Source: Endomicrobium sp.
Lineage (GTDB): Bacteria > Elusimicrobiota > Endomicrobiia > Endomicrobiales > Endomicrobiaceae
Direction: 5' to 3'
NCBI GenBank assembly: GCA_031271205.1
Contig: JAISWG010000005.1
Location: 1-37,880 of the forward strand
Length of the DNA: 37,880 bases
Made by a program: the position numbers and the translations under genes. Shown here in pieces: positions 1 to 37,880 of this stretch. Below the pieces are notes generated by a model. That model worked only from the letters and a program-made list of their open reading frames with translations. It did not search any database and had not been told where the DNA came from. The first letter of the stretch is position 1. Each line of letters starts with the position of its first letter.

Positions 1-1145
1 ATAGATTTATTGCTTAATGCTCGTTCATATGTGATTAAATGCTTAAATCCATTTTCTTCAAATTTTTCTGCAATAAATTGGTCTGTCGGCAATTGAATAT
101 TTTTAACCGTTCTGTTTCCAACTATATAAATTGCTTTGCCGCCTTTGCGTATGTTTCTTGTAACTTTCTTTATTGAGCTTCCTAAATCGTTATAAAACGC
201 TGAAACTTCTAACGCTCTTTTCTTATTCAACGCTGTCAATTTTGGATACAAAGTCAGCAACAACGCCTGCTTTTATATTTTCCTTTAATTTTTGTCCACC
301 CATTAACATGCTGTCTATTTTGCGAGCATAATCTATACCTAACCATTCGTTAGAAAGAGCAGAAAACTGACCATAAGCGACAGTTGTGTGACTATCGCCA
401 TAAGGTGGGCTTGTCAACACAACATCAAAATGCTTATCTGCAGAATTGAATTTGTCATATTTTATTTCAACTTTTGTAATGTCTTCCAATTTAGGTAAAT
501 AGAAGTTTTTATAGTAAGAAAATGCGTTGTCAAACTTCTTAAAATATACGCCTATTACATCTGGATTAAAATTTAATAATTCTTCGGATTTCATACGAAA
601 TAACTTAAATTCATTGTTGCGGGTATAAGAGCATTCCCTAACAGTTTCTGAGAATGGAACTAGGAAAAAGTTGCGTATATTTTCGTTTTTAATCTTATCT
701 ATAAAATATTTCATAACGGTAAGGTTCTTGATAACTTTTTTTGAAAACCAGAAATCAATGTTTGTTATCTGCGGATGTGACAACACTTCAATATTTTGTT
801 CCTTCTTTATAAAATCATATAAACTATTTCTAAATGCTTTACGGGTTTCTAAAAGTTTGTCAGGCGATATTTTTGTAAATTTAACTTTTGATAGCAACAC
901 AGCAAGAGGATTTATATCGCAGCCATACATCTCCTTTATACCGCATTCCAGCCCGCTTGAAAAAGATGAACCAGAACCGCACAATATGGGTCAAGAAGTC
1001 TTCCTTTAGATATATTCAATTCTTTAAGTATATCTATACCTATTTGCGGCAACATTGTAGCAGGATATTTATGAAGATTAGGATAAGAAGAACTATAAGA
1101 TTGCCCTGTATAATCGTATTTTGCGTTTCTGACAACTTTATACAT
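1..1145 (-). pseudogene. DNA methyltransferase (probably N4-cytosine), frameshifted, runs off window start
   Basis: This is the modification gene of a type II restriction-modification pair, broken by at least two frameshifts. The first piece starts with ATG at 1145 and reaches the SAM-binding motif DPYC. At about 977-986 an apparent TG dinucleotide duplication shifts the frame, and the motif continues as CGSGSS in the next frame (984 down to 223). That second piece contains the catalytic motif TSPPYGDS followed by TVAYGQFS. A second shift near 223-235 moves the reading to a third frame, which stays open to base 1 (residues such as IRKGGKAIYIVGNRTVKNI). TSPPY is typical of amino-methyltransferases, and the MvaI/BcnI enzymes are partnered by N4-cytosine methyltransferases. 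The start overlaps the stop of the upstream nuclease gene in TAATG, implying former translational coupling. Target specificity cannot be read from the sequence. Confidence 0.85.
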
Positions 1146-1823
1146 TATAAATCCTTTATACTATTAAAAAGTAGCGGCAATTTGTCTTCATAAGTTCTAA
1201 ATCCTGTTCCATGATTTCGCGCCATTGTTCCTTTATCGTGTAATCTTAAATCAACCAATATATTTTCAGCGCGGAATTGGTCTAATAATAATGCCGGTGA
1301 AGTTCCTTGCATCAATTGCGCTCTATAATAATGAAAATACTCTACACCGTTTCTTTCTTCTGTAAAGGTAGAAATAAAAAGCAGAGCAGATATTTTCTGA
1401 ATAAATCTATCAGTCTGCCTGAAGTCGCCAAACAGCGATAATATCGCCTGAAACATGTCTGACTGATATTTCTGTTTTCCCAACATCAAGAAAAAGTCCC
1501 GCGCTGTTTGGTTTTAAAGTCATTGTGTAATATAAACCCTTTCTTCCGTTTTTATCAATATTCCCATATTTTTTAACAGCCTCTAAAGGTGGCATTTTCC
1601 AAACTTTGTTGTTAAATGTAAATAAAGTAATTAACCCATTAACATTTGTTCTATGCGCTTTTAATTCTGCTCCTTCAATATCTGGGTTAGTGCTGTTGTT
1701 CTCAGAAATTCCTAAAAGACTTTCTAGCGTATACCCTATACCAGTAGCACCGGCGCGTTTCGTACGAACAAAACCTATATCTCTAATATGTTTAAATTTA
1801 TCTTTGAACTCAGAAATTTTCAT
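1145..1823 (-). pseudogene. MvaI/BcnI-family restriction endonuclease, frameshifted
   Basis: Two overlapping minus-strand frames together make one nuclease. The N-terminal piece (1823 down to 1410) has the metal-binding stretch with acidic residues and ELKAHR, resembling the E...ExK core of PD-(D/E)XK enzymes. The C-terminal piece (in frame to the stop at 1145) has VDLRLHDKGTMARNHGTGFR, a stretch I associate with the MvaI/BcnI family. The shift lies near 1412-1425, after IIAVW in one frame and before DRFIQK in the other. Members cut CC(W/S)GG-type sites and act as monomers. With its methyltransferase also broken, the whole system is inferred to be inactive. The family call is from remembered motifs, not from a search. 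Confidence 0.75.
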
Positions 1824-1946
1824 TTTAGTATCCTTTCATTATTATACCTTTCCCATATCTCTTTTGTCTTCTCAATACTTTGGTTTTAACAACTAATCTC
1901 TTTATTTTGTCATTCTTTTTTTAGAAGTTCCTATTCAAATTTTGCC

Positions 1947-2282
1947 TTACTCTGCATTTTTACGAATGGTTTGTTGTTGTTGATATTCTTCCATTTTTCT
2001 TTCATTCAGGTAGGCTATGCTTATATTATAATCTTCTTCAGCTTTATAATACTCGCTCGTGTACTTTTTGTTCGTACCTATAAACTGTCTACCTATTTCG
2101 TCAAATTTATCTTTTTTCCGTTTGATGTCTTCTTCTATATCCTTCAAACTTATGTTCGCGTAGTTGTTGTATATCTCTGTTGCTGGATTACGAAAAATTT
2201 TATCTCTGTCCTTTTTACCGCATGAACAAAATAACCCAAGAAAGACGAGCAAAACAAAACTTAAAAAAATAATCTTTTTCAT
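1947..2282 (-). CDS. Small putative lipoprotein
   Basis: An intact 111-residue frame. It has a signal peptide with lysines at the N-terminus, a hydrophobic run (FLSFVLLVFLGLF) and a cysteine pair at about 19 and 21 that could serve as lipobox (FCSC, then GKKDRDK). The mature part is charged and probably helical (KDIEEDIKRKKDKFDEIGRQ), ending in a Gln-rich tail. A purine-rich AAGGGGAAAAG stretch precedes the ATG and could act as ribosome binding site. I recognise no family. It sits between a dead restriction system and a non-coding stretch, so it may be the cargo of an old mobile region or a surviving envelope protein. The lipoprotein call rests on the N-terminus only. Confidence 0.6.
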   Translation of the reverse strand: MKKIIFLSFVLLVFLGLFCSCGKKDRDKIFRNPATEIYNNYANISLKDIEEDIKRKKDKFDEIGRQFIGTNKKYTSEYYKAEEDYNISIAYLNERKMEEYQQQQTIRKNAE

Positions 2283-2359
2283 CTTTTCCCCTTCCTTTTA
2301 GAAAATTTAAAGAGTTCTTGTTCATTTCTCTTTTTATTCCATTTAACTGTTACTGAATT

Positions 2360-2479
2360 TTACTTCTTTAATCTCTCCAAAATCAAGTCCAACTTTAAGT
2401 TTATTGTTTCAAATTCTTTCTTTAAATCCACGCTTGCGTCAATTATTTGAGTTATATTTTTGCTTTCATTACCAAAATG
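2360..2479 (-). pseudogene. C-terminal fragment of an unknown coiled-coil-like protein
   Basis: A minus-strand frame of about 39 codons that reads coherently (DASVDLKKEFETINLKLDL, then ILERLKK and stop) with heptad-like leucines. It opens directly after a TAA, has no start codon with a ribosome binding site, and abuts the GC-raised island at about 2488. It looks like the tail of a gene whose front was deleted or replaced. Confidence 0.3.
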
Positions 2480-2487
2480 ATATTAAG

Positions 2488-2790
2488 ATAGGGGGGATGC
2501 GGACGCAGTGGTGTTTGTGAAGGGATATGCGGTGGCGCAACAAGTGAGGAAGATTTTGAAAGGTTGATGGAAGGCAAGAAAGAGCGGTGGTATTTACTGA
2601 CTCGTCGTACAACGTGAATTACACAAATCGCCAGCAGAGCTAACGTACAGCTCAAAGAAATTTGGGGGAATTGGAGGCAAGATATTCAGCGACAATTTAT
2701 CGGAAAAAGATTGTTTAGCATTTTACGGAAATACGCTAAAAACTTACATACAAACCATTCGAATTCGAGTTTCAAGCTCAAATCCCTTTT
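2488..2790. other. GC-raised island with short open segments, possible foreign remnant
   Basis: Base composition here is visibly higher in GC than the flanks, beginning abruptly with a GGGGGG run at 2491. On the plus strand a 41-codon open segment (2492-2617) includes GCGRSGVCEGICGG and TSEEDFERLMEGKKERW. A second open segment in another frame (2601 to about 2795) includes SSKKFGGIGGKIFSDNLSEK. Neither has a convincing start and I recognise no family. It is most easily explained as a broken piece of a phage- or plasmid-derived gene. Confidence 0.3.
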
Positions 2791-2839
2791 AATCATTCTA
2801 ATGTTGTAATAAGTATATAGGATAATTGCTTGTGTCATC

Positions 2840-2972
2840 ATTTATGCTGTTTTACTCCCACTTTGAAATATACTTTGACTGTAAAATCTCTTAAGTTGAT
2901 TTTTCTCTTTTTCATAAACTATAAATTTTTTATTTATAAATCAAGAAGCTCAAGAGCAGTACTTTTATTCAT
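2840..2972 (-). pseudogene. Possible YbaK/EbsC-type (prolyl-tRNA editing) N-terminal remnant
   Basis: Starting from ATG at 2972, the minus strand reads MNKSTALELLDL and then, after a stop and frame change, KKFIVYEKEK. This resembles the usual beginning of YbaK/EbsC-like Cys-tRNA(Pro) deacylases (KTNALRLLDKAKI.Y...EY). The rest is degraded beyond recognition. The similarity is short and from memory, so the call is weak. Confidence 0.22.
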
Positions 2973-3241
2973 TTGTTTTTTTAAGATTAAAATTAAGATG
3001 ATAGTTTTCTTAATTTTTTATATTCTCCGATATAATTTTTAAGGAACAACCTTATTTATTTTTAATAACATCTGTGCCTCACTAACGTATATTCAATAAT
3101 TTTTAATAATACCTTTGTTAAATCTTTTGTAACATTTATTGTAGAATTGCTTTATTTTAATTACTTCATAAATTTTATATGCGAAGTAAAACTACTACTA
3201 CTGCTATAGTTTTTGCATCTTATCAATATGTACGCTAGACA

Positions 3242-3420
3242 TTATAAGCGTTCTGCAACATATTCAACAAAAACATCATTGCCAGATACAATGTCACTTT
3301 TATTTATCCCATGTTTGTAAGTTACGTCTAATTTTAATTAAAATCAAATCTTTAAAGCTTTCAAAATGAAAATTGTAAAAAACAGATTTGTGATTTCTGC
3401 AGTGTTAAACGAGAATTCAT
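3242..3420 (-). pseudogene. Unidentified C-terminal remnant downstream of the dead hom gene
   Basis: The minus strand carries a coherent tail (KLDVTYKHGINKSDIVSGND, then VFVEYVAERL and a stop at 3242-3244) preceded by NEFSFNTAEI in a shifted frame. It lies about 200 bp downstream of the homoserine dehydrogenase pseudogene on the same strand, so it may be the next gene of the same former operon. I do not recognise the family. Confidence 0.3.
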
Positions 3421-3617
3421 TTCGTTGGCTATAAGAGCAATTTATCTATTATTTGTATTGTTTATACGACGTCTTGATAATGATTAATAACATTTTATTT
3501 TGTTTAAAACGTGTTAAATTAACAAAATTATCTAGAAATTTTTGTTTTTAATAATATTTTAAAAAATATAATAGTTATACTGTTCGTTCTACGCAAAATA
3601 ATGTGTCTCGGTTCATT

Positions 3618-4672
3618 TTAAATCTCTATTTTAATTTTTACAATTTTGAATTTTACTATGGTTTTTGTGATATTAATTTGTTTTAAAGCTTTTTTAAATT
3701 TTCTCTGTAGGTTTTATGCGTAATTATAATTATCTGGGCACAGTTATTATTGTTTATGTCAGATTGAGTGAGACTTGCGATTGAAACTTTAAACTTGCTG
3801 AGAATTCTGGAAATTTTTGACAGCACGCCTGGCGTATTTGAAATTGAAAACCTTAAATAATAAGATGCTTTACTTTTACCTGAAGGAAGAATTTTAATTT
3901 TTTTATACTTTTATTATAGACAGTGTCTAGTACAATCCCTGCAGTATTTGTAACTATAAATTTTTGAAAGATTTATAATATCTGATACTACAGCGCTTGC
4001 AGCAGGATGTTGTCCTGCGCCTTTGCCGTAGAATTAAAACATCACCAGAATTTTTTTCTGTAACCATAACGGCGTTATATTCATTTTCAATTGTTGCAAA
4101 CGCATGATTGTGATTTACAAGACAAGGTTGGCACGGAAAGGTCTATGCCGTTTTTTGTTTTTTTAGCACAACCTATAAGTTTTATATTGTAACCAAAATT
4201 TTGCGTTATTAGAACATCTTCAATATCTAAATTTGATATGCCTTTAACATATATACCTTTTACCCTTATCCAGCTTCCCCAAGCAATGGAAGAAAGAATT
4301 GCAAGTTTGTTTGCTGTATCTATACCGTTAATGTCAAAAGATGGATCAACTTTGGCAAACTCTGAATTTTGAATGCTTTTTAAGGTAGTTTCGTAATTTA
4401 CACCATTTTTTGTCATTTTGCTCAAAATAAAGTTTGTTGTGCTGTTTAGAATTCCTTTTATTTCAAGAATTTTTTCTGAAGCAAGTCCTTTGTTTAAACC
4501 TTGAACTACGGGTATTACACCGCCAACGGATGCTTCGTAATATACTGATTTTATGCAAATAGGTTTGCCTACTTTTCTTAAAGCTTTTTTTTTGTTTTCT
4601 TCCAAAATTTTAACTACACCCTTTCCTACCCGTTCCATAACCTACAAGTCCTACATTGATACATTTATCCAT
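3618..4672 (-). pseudogene. hom: Homoserine dehydrogenase, multiply broken
   Basis: The gene would reduce aspartate semialdehyde to homoserine on the way to threonine and methionine. It starts at ATG 4672 after a GAGGTG ribosome binding site, reads MDKCINVGLVGYGTG (start of the Rossmann fold), then shifts frame into VGKGVVKILEENKKK. The reading then jumps directly to YEASVGGVIPVVQGLNKG, so roughly 100 residues of the NAD-binding domain are missing. The substrate domain follows (ILNSTTNFILSKM, and DINGIDTANKLAILSS). Further shifts precede YGKGAGQHPAASAVVSDI and the C-terminal ACT domain (YYLRFSISNTPGVLSKISRI), which ends at a TAA at 3618-3620. The whole is about 1.05 kb, where an intact gene is nearer 1.3 kb. 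Deletion plus at least three frameshifts make it a clear pseudogene. Confidence 0.88.
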
Positions 4673-4730
4673 AATAAAAACACACCTCATTTGTTTCATT
4701 GAAGTTTTTTGTAAACTTCTTGGTCTACCC

Positions 4731-5480
4731 TTAATAATAGCGTTGTGGAATCTTTTCATGTGTTACAAGAGACATCCTTATGGATTCTTTGTCATGTTTG
4801 TCAAATTTTATATTTGAAAAACAATAGTGCCAATTTTTTATAAATTTTTTAACTACAGAAAGAGATCTTTTTTTAACCAAATAACTTAGAAGACTCATAT
4901 ATACATAGTTCTTTTGTTTTTTTTAGTTTTCCATCTAGATTTTTGAACGTTGCGAAATCATATTTTATTCTTTTCGTAAATGCTTAAAATAATTCTCTAA
5001 CGCAATCTCATGAACGCGTTTAAAACTATTACATAGGCAAGTTGCATAAAATACAGAGAACTATAATCTAAAAATGATCTAAATTTTTCTAATGAATAAG
5101 TTGTTTTTTTACTTTACAACCTTCCAAGCCAAGTCTCCATCCAAGTCATATTAAAAGTTTTTGAAAAAGAGCTTAAAAATTGAAGAGTATACAAATAATC
5201 ACTAAAAGTTAATTCTGAGTATACATTATCTGACATGATAAGAACATTGTACTTTTTACAAAATTTTATAGATTTTTTGAAAATTATTATCTTCAACAAC
5301 CATTTCTGCTTAGTTGTCAGTATAATTTAAAAACATTTTGCTGTTTTCTCAGATATTTTTGTAAAATTAGGAAAACACTATTTCTTTTCAATAAAGGCAT
5401 AAAAAATAAACTTTAACTTCAGACAAAACTGTGCTGGATAAGCAGAATCGCAAACCAACATTAAATCTTCGAGGTTTTAT
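4731..5480 (-). pseudogene. Class I/II aminotransferase (AlaC/aspartate type), degraded
   Basis: Readable pieces lie in several minus-strand frames and in the right order for a fold-type I PLP aminotransferase. They are CDSAYPAQF (substrate-side segment), FPNFTKISEKTAKC, VLIMSDNVYSEL (the D-x-x-Y pair that holds PLP), FSKTFNMT (with the PLP lysine SKT), the frameshifted equivalent of GWRLGW, QLAYVIVLNAFMR, and the C-terminal IRMSLVTHEKIPQ before the stop at 4731-4733. The stop lies 58 bases before the hom start on the same strand. An aminotransferase-hom order is known from several bacterial phyla and supports an amino-acid biosynthesis operon that has decayed as a unit. Exact substrate is uncertain, and the 5' limit is fuzzy (it could extend to about 5640). 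Confidence 0.7.
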
Positions 5481-5647
5481 GCAGACTATACAAATAGGCA
5501 ATTCATTTTTAGAACAATCAATATGTTAAATTTTGTTTTTCAGGAACATCAAGATTTTTAGCATATCTTCTTTTTTTATTTGATTGATTTTATGAACAGA
5601 TAATGCGACAATTTTGCCAGATTTTTATAAGGTTGTACGTTTGTATA

Positions 5648-5933
5648 TTATAACTGTTTAAATTGTATTATTCTCCTCAGAGTCGTAGTAGGTTTAAATG
5701 AAACTTTTTTTCCTTCTGGAATAGATATTAACTCTCTAGTTTTAGGATTTCTTCCTTGTTTTGCTTTTTTTAGTTTAACTTTAAAAGAACCAAGTCCTGA
5801 TAGAGAAACAACGTCTCCGTTCTTAAGGTTGATTGTATATAACTTTGATTAATGCCATGATGGTCTTATTGGCTTTTCTTTGTGTTAAACCTGAGATGCC
5901 TCTGCAAACATGTTTAGTTATATCTTTTTTCAT
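5648..5933 (-). pseudogene. HU/IHF-family DNA-binding protein, one frameshift
   Basis: The gene starts at ATG 5933 after a strong AAGGAGGTG ribosome binding site and reads MKKDITKHVCRGISGLTQRK. A single frameshift near 5830 then separates it from NLKNGDVVSLSGLGSFKVKL, GRNPKTRELISIPEGKKVSF and the end at 5648. This matches the whole HU fold, including the DNA-binding arm (RNPKT) and the GLGSF equivalent of the GFGTF motif. Total length (about 95 codons) is normal, so the damage is recent or minimal. HU proteins bend and compact DNA; another copy elsewhere is presumably active, because a chromosome without any HU would be unusual. A sequencing error in the homopolymer-poor junction cannot be excluded. 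Confidence 0.8.
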
Positions 5934-6447
5934 CAGTCTGACACCTCCTTAAAAACAAATACAAGACTATATTTTAAGAATAATTCATTTTATAATAACC
6001 TTGTTGTAAAAGTTATGTCAGTCAGAATTAAACAAACCGCTAGGCTATCATACGGAGTACCCGCACGCGATCGTAAAATAAAATATTACATTTGTCAATA
6101 TGAAAAAACTACAGAAAGATATTAAAAATTTATAAATACATCCAAAAGCTATAAGCGTGCTTTTTCTTTTATTCATTGTATGTATTGAAAAAATGAGGAT
6201 TTATAGATAAAAAGTAAGAGCTGCTCTATAACGCATGGCTGTGTGGGGCAAATGTCTAGTTTACACACTAATTGTGGAGATTAGTAAAAATGTTGTAGTA
6301 AAGGCGGTAGAAACCAAAAATGTTTTTTAAGCTAACAAGCTAACATATACATATAATTATCACCGTAAGTTTTATAATAAGATTTGAAAAAAGCAATTTT
6401 AGTTGGTATGTGCTAATATATAATGTTTAATTATTGGTTTTGCGATA

Positions 6448-6477
6448 AAATTTACCTTATTGCAGTAAGGTAAATTT
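6448..6477. repeat. Perfect inverted repeat, 12-bp arms, 6-base loop
   Basis: Left arm AAATTTACCTTA (6448-6459), loop of six, right arm TAAGGTAAATTT (6466-6477), followed by an A-run. It is too AT-rich to be a strong intrinsic terminator on the plus strand. On the minus strand the right side would be followed by TTTATCG, a weak T-tract. It lies 16 bases upstream of a small frame starting at 6494. Confidence 0.6.
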
Positions 6478-6493
6478 AAAAAACATATTATAA

Positions 6494-6625
6494 ATGACAA
6501 AAAAGTCAGGGAATACTAATGGTGTGTCTACAGTTGTCATCGCAGAGATAAAAGAAGAAACAGCGATAAAATTTGAATGTATACAAAAATTTTATGCTTC
6601 AGAAGAGTTTGATCAAAATGATTGA
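6494..6625 (+). other. 43-codon open frame, doubtful
   Basis: ATG at 6494 opens a frame (MTKKSGNTNGVSTVVIAEIK, later FECIQKFYASEEFDQND) with plausible amino-acid composition, but there is no good ribosome binding site and no family I know. It may be a gene fragment. It is listed because the hairpin at 6448-6477 sits just upstream. Confidence 0.15.
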
Positions 6626-7885
6626 ATGAGAGAGATGAAAGATAATACAAAGAAAACTTTAAATTGCTTGATGCTTGACTTCTGATAGTGTATGTAAAAC
6701 ATAAAACGTTTTTGTGCCTATAAGCTTTTTTTTGGTCAACCACTTTTCCTATATCTATATATAATATAAATTCACGAAAACCATTCGATATATTATCCTA
6801 TTTTAATAACAACGACAATAAAACAATGGTATTATGGGATTTATACTATCAAGCTTTTAAAAATTCATTCTTTTTAAACTCATTATTAAAATTTGTGCTA
6901 GCATTTTAAAATAATAAATCGATTTATATATTTCAAATGTTTGAAATGCTCTTTTAAACAAGAGACGTATTGTCAGTATTTAAAGTTAAAATTTAACTAA
7001 AAAGAAAATATTTTGCAGAAAATTATACAATTAACAATTATAATGGAAAAGTTTGTTTTAATAGGGACGGAAAACTCAGTTCAAACTTTTTTGAAGTGCA
7101 AAAGTTGTTTCATTAATAAAAATATAGATAATTTGATATTAAAAAGGTTATGATTTCAATTATATATCGATTTTTCTGTTAAATCAATAAATAGAACATT
7201 TCTCTTTACGTATATATAGAGCTCAATGTTTCGTTTATTTTTTTCATATTTATTAGGATTTGATGGTATTTGAAACAATTATCTGATCAAAATCAATAAT
7301 ATTTTTTTCTTTCTATAATTTCCAAATTTTGATAATTTACAAAAATAATTTTACGTGAATAAAGTTTAGAGTTTTTGTATTTCTTAAATAATCTAACATA
7401 AAGTTAGTATATTATTTAATAATAGTTTGCATTTTCTGTATTTTTGAATAACAATCTATTTTAAGCTTCATCTTTTTAAGATCTGAGATTTATAGGTTTT
7501 GAACGGAAACACCAATCTTTATTATTACTAAGTTTTTTTGAGCCAATCAAATAAAATGTATAGCTCTATTTATATTTTATCTTATTCTGTTACTGGTCTA
7601 TATTATATGTGGGCTTATGCACAGTTCAGTTCTTAAATTTACATTTAACAATATTTAACAAGTTACTCTTTGAAATAAATTTATTAAACAAAGATGATGG
7701 TCTTTTGTTTTTTTTGCATACAATTGGTTTAAAAAGCCAATCTTGACTTTGAAACATAATTACAAATTCAATAGTTTAGTTTAACATATATTTCTACGGA
7801 ATTTCTCAATTAATAATTCGTCTGTATAGGTATTATATATTGCTGTTTTTAATGAAAATAATCAAAAATTTCATATTATAAAAAA

Positions 7886-7959
7886 CTGCCCGACCTGGAC
7901 TCGAACCAGGAAACTCCTGCTCCAGAGGCAGACGTGTTACCAAATTACACCATCGGGCA
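7886..7959 (-). tRNA. tRNA-Gln (anticodon CTG)
   Basis: A full cloverleaf on the minus strand: acceptor TGCCCGA/TCGGGCA, D arm GTGT...ACAC, anticodon stem TCTGC/GCAGG around the loop CTCTGGA giving anticodon CTG, T arm CCTGG-TTCGAGT-CCAGG, discriminator G as expected for tRNA-Gln. CCA is not encoded. Six T residues follow immediately and can act as terminator. Confidence 0.93.
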
Positions 7960-8200
7960 ATCAACCGATTATCTGGAATCGTTATTGTAGCAGAAAATTA
8001 AAAATATCCAAAATTTGTATTTTGATTTTTATTTTTTTTACTTCTTATACCTTAACCTTTAACTAGCTTTTTGAACTAAAATATTTGTTGAATATTTACT
8101 GTCTATTGTTTATCATCATAAAAGGTGTATACGAGACAGATAATAGTATTTAATTATAACAGCCAATAATAATGAGAATGCAAAGCTATAAAAAAAGAAA

Positions 8201-8610
8201 ATGGAAGTAAAAGCTAGAACTGGAAAAACAATACTGACAGAGAATCTAAAGAGTCAAATTGTTATAGAGAAAGATAGGATTGTGTACAATGAAAGAATGG
8301 AAAATGAGATAAGTAAAAGGAAAGACGACACATATTTGTCTTTAAGGAAAAACAGAAAATAATACAAAATAATAACGATTAAAAGGCAAAATAGTGATGA
8401 TAAAATAAAAAGAGCAGAAGGCTATATAATTTATTAAGTCATACATTTTTGGGATAACAGGATATATAGAAAAATTAAAAATATGATTAGTAAACAAGAA
8501 AATAGTGTGCATATTTAATGGTGTTATGGACCTTTGAGTGCTTGGGTTAATATTAATTGGGACAGGGAATAATATATAATATTAGTTCGTTTATTGTTTT
8601 AGAACAGAAA
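8201..8610 (+). pseudogene. Possible LptF/LptG (YjgP/YjgQ) permease remnant
   Basis: The frame at 8201-8362 reads VKARTGKTILTENLKSQIVI and then RIVYNE...DDTYLSL. This is reminiscent of the periplasmic jelly-roll region of LptF, where a 'kA..G.i.te..ks.iv.LkDG.iy' pattern precedes an F-D-T-Y segment. Downstream, in shifted frames, are hydrophobic pieces (VLGLILIGTGNN, GPLSAWVNIN) as expected for the C-terminal membrane helices. LptF/G extract LPS from the inner membrane. The evidence is pattern memory only. Confidence 0.28.
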
Positions 8611-9173
8611 AATGGCATTGGATTTTTTATACTGTTTATGAAGAGTAATACCATACGAATTGCTTATGATGTGGGGTAGACATTTTGTTTGAGCATATAT
8701 TTTAGTTACTTATTTTGATTAAAAGTATGTGCCTCTTAGAGCTAATAGTTCTTTCGAGAAGATTATAATAATAATATAGTACAAACTTAGTTCTAATAGG
8801 CTTAGTCTTAACTAGCAGAAGATATAATATGAAAACAAGACTTATAGAATTATTTTTAAAGAAAAATAACGTTTAAAGAAGACTTATATACAATATGAAG
8901 GTTTAACTTTATACGTCGACAAAATTTATTTTTTTGTGTAAAAATACATAAGAACCTAAAATGCTGTAATCTATAAAAGTGAATACAAAGCAAGAATCAA
9001 CATAGAGAGTTCCCTGTTGTATCAAGATGTTCTTTCAACTGTATGGGCTGCTTATAGAAAAATATATGGGAGAAATTCAGCATAAAGACAAACAGGTTGG
9101 GTATAATAATGTTTTTACTGGAGCAAACGATAAAATTGTTTGATTTTATCTTAGTATTTTTTATTCCTTTACA

Positions 9174-9209
9174 TACATACATACATATATATATATATGT
9201 ATGTATGTA
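9174..9209. repeat. Perfect palindrome built from ACAT/AT/ATGT microsatellites
   Basis: Repeats of ACAT run into an AT tract and then into ATGT repeats, giving a 36-base sequence identical to its own reverse complement (centre between 9191 and 9192). It could extrude as a cruciform. It lies about 125 bases downstream of the tmRNA 3' end. Confidence 0.7.
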
Positions 9210-9333
9210 AACGAGTATAATCTAGTGCTAATTTTGTTAAGGTATTTTTGTGTATATTCATTATTTATATTTTATATTTACAGAAAAATATTCTATTTTC
9301 AAATTTTACGACACTGTAAAAAAAAGAGCTTAG

Positions 9334-9734
9334 TGGAGGTGGCGGGAATCGAACCCGCGTCCGAAAGTGTTTAGTAAGACTTAGCTACAGGTTTAGCCCG
9401 AAATTTATCTCGTTTTATAACACCGTAATCGGGCATACTATGCTATAAACCAGTGCCTTTTATTTTTGTTTTAAACTTACGGCACACAAGCTGTTTAAAA
9501 CTAACCTGCTCTTGTCATTTTATCCCTATAGCAGGTGTCTAAGGTAAAATTTGTCACGTTAAGCAACAAGTGGAAGTACAAACATAGGACTAAAGCCAAA
9601 AGTCTTTAGCATTGGTTGTACAAGGACAGAATTCTTTTTGTTGTTTATTTTTCAGTCGATTTTTGCGGAGCCATCGACCAACTCCGACCTGCTGTCATTA
9701 CCTATACCACTTCCGTCAAATCCTGTTCACCCCC
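9334..9734 (-). ncRNA. ssrA: Transfer-messenger RNA (tmRNA)
   Basis: Trans-translation RNA that rescues stalled ribosomes and tags the nascent chain for degradation. The 5' end GGGGGTGAACAGGATTTGAC (9734 downward) and the 3' end with T arm GGTTCGATTCC and CACCTCC plus discriminator A (to 9334) form the tRNA-like acceptor. One G-U pair occurs in the seven-pair stem. CCA is not encoded; CTA stands there. The mRNA-like part is at 9559-9651: after an in-frame TGA the frame is open for 30 codons, containing NNKKNSVLVQPML and ending in VLPLVA and TAA. The typical hydrophobic -LVA end supports this frame, although the exact resume codon is not certain. The 5' end overlaps the end of tadA, and a run of eight T residues follows the 3' end. 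Confidence 0.93.
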
Positions 9735-10257
9735 CACTGTTAGTTTTTTTGCGCTTTTCCTTAAAAAAATTCTTAATTACGTTTGCGCACTTTTCGTTTA
9801 AGTATTTTTTTTCTCCACCGTAAAATTCTATTTTGTGATTTAACTTTTTGTTTTTAGTTATTTTAAAAACGCTTTTGCATGCTCCTGATTTTACATTATA
9901 TGTTCCAAAAATAATCATTTTTATCCTTGCGTTTATAAGAGCACCCGTGCACATCACACAAGGCTCGATTGTAACATATATGGAGCAATTGTTCAAGCGG
10001 TAGTTTTTTAATTTTTTAGCAGCTTTGCGCAAAGTTACAATTTCAGCATGTGCCGTAGGATCAGACAATATAATACATTTGTTAAACCCCTGTGCAATTA
10101 TTTTGTTGTTGCAAGTTATAACTGCACCTATGGGTACTTCTCCAATTTTTCTGGCTTTATGGGCTTCTTTTAAGGCTTGAGACATAAAGTAAGCGTCATT
10201 TTTGATGTTTTTATTTTTCAATATTTTCAACTTTCTCTTATATTTTTTAGAAAACAT
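9727..10257 (-). CDS. tadA: tRNA-specific adenosine deaminase TadA
   Basis: Deaminates A34 to inosine in tRNA-Arg(ACG), an essential step for decoding CGN codons. The 176-residue protein has the cytidine-deaminase-like zinc site: H70-A-E72 (E as proton shuttle) and P99-C100-x-x-C103, plus the GEVPIGAVI segment at 39-47 typical of TadA. The first ~20 residues are a basic extension compared with most TadA proteins. ATG at 10257 is used here, though Met25 would also give a complete domain. The last codons (AGT GGG GGG TGA) run into the tmRNA acceptor stem, so the stop codon at 9727-9729 lies inside ssrA. Confidence 0.93.
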   Translation of the reverse strand: MFSKKYKRKLKILKNKNIKNDAYFMSQALKEAHKARKIGEVPIGAVITCNNKIIAQGFNKCIILSDPTAHAEIVTLRKAAKKLKNYRLNNCSIYVTIEPCVMCTGALINARIKMIIFGTYNVKSGACKSVFKITKNKKLNHKIEFYGGEKKYLNEKCANVIKNFFKEKRKKTNSGG

Positions 10258-10534
10258 ATAGACTTTAAATTTTTTATTGATAAAATGATATTTTGTTTTT
10301 ACCTATAAACTAAAAGTTTCTATTACATTTAACTTCATAATAGCGTGTTTATAATCACTGTTGTTATTTTTGATATTTTTGTTTCTATTTTTATGTTTCA
10401 ACTTAAAGAAAATTAAATAATTTACATAATAAATCATGTGCATTTGGTTTCTGTATTATCTAGTGTAATAAGTTTTTTAGTTTTAATGAATTTATAATTT
10501 TCTATCTCTTAATTTCCTTGACAAATATAGCATA

Positions 10535-10553
10535 TTGATTTTGGTAAAATCAA
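10535..10553. repeat. Small perfect hairpin, 8-bp arms, 3-base loop
   Basis: TTGATTTT and AAAATCAA flank GGT. It lies in the 325-base gap between the tadA start and the tRNA-Cys promoter. The rest of this gap holds no gene that I can see. Confidence 0.4.
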
Positions 10554-10582
10554 AAGTGAAATATTGTTTATGCATAAAAAGT

Positions 10583-10612
10583 TTGACTAGAGAACGCTGT
10601 TTTTAATATACT
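10583..10612 (+). promoter_or_regulatory. Sigma-70-type promoter for tRNA-Cys/tRNA-Val (and speA-dksA)
   Basis: TTGACT (10583-10588), an 18-base spacer and TATACT (10607-10612). Transcription would begin about 10619, some 14 bases before the mature 5' end of tRNA-Cys. No terminator is visible between the tRNAs and the decarboxylase gene, so the promoter may serve all four. Confidence 0.65.
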
Positions 10613-10632
10613 TTTCCAACATTTAGTTTGTT

Positions 10633-10704
10633 GGTGCGGTACCCAAGTGGTAAGGGAGCAGTCTGCAAAACTGTTATTCGCCGGTTCAATTCCGGCCCGC
10701 ACCT
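10633..10704 (+). tRNA. tRNA-Cys (anticodon GCA)
   Basis: Acceptor GGTGCGG/CCGCACC, short D arm CCC...GGG, anticodon loop CTGCAAA giving GCA, T arm with GGTTCAATTCC, discriminator T as usual for tRNA-Cys. CCA is not encoded. Confidence 0.94.
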
Positions 10705-10726
10705 TGTTTTCATGTAGATATATATT

Positions 10727-10800
10727 GCCCGGTTAGCTCAGTTGGTTAGAGCATTTCCTTGACATGGAAGAGGTCAGAAGTTCGAGTCTTCTACCGGGCA
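10727..10800 (+). tRNA. tRNA-Val (anticodon GAC)
   Basis: Acceptor GCCCGGT/ACCGGGC, D arm GCTC...GAGC, anticodon stem TTTCC/GGAAG with loop TTGACAT giving GAC, T arm AGAAG-TTCGAGT-CTTCT, discriminator A. CCA is not encoded. It is 22 bases downstream of tRNA-Cys and 22 bases upstream of the decarboxylase start. Confidence 0.94.
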
Positions 10801-10822
10801 TTCTTAGGGGATAAATAGCATA

Positions 10823-12307
10823 ATGAAAAAAGTAAAAAACTCAAACTTTGGAAGACAGTCTAAGGTTCCATTGTTTGATACGCTTTTAGGACATGCAGAA
10901 AGAGATGTTATATCTCTACATTGTCCGGGACATAAAAACGGAAGAGGTATAGATAGAGAATTAAAAAACTATATTGGCGAAGAGGTTTTTAAATTTGATG
11001 TTACGGTTTTTGATGAAGTAGATTCCTTGCATGATCCTGTCGGACCAATAAAAAAAGCTCAAGAGCTTATGGCAGAAGCATATGGTGTTGAACGTTCTTT
11101 ATTTTTGGTAAATGGTACTTCTATTGGTAACATGGCTATGTTTCTTTCGGCATGTAATCCGGGCGACTCAATAATAGTTTCAAGAAGTTCTCATAAGTCT
11201 ATAATGGCAGGAATTATTATGTCTGGTGTTTGGCCTATTTGGGTTCAACCTAAGATAGATCAAAGTCTAGACTTGATTTTTAGCATGACTTACGATCAGG
11301 TTAAAGAGGCTTTGGATAAATATCCTGAAGCAAAAGCTGTGTTTATAACGAGCCCCACTTATAATGGTATTGTTACTGAGTTGAGTAAAATTGCGGACTT
11401 GTGTTACAGAAGAGGTAAGATTTTTCTTGTTGATGAAGCTCATGGAGCGCATTTGCATTTTAACGATATACTGCCTGAATCTGCTGTTGAGAGTGGAGCC
11501 GATTTATGTGTTCAGTCAACGCATAAAACTTTGTCAGCAATGTCTCAAGGGTCGGTTTTACATTTTAAATCTAAATTTATTGATTTTAACAGAGTAAAAA
11601 AAATAGTTTCAATGCTTCAAACCACAAGTCCTAATTATTTAATTCTTACAACTATTGATTTAGCTAGAAGACATGTTGTTTTGCATGGAAAAGAAGACTT
11701 TGGTAAAGTTATAGATATAGCTGAGTGGGGGCGTTCTTACATAAATAAAAACATTTACAATATGAAATGTTTTACCAGACAAGAAATAAATAAATTGGGT
11801 TTTGATTTAGACATAACAAAGCTTACCGTAAATGTTACAAAAACAGGGCTTTCAGGATATGAGATTGAAAACATTTTGTCTAAAGAGTATAACATTCAAC
11901 TTGATTATGCTGATTTATTTAATTTGGTAGCAATTCCAGGTGAAGGTACGGTTAAGTCTGATATAGAGGCTTTTGTAAAAGCGCTTGAAAGTATAAGTAA
12001 AAAATATCACGGTAAACAAAAAAATTGGGTGCTTAAAATTCCATCTTTAGCTACTGAGATGGTTATGAATCCTAGAGATGTGTTTCTTTCAAATAGTATA
12101 ACAAAGGTGAGTTTGAAAAAATCTGTTGGACATATAGCTGCTCAAACTTTAACGCCTTATCCTCCTGGAATACCTGTAGTAATACCTGGAGAAAGAATAA
12201 CTCAAGAAATATGTGATTATCTTATGGATACAGCATCTAAAGGCATAAGAGTAAGTGGTCAAGAAAACGATAAATTAAAAATGGTTAAAGTGTTTACAAA
12301 CTTCTAA
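10823..12307 (+). CDS. speA: Orn/Lys/Arg decarboxylase family protein, probably biosynthetic arginine decarboxylase
   Basis: PLP-dependent fold-type I decarboxylase of 494 residues. This is the size of the short Bacillus SpeA-like group, not the 700+ residue inducible enzymes with an N-terminal wing domain. Visible motifs are LHCPGHKNGRG (32-42), FLVNGTSIGN (94-103), the cofactor aspartate in VDEAHGAH (D204) and the Schiff-base lysine in QSTHKTLSAMSQG (K235). The family C-terminal domain follows, with YPPGIPVVIPGE. It would make agmatine (or cadaverine/putrescine) for polyamines; arginine is the likeliest substrate by subfamily, but lysine or ornithine cannot be excluded. ATG 10823 follows an AGGGG at 10806-10810. 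It is 22 bases after tRNA-Val and 12 bases before dksA, all on one strand. Confidence 0.85.
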   Translation: MKKVKNSNFGRQSKVPLFDTLLGHAERDVISLHCPGHKNGRGIDRELKNYIGEEVFKFDVTVFDEVDSLHDPVGPIKKAQELMAEAYGVERSLFLVNGTSIGNMAMFLSACNPGDSIIVSRSSHKSIMAGIIMSGVWPIWVQPKIDQSLDLIFSMTYDQVKEALDKYPEAKAVFITSPTYNGIVTELSKIADLCYRRGKIFLVDEAHGAHLHFNDILPESAVESGADLCVQSTHKTLSAMSQGSVLHFKSKFIDFNRVKKIVSMLQTTSPNYLILTTIDLARRHVVLHGKEDFGKVIDIAEWGRSYINKNIYNMKCFTRQEINKLGFDLDITKLTVNVTKTGLSGYEIENILSKEYNIQLDYADLFNLVAIPGEGTVKSDIEAFVKALESISKKYHGKQKNWVLKIPSLATEMVMNPRDVFLSNSITKVSLKKSVGHIAAQTLTPYPPGIPVVIPGERITQEICDYLMDTASKGIRVSGQENDKLKMVKVFTNF

Positions 12308-12319
12308 ACGGAGACTACA

Positions 12320-12670
12320 ATGAATAAAAAAAATTTAGCAGAAATAAAAAATTTTTTGATAGAAAAAAAAACCGAACTTTTAAATAAAACAAATAATGCT
12401 CAAAGAGATATAAATTCTGATGATGTAAACGTCGGAGATGAAATAGATACTGCAAGACAAGGCAGTGATAAAGAAATGTTTTTTGAACTTGTCGTCGTTG
12501 ACAAAATAATACTAAATGCTGTAAATGATGCTCTTGTTAAAATAGAGAAGAATATTTATGGCACATGTGAGTGTTGTGGTGAAAAAATTCCTGTAGAAAG
12601 ATTAAAAGCTATTTCTTGGACTAAGTATTGCATAAAGTGCCAGGAACAAGCTGAAAATCATAAAAGGTAA
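12320..12670 (+). CDS. dksA: DksA/TraR-family RNA polymerase-binding zinc-finger protein
   Basis: 116 residues. An N-terminal helical coiled coil carries the acidic tip D40-E-I-D43-T-A45, matching the DxxDxA signature that reaches into the polymerase secondary channel. A C-terminal zinc finger has C83-x-x-C86 and C104-x-x-C107. DksA-type proteins work with ppGpp to adjust rRNA and amino-acid promoters. The length is shorter than E. coli DksA (151) and close to the short DksA-like group. A GGAG ribosome binding site lies in the 12-base gap after speA, so the two are probably co-transcribed. Confidence 0.88.
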   Translation: MNKKNLAEIKNFLIEKKTELLNKTNNAQRDINSDDVNVGDEIDTARQGSDKEMFFELVVVDKIILNAVNDALVKIEKNIYGTCECCGEKIPVERLKAISWTKYCIKCQEQAENHKR

Positions 12671-12834
12671 TAATGTTATTTATTTGCAAAGTTTGGGCCT
12701 TTTGGTATATTAGAAAAAATTTTTGCATGAATAGACAGCGTTAGGCGTATGTTTGTGCTATTATGTTTGTAAATACGCTTTTTGTTAAGAAGTATATAGT
12801 AATATTTGTGTAAAATATTCTTATAAAAATAGAG

Positions 12835-13162
12835 TTGGTTTTTTTTACTATAAAAAAGATTGTACTAATAACAGCAACTACATTTCTTTTTGGTTTTTCT
12901 TATAGCTTTTTTGTTGGCTTGGAAGCTTTTATAAATACTACAAAACACCGTGTTGTAGTATTTTATAGGTATCTTGCTTTTTCAGTAGTTGATCTGATGC
13001 TTTAATTGTGTCTATACTTCCTAAACTTTTTGTAAGACAATTCAAGAAAAATCAGTTCAAAATGTATTAAATTTTAATAATGCTTATAAACTTGGTTTTA
13101 ACTGCTTTGGCATAGATCTTTTTAAAAAATCTGAAGTTACGTCTTCAGTAGTTTGTGACTAA
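12835..13162 (+). pseudogene. Degraded small membrane protein gene
   Basis: A frame from TTG 12835 to the stop at 13003-13005 encodes a hydrophobic segment (IKKIVLITATTFLFGFSYSF). A later frame ending at 13160-13162 reads FNNAYKLGFNCFGIDLFKK and then SEVTSSVVCD. The two look like the front and back of one former gene with at least one frameshift, located downstream of dksA on the same strand. I do not recognise a family. Confidence 0.35.
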
Positions 13163-13179
13163 AAGGAGAAGCGGTAAAT

Positions 13180-13308
13180 ATGATTTTGCTTTTAAAGATT
13201 GTTAGTTTATTGTTTGGTTTTGCAGATTTGGCAATTTTTTTCTATAAACTTTATTTTATATTTAAAGTTAAAACGGTTTATGCAAGAGATTTGCTGATGC
13301 TAAAATAG
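13180..13308 (+). CDS. Possible 42-residue membrane peptide
   Basis: ATG at 13180 follows AAAAGGAGAAG with good spacing. The product has one long hydrophobic segment (LLKIVSLLFGFADLAIFFYK) and a short basic tail (KVKTVYARDLLMLK). It begins 17 bases after the stop of the degraded gene before it. It could be a real small protein or the first part of a truncated one. No family is recognised. Confidence 0.3.
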   Translation: MILLLKIVSLLFGFADLAIFFYKLYFIFKVKTVYARDLLMLK

Positions 13309-13368
13309 ATTTTTTTTCCATTAAGGAATAGTTAGCTACCATTAACAAATAATAAAAATTGATACAAA

Positions 13369-13377
13369 TGCTATAAT
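13369..13377 (+). promoter_or_regulatory. Extended -10 element upstream of panD
   Basis: TG-C-TATAAT (13369-13377), 29 bases before the panD start. No good -35 hexamer is visible. An extended -10 often compensates for that. Confidence 0.45.
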
Positions 13378-13406
13378 ACTGCATAATTTAGCTTGGAGGC
13401 AAAATT

Positions 13407-13751
13407 GTGATGAGACTCGTTTTAAGTTCAAAAATTTTTAAGGCTATGGTGACAGAGGCTGATTTGGAATACGAAGGTAGTATAACAATAGATACTTATC
13501 TTTGTGATAAGGCAGGCTTGTGGGCAGGGGAAAAAGTTTTGGTGGTGTCTAATAGTTCAGGAGCAAGGCTTGAAACTTATGTAATACATGGTAAACCGTG
13601 CTCAGGAGTGATTTGTATGAACGGTGCCGCCGCTCATCTTATAAAGGCTGGTGAAGAAGTAATAATAATGGGTTTTACTCTTTCAGATAAACCTATTGAT
13701 CCTAAAATTGTTTTTGTGGATAAAAATAATAAGATTGTAAAAGTAAAGTAA
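13407..13751 (+). CDS. panD: Aspartate 1-decarboxylase
   Basis: Pyruvoyl enzyme making beta-alanine for pantothenate and coenzyme A. The proenzyme cleavage site is Y22-E-G24-S25, with S25 becoming the pyruvoyl group. K9, R54 and Y58 are present, as is the NGAAAHL segment at 72-78. Counting from the GTG at 13407 puts all these residues at their usual family numbers, which favours GTG over the ATG at 13410. GGAGG at 13395-13399 is suitably placed for either. The 114-residue length is normal. tRNA-Pro follows 17 bases later. No other pantothenate genes are nearby. Confidence 0.94.
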   Translation: MMRLVLSSKIFKAMVTEADLEYEGSITIDTYLCDKAGLWAGEKVLVVSNSSGARLETYVIHGKPCSGVICMNGAAAHLIKAGEEVIIMGFTLSDKPIDPKIVFVDKNNKIVKVK

Positions 13752-13768
13752 TCGCTTTCAATATTTTT

Positions 13769-13842
13769 CGGGGCGTGGCGCAGTTGGCTAGCGCACTCCC
13801 TTGGGGTGGGAGAGATCGCTGGTTCAAGTCCAGTCGCCCCGA
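13769..13842 (+). tRNA. tRNA-Pro (anticodon GGG)
   Basis: Acceptor CGGGGCG/CGCCCCG, D arm GCGC...GCGC, anticodon stem CTCCC/GGGAG with loop TTGGGGT giving GGG, T arm GCTGG-TTCAAGT-CCAGT, discriminator A. CCA is not encoded. Confidence 0.94.
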
Positions 13843-14077
13843 TTTTATAAGGTCTGCTTTGGGAAACTTTATTTTTTAATTTTTAGTTTTAAATGATGAC
13901 AGATATTTATGGATATATTTATTTAAGATGACTGAAAGTAATTCAAAATAATATTACAAGACTAAATTAATACTAACTTTTGAAGATTAAAATAAATCTT
14001 ATGGAATTTATTTTAAATGTTTCTTTGATAAGTATAGCGTGTATTGTTGCGATTTTTATATCAAAATACCAATAATT

Positions 14078-14150
14078 GTGGTTTATAGTGTAAAGGTTAA
14101 TATTCGCGTTCTCTCGCCCAACACAGTTCTGTAACAAGTCTCAGTTGGAA
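14078..14150 (+). pseudogene. Possible fossil tRNA
   Basis: The stretch GTGGTTTATAGTGTAAAGGT followed by TAATATTCGCG resembles the acceptor and D arm of tRNAs with an 'ATAGTGTAA-GGTTA' D loop (Glu or Gln types). The following bases (TTCTCTCGCCCAACACAG) are GC-richer than the surroundings but do not fold into a proper anticodon arm, and no clean T arm follows. Confidence 0.22.
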
Positions 14151-16322
14151 AACGTATGTCATCTCAGCGTATGAAACAGTGTTTTAATGTTTGTTTTTTG
14201 AAAGTTTGTTTTAATTGATGTTTGTAATATAGACATAAATTATCGTATTTTTTATCTTTAAATAAATAATCATAACTTATTTTTTATTAAGAGACTGTGT
14301 GTAATTCATAGTTTTTTTGGAATAAATCTATGTTTTTGATTTACAGATATAGTTTTTTTATTAAAACTGATATCTTAAACTTATAAATTTTTAAACACTT
14401 CAGACAATCTAAAACCATTGTATATAGAAAACCCACATTATTACTTAGAAATCTGACAGTTTTTTTAGCTTCTTGCCTTAAACACAAAAAAAATAAAAAA
14501 GTGTTTGTCTTAGCGTGTGAAATTAGAGAGACTTGATAAGAAACGTTATTAGATGGAATGAAAAATATTTTTGAGTGGAACGAAAGAAGATGTAAAAATC
14601 TAATTGATGAATTGGATTTGTTAGAATTTTAAGTGTTTGTAAAAAAGAAAGAGTTAAATTAACAAAAATATTGGTAAAAAAACAAGAAATAATTTTTCTT
14701 CTATTGAATACAAAAAGTAAAATATCTCTGCTACTATAAAAATGTTAAAAAGTGTTTCATATGATCAATTTTTTCAAAAGGTTTCTGGGGGGTGTAGACT
14801 TAATTTTTAGCGGAATATTGTCATTAGAAGAATAAACAGAAGTATTAAATGTTTGTATTACAAATTTAGATGAAAGTAAAGTTAATATTTTCAATATATT
14901 TTTGAAATTATTAGTAATATATAAATGAGCAAGTTCCAAATGTTTTACAAATAATATGATGGCCTACTAAGGCCAGGACAATATATAAAATAATTTTTTG
15001 GAAAAAATTCATGGAACTTATAAACTTTCCAATAAAAACCTGAGTTTATATTATTTTTTAATGTCTGTTCATTCTTACTGGAATTATTTTATTGATATTT
15101 TTTGTTACGAAGAATTAATCATAAAATTATTTTCTGTTTATAATTATATATATTCGTATTTTCATCTTTTGTATCTTCTATTATAGTTTTTATACAGTTT
15201 ATCTGGGTGTTGATATCAAATAAAGTTGAATATTTTGTAACAAAATCAAATAAGATTGTGTTAAATCTGTTGATGGATTGGAAAAACTAGAATCTATTAA
15301 CTAGAATAATATCTAGTTGTAATATGCAGTTTTAAATTTTCGAAAAACAGTAATGACACCAATAACTAGAGATGTACAATAAGATATTTTTTTCTGTAAG
15401 ATATGCTATATCTTAGGGGTATAAAAGATTCAATAGTAATGAATACTGACTTAATAAAAATTCTCTTTTTTGTTATTTGATTTAAAATCGGATGTAATGA
15501 ATCTTTAAAATTCATAGTTTTATAAATGATGTTGATAAAATAGATTTAGAAAAAATTGAAGGAATTACTGAAGCCCATATTATTTGATGGTATGAAAAGG
15601 AAATGCATGTTAATTGTGTAGATAAAAACTTAAAGAGAGTGGATTTTTAGTGCTTTTTATCATTTATAAAGAATCGGAGAAGGTAAATGAAAAATGTAAA
15701 AAATTATGAAGATTCCTCGTGTGTTGAAATTATGGGTGATTTTTCATCTATTGTAAGAAAGAGTATATTGGCGATGACAGGAATAATATTTTTTGAATAA
15801 ATATTCCTTACAACAATGATTACTTATTTTTTTCTTAGGTAGTCGGGTGTTTAATATTTATTATTTTTCTAACGTCACCAAAAAAGTTTATGATTATGCG
15901 TATCTATTTTATGTATATTTTTGATTTAGTTTAAATTTAATTACATTGATGGTGTTTTATATTGAAATAGATTTTAATAGATGGCGTTGTAAAAAAAAAG
16001 ATATGGATGGCATGTTTGTGAGTGCGTGATAGTTATATCGTATATTTTTTTCTATTTTTTCACTTTTATAGTTCTCTCAAATCTATATGAATCTACGCCT
16101 ATTTTTTGTCAACTATGACCTTTATTCTTTTTAGTAAATAAAGAATAGTGTTTTTAATTATTGTTTTGTTATTTTCTGAAATTTTTGAATATATTTGCTC
16201 TTTTAGATGCGACTGTATTGCTAAGAACAGAAAAGACTGGTTGGTTAATTGTTCTGATGAACAGCTTATAGTTTTGTGGCAAAAAATATAGTGTTTGAAA
16301 TTAGCTTATATTGAAAACTTTT

Positions 16323-16331
16323 TGATATAAT
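16323..16331 (+). promoter_or_regulatory. Extended -10 just upstream of the secreted-protein gene
   Basis: TG-A-TATAAT at 16323-16331. The start codon at 16343 is only 12 bases further, so transcription from here would give an almost leaderless mRNA. The AGGT at 16334-16337 could instead be the ribosome binding site of a transcript begun further upstream. Confidence 0.35.
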
Positions 16332-16342
16332 GCAGGTTTGTT

Positions 16343-17929
16343 ATGAACATAAAGAGGATTTTTTTTATAGGAATACTTTTGTTTTTAAGCCTAACTTCTT
16401 TTAGTGCTGAAATCAGGTATATAGTTTTTTTTGCTGAGACATCAGACATATTAAATGCAGTAATAGATAAAATAACTTTATCCAATCGTTTTTGTATGGT
16501 TGTTCCTCAGGATTCCAAAGCAATAATTCCTGAAAATTTAGAAAAGCTTGTTTCAGTTGGAAAAATTGAGCTTGCGCTTTCTCTTGATCCTGAGCCTATT
16601 TTGCCTGTTCTTGCAGAAATTTCAAACGCAAATTTAAGGAAAAAATATAACAAAAATGGTATTTTTGAAAACTATATTTCAGATAATTTATCGTTATTCG
16701 TAAATAGCAGCAACAAAGAAAATTTTGGAATATTTTTGAATTCAGCGAAAATGTCCCATGAGCTTCTTTATTACTTTTCAGATTTGGGTTTGTCTTGGGT
16801 TAATGTTGATAATATAGAAGGAAACGTTTGTGGTGCATATTACATTGATGGTATTGCTGTTTTTTCTTTGTATAAAAGTTTTCCTTACAGTCAGCAAGAG
16901 ATTATTAAGTGGCTTGAGTCAAAACACGAAAATGTAGTTCCTGTTTTGCTTACAAAAAAACACTTGCAAACCATTCAATTTATGGAATATATAATAAAAC
17001 TTTTTGACGCTAGTAAGCATATAAAACCTACTACACCTTTACATATTATCAAACTTAAAAGCAATATGTTGCAGCAAAAACATATATTGTTTGAAAAAGT
17101 CACTTTAAATCCTACCATTGGTGAAAAACTTCAATTAGTTGCTCAGCATCTTAGTAATTATATGAATTCTTACTCTTTTAGTGAAACAATATATTCAAAT
17201 GCTCAAAACGAGCTTGTTTATTTGTGTGGACAAGATGTATTAAGAAGTATGTCTTTGGATAGCATTTCTGGAAAAAAAATGTTTGATGCAGCATATAATA
17301 ATATTTATCATCTTTTGGGTTTGCAAACGAAAGACTTATATGATGACAAAAATATTGATAAGCAGACATTGCCAAGTGTTTATGTGCAAAAAGCAACAAA
17401 TCTTTCAGTTGGACAAACTTCTATTGAAATTATTTCCGGAGGAGTTTCAATATACAATAAAGGTTTGTTAAGACTTGTTCAGATTACGTCAAAAGATAAT
17501 GTGATAAAAATAGACTTGGCTTTTAATATAGCGGGTTGGGATGAAGAAGTTTTGTTTGTAGATTTTTATATAGACTTAAACGGTATTTCAGGAATGGGTA
17601 GTTCTTCTTTTATATATGGAGTGAGCGGATTTTTAGTTGCGGACTCAGGATGGGAATATGCGTTGAGAATATATAGAGATAAAGCAATTTTGTATAAATA
17701 TTCTGTTGACGGAGCGTCAATTATTTCTAATCTTGCTGTAAGCGATAATTCAGTGTATATACCAGCCAAATATGTTAGGGGAAATCCTGCAAAGTGGGGA
17801 TTTCAAGCTATAGTTGTATCTGAAAATATGGGTGAAAAAACCATAGTTGATTTTTTAAATCAAACTTCCAAAACCAAATATGAAATACTTTCTTTAAACC
17901 CCTTTCAAGTACCTTTTGTAAGGTGTTGA
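16343..17929 (+). CDS. Secreted protein of unknown function with a glucodextranase-C-like end
   Basis: An intact 528-residue protein beginning with a signal peptide (KRIFFIGILLFLSLTSFSA, cleavage likely after residue 22). Residues about 73-92 (GKIELALSLDPEPILPVLAE) recall the 'L-S-L-x-P-x-L' segment near the start of GH57-type glycoside hydrolase domains, but I cannot identify catalytic residues. The last ~155 residues are beta-rich (VLFVDFYIDLNGISGMGSSS, then SGWEYALRIYRD and WGFQAIVVSENMG). They resemble the DOMON-like C-terminal module of glucodextranases and other secreted GH57-linked proteins. It is likely periplasmic or surface-exposed. It stands alone: a desert before it, and the rpsF promoter about 85 bases after it. 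Function is unassigned; the family hints are from remembered patterns. Confidence 0.7.
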   Translation: MNIKRIFFIGILLFLSLTSFSAEIRYIVFFAETSDILNAVIDKITLSNRFCMVVPQDSKAIIPENLEKLVSVGKIELALSLDPEPILPVLAEISNANLRKKYNKNGIFENYISDNLSLFVNSSNKENFGIFLNSAKMSHELLYYFSDLGLSWVNVDNIEGNVCGAYYIDGIAVFSLYKSFPYSQQEIIKWLESKHENVVPVLLTKKHLQTIQFMEYIIKLFDASKHIKPTTPLHIIKLKSNMLQQKHILFEKVTLNPTIGEKLQLVAQHLSNYMNSYSFSETIYSNAQNELVYLCGQDVLRSMSLDSISGKKMFDAAYNNIYHLLGLQTKDLYDDKNIDKQTLPSVYVQKATNLSVGQTSIEIISGGVSIYNKGLLRLVQITSKDNVIKIDLAFNIAGWDEEVLFVDFYIDLNGISGMGSSSFIYGVSGFLVADSGWEYALRIYRDKAILYKYSVDGASIISNLAVSDNSVYIPAKYVRGNPAKWGFQAIVVSENMGEKTIVDFLNQTSKTKYEILSLNPFQVPFVRC

Positions 17930-18013
17930 AAATGCTAGTTGAAGTTTATTTGATGGTAGAAAGAAAGCTAGTATTTCTTAGTTGACTTAGTTTGTGCTTT
18001 ATTGCTAACCATA

Positions 18014-18041
18014 TTGAAATAAGGTATTAATTTTGTATAAT
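18014..18041 (+). promoter_or_regulatory. Promoter of the rpsF operon
   Basis: TTGAAA (18014-18019), 16-base spacer, TATAAT (18036-18041). Transcription would start near 18048, giving a leader of about 80 bases before rpsF. Confidence 0.7.
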
Positions 18042-18096
18042 GTTTCTTGCTTTGTTTTATGTTTTTTTGTGTAAGATTAAATCCTTGGTCGCTGTG

Positions 18097-18114
18097 TTTT
18101 GGGAAATTCCAAAA
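18097..18114 (+). promoter_or_regulatory. Hairpin next to the rpsF ribosome binding site
   Basis: TTTTGG (18097-18102) pairs with CCAAAA (18109-18114) around a 6-base loop. The AAGGAGGT ribosome binding site follows directly and sets the rpsF start at 18129. Such leaders can be bound by S6:S18 in other bacteria, but the recognised CCG-containing bulge is not obvious here. Confidence 0.35.
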
Positions 18115-18128
18115 AGGAGGTATGAAAA

Positions 18129-18440
18129 ATGGATTACGAAAGCACGTTTATCGTTTCCCCTGAACTTCATGTTGACAAAATAGAAGAACTCATTGAAAAA
18201 GTAATAAAAGCAATTGAAGTGGCAAAAGGAACAGTTAAAACAGTTCAACAGCTTGGCAAAAAGAAACTTGCTTATCCTATTAATAAATTTCGCGAGGGAA
18301 GTTATGTTTATATGGAGTTTAGCGGAGATGGTTTTATAGTTGGTTCACTTGAAAATTTTTTTAAATTTAATGATTCAATAATAAGATTTCTTACTGTTAA
18401 AATTAAGAAGAAAAAAAAATTTGAAAAATCTGTCGTGTAA
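18129..18440 (+). CDS. rpsF: 30S ribosomal protein S6
   Basis: 103 residues with the S6 ferredoxin-like fold: MDYESTFIVSPEL at the start, GKKKLAYPINKFREGSYVYM in the middle, and the FNDSIIRFLTVKI end. S6 pairs with S18 on the 30S platform. The gene is first in the rpsF-ssb-rpsR-rplI cluster, the order common to many bacteria. AAAGGAGGT at 18113-18121 fixes this ATG; the ATG at 18122 is out of frame. Confidence 0.95.
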   Translation: MDYESTFIVSPELHVDKIEELIEKVIKAIEVAKGTVKTVQQLGKKKLAYPINKFREGSYVYMEFSGDGFIVGSLENFFKFNDSIIRFLTVKIKKKKKFEKSVV

Positions 18441-18484
18441 TCTGAACATATTGTTGTATAAATTTTGGTTATGGGGTGAAAAGA

Positions 18485-18955
18485 ATGACGCAGCAAAATA
18501 GTATTCGCCTACCTGAGCAAAACAGTGTTATTATGGTTGGTAGACTTACCAGGGATCCAGAATTGAGGCGTACTGGGTCAGGTAAGGCTGTTTGTTCATT
18601 TGACATAGCTATAAGTAGAAGAATCAAAGACTCTGTCACAGGTGAGTGGAAAAATACTGACCCGACATTTGTTCCAGTTATTGTTTGGGGAGAAAAAGCC
18701 GAAAGGTGTGGCGAGCGTTTGAAAAAGGGATTACCTGTGCATATTGAAGGTAGGCTTCAGACCAACAAATGGGAAGGAAATGATGGAATCAAAAGAAGTC
18801 GTTTGGAGGTTGTGGTCTCTAGGGTTCAAATTCTTTCTGTGATAGTAAGACAGGATAATGTTGCTGTAGGCGTAGAACCTGCGCATAGTATTAACACGTC
18901 ATCCGATCAATATGATAGTATTGACGAAGATAGTGGTGAAGATATACCGTTTTAA
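18485..18955 (+). CDS. ssb: Single-stranded DNA-binding protein
   Basis: 156 residues. OB-fold at 10-105: [38 protein letters not shown] and the basic [18 protein letters not shown] short linker leads to the acidic C-terminal tip [10 protein letters not shown] that recruits replication and repair partners. The start chosen is ATG 18485, preceded by a GGGG ribosome binding site; an in-frame GTG at 18476 would add three residues (M-K-R). It lies between rpsF and rpsR, as in many bacteria. Confidence 0.94.
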
Positions 18956-18971
18956 ACAGTTGGAGGAAAAT

Positions 18972-19283
18972 ATGGTATTTATACAACAAAAATCTACAGG
19001 GCAGTCTAGACCTCGGGTAGCGCAGACGGAAGGTCAGGGAGGGGGATATCTAGGAGGAAGATTTAAAAAAGGTGGACATATCAGAAGAAAAGTTTGCCGT
19101 TTTTGTGCTGATAAAATGGAAATAGATTATAAAAATATAAATCTGTTGCGCACGTTTGTAACTGAAAAAGGAAAAATTCTTTCAGGACGTATAACTGGTA
19201 CGTGTACTAAGCATCAGAGGAAGCTTGGCATGGTTATTAAAAGAGCAAGAATGCTTGCCATTTTGCCTTTTGTGTCAAACTAA
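18972..19283 (+). CDS. rpsR: 30S ribosomal protein S18 (zinc-binding form)
   Basis: 103 residues, somewhat longer than the usual 75-90 because of a Gly/Gln-rich N-terminus. The core reads [20 protein letters not shown] and later [21 protein letters not shown]42, C45, C78 and H81 form the zinc-ribbon set of the C+ type of S18. TGGAGG at 18961-18966 fixes the ATG at 18972. It is 16 bases after ssb. Confidence 0.95.
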
Positions 19284-19326
19284 TTTTTACATTGAAATGG
19301 ATTTAGATAAGTTTCGGAGAAAAAAA

Positions 19327-19776
19327 ATGAAAGTTATATTAATATCCGATGTTATTAATGTCGGGCATCAGGGTGAGGTTAAAGAAGTCTCGTCTGGATT
19401 TGCTAGGAACTATCTTGTTCCGCAAAATTTGGCTATGGAGGCTACTCTTGCAAATCTTAAAATTTGGGAAAGAGAGAAGTTGAAATTTGAGAAACAAAGA
19501 GAAGAAATAATTTTAGCAGCAAAGGAAATTGCTTTCAAGATGGAGGCAGTTGAGTTTATTGTTAAAGTTAAAAAAGGTGAAAATGGCAAGATTTTTGGTT
19601 CTGTAACGTCTGCGAATCTTTCAAAAATTTTTAAAGAAAAGGGTTTTGAAATCGATAAACGTGATATTTTTCTTTCCGATAGTATAAAAGAGGTAGGGTG
19701 TTATGAAGTAAATGTTAGGCTTCATCCTAAAGTTGTGGTGAAAGTAAGACTTGTTGTAATAGGTGAAAAAGAGTAA
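19327..19776 (+). CDS. rplI: 50S ribosomal protein L9
   Basis: 149 residues, the normal size. The N-terminal RNA-binding domain has VINVGHQGEVKEVSSGFARN and YLVP. A long connecting helix and the C-terminal domain follow (KIFGSVTSANLSKIFKEKGF). A CGGAG precedes ATG 19327. It is the last ribosomal gene of the cluster. Confidence 0.95.
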   Translation: MKVILISDVINVGHQGEVKEVSSGFARNYLVPQNLAMEATLANLKIWEREKLKFEKQREEIILAAKEIAFKMEAVEFIVKVKKGENGKIFGSVTSANLSKIFKEKGFEIDKRDIFLSDSIKEVGCYEVNVRLHPKVVVKVRLVVIGEKE

Positions 19777-19780
19777 TATT

Positions 19781-19811
19781 GCCAAAATAACCAGTTGGAG
19801 ATTATTTTGGC
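19781..19811 (+). terminator. Stem-loop between rplI and dnaB
   Basis: GCCAAAATAA (19781-19790) and TTATTTTGGC (19802-19811) form a perfect 10-bp stem with an 11-base loop, starting four bases after the rplI stop. The following sequence (TCTCTTCCCG) is only pyrimidine-rich, so termination is probably partial. It may instead be a processing or stability element between the ribosomal and replication genes. Confidence 0.45.
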
Positions 19812-19862
19812 TCTCTTCCCGCAATCGAACTTAGAAGAAATTCAAAATAAGGCATAACTTAA

Positions 19863-21233
19863 ATGGCAAATATAATAGAAAATATCCCGCCTCATGCTAT
19901 AGATGTAGAAATGGCTGTTTTGGGTGCAATGCTTATAGAAAAAGAAGCTATTTTAAAAGTTATAGATATAATTAATGATGGAGATTTTTATAAAGAAATC
20001 CATAGGCAGATTTTTTTGGTAATCCACAATTTGTATATTGAAGTTCAACCTGTAGATTTGTTTACAGTTGCCGAGTCTTTGAAAAAAAATGGATTGTTTG
20101 CTGAAGTTGGCGGAGCAATCTATCTTACTAGTTTGATAAATTCTGTACAAACTGCAGCTAATGTTGAACATTATGCCTACATTATAAGAGACAAATCAAT
20201 AGCTAGACAACTCATAAATACAGGTTCAGAAATAGTTACCGATGCGTTTAATGAGCAGAATTCTCCTGAGGAAATATTGGATAAATCACAGGCGGCTTTA
20301 TTTAATATTTTACAGAGAAAAAGCAAAAAAAGTTTTGTAAGTGTTTCCACGCTTGTTATGCCAATGCTTAAAAAACTTGAAAAGTTGCACTCAAATCCAA
20401 AAGATATTTCTGGACTTGCGACAGGTTTTGCCGATTTGGATGCTAAGACCGCTGGACTTCACTCTTCAGAACTTATAATTTTAGCAGCTCGTCCATCTAT
20501 GGGTAAAACTGCTTTTGCTTTAAATATCGCTGAACATGTGGCTATAGACCAAAAAAAACCTGTAGCTATTTTTTCGCTTGAAATGAAACAAGACGCTTTG
20601 ATGGCAAGATTTTTGGCTTCTTTGGCTAGAGTAAATGCCAGCAAGCTTAGAAACGGACAGTATGGCAGTTCTGACTGGCCAAGGCTTACGGGTGCCGCAA
20701 GTAAAATTGCGGAAGCTCCTATTTTTATTGACGATGATTCAGATATAAGTATCACTGAGTTGAGAGCAAGAGCAAGAAAGCTTGTTATAGAGCTCAGAGC
20801 TAAAGGTATGCCTTTAGCTCTGATAATTATAGATTACATTCAGTTTATACGTGCTTCAGGACGCAAGTTTGAATCGCGTCAGCAGGAAGTGTCAGAAATT
20901 TCAAGGTCTCTTAAAGCTTTGGCTAAAGATTTAGATATACCAGTAATAGTTTTGTCTCAGTTGTCAAGAAGGACGGAAGACAGGGGAAGAAAAGATAGTA
21001 GGCCGCAGCTTTCGGATTTGAGAGATTCTGGTGCTATTGAACAGGATGCAGACGTTGTAGCAATGCTTTATAGAGAAGGATATTACAACAGGGAAAATCT
21101 TGATTTACAGAAAAAAGCAACTTTAATAATAGGTAAGCAAAGAAACGGACCTACGGGAGATGTTAATTTAATATTTGAAGGTGAGTATACAAAATTTTCT
21201 GATGAATCTAAATTACGGGATGATTATCAATGA
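19863..21233 (+). CDS. dnaB: Replicative DNA helicase
   Basis: 456 residues. The N-terminal domain (to about 150) begins PPHAIDVEMAVLGAMLIEKE. The RecA-like motor has Walker A ARPSMGKT (209-216), the catalytic FSLEM (E240), Walker B IIIDYIQFI, and the late SQLSRRTEDR...RPQLSDLRDSGAIEQDAD block. It is hexameric and unwinds DNA ahead of the fork. It sits after the rpsF-rplI cluster, a common arrangement. Its last four bases overlap the alr start (ATGA). Confidence 0.96.
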   Translation: MANIIENIPPHAIDVEMAVLGAMLIEKEAILKVIDIINDGDFYKEIHRQIFLVIHNLYIEVQPVDLFTVAESLKKNGLFAEVGGAIYLTSLINSVQTAANVEHYAYIIRDKSIARQLINTGSEIVTDAFNEQNSPEEILDKSQAALFNILQRKSKKSFVSVSTLVMPMLKKLEKLHSNPKDISGLATGFADLDAKTAGLHSSELIILAARPSMGKTAFALNIAEHVAIDQKKPVAIFSLEMKQDALMARFLASLARVNASKLRNGQYGSSDWPRLTGAASKIAEAPIFIDDDSDISITELRARARKLVIELRAKGMPLALIIIDYIQFIRASGRKFESRQQEVSEISRSLKALAKDLDIPVIVLSQLSRRTEDRGRKDSRPQLSDLRDSGAIEQDADVVAMLYREGYYNRENLDLQKKATLIIGKQRNGPTGDVNLIFEGEYTKFSDESKLRDDYQ

Positions 21234-22399
21234 AAAAACAATTACTCCCCGAGACATCGTGTACAGTGTGTAAAAGACCCAAAGTGTTTTTTAGACCGAC
21301 TTGGGTAGAAATTGACAAAAGCGATTTTCACTTCAATTTGAAAAAGATCAAAGAATATCTTGCAAAAGACACAAAAATAATGGCTGTTGTTAAAGCCAAT
21401 GCTTATGGTCATGGTGGAGTAGCTATTGTAAAAGAGGCTCAAGTTGCAGGTTTACAATGGTTTGCAGTTTCTTCTATCGAGGAAGGAATACAGTTAAGGG
21501 AAGCTGGTATTAAGGTAAATATTTTAATTTTAGGTAATATTTTCCCTTTTGAGAATTTTCAAGTTGTCATATCTCATTTTCTAACACCTACTATTTCCAC
21601 AATAACTGGACTTATAGCATTAGCAGAACTAGCTGTAAAAATTAACAAGAGAATAAATTTTCATTTGCAGGTGGATACCGGAATGGGAAGGATAGGAGCA
21701 TTGCCTGAAGCAGCATATCTTATTTTGCAAAAGATAGCACAGATACCTGAAGTTTGTATGACTGGCATGTACACGCATTTTGCTGTTGCGGACATAGATC
21801 CTGTTTTTACAAAAATGCAAATAGATGTTTTTACAAAAATAGTTAGATTTTCCAAAATAAATTTAGGCTTAAGATTTATTGCACATTCAGCAAACTCTGC
21901 GGCGTTATTTAAATATAAAAAATCTCACTTTGATATGGTGCGTCCAGGACTCAGCCTTTATGGACTTAATCCTTTTAAACACTCTGATAGGTTTTTGAAG
22001 CTTAAGCCTGTTTTATCTTGGAAAACAAAGATAACTTTTATGAAAAAAGTTTCTGCAGGTTTTTGTGTAAGCTATGGAAGGACTTTTATTACAAGTAAAA
22101 CTTCAATTATTGCTACTTTGCCGGTAGGTTATGCCGATGGACTCAATAGACTTCTTTCAAATAGAGGAGATGTTTTAGTTGGTGGCAAGCGCTGTCCTAT
22201 TATAGGGAGGATTACAATGGATATGACCATGATAGATGTTAGCGACGTAAAAGGTGTGTCTCTTGGTGATGAAGTGGTTATTATAGGGACACAAGGGTCG
22301 GAGCAGATAAAAATAGATGAGCCTGCAAAGCTTCAAGACACGATAAATTATGAAGTTACATGTGCCATATCTTCGCGTGTTCCAAGAATTATAGTTTAA
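21230..22399 (+). CDS. alr: Alanine racemase
   Basis: Makes D-alanine for peptidoglycan. 389 residues, with the PLP lysine in MAVVKANAYGHG (K55) and the second catalytic residue Y282 in CVSYGRTF of the beta domain. GMGRIG lies at 151-156. VGYADGLNRLLSNRG and RITMDMTMIDVS are further family signatures. Compared with most Alr proteins there is an N-terminal extension of about 22 residues containing C-x-x-C (CTVCKRP). The start overlaps dnaB by four bases, so it is translationally coupled. Its presence supports a retained peptidoglycan pathway. Confidence 0.94.
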   Translation: MKKQLLPETSCTVCKRPKVFFRPTWVEIDKSDFHFNLKKIKEYLAKDTKIMAVVKANAYGHGGVAIVKEAQVAGLQWFAVSSIEEGIQLREAGIKVNILILGNIFPFENFQVVISHFLTPTISTITGLIALAELAVKINKRINFHLQVDTGMGRIGALPEAAYLILQKIAQIPEVCMTGMYTHFAVADIDPVFTKMQIDVFTKIVRFSKINLGLRFIAHSANSAALFKYKKSHFDMVRPGLSLYGLNPFKHSDRFLKLKPVLSWKTKITFMKKVSAGFCVSYGRTFITSKTSIIATLPVGYADGLNRLLSNRGDVLVGGKRCPIIGRITMDMTMIDVSDVKGVSLGDEVVIIGTQGSEQIKIDEPAKLQDTINYEVTCAISSRVPRIIV

Positions 22400-22410
22400 A
22401 TTATATTATT

Positions 22411-23241
22411 ATGAAAATTGATGTAAAAAAAATAATAAAACTTGAGTGGCTTGTGGAGAAGATAAGCTATACTTCTTTCAGTGTTGTTTTTTTGTCTCTA
22501 GAAGGTTTAGGTAAAACCTTTGAAATGACGAGAGAAGCAATAAGAAATATATTCAAAGGGGTTATTTCGTCAAAAGATACCGTTACTCAAATGGTAGAAG
22601 TCGGGTGGAACTCTTTGCCAATAATATTGCTTACATCTTTCTTTATGGGAATGGTTTTGGCTCTTCAAGTAGGCTCAGCAACAAGCAATATGTTTAATGA
22701 GCCTGTATATGTAGGAATTATAACAGGTTTTGCCATGGTTATAGAATTAGGACCTGTTCTTACTGCTGTAATTGTAACAGGAAGAGTTGGAGCTGCAATT
22801 ACTGCAGAAATCGGAACAATGAAAGTTACAGAACAATTGGATGCCTTGTATACGCTTGGAACAGATCCTATAAAGTATCTGGTTGTACCGAGATTTTTAG
22901 CGTGTTTTTTTATGCTTCCTATACTTACCGTTATTTCAAATATAGTAGGGGTATATGGCGGTATGGTTTTTTCAACTAACACTTGGATGCTTTCTTCAAA
23001 TGCATTTTGGGATGAAGTTTTGGATTTTATGACTATTCGTACTTTTCTGCATGGATTTATAAAATCTTTTGTCTTTGCGTTAATTGTTGTAATAGTTGCT
23101 TGTCATAAGGGATTAAATGCTGAAAACGGAGCCGAAGGAGTCGGCAAGGCAACTACGAGTTCTGTTATGACATCAATGGTTTTTATTCTGATAGCAGATT
23201 ACTTTTTAACAGCGTTTCTTATAACTTTGAGAATAAAATGA
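22411..23241 (+). CDS. mlaE: MlaE-family ABC transporter permease
   Basis: 276 residues. Inner-membrane permease of an MCE-type lipid transporter (Mla), which moves phospholipids between inner and outer membranes. Hydrophobic segments include PIILLTSFFMGMVLALQVGS and the conserved ELGPVLTAVIVTGRVGAAIT, followed by AEIGTMKVTEQLDALYTLGT, the hallmark loop of this family. ATG 22411, 11 bases after alr, is chosen. An upstream in-frame ATG at 22360 would overlap alr by 40 bases and add an unrelated leader. mlaF follows after 19 bases. Confidence 0.93.
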   Translation: MKIDVKKIIKLEWLVEKISYTSFSVVFLSLEGLGKTFEMTREAIRNIFKGVISSKDTVTQMVEVGWNSLPIILLTSFFMGMVLALQVGSATSNMFNEPVYVGIITGFAMVIELGPVLTAVIVTGRVGAAITAEIGTMKVTEQLDALYTLGTDPIKYLVVPRFLACFFMLPILTVISNIVGVYGGMVFSTNTWMLSSNAFWDEVLDFMTIRTFLHGFIKSFVFALIVVIVACHKGLNAENGAEGVGKATTSSVMTSMVFILIADYFLTAFLITLRIK

Positions 23242-23260
23242 TTTGTATAATAAATAAAAA

Positions 23261-24037
23261 ATGATAAAAGTTGATAATATTCATAAACGGTTTGGCGTTA
23301 AAACGGTGCTGAACGGGGTAAGTTTTGAAGTTTGTTCCGGAGAGACATTGGTTATTATAGGCTCTTCTGGGGCTGGCAAAAGTATTTTATTGAAAAATAT
23401 TATAGGTCTTATAAAGCCTGATTCTGGTTTTATTGATGTTGATGGTGTAAACATAACAAACTGCTCTTTAGAGGAGCTGTATGAAACTCGCAAGAAAATA
23501 GGATATGTATTTCAAGAATCAGCTCTTTTTGATTCTTTGAATGTTTTTGAAAATGTAGCTTTCGGTTTAAAAAATCTTACGTCTCTTAGCAAAAACGAAA
23601 TAAAACAAAGAACAAAACAATGTTTTGCTATGGTAGGTCTTGAAAATGTTGAACATTTAAATCCTTCTAGACTTTCGGGTGGAATGAAGAAGAGGGTTGG
23701 CCTTGCAAGGGCTATAGCTTATCAGCCTGAATATATTTTATATGATGAACCCACTACCGGTCTTGATCCTATAATGTCTGACATTATAAACAACCTTATA
23801 CTAAATTTAAAAAAATATTTGCATGTTACGTCTATAGTCGTAACACATGATATGAATTCAGCATATAAAATAGCTGATAGAATAATGATGCTTTGTGGTG
23901 GCAATATTATTTTTAACGGTACATCGGATGAAGTTCGCAATACTAAAAATAAATACGTAAAACAATTTATTGAAGGTTCAAGTATGGGGTCAATGCATAG
24001 TGACAGGATTTTTGAAATGGGGAAAAGAAGAATATGA
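23261..24037 (+). CDS. mlaF: MlaF-family ABC transporter ATP-binding protein
   Basis: 258 residues. Walker A GSSGAGKS (34-41), Q-loop YVFQESALFD, signature LSGGMKKR (138-145), Walker B YILYDEPTTGLDP (158-170) and the H-loop histidine in VVTHDM. FQESALFDSLNVFENVAF is typical of the MlaF subgroup. It powers MlaE. It overlaps the next gene by four bases (ATGA), so mlaF and mlaD are coupled. Confidence 0.95.
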   Translation: MIKVDNIHKRFGVKTVLNGVSFEVCSGETLVIIGSSGAGKSILLKNIIGLIKPDSGFIDVDGVNITNCSLEELYETRKKIGYVFQESALFDSLNVFENVAFGLKNLTSLSKNEIKQRTKQCFAMVGLENVEHLNPSRLSGGMKKRVGLARAIAYQPEYILYDEPTTGLDPIMSDIINNLILNLKKYLHVTSIVVTHDMNSAYKIADRIMMLCGGNIIFNGTSDEVRNTKNKYVKQFIEGSSMGSMHSDRIFEMGKRRI

Positions 24038-25350
24038 GCAAGCAATTAAGGTTAGGAATTTTTGTATTTTTTGGACTTGCCGCTGTGGCTGTTTCTATAA
24101 TAGCTACAGGAAGTTTTTCCTTAAAAAAGACCTATAATGTTTATGCTAAATTTGATAATATTTCTGGAGTTACCGAAAAAGCTAAAGTTAAAATAGCAGG
24201 TGTTGACATAGGTGTTTTAAGAAGCATTTCTTTGGAAAATTCTCAGGCTAAATTAAAATTGTCAATAGACAAAAATGTAAAGTTGTATAGAAATGGTGTA
24301 GCTAGAATTGTTTCTATGGGTGTTATAGGGACAAAATATATTGAGATTTCACCGGGTGATTTAAGCGCAGAGGAATTGAAAGATGATGACTATATCTTTA
24401 CCGAGCAGTCTTCAAGTTTTGAGGCTATACTTAAGAATATTTCAACAAGGGTTGATAAAGCAATGCATAACAAACAATATGGTGATATGATGGAAAACCT
24501 TGCTGATTCTATATACTTTTTGAAAGATGTTATGGGAAATCTTGCTTCTGAAAACGAAAATGTATCTAAAATAATAAGTAATTTAAATAAGTTTTCGTAT
24601 GATGTGGCGGTTATTTCTTCTGAAAACAGAAAAGATTTAAGAGCAATAGTGTTGTCAATTAGGGATCTTTCAGAAAAATTAGATGCTTTGATAGAACGCA
24701 TAAGCAATGGAAACGGTATGGCTTCTGTGCTTATAAACGATGAGCAAATGAGTAAAAATTTAAAAGAAACAGTAGTATCTGCTAAGGAAACTGTAAGAGA
24801 GTTAAAGAATACTATATGTAAAACCAATAAACTTCAGTTAAGCTGGAACTATACTGGAAGGTACGATGTGAAAGATAAGAAATTTAGAAATGATGTCGGC
24901 ATAAGTATAATGTCAAGCTACAATAAATTCTATTATGTCGGAATTTCAAATGTAGCAGACTATAATTCGACAAGTGATTATGAAAAAGGCAGTATGAATA
25001 AACTTGACGCGTTGCTCGGTTTTAGGTATGGAAAATGTGAAATATATGGTGGGGTCATAAAAGGAAAATGTGGGGTTGGTTTCGGATACTCTTTCTTTGA
25101 ACCTACTTGGGCTGAATTCAGAAGATTTAAAGTTTATTTAAATATGTACGATTTTGTCAGAGAAAAGCATGGTTCTGTTATTGATACTGGAATGAGAGTT
25201 GGTCTTACACAATGGCTTTATGCTGGAATTGATCTTGAAGATATTTTTTCTAAAACAGCTGTTACGCCTTATATAAAACTTGAGATTAATGATAAAGATT
25301 TAATGGCTTTGCTTGGAATTATAAACATTACAACAATTGCAGCAAAATAG
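24034..25350 (+). CDS. mlaD: MlaD-family (MCE) protein with a beta-rich C-terminal region
   Basis: 438 residues. One N-terminal transmembrane helix (LRLGIFVFFGLAAVAVSIIA). A single MCE domain spans about 33-115, with AKFDNISGVTEKAKVKIAGV and MGVIGTKYIEISPGD. A long helical, probably coiled-coil stretch runs from about 120 to 270. The last ~165 residues are unlike E. coli MlaD, which is only about 180 residues. They alternate aromatic and polar residues in short strands (SSYNKFYYVGISNVADY, LLGFRYGKCEIYGGVIKG, MRVGLTQWLYAGIDLED), like the end of an outer-membrane beta-barrel. The protein might therefore reach from the inner to the outer membrane. The barrel reading is inference from residue pattern. 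Confidence 0.9.
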   Translation: MSKQLRLGIFVFFGLAAVAVSIIATGSFSLKKTYNVYAKFDNISGVTEKAKVKIAGVDIGVLRSISLENSQAKLKLSIDKNVKLYRNGVARIVSMGVIGTKYIEISPGDLSAEELKDDDYIFTEQSSSFEAILKNISTRVDKAMHNKQYGDMMENLADSIYFLKDVMGNLASENENVSKIISNLNKFSYDVAVISSENRKDLRAIVLSIRDLSEKLDALIERISNGNGMASVLINDEQMSKNLKETVVSAKETVRELKNTICKTNKLQLSWNYTGRYDVKDKKFRNDVGISIMSSYNKFYYVGISNVADYNSTSDYEKGSMNKLDALLGFRYGKCEIYGGVIKGKCGVGFGYSFFEPTWAEFRRFKVYLNMYDFVREKHGSVIDTGMRVGLTQWLYAGIDLEDIFSKTAVTPYIKLEINDKDLMALLGIINITTIAAK

Positions 25351-25358
25351 GTTAGTTT

Positions 25359-26726
25359 ATGAAAAAGCAAAAAACTAAATTTTTGTGTCAACACTGCGGT
25401 TATGAATCAGTTCAGTGGTTTGGTAAATGTCCTTGTTGCGGAGTTTGGAATAGTTTTACAGAAGAGAAATTTTTTGTGCCATCTAAAATTCTTTCCAATG
25501 CAAGACAGTTGACAAGATTTTCTTCTGAGGTTTTAAAACTTAATGAAATTTTAGTTAAAGATTTTTCTAGATATCGAACAAATATAACAGAATTTGATAG
25601 AATGATAGGTGGTGGCATAGTGCCAGGATCTTTAATATTGCTTGGAGGATCGCCAGGTATCGGCAAGTCCACATTAATGCTACATATTTCAGGTTGTTTA
25701 AGCGGGCAAGGAACTGTTCTTTATATATCTGGTGAGGAATCTCTTTCTCAAATAAAATCCAGGGCAGAGCGTCTTGGAGTAAAAAAAGAGAATATATTTT
25801 TAGCTTCTGAAACAAATTTGCAAAATATTGTAGATGCTGTCAATAAAATAGAATCTAAATTTTTAATAATAGACTCAATACAGACAATATATCATCCTGA
25901 GCTTGCAGGTGCCCCTGGAACTGTAGGTCAGGTTAGGGAAACTGCTGCTGAACTTCTTAAAATAGCTAAATCCAGAAATATTACTATATTTATTTTAGGT
26001 CATGTTACAAAAGACGGAGATTTAGCAGGTCCTAAAGTTTTAGAGCATATAGTAGATACAGTTCTATATTTTGAAAATGAACGACAACACACTTATAGAA
26101 TTTTAAGAGTTTATAAAAATAGATTTGGGCCTACAAGCGAAATTGGTGTTTTTGAAATGAATTCTTCAGGACTAAAAGAAGTTTCTGACCCATCTTTAAT
26201 TTTTTTAGGAGAACGTACAACTAATACGGTAGGTAATGTTGTGACTGTTACTATGGAGGGAACAAGGCCTATACTTTTGGAGGTTCAGGCTTTAACTGTA
26301 AAAACGTCTTTTGGTATGCCTCGCAGAATGGTTTCTGGATATGACGCAAATCGTATAATAATACTTATAGCTGTCTTGGAAAAAAAGTTGGCATTGTCTC
26401 TTGAAATACAAGATATTTTTGTAAATATTGTAGGAGGTGTGAAAATTAAAGGAACTTCTGTAGACTTGGCTATTGCCTGTGCGATAGCTTCGGCAAATTC
26501 TAATTTTATCTGTTCTAAAGATATTGTTGTTTTTGGAGAGGTCGGACTTTCTGGAGAGATTCGTTCGGTGGCCTTGACCGGTGAACGTGTTTTTGAAGCC
26601 GAAAAACTAGGATTTAAAAAAATTATAATTCCAAAAGGTAATTTAAAAAATTTATCTTATAAAGGTAAAATAGAAATATTTGGAACAGAAACATTAGAAC
26701 AGGCAATTAAAATAATAAAAAGTTAA
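25359..26726 (+). CDS. radA: DNA repair protein RadA
   Basis: 455 residues, the usual length. The N-terminal zinc finger has C10-x-x-C13 and C24-P-C-C27. The RecA-like ATPase has Walker A GGSPGIGKST (K103), Walker B FLIIDSIQTI and the RadA-specific KNRFG motif. The C-terminal Lon-protease-like domain includes GTSVDLAIACAIAS and FGEVGLSGEIRSV. It processes recombination branch structures. It starts 8 bases after mlaD and ends this run of genes. Confidence 0.95.
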   Translation: MKKQKTKFLCQHCGYESVQWFGKCPCCGVWNSFTEEKFFVPSKILSNARQLTRFSSEVLKLNEILVKDFSRYRTNITEFDRMIGGGIVPGSLILLGGSPGIGKSTLMLHISGCLSGQGTVLYISGEESLSQIKSRAERLGVKKENIFLASETNLQNIVDAVNKIESKFLIIDSIQTIYHPELAGAPGTVGQVRETAAELLKIAKSRNITIFILGHVTKDGDLAGPKVLEHIVDTVLYFENERQHTYRILRVYKNRFGPTSEIGVFEMNSSGLKEVSDPSLIFLGERTTNTVGNVVTVTMEGTRPILLEVQALTVKTSFGMPRRMVSGYDANRIIILIAVLEKKLALSLEIQDIFVNIVGGVKIKGTSVDLAIACAIASANSNFICSKDIVVFGEVGLSGEIRSVALTGERVFEAEKLGFKKIIIPKGNLKNLSYKGKIEIFGTETLEQAIKIIKS

Positions 26727-27679
26727 TGCAAATTTACAACAAAGGATGCAGCAGTGTTTTCTAAAATAAAAGTGATTTTTTTGCTACAGTTTGTTTCTGT
26801 TATTGCTTTTATTTTTTTTAACTTTAATATTGCAAGTAGCAAAATTAAAAAAAAAGAATCATCGTTATTAGGTAAAGGCAGAGAGGCTATGTTTTTATAT
26901 TCTAGTAGATGGAGATATAAAAATTAGCTTTAACAAACTGTTCTGATGTTAATCTTTCGTGATATACGTGGCATAAATAATAAAGAAACGAGAGATGAAG
27001 TAGCTAATTGTTTTTTAAAATTTTCATATTTTTGTTTTTTTTGAAATATCAGAAAATATTTTTTTTGCACCTTGTTTATAAGAGATAACCAGATGTTTTT
27101 GTGATAAAGTTAGTTTTAAGTTAGACTATGCTCATTTTTCAAGATATTCAAAAGCTAATGTGGTTATTATTTTGATTATTATATTTTTTCCAACATATGT
27201 TCACAATAAGCACTCTTACTAAGCAAAACGTTACTTATGTTATGAAAATCACTTATTATATTAAACCTTTGCAAAGAATAAAAAACTTGGTGTAAGTTAT
27301 AGATGGAAAATCTTTTTAACTGTTTTTTAAACTAACGGTTATTATCATTCTTTTCCATGGAAAATAATAGAAATATGCAAAAGAATAAATTTATGTTATC
27401 TATATGTGTTGTTTTAATAAAAGAAAAGAGAGAAAAATATGAGTATATCGCAGATACCAAATAGACTTAAATAAACAACGAATTATTTTATTTGCTTTAT
27501 AGTAAATTGTGAAAATGGAGTTTTCTTAAGGTTAAGAGTCATATTTTTTCATCAGGTATTTTCACATGAGAATGGTGTTTCTTTGTATTGTCACAATATT
27601 GCTACAATTTTTGCTAAAGTACTTAAGATAGAGTTGAAGAATGCTTTAAGATTTTAAAGCATCAAATTAAAAAATTTAA
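26727..27679. other. Gene-free stretch with a broken membrane-protein front
   Basis: Just after radA a frame from GTG 26752 (FSKIKVIFLLQFVSVIAFIF, about 57 codons) looks like a signal-anchor plus the beginning of a lost protein. Later fragments (ANVVIILIIIFFPTYVHNKH, about 27157-27216; ENGVFLRLRVIFF near 27510) suggest a second membrane segment. This could be one large decayed gene on the plus strand, but no family is recognisable. Confidence 0.45.
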
Positions 27680-28582
27680 TTACCAAGGTAATATTTTTTT
27701 CCACCAAAGCTGATGTTTTTGCTCTAAAATTTTTATTTTTGTATCGCTTTTAACTTTTGCTATACCAATTATTGAAGAGGTATAGTTTAAATAAACTTCA
27801 AATTCATCGTTCTTGTAAGTAATTTTTTTAACTATAGCGGGAACTGGACACATATTGCCGTTTTCTATTCCTCCTATTAAGTGTGCGATATAATGCGTTA
27901 AGTCTCTCTCGTCTATTATTGTTGACAATACTGTGTCTCCCTCAGCGGTTTTTTTTATAGGTTTTCCATTGTTGTCTTTTAATATTGTAACGTTAAGCTC
28001 TATAAATCCTAAGTCATAATTTAGAGATGATGTAGAATTTTGTCTTAAATTATAGTCAGGAAGTTTTTTGAATTGAGTTAAATTTAATTCTTCGTTTTCA
28101 ATTTCCATAAATACTTCGGTAGGATAGAAAAAGTTTTTTAGTATGGAAGAAATTTCTTCTTGGGAAACAATAATAGCTTCTTTTAAAACTTTTTGAATAT
28201 AAATTTTTAAATTTTTTTCTGTTTTTTTAGTGTATATTTCCATAGCTCCAGAATTTAAACGAGCTGAAAAAATAGCTTTTTCATATGAAAACCAATCCAT
28301 ACTTGTGGCAATTTCGTATATTGCTGGATTGCGAGAGAATGTTAGGCTAAAACGCGCAATTTCTGATGTTTTTATATTTATAACTATATGCATAAGTCCA
28401 TATATGTTTTCTTTTGGAAAAGCTATTTTTATTTTAAATGTTGTTATAAATTTTAAAATAAAACCTATTGCTATAATAGCTTTTTCAAGATTGTTATTTG
28501 AAAGGGAAAGAGCAAGTTCTGCCTCAGAACGTTTGCAGCCAGTTTCTTCCATTAAAAGTTGAAAATAGTTTTTTTCTGTCAT
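27680..28582 (-). CDS. Uncharacterised protein with a UBA-like N-terminus
   Basis: An intact 300-residue soluble protein. Residues about 6-40 (FQLLMEETGCKRSEAELALS and NNNLEKAIIAI) fit the three-helix UBA-like pattern seen in EF-Ts and NAC, where 'TG...aeAlLA..gdleKAi' occurs. The remainder is mixed alpha/beta with no motif I know; no membrane segment and no catalytic triad is evident. It ends ILEQKHQLWWKKILPW. The start lies 32 bases after the Xer stop on the same strand, so it is probably the third gene of a topA-xer operon, in the place where hslV stands in some bacteria. It is not HslV. Function unknown. Confidence 0.75.
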   Translation of the reverse strand: MTEKNYFQLLMEETGCKRSEAELALSLSNNNLEKAIIAIGFILKFITTFKIKIAFPKENIYGLMHIVINIKTSEIARFSLTFSRNPAIYEIATSMDWFSYEKAIFSARLNSGAMEIYTKKTEKNLKIYIQKVLKEAIIVSQEEISSILKNFFYPTEVFMEIENEELNLTQFKKLPDYNLRQNSTSSLNYDLGFIELNVTILKDNNGKPIKKTAEGDTVLSTIIDERDLTHYIAHLIGGIENGNMCPVPAIVKKITYKNDEFEVYLNYTSSIIGIAKVKSDTKIKILEQKHQLWWKKILPW

Positions 28583-28614
28583 AATTTTTTATATTCTAAG
28601 ATTGCAGTTCAAGG

Positions 28615-29550
28615 CTATTTACGAGGGTGTGTCTTTTTATATATTTTCCTTAAACTTTCTATTGTAACATGAGTGTAGATTTGCGTTGTAGAAAGATTTT
28701 TATGTCCGAGCATTTCCTGTACGCTTCTTATATCACAGCCTCTATCTAAAATGTGTGTTGCAAATGTATGTCTTAAAGTATGAAGGCTTGCTTTTTTTAA
28801 AATGTTTGCTTTAATAAACAGTTTATGTACTATTCGTCTTGCTGTTCTTTGATCCATTCTTGTAGCGTGATCGTTTAAGAACATTGGTGAGTTTATGTCG
28901 TATGGAAACCCTACTTTACGGCGTTCTTTTATATAGTTTAGTATTACTTCAATGCACTTATTTCCTATAGGGACGATTCTTTCTTTGTTGCCTTTTCCAA
29001 CCACCCTGACGGTATTTGATATAAAATCTATATTTTTTATGTTCAAGCTCATTAGTTCTTCTACTCTAAGTCCGCATGAATAAAGAAATTCAATTATAGT
29101 CATGTCGCGAAGTTTTACATTTTTTAAACTTAAAAGTTGTTGCATTTCTGCTTCTGTCAGGAATAAAGGTATTTTTTTATCTTTTTTTATTCCTGACATA
29201 TTTTGCATAGGATTTTGTTTTATAGCATTGTTTATTATTAAAAATTTATAGAAAGTGCGTAGTGTCGTAAATTTTCTTGAAAGAGTAGCTTTGCTTAATT
29301 CTTTATTTCTGATTTCTTTAAAGAATACACGTACGTCATATTTGCTAGCGTTTGATAAAAATACTTTTTTATTTTTCAAAAATATAACAAAATCAAGCAT
29401 ATCTCTTCTGTAAGCTCTTAAAGTATGTTTGGAAAAATTTCTCTCACTTTTAAGATATTTTACAAAAGAACCTATTTGCTCTAAATTTTCTTTTTCAACA
29501 TCTTTTTGGACTTCATCGCTGTTTCTTTTTTTGGAGTTTTTGGTATCCAT
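28615..29550 (-). CDS. xerC: Tyrosine recombinase, XerC/XerD type
   Basis: 311 residues. The N-terminal SAM-like core-binding domain has FVKYLKSERNFSKHTLRAYR. The catalytic domain carries all the usual residues: R162 (CGLRVEEL), K186 (VVGKGNKER), H257-x-x-R260 (HTLRHTF), H283 (LGHKNL) and the nucleophile Y292 (TQIYTHV). It resolves chromosome dimers at dif. Position after topA favours XerC, but XerD or a single Xer acting alone cannot be told apart by eye. The first ~25 residues are charged and lie in a 70-base overlap with the end of topA; no later Met would keep the whole N-domain. Confidence 0.9.
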   Translation of the reverse strand: MDTKNSKKRNSDEVQKDVEKENLEQIGSFVKYLKSERNFSKHTLRAYRRDMLDFVIFLKNKKVFLSNASKYDVRVFFKEIRNKELSKATLSRKFTTLRTFYKFLIINNAIKQNPMQNMSGIKKDKKIPLFLTEAEMQQLLSLKNVKLRDMTIIEFLYSCGLRVEELMSLNIKNIDFISNTVRVVGKGNKERIVPIGNKCIEVILNYIKERRKVGFPYDINSPMFLNDHATRMDQRTARRIVHKLFIKANILKKASLHTLRHTFATHILDRGCDIRSVQEMLGHKNLSTTQIYTHVTIESLRKIYKKTHPRK

Positions 29551-31682
29551 TGTAAATTCCTACATTTTGGAAATGCTGAACAAGTGAGAAATGATCCTCT
29601 TTTACCTATTCTTTTAAGCATTTCAAAACCGCATTTTGTACACTTTATTCCAGTATGTTCAGGAGCAAGTTTTATTATTTTGTTACCATTTTTGTCTATA
29701 TTATACGTAGCTTTGCATTTTTCATTTTTGCATATAAGGTACTGTTTTCCTCTAAAACCGATTTTTTTAAGTAAAGCATTTGCACACTTGTCGCATCTCA
29801 TATCTGTTTCGTGTGGACCATCTATTTTTTTGCCGTTTTTGTCCAGAGACATTGTACTTTTACATTCCGGATATCCGGAACAACCAAGAAACTGCCCACT
29901 TCTGGAATCTCTAATAATCATAAGTTTTCCGCAGTTGGGACATATTTCAGAAGATATTTGAGGCTGTATTTTTTGTTTTTGTAGATTTTTCTCAGCTTTT
30001 TCAATGTTTTTATTAAACGGTGTATAAAAATCTTTTAAAACATTTTGCCACTTGGTCTTGTTTTCAGCTATATCATCAAGTTTTTTCTCGGCGTTTGCGG
30101 TAAATTCAACATTTATGATATTTCCAAAGTGATTTTTTAGAACATTGTTTACAACAATGCCAAGATTAGTTGGAATAAATTTTTTATTATCAAGGCGTAC
30201 GTATAGTCTATCAAGAATAGTTTTGATTATAGGAGCGTATGTGGACGGTCTTCCTATTTCATGCTCTTCTAATGCTTTAATTAAACTTGCTTCGTTATAA
30301 CGTGGGAGCGGTTCCGTAAAATGTTGTTGAGGTATTATTTGCAAGAGATTTAAAATTTCTTGCTCCACAATAGGTGGAAGTTTTGTTTCTTTTTTGTCAT
30401 CTACATTATAAACTTTCATAAATCCATCAAATATAAGTGAACTTCCAGAAGATCTGAATATATAGTCTTTTGCTGAAATTTCGGCTATTATGATGCTATA
30501 TACGGCATCAGTCATTTGGCTTGCAGTAAATCTTTTCCATATTAAATCGTATACTTTAAATTCTTCAGGCGTTAGATGTTGCTTTATTTCCAACGGACTT
30601 ATTTTTGGAAAAGTTGGTCTTATGGCTTCGTGCGCTTCTTGAGCATTTTTAGCTTTTGTTTTATAAATTCTTGCTGTTTTAGGAATAAATTTTTTTCCAT
30701 AAGAAGATTCTATAAATTTTAAAGTTTCTGTTTGAGCACTTTTTGCTATGTTTAGGGAATCTGTTCTCATATATGTTATAAGACCTATTTCTGCGGTTCT
30801 TCCAATATGAATTCCTTCGTAAAGTTTTTGAGCTACTGCCATTGTTCTTGAAGGAGAAAAACCTAAATGCTTGGAAGCATCTTGCTGTAAAGTAGAAGTT
30901 GTGTATGGAGCATACGGAGATCGCCTGCGCTGCTTCGTTTCAACGGATTTTACAATATATTTAGCTTCTTTTAAGTCAATTAGTATTTTATCAGCTTCTT
31001 CTTTTGTTTTTATAGACAATTTTTCAAATTTTACATTATTTTTAGTTGCTAACATGGCTTTAAAAGGTAAAGTATCTTTATCTGTTTTTGTAAGTTTTAC
31101 CTCTATATTCCAATATTCGACCGGGATGAATTTTTTAATTTCTTCTTCTCTATCGCATATAAGCATTACCGCTACAGATTGTACTCTGCCCGCAGAAAGT
31201 CCTACTTTTATTTTTTTCCACAAAAGAGGGGAAAGTTTATAACCTACAAGTCTATCTAGTAATCTGCGTGCCTGCTGACTGTTTACAAGATTCATATCTA
31301 AATTTCTTGGATGTTTTACAGAATCCAATATGGCTTCAGGTGTAATCTCATGAAATATTATTCTTGAAATTTTTGAATCCGAGAGTTTTAAAGCTTCTTT
31401 TAAATGCCAAGCAATGGCTTCTCCCTCGCGATCAAAGTCTGTGGCTAAATAGACCACATCGGCTTTATCTGTCTCTTTCTTCAAATCAGATATAACCTTT
31501 TTAGCCTTAGGCATGTTAGTATATATCGGCCTAAAATTATTTTCTATATCTATTCCAAGTTTGCTTTTAGGCAAATCTCTTACATGACCATAAGAACTTT
31601 TAACCTTAAAGTTTTTTCCCAAAATTTTGGATATAGTTTTTTCTTTTGCTGGGGACTCAACTATAACTAAATATTTAGGCAT
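29481..31682 (-). CDS. topA: DNA topoisomerase I
   Basis: 733 residues. The TOPRIM domain has E9 (VIVESPAK) and D82-x-D84-x-E86 (ATDFDREGEA). The active-site tyrosine is Y304 in GLITYMRTDS. The C-terminus has three four-cysteine zinc ribbons: CPNCGKLM...CSGYPEC, CDKCANAL...CKNEKC and CTKCGFEML...CSAFPKC. It relaxes negative supercoils behind RNA polymerase. AAAGGAG about 10 bases upstream serves ATG 31682. Upstream is the dead dprA, downstream xer: the usual dprA-topA-xer order with its first gene lost. Confidence 0.96.
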   Translation of the reverse strand: MPKYLVIVESPAKEKTISKILGKNFKVKSSYGHVRDLPKSKLGIDIENNFRPIYTNMPKAKKVISDLKKETDKADVVYLATDFDREGEAIAWHLKEALKLSDSKISRIIFHEITPEAILDSVKHPRNLDMNLVNSQQARRLLDRLVGYKLSPLLWKKIKVGLSAGRVQSVAVMLICDREEEIKKFIPVEYWNIEVKLTKTDKDTLPFKAMLATKNNVKFEKLSIKTKEEADKILIDLKEAKYIVKSVETKQRRRSPYAPYTTSTLQQDASKHLGFSPSRTMAVAQKLYEGIHIGRTAEIGLITYMRTDSLNIAKSAQTETLKFIESSYGKKFIPKTARIYKTKAKNAQEAHEAIRPTFPKISPLEIKQHLTPEEFKVYDLIWKRFTASQMTDAVYSIIIAEISAKDYIFRSSGSSLIFDGFMKVYNVDDKKETKLPPIVEQEILNLLQIIPQQHFTEPLPRYNEASLIKALEEHEIGRPSTYAPIIKTILDRLYVRLDNKKFIPTNLGIVVNNVLKNHFGNIINVEFTANAEKKLDDIAENKTKWQNVLKDFYTPFNKNIEKAEKNLQKQKIQPQISSEICPNCGKLMIIRDSRSGQFLGCSGYPECKSTMSLDKNGKKIDGPHETDMRCDKCANALLKKIGFRGKQYLICKNEKCKATYNIDKNGNKIIKLAPEHTGIKCTKCGFEMLKRIGKRGSFLTCSAFPKCRNLQWIPKTPKKETAMKSKKMLKKKI

Positions 31683-31699
31683 TATTTTTTTTACTCCTT

Positions 31700-32600
31700 T
31701 ACTTGCAAATATTGTTTAATACTTAAAAATTCTGCTTGGTGTGTTTTTATATATTTGTGTACATATTGGCGTATTTTTTATTAGCTCGGCTATTTCACAG
31801 TTTTAAAAACGCGTGGCGACGTTTTAAAAATATCAAGATTTAATTTTTCATTAATTAAATTCATTGGCAAATCGTTACTATCTTTTGTATCTTGTATTAA
31901 ATTAAGTATTGCTTTTCAAGTTTATTTCTAGATAATCTAATACTATTTGTTTTTAGTTCATTTTTGCAAACCAGTGTCCAAGGAGTTGTTGCGTCTATTT
32001 TGCGAATTTAACGCTGGTTATGTAAGTTTTTATATAAAGATAGTATGCTTCTTTTTGGCACACTTGAACATATGTTTTCTGACACGATAATTTTTTTGCT
32101 GTATTTATGTAAAACATTGATATTATAATTGCTTTGCTTTCAGTTCCAATTTTGATGTAAGCGGAGTAATTTTTTACATGTTGCAGCTATGACCCCCCTG
32201 TCTCTTCTTTAAGAGAGCTTCTTTTATCCTGGCAGTTTGGTGTTATGAATGGAATTTCATTTATAGCGGTTTTGTGTTTTGTGAAAATGCTTTCTGAAGT
32301 TTTTATTTTTAGGTTGTGTTATATTTTTATAATACAGACAAAAGCATCAACACCTCGACAAATCCAGAAACTATAGCACAATACATTTCTTTTCTTTGTA
32401 AAAAATGCGAAGTCCGAAAAGGGTAATATTATCATAATATTGCTTATCTTTCTAGAGCTGATTATTGGTATTAATTTAATGTCTTTTTTTCAAAGATGGT
32501 GTGGGTTTATATATATGCAAAGCAAGCGGTTTGTTTGACAGTTCTCTGAGAGGTTTTGTACAACCGCTATCTTTAATACAATGGGTAATAGATTGAAAAC
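31700..32600 (-). pseudogene. dprA: DNA processing protein DprA, heavily degraded
   Basis: The minus strand holds fragments in order and in several frames that match the DprA Rossmann-like domain. They are LRELSNKPLALHIYKP (matching '.L.el.d.P..LY..G'), SGFV with RGVDAF in the next frame (matching 'SGlARGIDa'), and YNINVLHKYSKKIIVSENIC followed by PKRSIL (matching 'YP.eN..L...i...G..iSE.p.g..P'). DprA loads RecA on incoming single strands in natural transformation. Its place directly upstream of topA is the common dprA-topA arrangement and supports the call. Ends are approximate, and no start codon can be fixed. Confidence 0.65.
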
Positions 32601-32905
32601 ACAAATATATTATTTAACAAACTTAAACTCTTTTTTTGGCTTTTTCAGAAATGGAATTGCTAACAACATTTTCAGAAAGAATCGTACTAATTCCTTTGAC
32701 AAACATAAGGCTTTTTCTGTTTTGAGAACAAAACCTACATCATCGATCTTTCAATCATTTCAAAAAACTTTATAGAACACATGTTTCCTGACAAAATGGG
32801 TTTAAATAGATCATTTTTATTCTTTTTATTCACCGAGAAATAATTTTAAATAAATTATTTATAAAATGTCAAACTATACATTAATGTTAAATTTAAAAAA
32901 TAAGT
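32601..32905. other. Intergenic stretch between the dprA remnant and thrS
   Basis: AT-rich. The minus strand has a readable piece around 32640-32760 (ALCLSKELVRFFLKMLLAIP) that could be the far N-terminus of dprA or of another lost gene. Nothing else is seen. Confidence 0.4.
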
Positions 32906-32921
32906 TATAATATTGTATAAT
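32893..32921 (+). promoter_or_regulatory. Probable thrS promoter
   Basis: TATAAT at 32916-32921 with a weak TTAAAA 17 bases upstream; a second TATAAT lies at 32906-32911. It would give a leader of about 75 bases. No T-box structure is evident. Confidence 0.4.
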
Positions 32922-33003
32922 TTGATTGTTTTGAAGATATGTATATGCATAACGTAAATGGCGGCGTTTATTTTTTATAGGATGGGGGAGGGTTTAAAAA
33001 TCA

Positions 33004-34743
33004 ATGGAAAATAAAAAATTTTTAGACACTTTAAGACATTCTGCGGCTCATATAATGGCTGCAGCAGTAGTGGAGCTTTTTCCTGAAACTAAAGTAGCTA
33101 TAGGTCCTTCCATAGAAAACGGTTTTTATTATGATTTTGACAGGACAGAATCTTTTACGGATAAGGATTTAGTTAAGATAGAAGAGAAAATGAAGGAAAT
33201 AATAAAAGAAAATTATCCTTTTGTTTGTTCTTCAATGTCTAAAGCTGAGGCTGTTAAAGATTTTGAGTTAAAAGGTGAAAAATACAAAGCTGAAATAGCT
33301 TCGCAAATTTCAGATGATAATGTGAGCATATATAAATCTGGAAACTTTACTGATTTGTGCAAAGGTCCTCACGTCAAATCTACAGGGGAGCTAAAACATT
33401 TTAAACTTCTTTCAGTTGCAGGTGCATACTGGAAAGGAGATTCTTCCAAAGAACGGCTTCAAAGAATTTACGGTACAGTCTTTTTTACAAAAGAAGATTT
33501 GGAAGGTTATTTGAATAAAATTGAAGAAGCAAAAAAAAGAGATCACAGAAAGCTTGGTAAAGATTTGGATTTATTTAGTATTAATGACACTGTTGGTGGT
33601 GGTCTTGTTTTGTGGCATCCTAATGGTGCTATTTTAAAAAATATTATTGAGACATACTGGAAGAATTTTCATTTGGGAAACGGTTATTATTTATTGTTTA
33701 CGCCTCATATAGCTAGTGAAGAACTTTTTAAAATAAGTGGCCACTTACAAACTTATTCCGAAAATATGTATGTGCCAATGGAAGTTGAGGGAAAGCCATA
33801 CCGTGTAAAACCTATGAATTGTCCTATGCATCTTATGGTGTACAAGACAAAACTTCACTCTTACAGAGAGCTTCCCATAAGATATGCTGAACTTGGTACG
33901 GTTTATAGATTTGAAAGGTCTGGTGTTTTACATGGACTTTTAAGAGTAAGAGGTTTTACACAGGACGATGGTCATGTCATTGTTTCTCCTGAGCTGCTTG
34001 AAGAGGAAATGCTTAGAGTTTTCAATATGGCCATAGAGTGTCTTAAAACGTTTGGGTTTAACGATTATAAAATCTATCTTGCTACAAGACCGGAAAATAA
34101 ATACATAGGTGAAATATCAGATTGGGAAAAAGCTCAAGATTCCATAGAAAACGCTCTAAAAAAAACTGGATATGAATATAATGTCGACGAAGGTGGCGGT
34201 GCTTTTTATGGACCTAAAATAGATATAAAGATAAAGGATGCAATAGGAAGACTCTGGCAGTGTTCTACAATACAGTTTGATTTCAATTTGCCTGAAAGGT
34301 TTGATATTTATTATGTGAATTCTTCAGGCAAGAAAGTAAGACCTTATATGATACACAGAGCTTTAATGGGTTCTTTAGAGAGGTTTATAGGGGTTATTTT
34401 AGAACATTACGCAGGAGCCTTGCCTTTGTGGCTTTCACCGATTCAGGTTGCGGTAGCTAATATAAATGAAGAACATCATGAATATTGTAAAGAATTGGTG
34501 CAAACTTTAAAAAAGAACGGCATAAGAGTTGTTTTTTATGACAGAAATGACAAAATTGGACATAAAATAAGAGAAAATATAATACAAAAGATTCCTTACA
34601 TAGCGGTTGTAGGAAACAAAGAAAAGGAAATTAAATCAGTTGCTGTAAGAGCAAGAGGAAATAAAAATTTAGGCGTTATAACGATAGAAAACTTTATTGC
34701 TATGATAAAAGAGAAAAATGTTCCTGGAATAAATGAACTGTAG
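33004..34743 (+). CDS. thrS: Threonyl-tRNA synthetase, form lacking the TGS domain
   Basis: Charges tRNA-Thr. 579 residues, about 60 shorter than E. coli ThrS because the N-terminal TGS domain is absent: the protein begins directly at the editing domain. Editing residues H12/H16 (RHSAAH) and C119/H123 (LCKGPH) are present. The class II core has zinc ligand C273 (MNCPMH), motif 2 YRFERSGVLHGLLRVRGFTQ with DDGH (H324), the IHRALMGSLERF motif 3 and the C-terminal anticodon-binding domain. The GGGGGAGGG at 32984-32992 is an unusually strong ribosome binding site and fixes this start. Such TGS-less ThrS forms are known in various bacteria. Confidence 0.95.
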   Translation: MENKKFLDTLRHSAAHIMAAAVVELFPETKVAIGPSIENGFYYDFDRTESFTDKDLVKIEEKMKEIIKENYPFVCSSMSKAEAVKDFELKGEKYKAEIASQISDDNVSIYKSGNFTDLCKGPHVKSTGELKHFKLLSVAGAYWKGDSSKERLQRIYGTVFFTKEDLEGYLNKIEEAKKRDHRKLGKDLDLFSINDTVGGGLVLWHPNGAILKNIIETYWKNFHLGNGYYLLFTPHIASEELFKISGHLQTYSENMYVPMEVEGKPYRVKPMNCPMHLMVYKTKLHSYRELPIRYAELGTVYRFERSGVLHGLLRVRGFTQDDGHVIVSPELLEEEMLRVFNMAIECLKTFGFNDYKIYLATRPENKYIGEISDWEKAQDSIENALKKTGYEYNVDEGGGAFYGPKIDIKIKDAIGRLWQCSTIQFDFNLPERFDIYYVNSSGKKVRPYMIHRALMGSLERFIGVILEHYAGALPLWLSPIQVAVANINEEHHEYCKELVQTLKKNGIRVVFYDRNDKIGHKIRENIIQKIPYIAVVGNKEKEIKSVAVRARGNKNLGVITIENFIAMIKEKNVPGINEL

Positions 34744-34797
34744 TATTTATTGTTGTTTATTGACTGAGGAATTCATTAACTCAAAATAGGTGATTTA

Positions 34798-36186
34798 GTG
34801 AAACATATAGACGAAGTAAAAATAAACTCTCTGTTGAACTTGAATTCTTCAGGGCAAGAGATAGACTATATTTTAAAAAAGACTTTACTCTTAAAAAGGC
34901 TTACTCTTGAAGAATCTGCCAAGCTTTTATCTGTTAAAGATGTAACTTTGTTAAAAAAGATTTACAATACGGCTGTATACATTAAAAACAGAATATACGG
35001 CAAACGTGTAGTAATATTTGTTCCGTTATATATAAGCAATTTTTGCTCTAATAGTTGTTTATATTGTGGTTTTGCTAAAAATAATAAACTCACTGTAAGA
35101 AAAAAACTTTCTTTTCAAGAAATAAAAGAGCAAACTGAAATACTTCTCAAAAAGGGTCATAAACGCATTTTAATGGTTGCTGGTGAGATGACTTCTTCCC
35201 AAGAAAATATAAATTATTACGTCGATGCGATAAAAGCTATTTATGATGCGGAATATAAAGGTAACAAAATAAAAAGAGTAAACATTAACGTGGCACCCAT
35301 GAATATTGAGCAATTTAAAAGATTGAAACAATTAGGCATAGGGACTTATCAGATATTTCAAGAGACTTATCATGACGCTACTTATAGAAAATTTCACGTA
35401 GCAGGAATAAAGTCAGATCCTGACAATCGTTTAGATGCTATTGATAATGCTTTTAAAGCTAATATTGATGATATTGGTATAGGTCCTTTGTTGGGACTTT
35501 ATGACTATCGTTTTGAAATACTTGCTATGTTAATGCATATAGAATATTTGGAGAAGACTTATGGATTAGGACCCCATACGATTTCAGTTCCTCGTGTTGA
35601 GCCTGCCCCTGGCTCTTCATATGCTGACAAACCAGAATACCCTGTTTCTGATGAAGATTTTAAAAAATTGGTCGCAGTTTTAAGATTATCAGTTCCTTAT
35701 ACTGGAATAATAATGTCAACAAGAGAAACTGCAAACCTTAGAGATATTTTGGTCAATTTGGGTGTTTCGCAAATAAGTGCTGAATCAAAAGTTACCCCTG
35801 GTGGATATGAAGAAGATTTTTCCTGTCATAACGATAAACTTGAAAGGCAATTTAGCCTAAACGATCAACGCACTTTGAACGAAATAGTTAAATCTTTGCT
35901 TTCTCAGGGTTTAATTCCAAGTTTTTGTGCGGCGTGTTATCGCAAAAATAGAACAGGTAAACATTTTATGTGTTTGGCAAAACCAGGAGTAATAAAACAT
36001 ATGTGTGATATAAACGCTTTAGTAACTTTAAAGGAATATATTGAAGATTTTGCAACGCCTGAAACAAAAGAATTGGGTTACAATTTTATAGAGAAATATA
36101 AAATTAAGCTTGGTAACGCCAGTATTAAGGTGTTGGACAAGTTTTTTATGAATATAGACAATGGTATAAGGGACGAATGTGTATAG
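34798..36186 (+). CDS. hydG: [FeFe]-hydrogenase H-cluster maturase HydG
   Basis: Radical-SAM tyrosine lyase that produces the CO and CN ligands of the hydrogenase H-cluster. 462 residues, the usual HydG size. The SAM cluster is C83-x3-C87-x2-C90 (NFCSNSCLYCGF). The C-terminal auxiliary cluster is C377-x2-C380-x22-C403, with the HydG-specific CYRKNRTGKHFMCLAKPG. This C-terminal motif separates it from the thiamine enzyme ThiH. The start is GTG 34798, preceded by AGGTG; no ATG gives the full N-terminus. It lies 54 bases after thrS on the same strand. HydE, HydF and the hydrogenase itself are not in the window and must be elsewhere if the pathway works. Confidence 0.95.
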   Translation: MKHIDEVKINSLLNLNSSGQEIDYILKKTLLLKRLTLEESAKLLSVKDVTLLKKIYNTAVYIKNRIYGKRVVIFVPLYISNFCSNSCLYCGFAKNNKLTVRKKLSFQEIKEQTEILLKKGHKRILMVAGEMTSSQENINYYVDAIKAIYDAEYKGNKIKRVNINVAPMNIEQFKRLKQLGIGTYQIFQETYHDATYRKFHVAGIKSDPDNRLDAIDNAFKANIDDIGIGPLLGLYDYRFEILAMLMHIEYLEKTYGLGPHTISVPRVEPAPGSSYADKPEYPVSDEDFKKLVAVLRLSVPYTGIIMSTRETANLRDILVNLGVSQISAESKVTPGGYEEDFSCHNDKLERQFSLNDQRTLNEIVKSLLSQGLIPSFCAACYRKNRTGKHFMCLAKPGVIKHMCDINALVTLKEYIEDFATPETKELGYNFIEKYKIKLGNASIKVLDKFFMNIDNGIRDECV

Positions 36187-37880
36187 CTTGACGTCTTATG
36201 TGGTGTTATAATTACTTTCATGTTGGAAGTTGATAGATTTAACCTTTATTGATCTTCCATAATTACCTTTTATCAGGTAGTTAAACTGGGTTTTCAAGCT
36301 AATCATTTGTTATTCGTTTACTGTTTTTTTATAAAAGATTTTAATGTAGTTCTTTTCTTAAATTCAGATTTAAATATTTAAAAAATGGCAATGGCTTTTA
36401 TAATTATGATCTTTACGTGGTTTACCTACAGAATTTACGTTTTTATGTGTGAGTGGTGTGTGTTGATGTAAATTTAATACTGCTAAATTTTTTAAACTGT
36501 GCTATTTTTTATCATTTACTAATTTTTGTCTATTATAATTTTAAATTGCTACAATTTAGGTAAATGTTGATATGTGAATACTTAATGCAACGTTAACAAG
36601 AACTGGCAAAAGAGCTATATGCTTGTTGCAAAACGCGGTTTCAACTTGGCTTTCTGGATTTGCTCTGAAGAAGTTGTAATATGAGCAGAAGCATTTTGTT
36701 AATCGGTATTTATTGCTTAATATTTGTATTTTGGACTTGAGAACTAGTTTTGTTTTTGAAGGAAACACTTCGGTTCATAGGTATATTTTCTTTATAAACG
36801 TTGCTTTGACTGTTACAATCTTTGAAACGTTCGATGTATTGCGTACACTTTCATCAGGATTCGTTTATTCGGTTTAAGATTTTATAGGGCTGTGTGGTTA
36901 TTGTGCAATGTTATTTTTACATAGAGCCTTTATATTGGTAGTAATAATTCAAAACTTTGACTGAAACGTTTGCGTGATGCTGTTTTTAGTTTCTCATAGG
37001 TATAAATATTTCTGATTCGTTTGCTCATATGGAATGCAAAATATACGATACAGTGTGATAAGCAATGATGATTTTAAAGGAAATTTTTACTTTTTAGAAA
37101 AAATCTTATAATATGCCACTTAGTTGATTATGCTAATATTAGTTTAGAAGTTTATTTATAATGATAGAGTGATTTAGTATAAAACAAAAGAAAAAGACTT
37201 AAGATTTTTTCAGGACAAGATTTGCTGTAGTTACGTTATGTAATTTTTTATCACAAAAAACTTATAAGGGGTAGTACAGTTGTCTATTTTTGGAAAAGCT
37301 GCAATAAAACATCTTGATAGGAAAAAAAATACAAGTTACGATTGATTTAATCAACACGTGAAAATATGAAGTATATTATATACTGTGAAGGTGTTTTAAA
37401 TTGTTATGAATTACATATTAGCCGTTTTTTCGACTGATGTGTTTTTTTTGCTGTGAAGAGATAAACCCAATTGTTAAAAAGGAATGAAGAGCAAAATAAA
37501 TGGTTGGAGAAATATCTCAACTGTATTTTCTGGGATTTACAGAAAAGAAGATTATTGATATTTTGTTGCGAATAAAATAGATAATAATGTTGTTTTTTGC
37601 AAGTGAGTTTTAAGAATGTTGTTGATTTTGTGCATTAACACATAATACGATTCTGCATGGATTTTGATGAATTTACGAACCAAGAAACTTAGTTTAAAAC
37701 TCTAAAGAAAAAAATCATTGTTAAAACTAATTATGATTTATATAGTGTTGGGAAAACATATAAATGAGATAGAATTAAAGTTTTTAAATAAGGTAGAGAG
37801 TGTTAAAATATTTAAAGCCACTATGGAAATAAAGTAAACGAGTAGATATAATAGAAAAAGCTCGGAGTGAAGGTAAGTGT
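36187..37880. other. 1.7 kb without a supportable gene to the window end
   Basis: AT-rich, all frames interrupted. Short coherent pieces on the plus strand include SIFGKAAIKHLDRKKN (about 37282), YFVANKIDNNVVFCK (about 37559) and a 34-codon frame at 37733-37837 (MIYIVLGKHINEIELKFLNK). The NKID piece is reminiscent of a GTPase G4 motif, but too little surrounds it to claim one. Confidence 0.5.

Follow-up and report, generated by a model that had tools for sequence, protein, structure and literature searches.

A conserved, apparently exported protein of Endomicrobium that combines a GH57-like barrel lacking the catalytic residues with a glucodextranase C-type module

Results

An intact gene between decayed pump genes and a ribosomal operon

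The window analysed here, a stretch of 37,880 nucleotides, belongs to the Endomicrobium (Elusimicrobiota) genome G000, which comprises 610 kb in 29 contigs and is 53.5% complete. At 16343-17929 on the forward strand it carries a single intact frame of 528 codons running from ATG to TGA, and both the frame and the coordinates agree with the original prediction; given the stop-triplet density of the region upstream, the chance of such a frame staying open is about 6e-21. On the basis of the open reading frame, the family alignment and profile comparisons, the product (P0001, 528 residues) appears to be a GH57-like but catalytically dead protein, which begins with a stretch resembling a signal peptide and ends in a glucodextranase C-type module. 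Its first 22 residues (16343-16408, forward strand), judged by sequence and hydropathy and with an estimated boundary, make up a putative Sec-type signal peptide without a lipobox. The proposal that the protein is secreted is supported by this N-terminus, where, by hydropathy only, a basic start is followed by a hydrophobic stretch typical of Sec signal peptides. Of 49 family sequences, 47 have a strongly hydrophobic stretch near the N-terminus, the exceptions being a fragment (L118) and a sequence whose start was probably set too late (L111), and the lipobox pattern occurs in two of the 49. We infer that the protein is exported to the periplasm.

The region upstream had been described as dead DNA, and indeed no open reading frame of 100 amino acids is present between the end of a tRNA-Pro gene (13843) and the gene. 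Part of this interval can be explained by the decay of two genes. Remains of an RND (AcrB-type) pump gene, spread over three frames, lie at 15191-15969 on the forward strand, as recognized by tblastn with the intact 1107-residue relative from the sister genome L112 and by the Pfam model ACR_tran. Remains of the gene preceding the pump lie at 14549-14659 on the same strand (tblastn, 38 residues, 68% identical); its relative in L112 encodes 377 residues and is perhaps a membrane-fusion subunit, a name given from its position only. Both genes are intact in L112, where they sit between a DUF4015 gene and the relative of the window gene.

A TATAAT box at 16326-16331 (forward strand, within TGATATAAT) resembles an extended -10 element and ends 11 nt before the ATG. 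It is conserved in this protein family: of its 14 Endomicrobium genes, 11 have a TATAAT at a distance of 8-12 nt from the start codon, one of the 14 starts (L005) being placed at the second ATG, versus seven of 95 control ORFs (4-16 nt allowed); the Fisher value of 2e-8 is too small, the 14 genes being related. The box suggests a private promoter and, because it leaves no room for a usual leader, an almost leaderless mRNA. Downstream, the ribosomal operon that had been noted is present in the order rpsF-ssb-rpsR-rplI-dnaB, the first four genes occupying 18129-19776 on the forward strand (names from reading of the translations).

Relatives across the phylum and loss in small symbiont genomes

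The description of the gene as an orphan does not hold, as relatives exist across the genus, the order and other classes of the phylum. Identity to the window protein is 47-82% within the genus and 21-27% in the searched genomes from other families of the order, all seven of which have full-length relatives (23-27% in the single-sequence search, 21-24% for the six included in the multiple alignment); with the single window sequence as query, relatives were found in 21 of 40 genomes. The named relatives found are those of Candidatus Endomicrobiellum devescovinae Gsp477_bin38 (82% identical) and Endomicrobium sp. Ncb351_bin50 (78%). A profile of the 20-member family alignment A1, which leaves out a cut-off copy (L013) and a broken one (L014), matches 149 of 247 phylum genomes, a count that overstates the family because some of the weak matches are GH57 enzymes. 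Five genomes from other orders of the class gave only weak matches (E 1e-7 to 1e-9), and the one inspected, G032, proved to be the GH57 enzyme L070. Clear, nearly full-length relatives in other classes include L085 and L091, and split matches were seen in L084 and L072. Viral contigs contained no relative of the window protein (88 pattern stretches).

Within the genus, the presence of the gene follows genome size. It was matched in all 20 genomes of at least 1.0 Mb and in six of 21 smaller ones, and the corresponding figures for genomes at least 75% complete are 20 of 20 and two of 12; the 26 positives include a weak match (G021, 5e-7), a C-terminal half at a contig end (G022) and a broken gene (G017). 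In the last of these (L118, at about 7568-8519), the gene lies in pieces in two frames with stops. One of the genomes that carry the gene, G061, may be that of the free-living isolate Endomicrobium proavitum; its copy (L093:8064-9605) encodes 513 residues. As most small symbiont genomes have no match, the gene is dispensable when genomes are strongly reduced, and an essential function at the host interface is therefore disfavoured. A host-interface function, as first suggested, also fits poorly with the presence of the family in other classes and, if G061 is that isolate, in a free-living bacterium.

Two parts traced through relatives to GH57 and glucodextranase modules

Three regions follow the signal-like start: a shortened GH57-like barrel (residues 23-250, 16409-17092), a helical region (residues 251-332, 17093-17338) and a glucodextranase C-type module (residues 361-528, 17423-17926), all on the forward strand. 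The barrel is delimited by an hhalign match to GH57 from residue 64 onwards and by matches of relatives to PF03065, the helical region by profile comparisons, and the module by alignment and profile comparisons; the boundaries of the first two are approximate. Thirteen of the 18 invariant columns of A1 fall in the C-terminal module.

The GH57 and glucodextranase assignments rest on relatives, because the window protein alone matched no Pfam or NCBIfam model at E values up to 10 and A1 matched neither a solved GH57 nor a solved glucodextranase structure in a PDB search. Among the 20 members of A1, three match GH57 in Pfam (best 8.6e-5) and five match Glucodextran_C (PF09985) at E values up to 10 (best 0.0053). 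In a comparison of ten phylum proteins, the curated Pfam cut-offs for GH57 and Glucodextran_C were both passed by L085 (90.5 and 33 bits), L084 (30.2 and 92.8) and L075 (45.4 and 29.2), and that for Glucodextran_C only by L072, L091, L073 and L088; L086 lay above the Glucodextran_C cut-off and below that for GH57, L080 was below cut-off and L016 had no match. Profile-profile comparison by hhalign aligned A1 with 11 GH57 enzymes of the phylum at E 1.7e-11 over residues 64-332 of the window protein, that is, over the barrel and helical region, and with seven phylum relatives at E 7.8e-52 over almost the full length, while a negative control with HtrA gave E 0.24. A profile of the phylum relatives (A4) in turn matches solved GH57 chains (E 1.9e-10) and residues 779-937 of the glucodextranase PDB 1ug9 (E 3e-9). 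By these sequence comparisons, the barrel and helical region share common descent with GH57, and the GH57-like N-terminus and the glucodextranase-like C-terminus of the original prediction are both borne out through relatives.

Its further suggestion of a DOMON fold was rejected, since none of the 20 sequences in A1 matched a DOMON model, and none of the 20 matched polysaccharide deacetylase (NodB). Matches of single members to the NCBIfam models DltD and MtgC, and PDB matches of the single window sequence and of A1, were judged to be due to chance. AlphaFold models built from three similar sequences, with a pLDDT of 33 for the whole protein and 47 for the C-terminal module, were too poor for fold comparison, including that of the whole protein with the (beta/alpha)7 barrel of GH57.

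Loss of the GH57 catalytic residues throughout the family

In GH57 enzymes, the nucleophile is a Glu and the proton donor an Asp, both carried by an incomplete barrel (PMC6037648). For the enzymes of this phylum, we took the catalytic pair to be Glu275 and Asp397 of L070, which are invariant in the GH57 alignment A3 and whose roles are assigned from motifs. At the nucleophile position, in strand beta4, the window protein has Ser134 (16742-16744, forward strand), as placed by hhalign and by a 49-sequence alignment that includes the window protein and has one gene (G026) twice. None of the 47 sequences scorable at this column, two being gapped, has Glu, and two have Asp. The donor position, in strand beta7, is occupied by Thr204 (16952-16954, forward strand); this loss is read from one hhalign alignment, because MAFFT left gaps in that column. 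Of the five conserved sequence regions of GH57, only the stretches around YHPILPL and WPAEG align clearly, and nothing corresponding to HQHQP is seen among the 49 aligned sequences. Moreover, where the phylum's GH57 enzymes have the invariant His-Pro of YHPILPL, alignments place Glu84-Pro85 in the window protein (16592-16597, forward strand). This pair is invariant in A1, and Glu replaces the His in 40 of the 49 family sequences (one gap).

Since no scorable member keeps the nucleophile Glu, the whole family looks dead in the GH57 sense, and GH57-type catalysis appears to have been lost throughout and not in the symbiont alone. The earlier remarks that no catalytic residues are evident and that the protein may be a degenerate enzyme are thus supported by the profile comparisons together with the missing GH57 residues.

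Gene neighbourhood inside and outside the family of the window

We compared 40 loci, 20 from the bacterial family to which the window belongs and 20 from outside it, with domains read from one or two members per cluster. Within that family, a gene for a putative glycosyl hydrolase (DUF4015) lies upstream in 12 of the 20 loci, L112 being the only one of these in which the two genes are not adjacent, and nine loci have a gene for an M23 peptidase nearby. The 20 outside loci have, near the gene, a histidine kinase in 13, HtrA/DegP in 11, a protein with LysM, FecR and Glucodextran_B domains in 10, a response regulator with GGDEF in seven and a small CBM48/AMPK-type protein in six, all of these six in other classes. 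The CBM48 gene overlaps or abuts the relative of the window gene in five of these six, with starts taken mechanically. More broadly, at least 27 of 35 non-Endomicrobia genomes have an AMPK1_CBM match within 2.5 kb of the family gene, each genome being represented by its top-scoring family match and a single CBM match; the 35 include G047 and G083, which hold the family without a CBM match, and G143 and G089, which carry a CBM match of unlisted position and belong to the eight genomes outside the 27. The housekeeping genes tmk, holB, PSP1 and metG are also conserved nearby, and gene order alone is therefore no proof of a shared task.

Three of these partners were not found in the symbiont's own lineage. 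In 35 Endomicrobium genomes, one HtrA query had no hit down to an E value of 0.001, one LysM-FecR query gave none in 35 genomes of the genus, and none of the 93 genomes that match AMPK1_CBM belongs to the window's family, so that the neighbourhood argument does not apply directly to the window. Two 99%-complete genomes, G023 and G055, keep the family gene while no GH57 enzyme was found in them; a link with glycogen metabolism based on GH57 is thereby made less likely.

Some features of the neighbours merit mention in their own right. The small proteins at L122:1452-1922, L109:9285-9764 and L125:833-1297 combine an N-terminal hydrophobic stretch with a CBM48/AMPK-type glycogen-binding domain, and proteins of this type overlap or abut the relative of the window gene in several Elusimicrobiota families outside Endomicrobia. 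The proteins at L103:11282-12931 and L109:2656-4230 and their relatives carry a hydrophobic stretch at the C-terminus in addition to LysM, FecR and Glucodextran_B domains; they occur near a Cache-domain histidine kinase and resemble a sensor module of this phylum that is bound to the wall. That the one HtrA/DegP query matched none of the 35 Endomicrobium genomes is unusual for outer-membrane bacteria.

Discussion

Our analysis starts from four points established at the level of sequence, namely the reading frame, its descent, the loss of the catalytic residues and the gene neighbourhood. The explanation towards which we lean, with some reserve, is that the gene encodes a periplasmic, non-catalytic carbohydrate-binding protein, made of a shortened, dead GH57 barrel and a glucodextranase C-type module, whose most likely task is to hold or detect a polymer of the envelope, one similar or related to alpha-glucan. 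The protein would reach the periplasm by way of its Sec-type start; there it would act as a carbohydrate binder built from the shortened barrel and helical region, with both catalytic residues gone, followed by the beta module of glucodextranase C type. Three features point to an alpha-glucan as ligand: descent from GH57, the module of glucodextranase type and the neighbouring CBM48 gene. Export, periplasmic location, glycan binding and ligand are inferred, and the glycan-binding role in the envelope that was first proposed is plausible. In other classes, the gene mostly adjoins that of a CBM48 (glycogen-recognition) protein with a membrane-anchor-like N-terminus, and genes for HtrA/DegP, for a sensor kinase and for a LysM-FecR protein are often nearby. 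Endomicrobium keeps the protein even though our searches of its genomes found neither HtrA nor the LysM-FecR protein nor an AMPK-type CBM.

The arrangement of parts has parallels among active enzymes. In glucodextranase, the C-terminal module comes after an active catalytic domain, and some GH57 amylopullulanases consist of a GH57 barrel, a helical region and a PF09985-type C-terminal region. The PF09985 module (PDB 1ug9, 1ulv) scores above the Pfam cut-off in phylum relatives and aligns to the window's family over the C-terminus, but here the module comes after a dead GH57-like barrel. The window family shares the order of parts with the amylopullulanases, yet it is much shorter and has neither the catalytic Glu nor the catalytic Asp. 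Descent from GH57 with lost catalytic residues is likewise a feature of sequences described in PMC6037648; that study, however, set aside every sequence in which one of the five conserved regions was missing. In contrast to its set, the present family has unrecognizable HQHQP and donor-Asp stretches, a shortened barrel, a signal-peptide-like start and the glucodextranase C module. Our results add an apparently exported, dead GH57 branch to those described, connect this branch with an envelope-sensing cluster of genes and with a CBM48 protein, and provide a likely function class for a conserved, unannotated and apparently secreted protein found across much of the phylum. Among the results listed in our literature searches, no paper dealt with this protein family, and the passages of PMC8809381 on peptidoglycan synthesis in Endomicrobium have no bearing on it.

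It is tempting to extend this reading, and the extension is speculative and in our judgement unlikely to hold as a whole. Elusimicrobiota may possess a module for envelope surveillance whose glycan receptor, located outside the cytoplasm, arose from an ancient amylase, with the membrane CBM48 protein as co-receptor and with HtrA, a Cache kinase that signals through GGDEF and the wall protein with LysM and FecR as further parts; Endomicrobium endosymbionts would then have kept the receptor without most of the module, now as a structural glycan binder.

The partners recorded near the gene outside the window's family could also be read as its ligands. The protein would then be a sensory or scaffolding subunit of an envelope-stress system that binds proteins (HtrA, the LysM-FecR protein and the kinase) and not a glycan. 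We consider this doubtful: the frequency of those three genes around the 20 outside loci favours it, but the conserved order takes in tmk, holB, PSP1 and metG as well and may in part be ancestral order only, and the gene is retained in a genus in which one query each for HtrA and LysM-FecR found no match in 35 genomes.

Another alternative is that the gene is a relic on its way out in this symbiont, with no remaining function. The loss of matches among the smaller genomes of the genus, the broken copy in G017, which is one of the 20 large genomes, and the rate of evolution of the gene point in this direction. Computed between species and not between strains, dN/dS of the window gene is 0.28 against G091 and 0.22 against G013, compared with 0.06 and 0.06 for dnaB, 0.16 and 0.11 for alr, 0.24 and 0.16 for mlaE, 0.14 and 0.12 for mlaF, and 0.27 and 0.20 for mlaD. 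The gene is therefore constrained yet fast-evolving: its values lie above those of dnaB and alr and near those of mlaD, and they remain well below 1, in line with the initial claim that it is under selection. In addition, the frame is fully open, the C-terminal module is 86% identical to that of the nearest relative, and the promoter-like box has been kept, whereas the adjacent RND pump gene has already been destroyed. A functionless relic is thus improbable.

Similarly improbable is that the protein has remained an enzyme by moving its active site, so that it would now be an altered hydrolase or deacetylase using other conserved acids such as Glu84: the conservation of Glu84-Pro85, the Asp at the nucleophile column in two family sequences and a 438-residue relative that, with 22.3 bits, narrowly misses the polysaccharide deacetylase cut-off of Pfam (23.1 bits) speak for it, but both GH57 catalytic positions have been lost, a deacetylase-type metal triad is absent, as no His is found among the invariant or near-invariant columns of A1, and conservation is strongest in the C-terminal module.

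What the first reader, a model, noticed from the sequence alone, without database searches (positions are those of the whole stretch)
24034..25350. MCE protein that may carry its own outer-membrane barrel-like end
The Mla operon is complete at the inner membrane, but its MlaD is more than twice the usual size. It has a long coiled coil and a C-terminal ~165 residues that alternate aromatic and polar residues like barrel strands. One polypeptide could anchor in the inner membrane, bridge the periplasm and contact or insert into the outer membrane, removing the need for MlaC and MlaA. No mlaB, mlaC or mlaA is seen here.
Basis: partly seen in the sequence, partly recalled or inferred. Interest (0 to 1): 0.6.

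Follow-up and report, generated by a model that had tools for sequence, protein, structure and literature searches.

The report
Transenvelope MlaD with outer-membrane barrel
A termite-gut Endomicrobium carries the three-gene version of the Mla lipid-transport system, in which one long protein (MlaD) probably runs from the inner membrane to a small barrel in the outer membrane; this layout was described in Veillonella in 2023 and turns out to be standard across this phylum, so it is a real but known kind of system.

Summary
The 438-residue MlaD (24034-25350) has a TM helix, an MCE domain, about 130 helical residues and a C-terminal domain. AlphaFold2 predicts that domain as ten strands (pLDDT 88.5, pTM 0.81). 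Its strands alternate a face almost free of charge with a polar face carrying most invariant residues, and the nearest solved folds are mostly outer-membrane barrels. mlaE and mlaF precede it; no mlaA or mlaC is found here or in almost all of the phylum. This is the "minimal transenvelope MlaEFD" architecture described for Veillonella parvula (Grasekamp 2023: 419 residues, ten-strand barrel), so it is a new member of a known kind. The same long MlaD sits before radA across Elusimicrobiota. A side result: in one Elusimicrobiota family the alr-radA slot holds mlaA-mlaC-RND instead, and mlaE and mlaD are gone from most of those genomes. This natural swap fits the idea that the barrel-ended MlaD does the job of MlaC and MlaA. 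Several reduced Endomicrobium genomes have lost or are losing the operon. Unproven here: membrane insertion, hexamer assembly, lipid transport and its direction.

The parts
22360..23241 (+). mlaE, inner-membrane permease (a second possible ATG at 22411)
   Evidence: PF02405 E 1e-76; TIGR00056 over its cut-off
23261..24037 (+). mlaF, ABC ATPase
   Evidence: PF00005 E 1.5e-34; NF008809 MlaF E 3.7e-58 but under that model's cut-off; position between mlaE and mlaD
24034..25350 (+). mlaD, 438 aa, long form
   Evidence: ORF; PF02470; full-length relatives at 30-84% identity
24040..24108 (+). N-terminal transmembrane helix, residues 3-25
   Evidence: AlphaFold2 helix and hydrophobic sequence
24130..24402 (+). 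MCE domain, residues 33-123 (Pfam match 33-108)
   Evidence: fold matches to solved MlaD structures
24418..24816 (+). helical stretch, residues 129-261, presumed periplasmic tube
   Evidence: AlphaFold2 helices, low confidence; tube inferred from PMC10665443
24835..25290 (+). ten-strand beta-barrel, residues 268-419
   Evidence: AlphaFold2 pLDDT 88.5, pTM 0.81 for residues 258-438; alternation test; fold search
25291..25344 (+). conserved C-terminal tail, residues 420-437 (DxDLAxLLG motif), predicted helix of low confidence
   Evidence: D420, D422 and G428 invariant or nearly so in 53 relatives; pLDDT about 52-73

Best explanation
This is a three-component MlaEFD phospholipid transporter with a transenvelope MlaD. 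Six copies of MlaD would sit with their N-terminal helices around MlaE in the inner membrane, forming an MCE ring. The roughly 130 helical residues would form a tube across the periplasm, and the C-terminal ten-strand barrels would anchor the tube in the outer membrane. MlaF hydrolyses ATP and MlaE moves lipid between the tube and the inner membrane, most likely returning misplaced phospholipid from the outer membrane. No shuttle (MlaC) or OM lipoprotein (MlaA) is then needed. Shown here: gene order, domain layout, a confident barrel fold with membrane-barrel chemistry, and near-absence of MlaA/MlaC from the phylum. Inferred from homologues and PMC10665443: hexamer, tube, OM insertion, lipid cargo and direction.
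For: Operon mlaE-mlaF-mlaD. Ten-strand barrel, pLDDT 88.5 and pTM 0.81. Strand alternation beyond all 10000 shuffles. Hydrophobic face 1.6% charged against 36% on the other; nine of ten most conserved strand positions, including R276, D287 and E402, on the polar face. Fold matches mainly to OM barrels. MlaA in 15 of 341, MlaC in 4 of 120, MlaD in 303 of 341 phylum genomes. BamA-type Omp85 in 38 of 41 relatives, and TamB in the host itself. In one family mlaA-mlaC-RND occupies the mlaEFD slot. Same architecture with OM fractionation of the barrel in V. parvula (PMC10665443).
Against: No coordinates were available to measure which face points outward; two soluble lipocalin-like barrels are also among the fold matches. 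The helical tube is poorly predicted. No hexamer was modelled. The host assembly is about half complete, and no Omp85 match was found in it. Some phylum members have MlaD without a barrel and no MlaA found, so a barrel is not strictly required for doing without MlaA.
Confidence: 0.85

Rival explanations
1. The C-terminal domain is a soluble, lipocalin- or FABP-like barrel that binds lipid in a hydrophobic interior at the end of the periplasmic tube. It contacts but does not enter the outer membrane.
For: Soluble ten-strand-type barrels (CpeS, Ycf58) are among the fold matches at TM 0.37-0.43. A soluble barrel also alternates hydrophobic and polar residues. Mean conservation of the two faces is equal.
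Against: Charged and glycine residues on the polar face are invariant (R276, D287, G289, G329, G340, G347, E402), which is odd for a solvent-exposed face. Best TM-score is to a designed transmembrane ten-strand barrel. The Veillonella barrel fractionates with the outer membrane (PMC10665443).
Confidence: 0.1
2. The operon is a relic on its way out in a reducing endosymbiont genome, and the protein no longer works.
For: mlaE, mlaF and mlaD are all broken in L072/G126 and L084/G129. 14 of 42 genus genomes have no MlaD match.
Against: In this window all three frames are intact and full length. MlaD is 84% identical over its full length to its closest relative and keeps nearly all conserved positions.
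Confidence: 0.05

Closest known systems
Veillonella parvula MlaEFD with transenvelope MlaD (Grasekamp et al. 2023, PMC10665443)
   Same: mlaEFD only; long MlaD (419 against 438 aa) with TM helix, one MCE domain, long helical stretch and a ten-strand C-terminal barrel; no MlaA or MlaC.
   Different: Other phylum (Elusimicrobiota), other neighbours (alr and radA here; tolC and tamB homologues downstream in V. parvula); a conserved DxDLAxLLG tail follows the barrel here, not compared with the Veillonella sequence.
E. coli MlaFEDB-MlaC-MlaA
   Same: MlaE, MlaF and the MCE domain of MlaD.
   Different: E. coli MlaD has 183 aa and no barrel; it depends on MlaC, MlaA and MlaB, none of which is seen here.
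Mycobacterial Mce1 (PDB 8fed)
   Same: Single-MCE proteins with long helices forming a tube; best sequence and fold match over the MCE domain and helices.
   Different: Heterohexamer; each chain gives one strand to a shared small barrel (PMC10665443) instead of a ten-strand barrel per chain.
E. coli PqiB and LetB (YebT)
   Same: MCE proteins that span or nearly span the periplasm.
   Different: Several MCE domains in series and no C-terminal OM barrel (own knowledge); this protein has one MCE domain.

Membership tests
MlaD / MCE family | MCE domain match over the curated cut-off | tested here: met
   PF02470 62.7 bits against a cut-off of 25.1, residues 33-108
Transenvelope MlaEFD (Veillonella type) | mlaE, mlaF and mlaD together in one operon | tested here: met
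   22360-25350, same strand, 4-base overlap of mlaF and mlaD
Transenvelope MlaEFD (Veillonella type) | C-terminal ten-strand barrel on MlaD | tested here: met
   AlphaFold2, ten strands, pLDDT 88.5, pTM 0.81
Transenvelope MlaEFD (Veillonella type) | hydrophobic, lipid-facing outer surface of the barrel | tested here: inconclusive
   Strong two-face alternation and charge segregation and OM-barrel fold matches, but coordinates could not be inspected
Transenvelope MlaEFD (Veillonella type) | no MlaA or MlaC in the genome | tested here: inconclusive
   None in the host assembly, which is 53.5% complete; none in near-complete genomes of the same genus in those samples
Transenvelope MlaEFD (Veillonella type) | hexamer with a periplasm-spanning tube; barrel found in the OM | not testable with these tools
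   Multimer prediction and fractionation not available here
E. coli type six-component Mla | MlaA and MlaC present | tested here: not met
   MlaA and MlaC not found; MlaB: no room for it between mlaD and radA, not searched elsewhere in the genome

The most novel reading that the evidence does not exclude
Within Elusimicrobiota the transenvelope MlaEFD operon has been replaced in its own chromosomal slot (between alr and radA) by an mlaA - mlaC - MMPL/RND module. The two would then be interchangeable solutions: one an ATP-driven bridge with its own OM barrel, the other a shuttle pathway presumably driven by an RND pump. This natural swap would make the claim 'a barrel-ended MlaD does the work of MlaC and MlaA' directly testable.
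Probability: 0.45. Interest if true: 0.5.

Novelty: new member of a known kind. Interest (0 to 1): 0.33.

Why it matters
It adds a whole phylum (Elusimicrobiota), with a diverse set of more than 50 aligned barrels, to an architecture examined experimentally so far, as far as I found, in one diderm Firmicute. It points to invariant residues and a tail motif to mutate. It also supplies a syntenic swap (mlaEFD against mlaA-mlaC-RND) that bears on whether the two designs do the same job.

Tried and rejected
Pfam and NCBIfam on the C-terminal domain alone: no family. Profile search of the barrel against PDB sequences: nothing beyond chance. BFVD fold search: only weak matches, several to phage-encoded OM-type barrels, nothing informative. 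Mean column entropy of the two strand faces does not differ (2.00 vs 1.90, p 0.96); only the most conserved positions and the charge content separate them. Idea that mla loss in the genus follows loss of LPS: not supported, 9 of 14 MlaD-less genomes keep an intact LpxC match. The supplement of PMC10665443, which may list Elusimicrobia, was not readable here; the main text does not name the phylum.

Full report
What is there. The window lies in an Endomicrobium of the termite gut (closest named records are Endomicrobium and Endomicrobiellum genomes); its assembly is 609,713 bases and 53.5% complete. The gene order is dnaB - alr - mlaE - mlaF - mlaD - radA, all on the + strand, with mlaF and mlaD overlapping by 4 bases and radA 8 bases after mlaD. 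MlaE and MlaD are over the Pfam cut-offs; MlaF is an ABC ATPase. So the operon is mlaEFD only, with no room for mlaB or mlaC.

MlaD. The protein has an N-terminal hydrophobic helix (residues 3-25), the MCE domain (33-123), helices from 129 to 261 and a C-terminal domain. The full-length AlphaFold2 model is weak in the helices (pLDDT 34-56) but shows ten strands at 268-278, 283-293, 298-305, 323-332, 335-342, 345-353, 365-372, 382-390, 395-402 and 409-419. Folding the domain alone with 52 relatives gives the same ten strands with mean pLDDT 88.5 and pTM 0.81.

Is it a membrane barrel? One face has 1.6% charged residues, the other 36%; of the ten strand positions with entropy below 0.7 bits, nine, including R276, D287 and E402, are on the polar face. 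That fits a polar, conserved interior and a lipid-facing exterior. Mean conservation of the two faces is the same. Foldseek against the PDB lists mostly outer-membrane barrels (OmpA, OprF, NspA, porins) and a designed ten-strand transmembrane barrel with TM 0.50/0.60; two soluble lipocalin-like barrels also appear. Coordinates could not be inspected, so the orientation of the faces is inferred.

How common it is. In 120 genomes drawn across the phylum, 113 have an MlaD; by my count from the table about 99 of them have an open frame of 390 residues or more, and about ten genomes of three families have forms of roughly 260-320 residues; those inspected have no barrel. Over 341 genomes 303 have MlaD and 15 MlaA; MlaC is in 4 of 120. 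The window's MlaD aligns over its full length with relatives down to 30% identity, and the barrel down to about 20%. A tail after the last strand, DxDLAxLLGxxxxA, is among the most conserved parts (D420, D422, G428); its role is unknown. The order mlaE-mlaF-mlaD-radA recurs across the phylum.

The slot swap. G089, of another family, has MlaA and MlaC but neither MlaD nor MlaE. Its dnaB-alr-radA region carries mlaA - mlaC - an MMPL/RND transporter exactly where the window carries mlaEFD. The same order is complete in G271 and G273 of the same family, and alr-mlaA-mlaC-RND is seen in G270. G272 has only mlaA between alr and radA, with a distinct MlaE elsewhere. Of 15 MlaA-bearing genomes 8 lack MlaD, against 30 of 326 without MlaA (Fisher p 4e-5; not corrected for kinship, and 14 of the 30 are small Endomicrobium genomes). 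All 8 also lack MlaE. The other MlaA-bearing genomes keep an MlaE and MlaD, and in G268 the RND module lies on another contig while mlaD-radA stays. The MlaC and RND proteins resemble HpnM and HpnN of hopanoid transport but score well below those models' cut-offs. Replacement in place is shown by synteny; equal function is inferred.

Loss in endosymbionts. Fourteen of 42 same-genus genomes have no MlaD match. In L072/G126 and L084/G129 mlaE, mlaF and mlaD are broken together, with radA also broken in L072. Nine of the fourteen keep LpxC, so the operon can go while that step of LPS synthesis remains. A study of these genomes reports loss of LPS and OM genes but does not mention Mla (PMC11257099).

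Comparison with the known. Grasekamp et al. 2023 (PMC10665443) described the same architecture in V. parvula: MlaEFD only, a 419-residue MlaD with TM helix, MCE domain, about 150 helical residues and a ten-strand barrel; the isolated barrel fractionated with the outer membrane. They found long MlaD in 85% of homologues, a barrel in about 10% of sequences, and proposed MlaEFD as ancestral. They report barrel MlaD widely in diderm Terrabacteria and, in Gracilicutes, mainly in some Proteobacteria and close phyla, and absent from the PVC and FCB groups. The present protein is a new member of that kind in a phylum their main text does not name; whether their supplement lists Elusimicrobia could not be read.

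Verdict. Interest is modest, raised somewhat by the phylum-wide conservation and the slot swap.

Noticed in passing
L080:2458-7724 (G089); also L121, L122, L099: In one Elusimicrobiota family mlaA - mlaC - MMPL/RND sits between alr and radA, the slot that holds mlaE-mlaF-mlaD in the window and, where checked, in other members of the phylum.
   Followed up: partly
L072, L083 (G126), L084 (G129): mlaE, mlaF and mlaD decay together in small Endomicrobium genomes; radA is also broken in L072. 14 of 42 genus genomes have no MlaD match, and 9 of these keep LpxC.
   Followed up: partly
window 25291-25344: The tail after the last barrel strand (DxDLAxLLG) is among the most conserved parts of the domain across the phylum, with no known role.
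   Followed up: partly
L005, L013, L019 (families f14, f13, f11): MlaD of about 280-300 residues without a barrel, next to mlaF and radA, in genomes where no MlaA was found.
   Followed up: no
L038 / L070: A 99%-complete relative (G001, Endomicrobiellum agilis) has mlaF, mlaD and radA, but no mlaE or alr was found in the 5 kb upstream, and its MlaD frame holds one stop near the C-terminus.
   Followed up: no
G000:C4:9738-10307 (L078): A weak LptD-family match (22.6 bits, just over the cut-off of 22.4) in a 632-residue frame, although PMC11257099 reports LptD absent from all Endomicrobiaceae.
   Followed up: no
window 223-1823: A fragment matching MvaI/BcnI restriction endonucleases (1410-1823) next to a methyltransferase-like fragment (223-984, no Pfam match), perhaps a broken restriction-modification system.
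   Followed up: no
window 13843-16342: About 2.5 kb between a tRNA gene and the next long ORF with no ORF over 62 residues, perhaps eroded genes.
   Followed up: no
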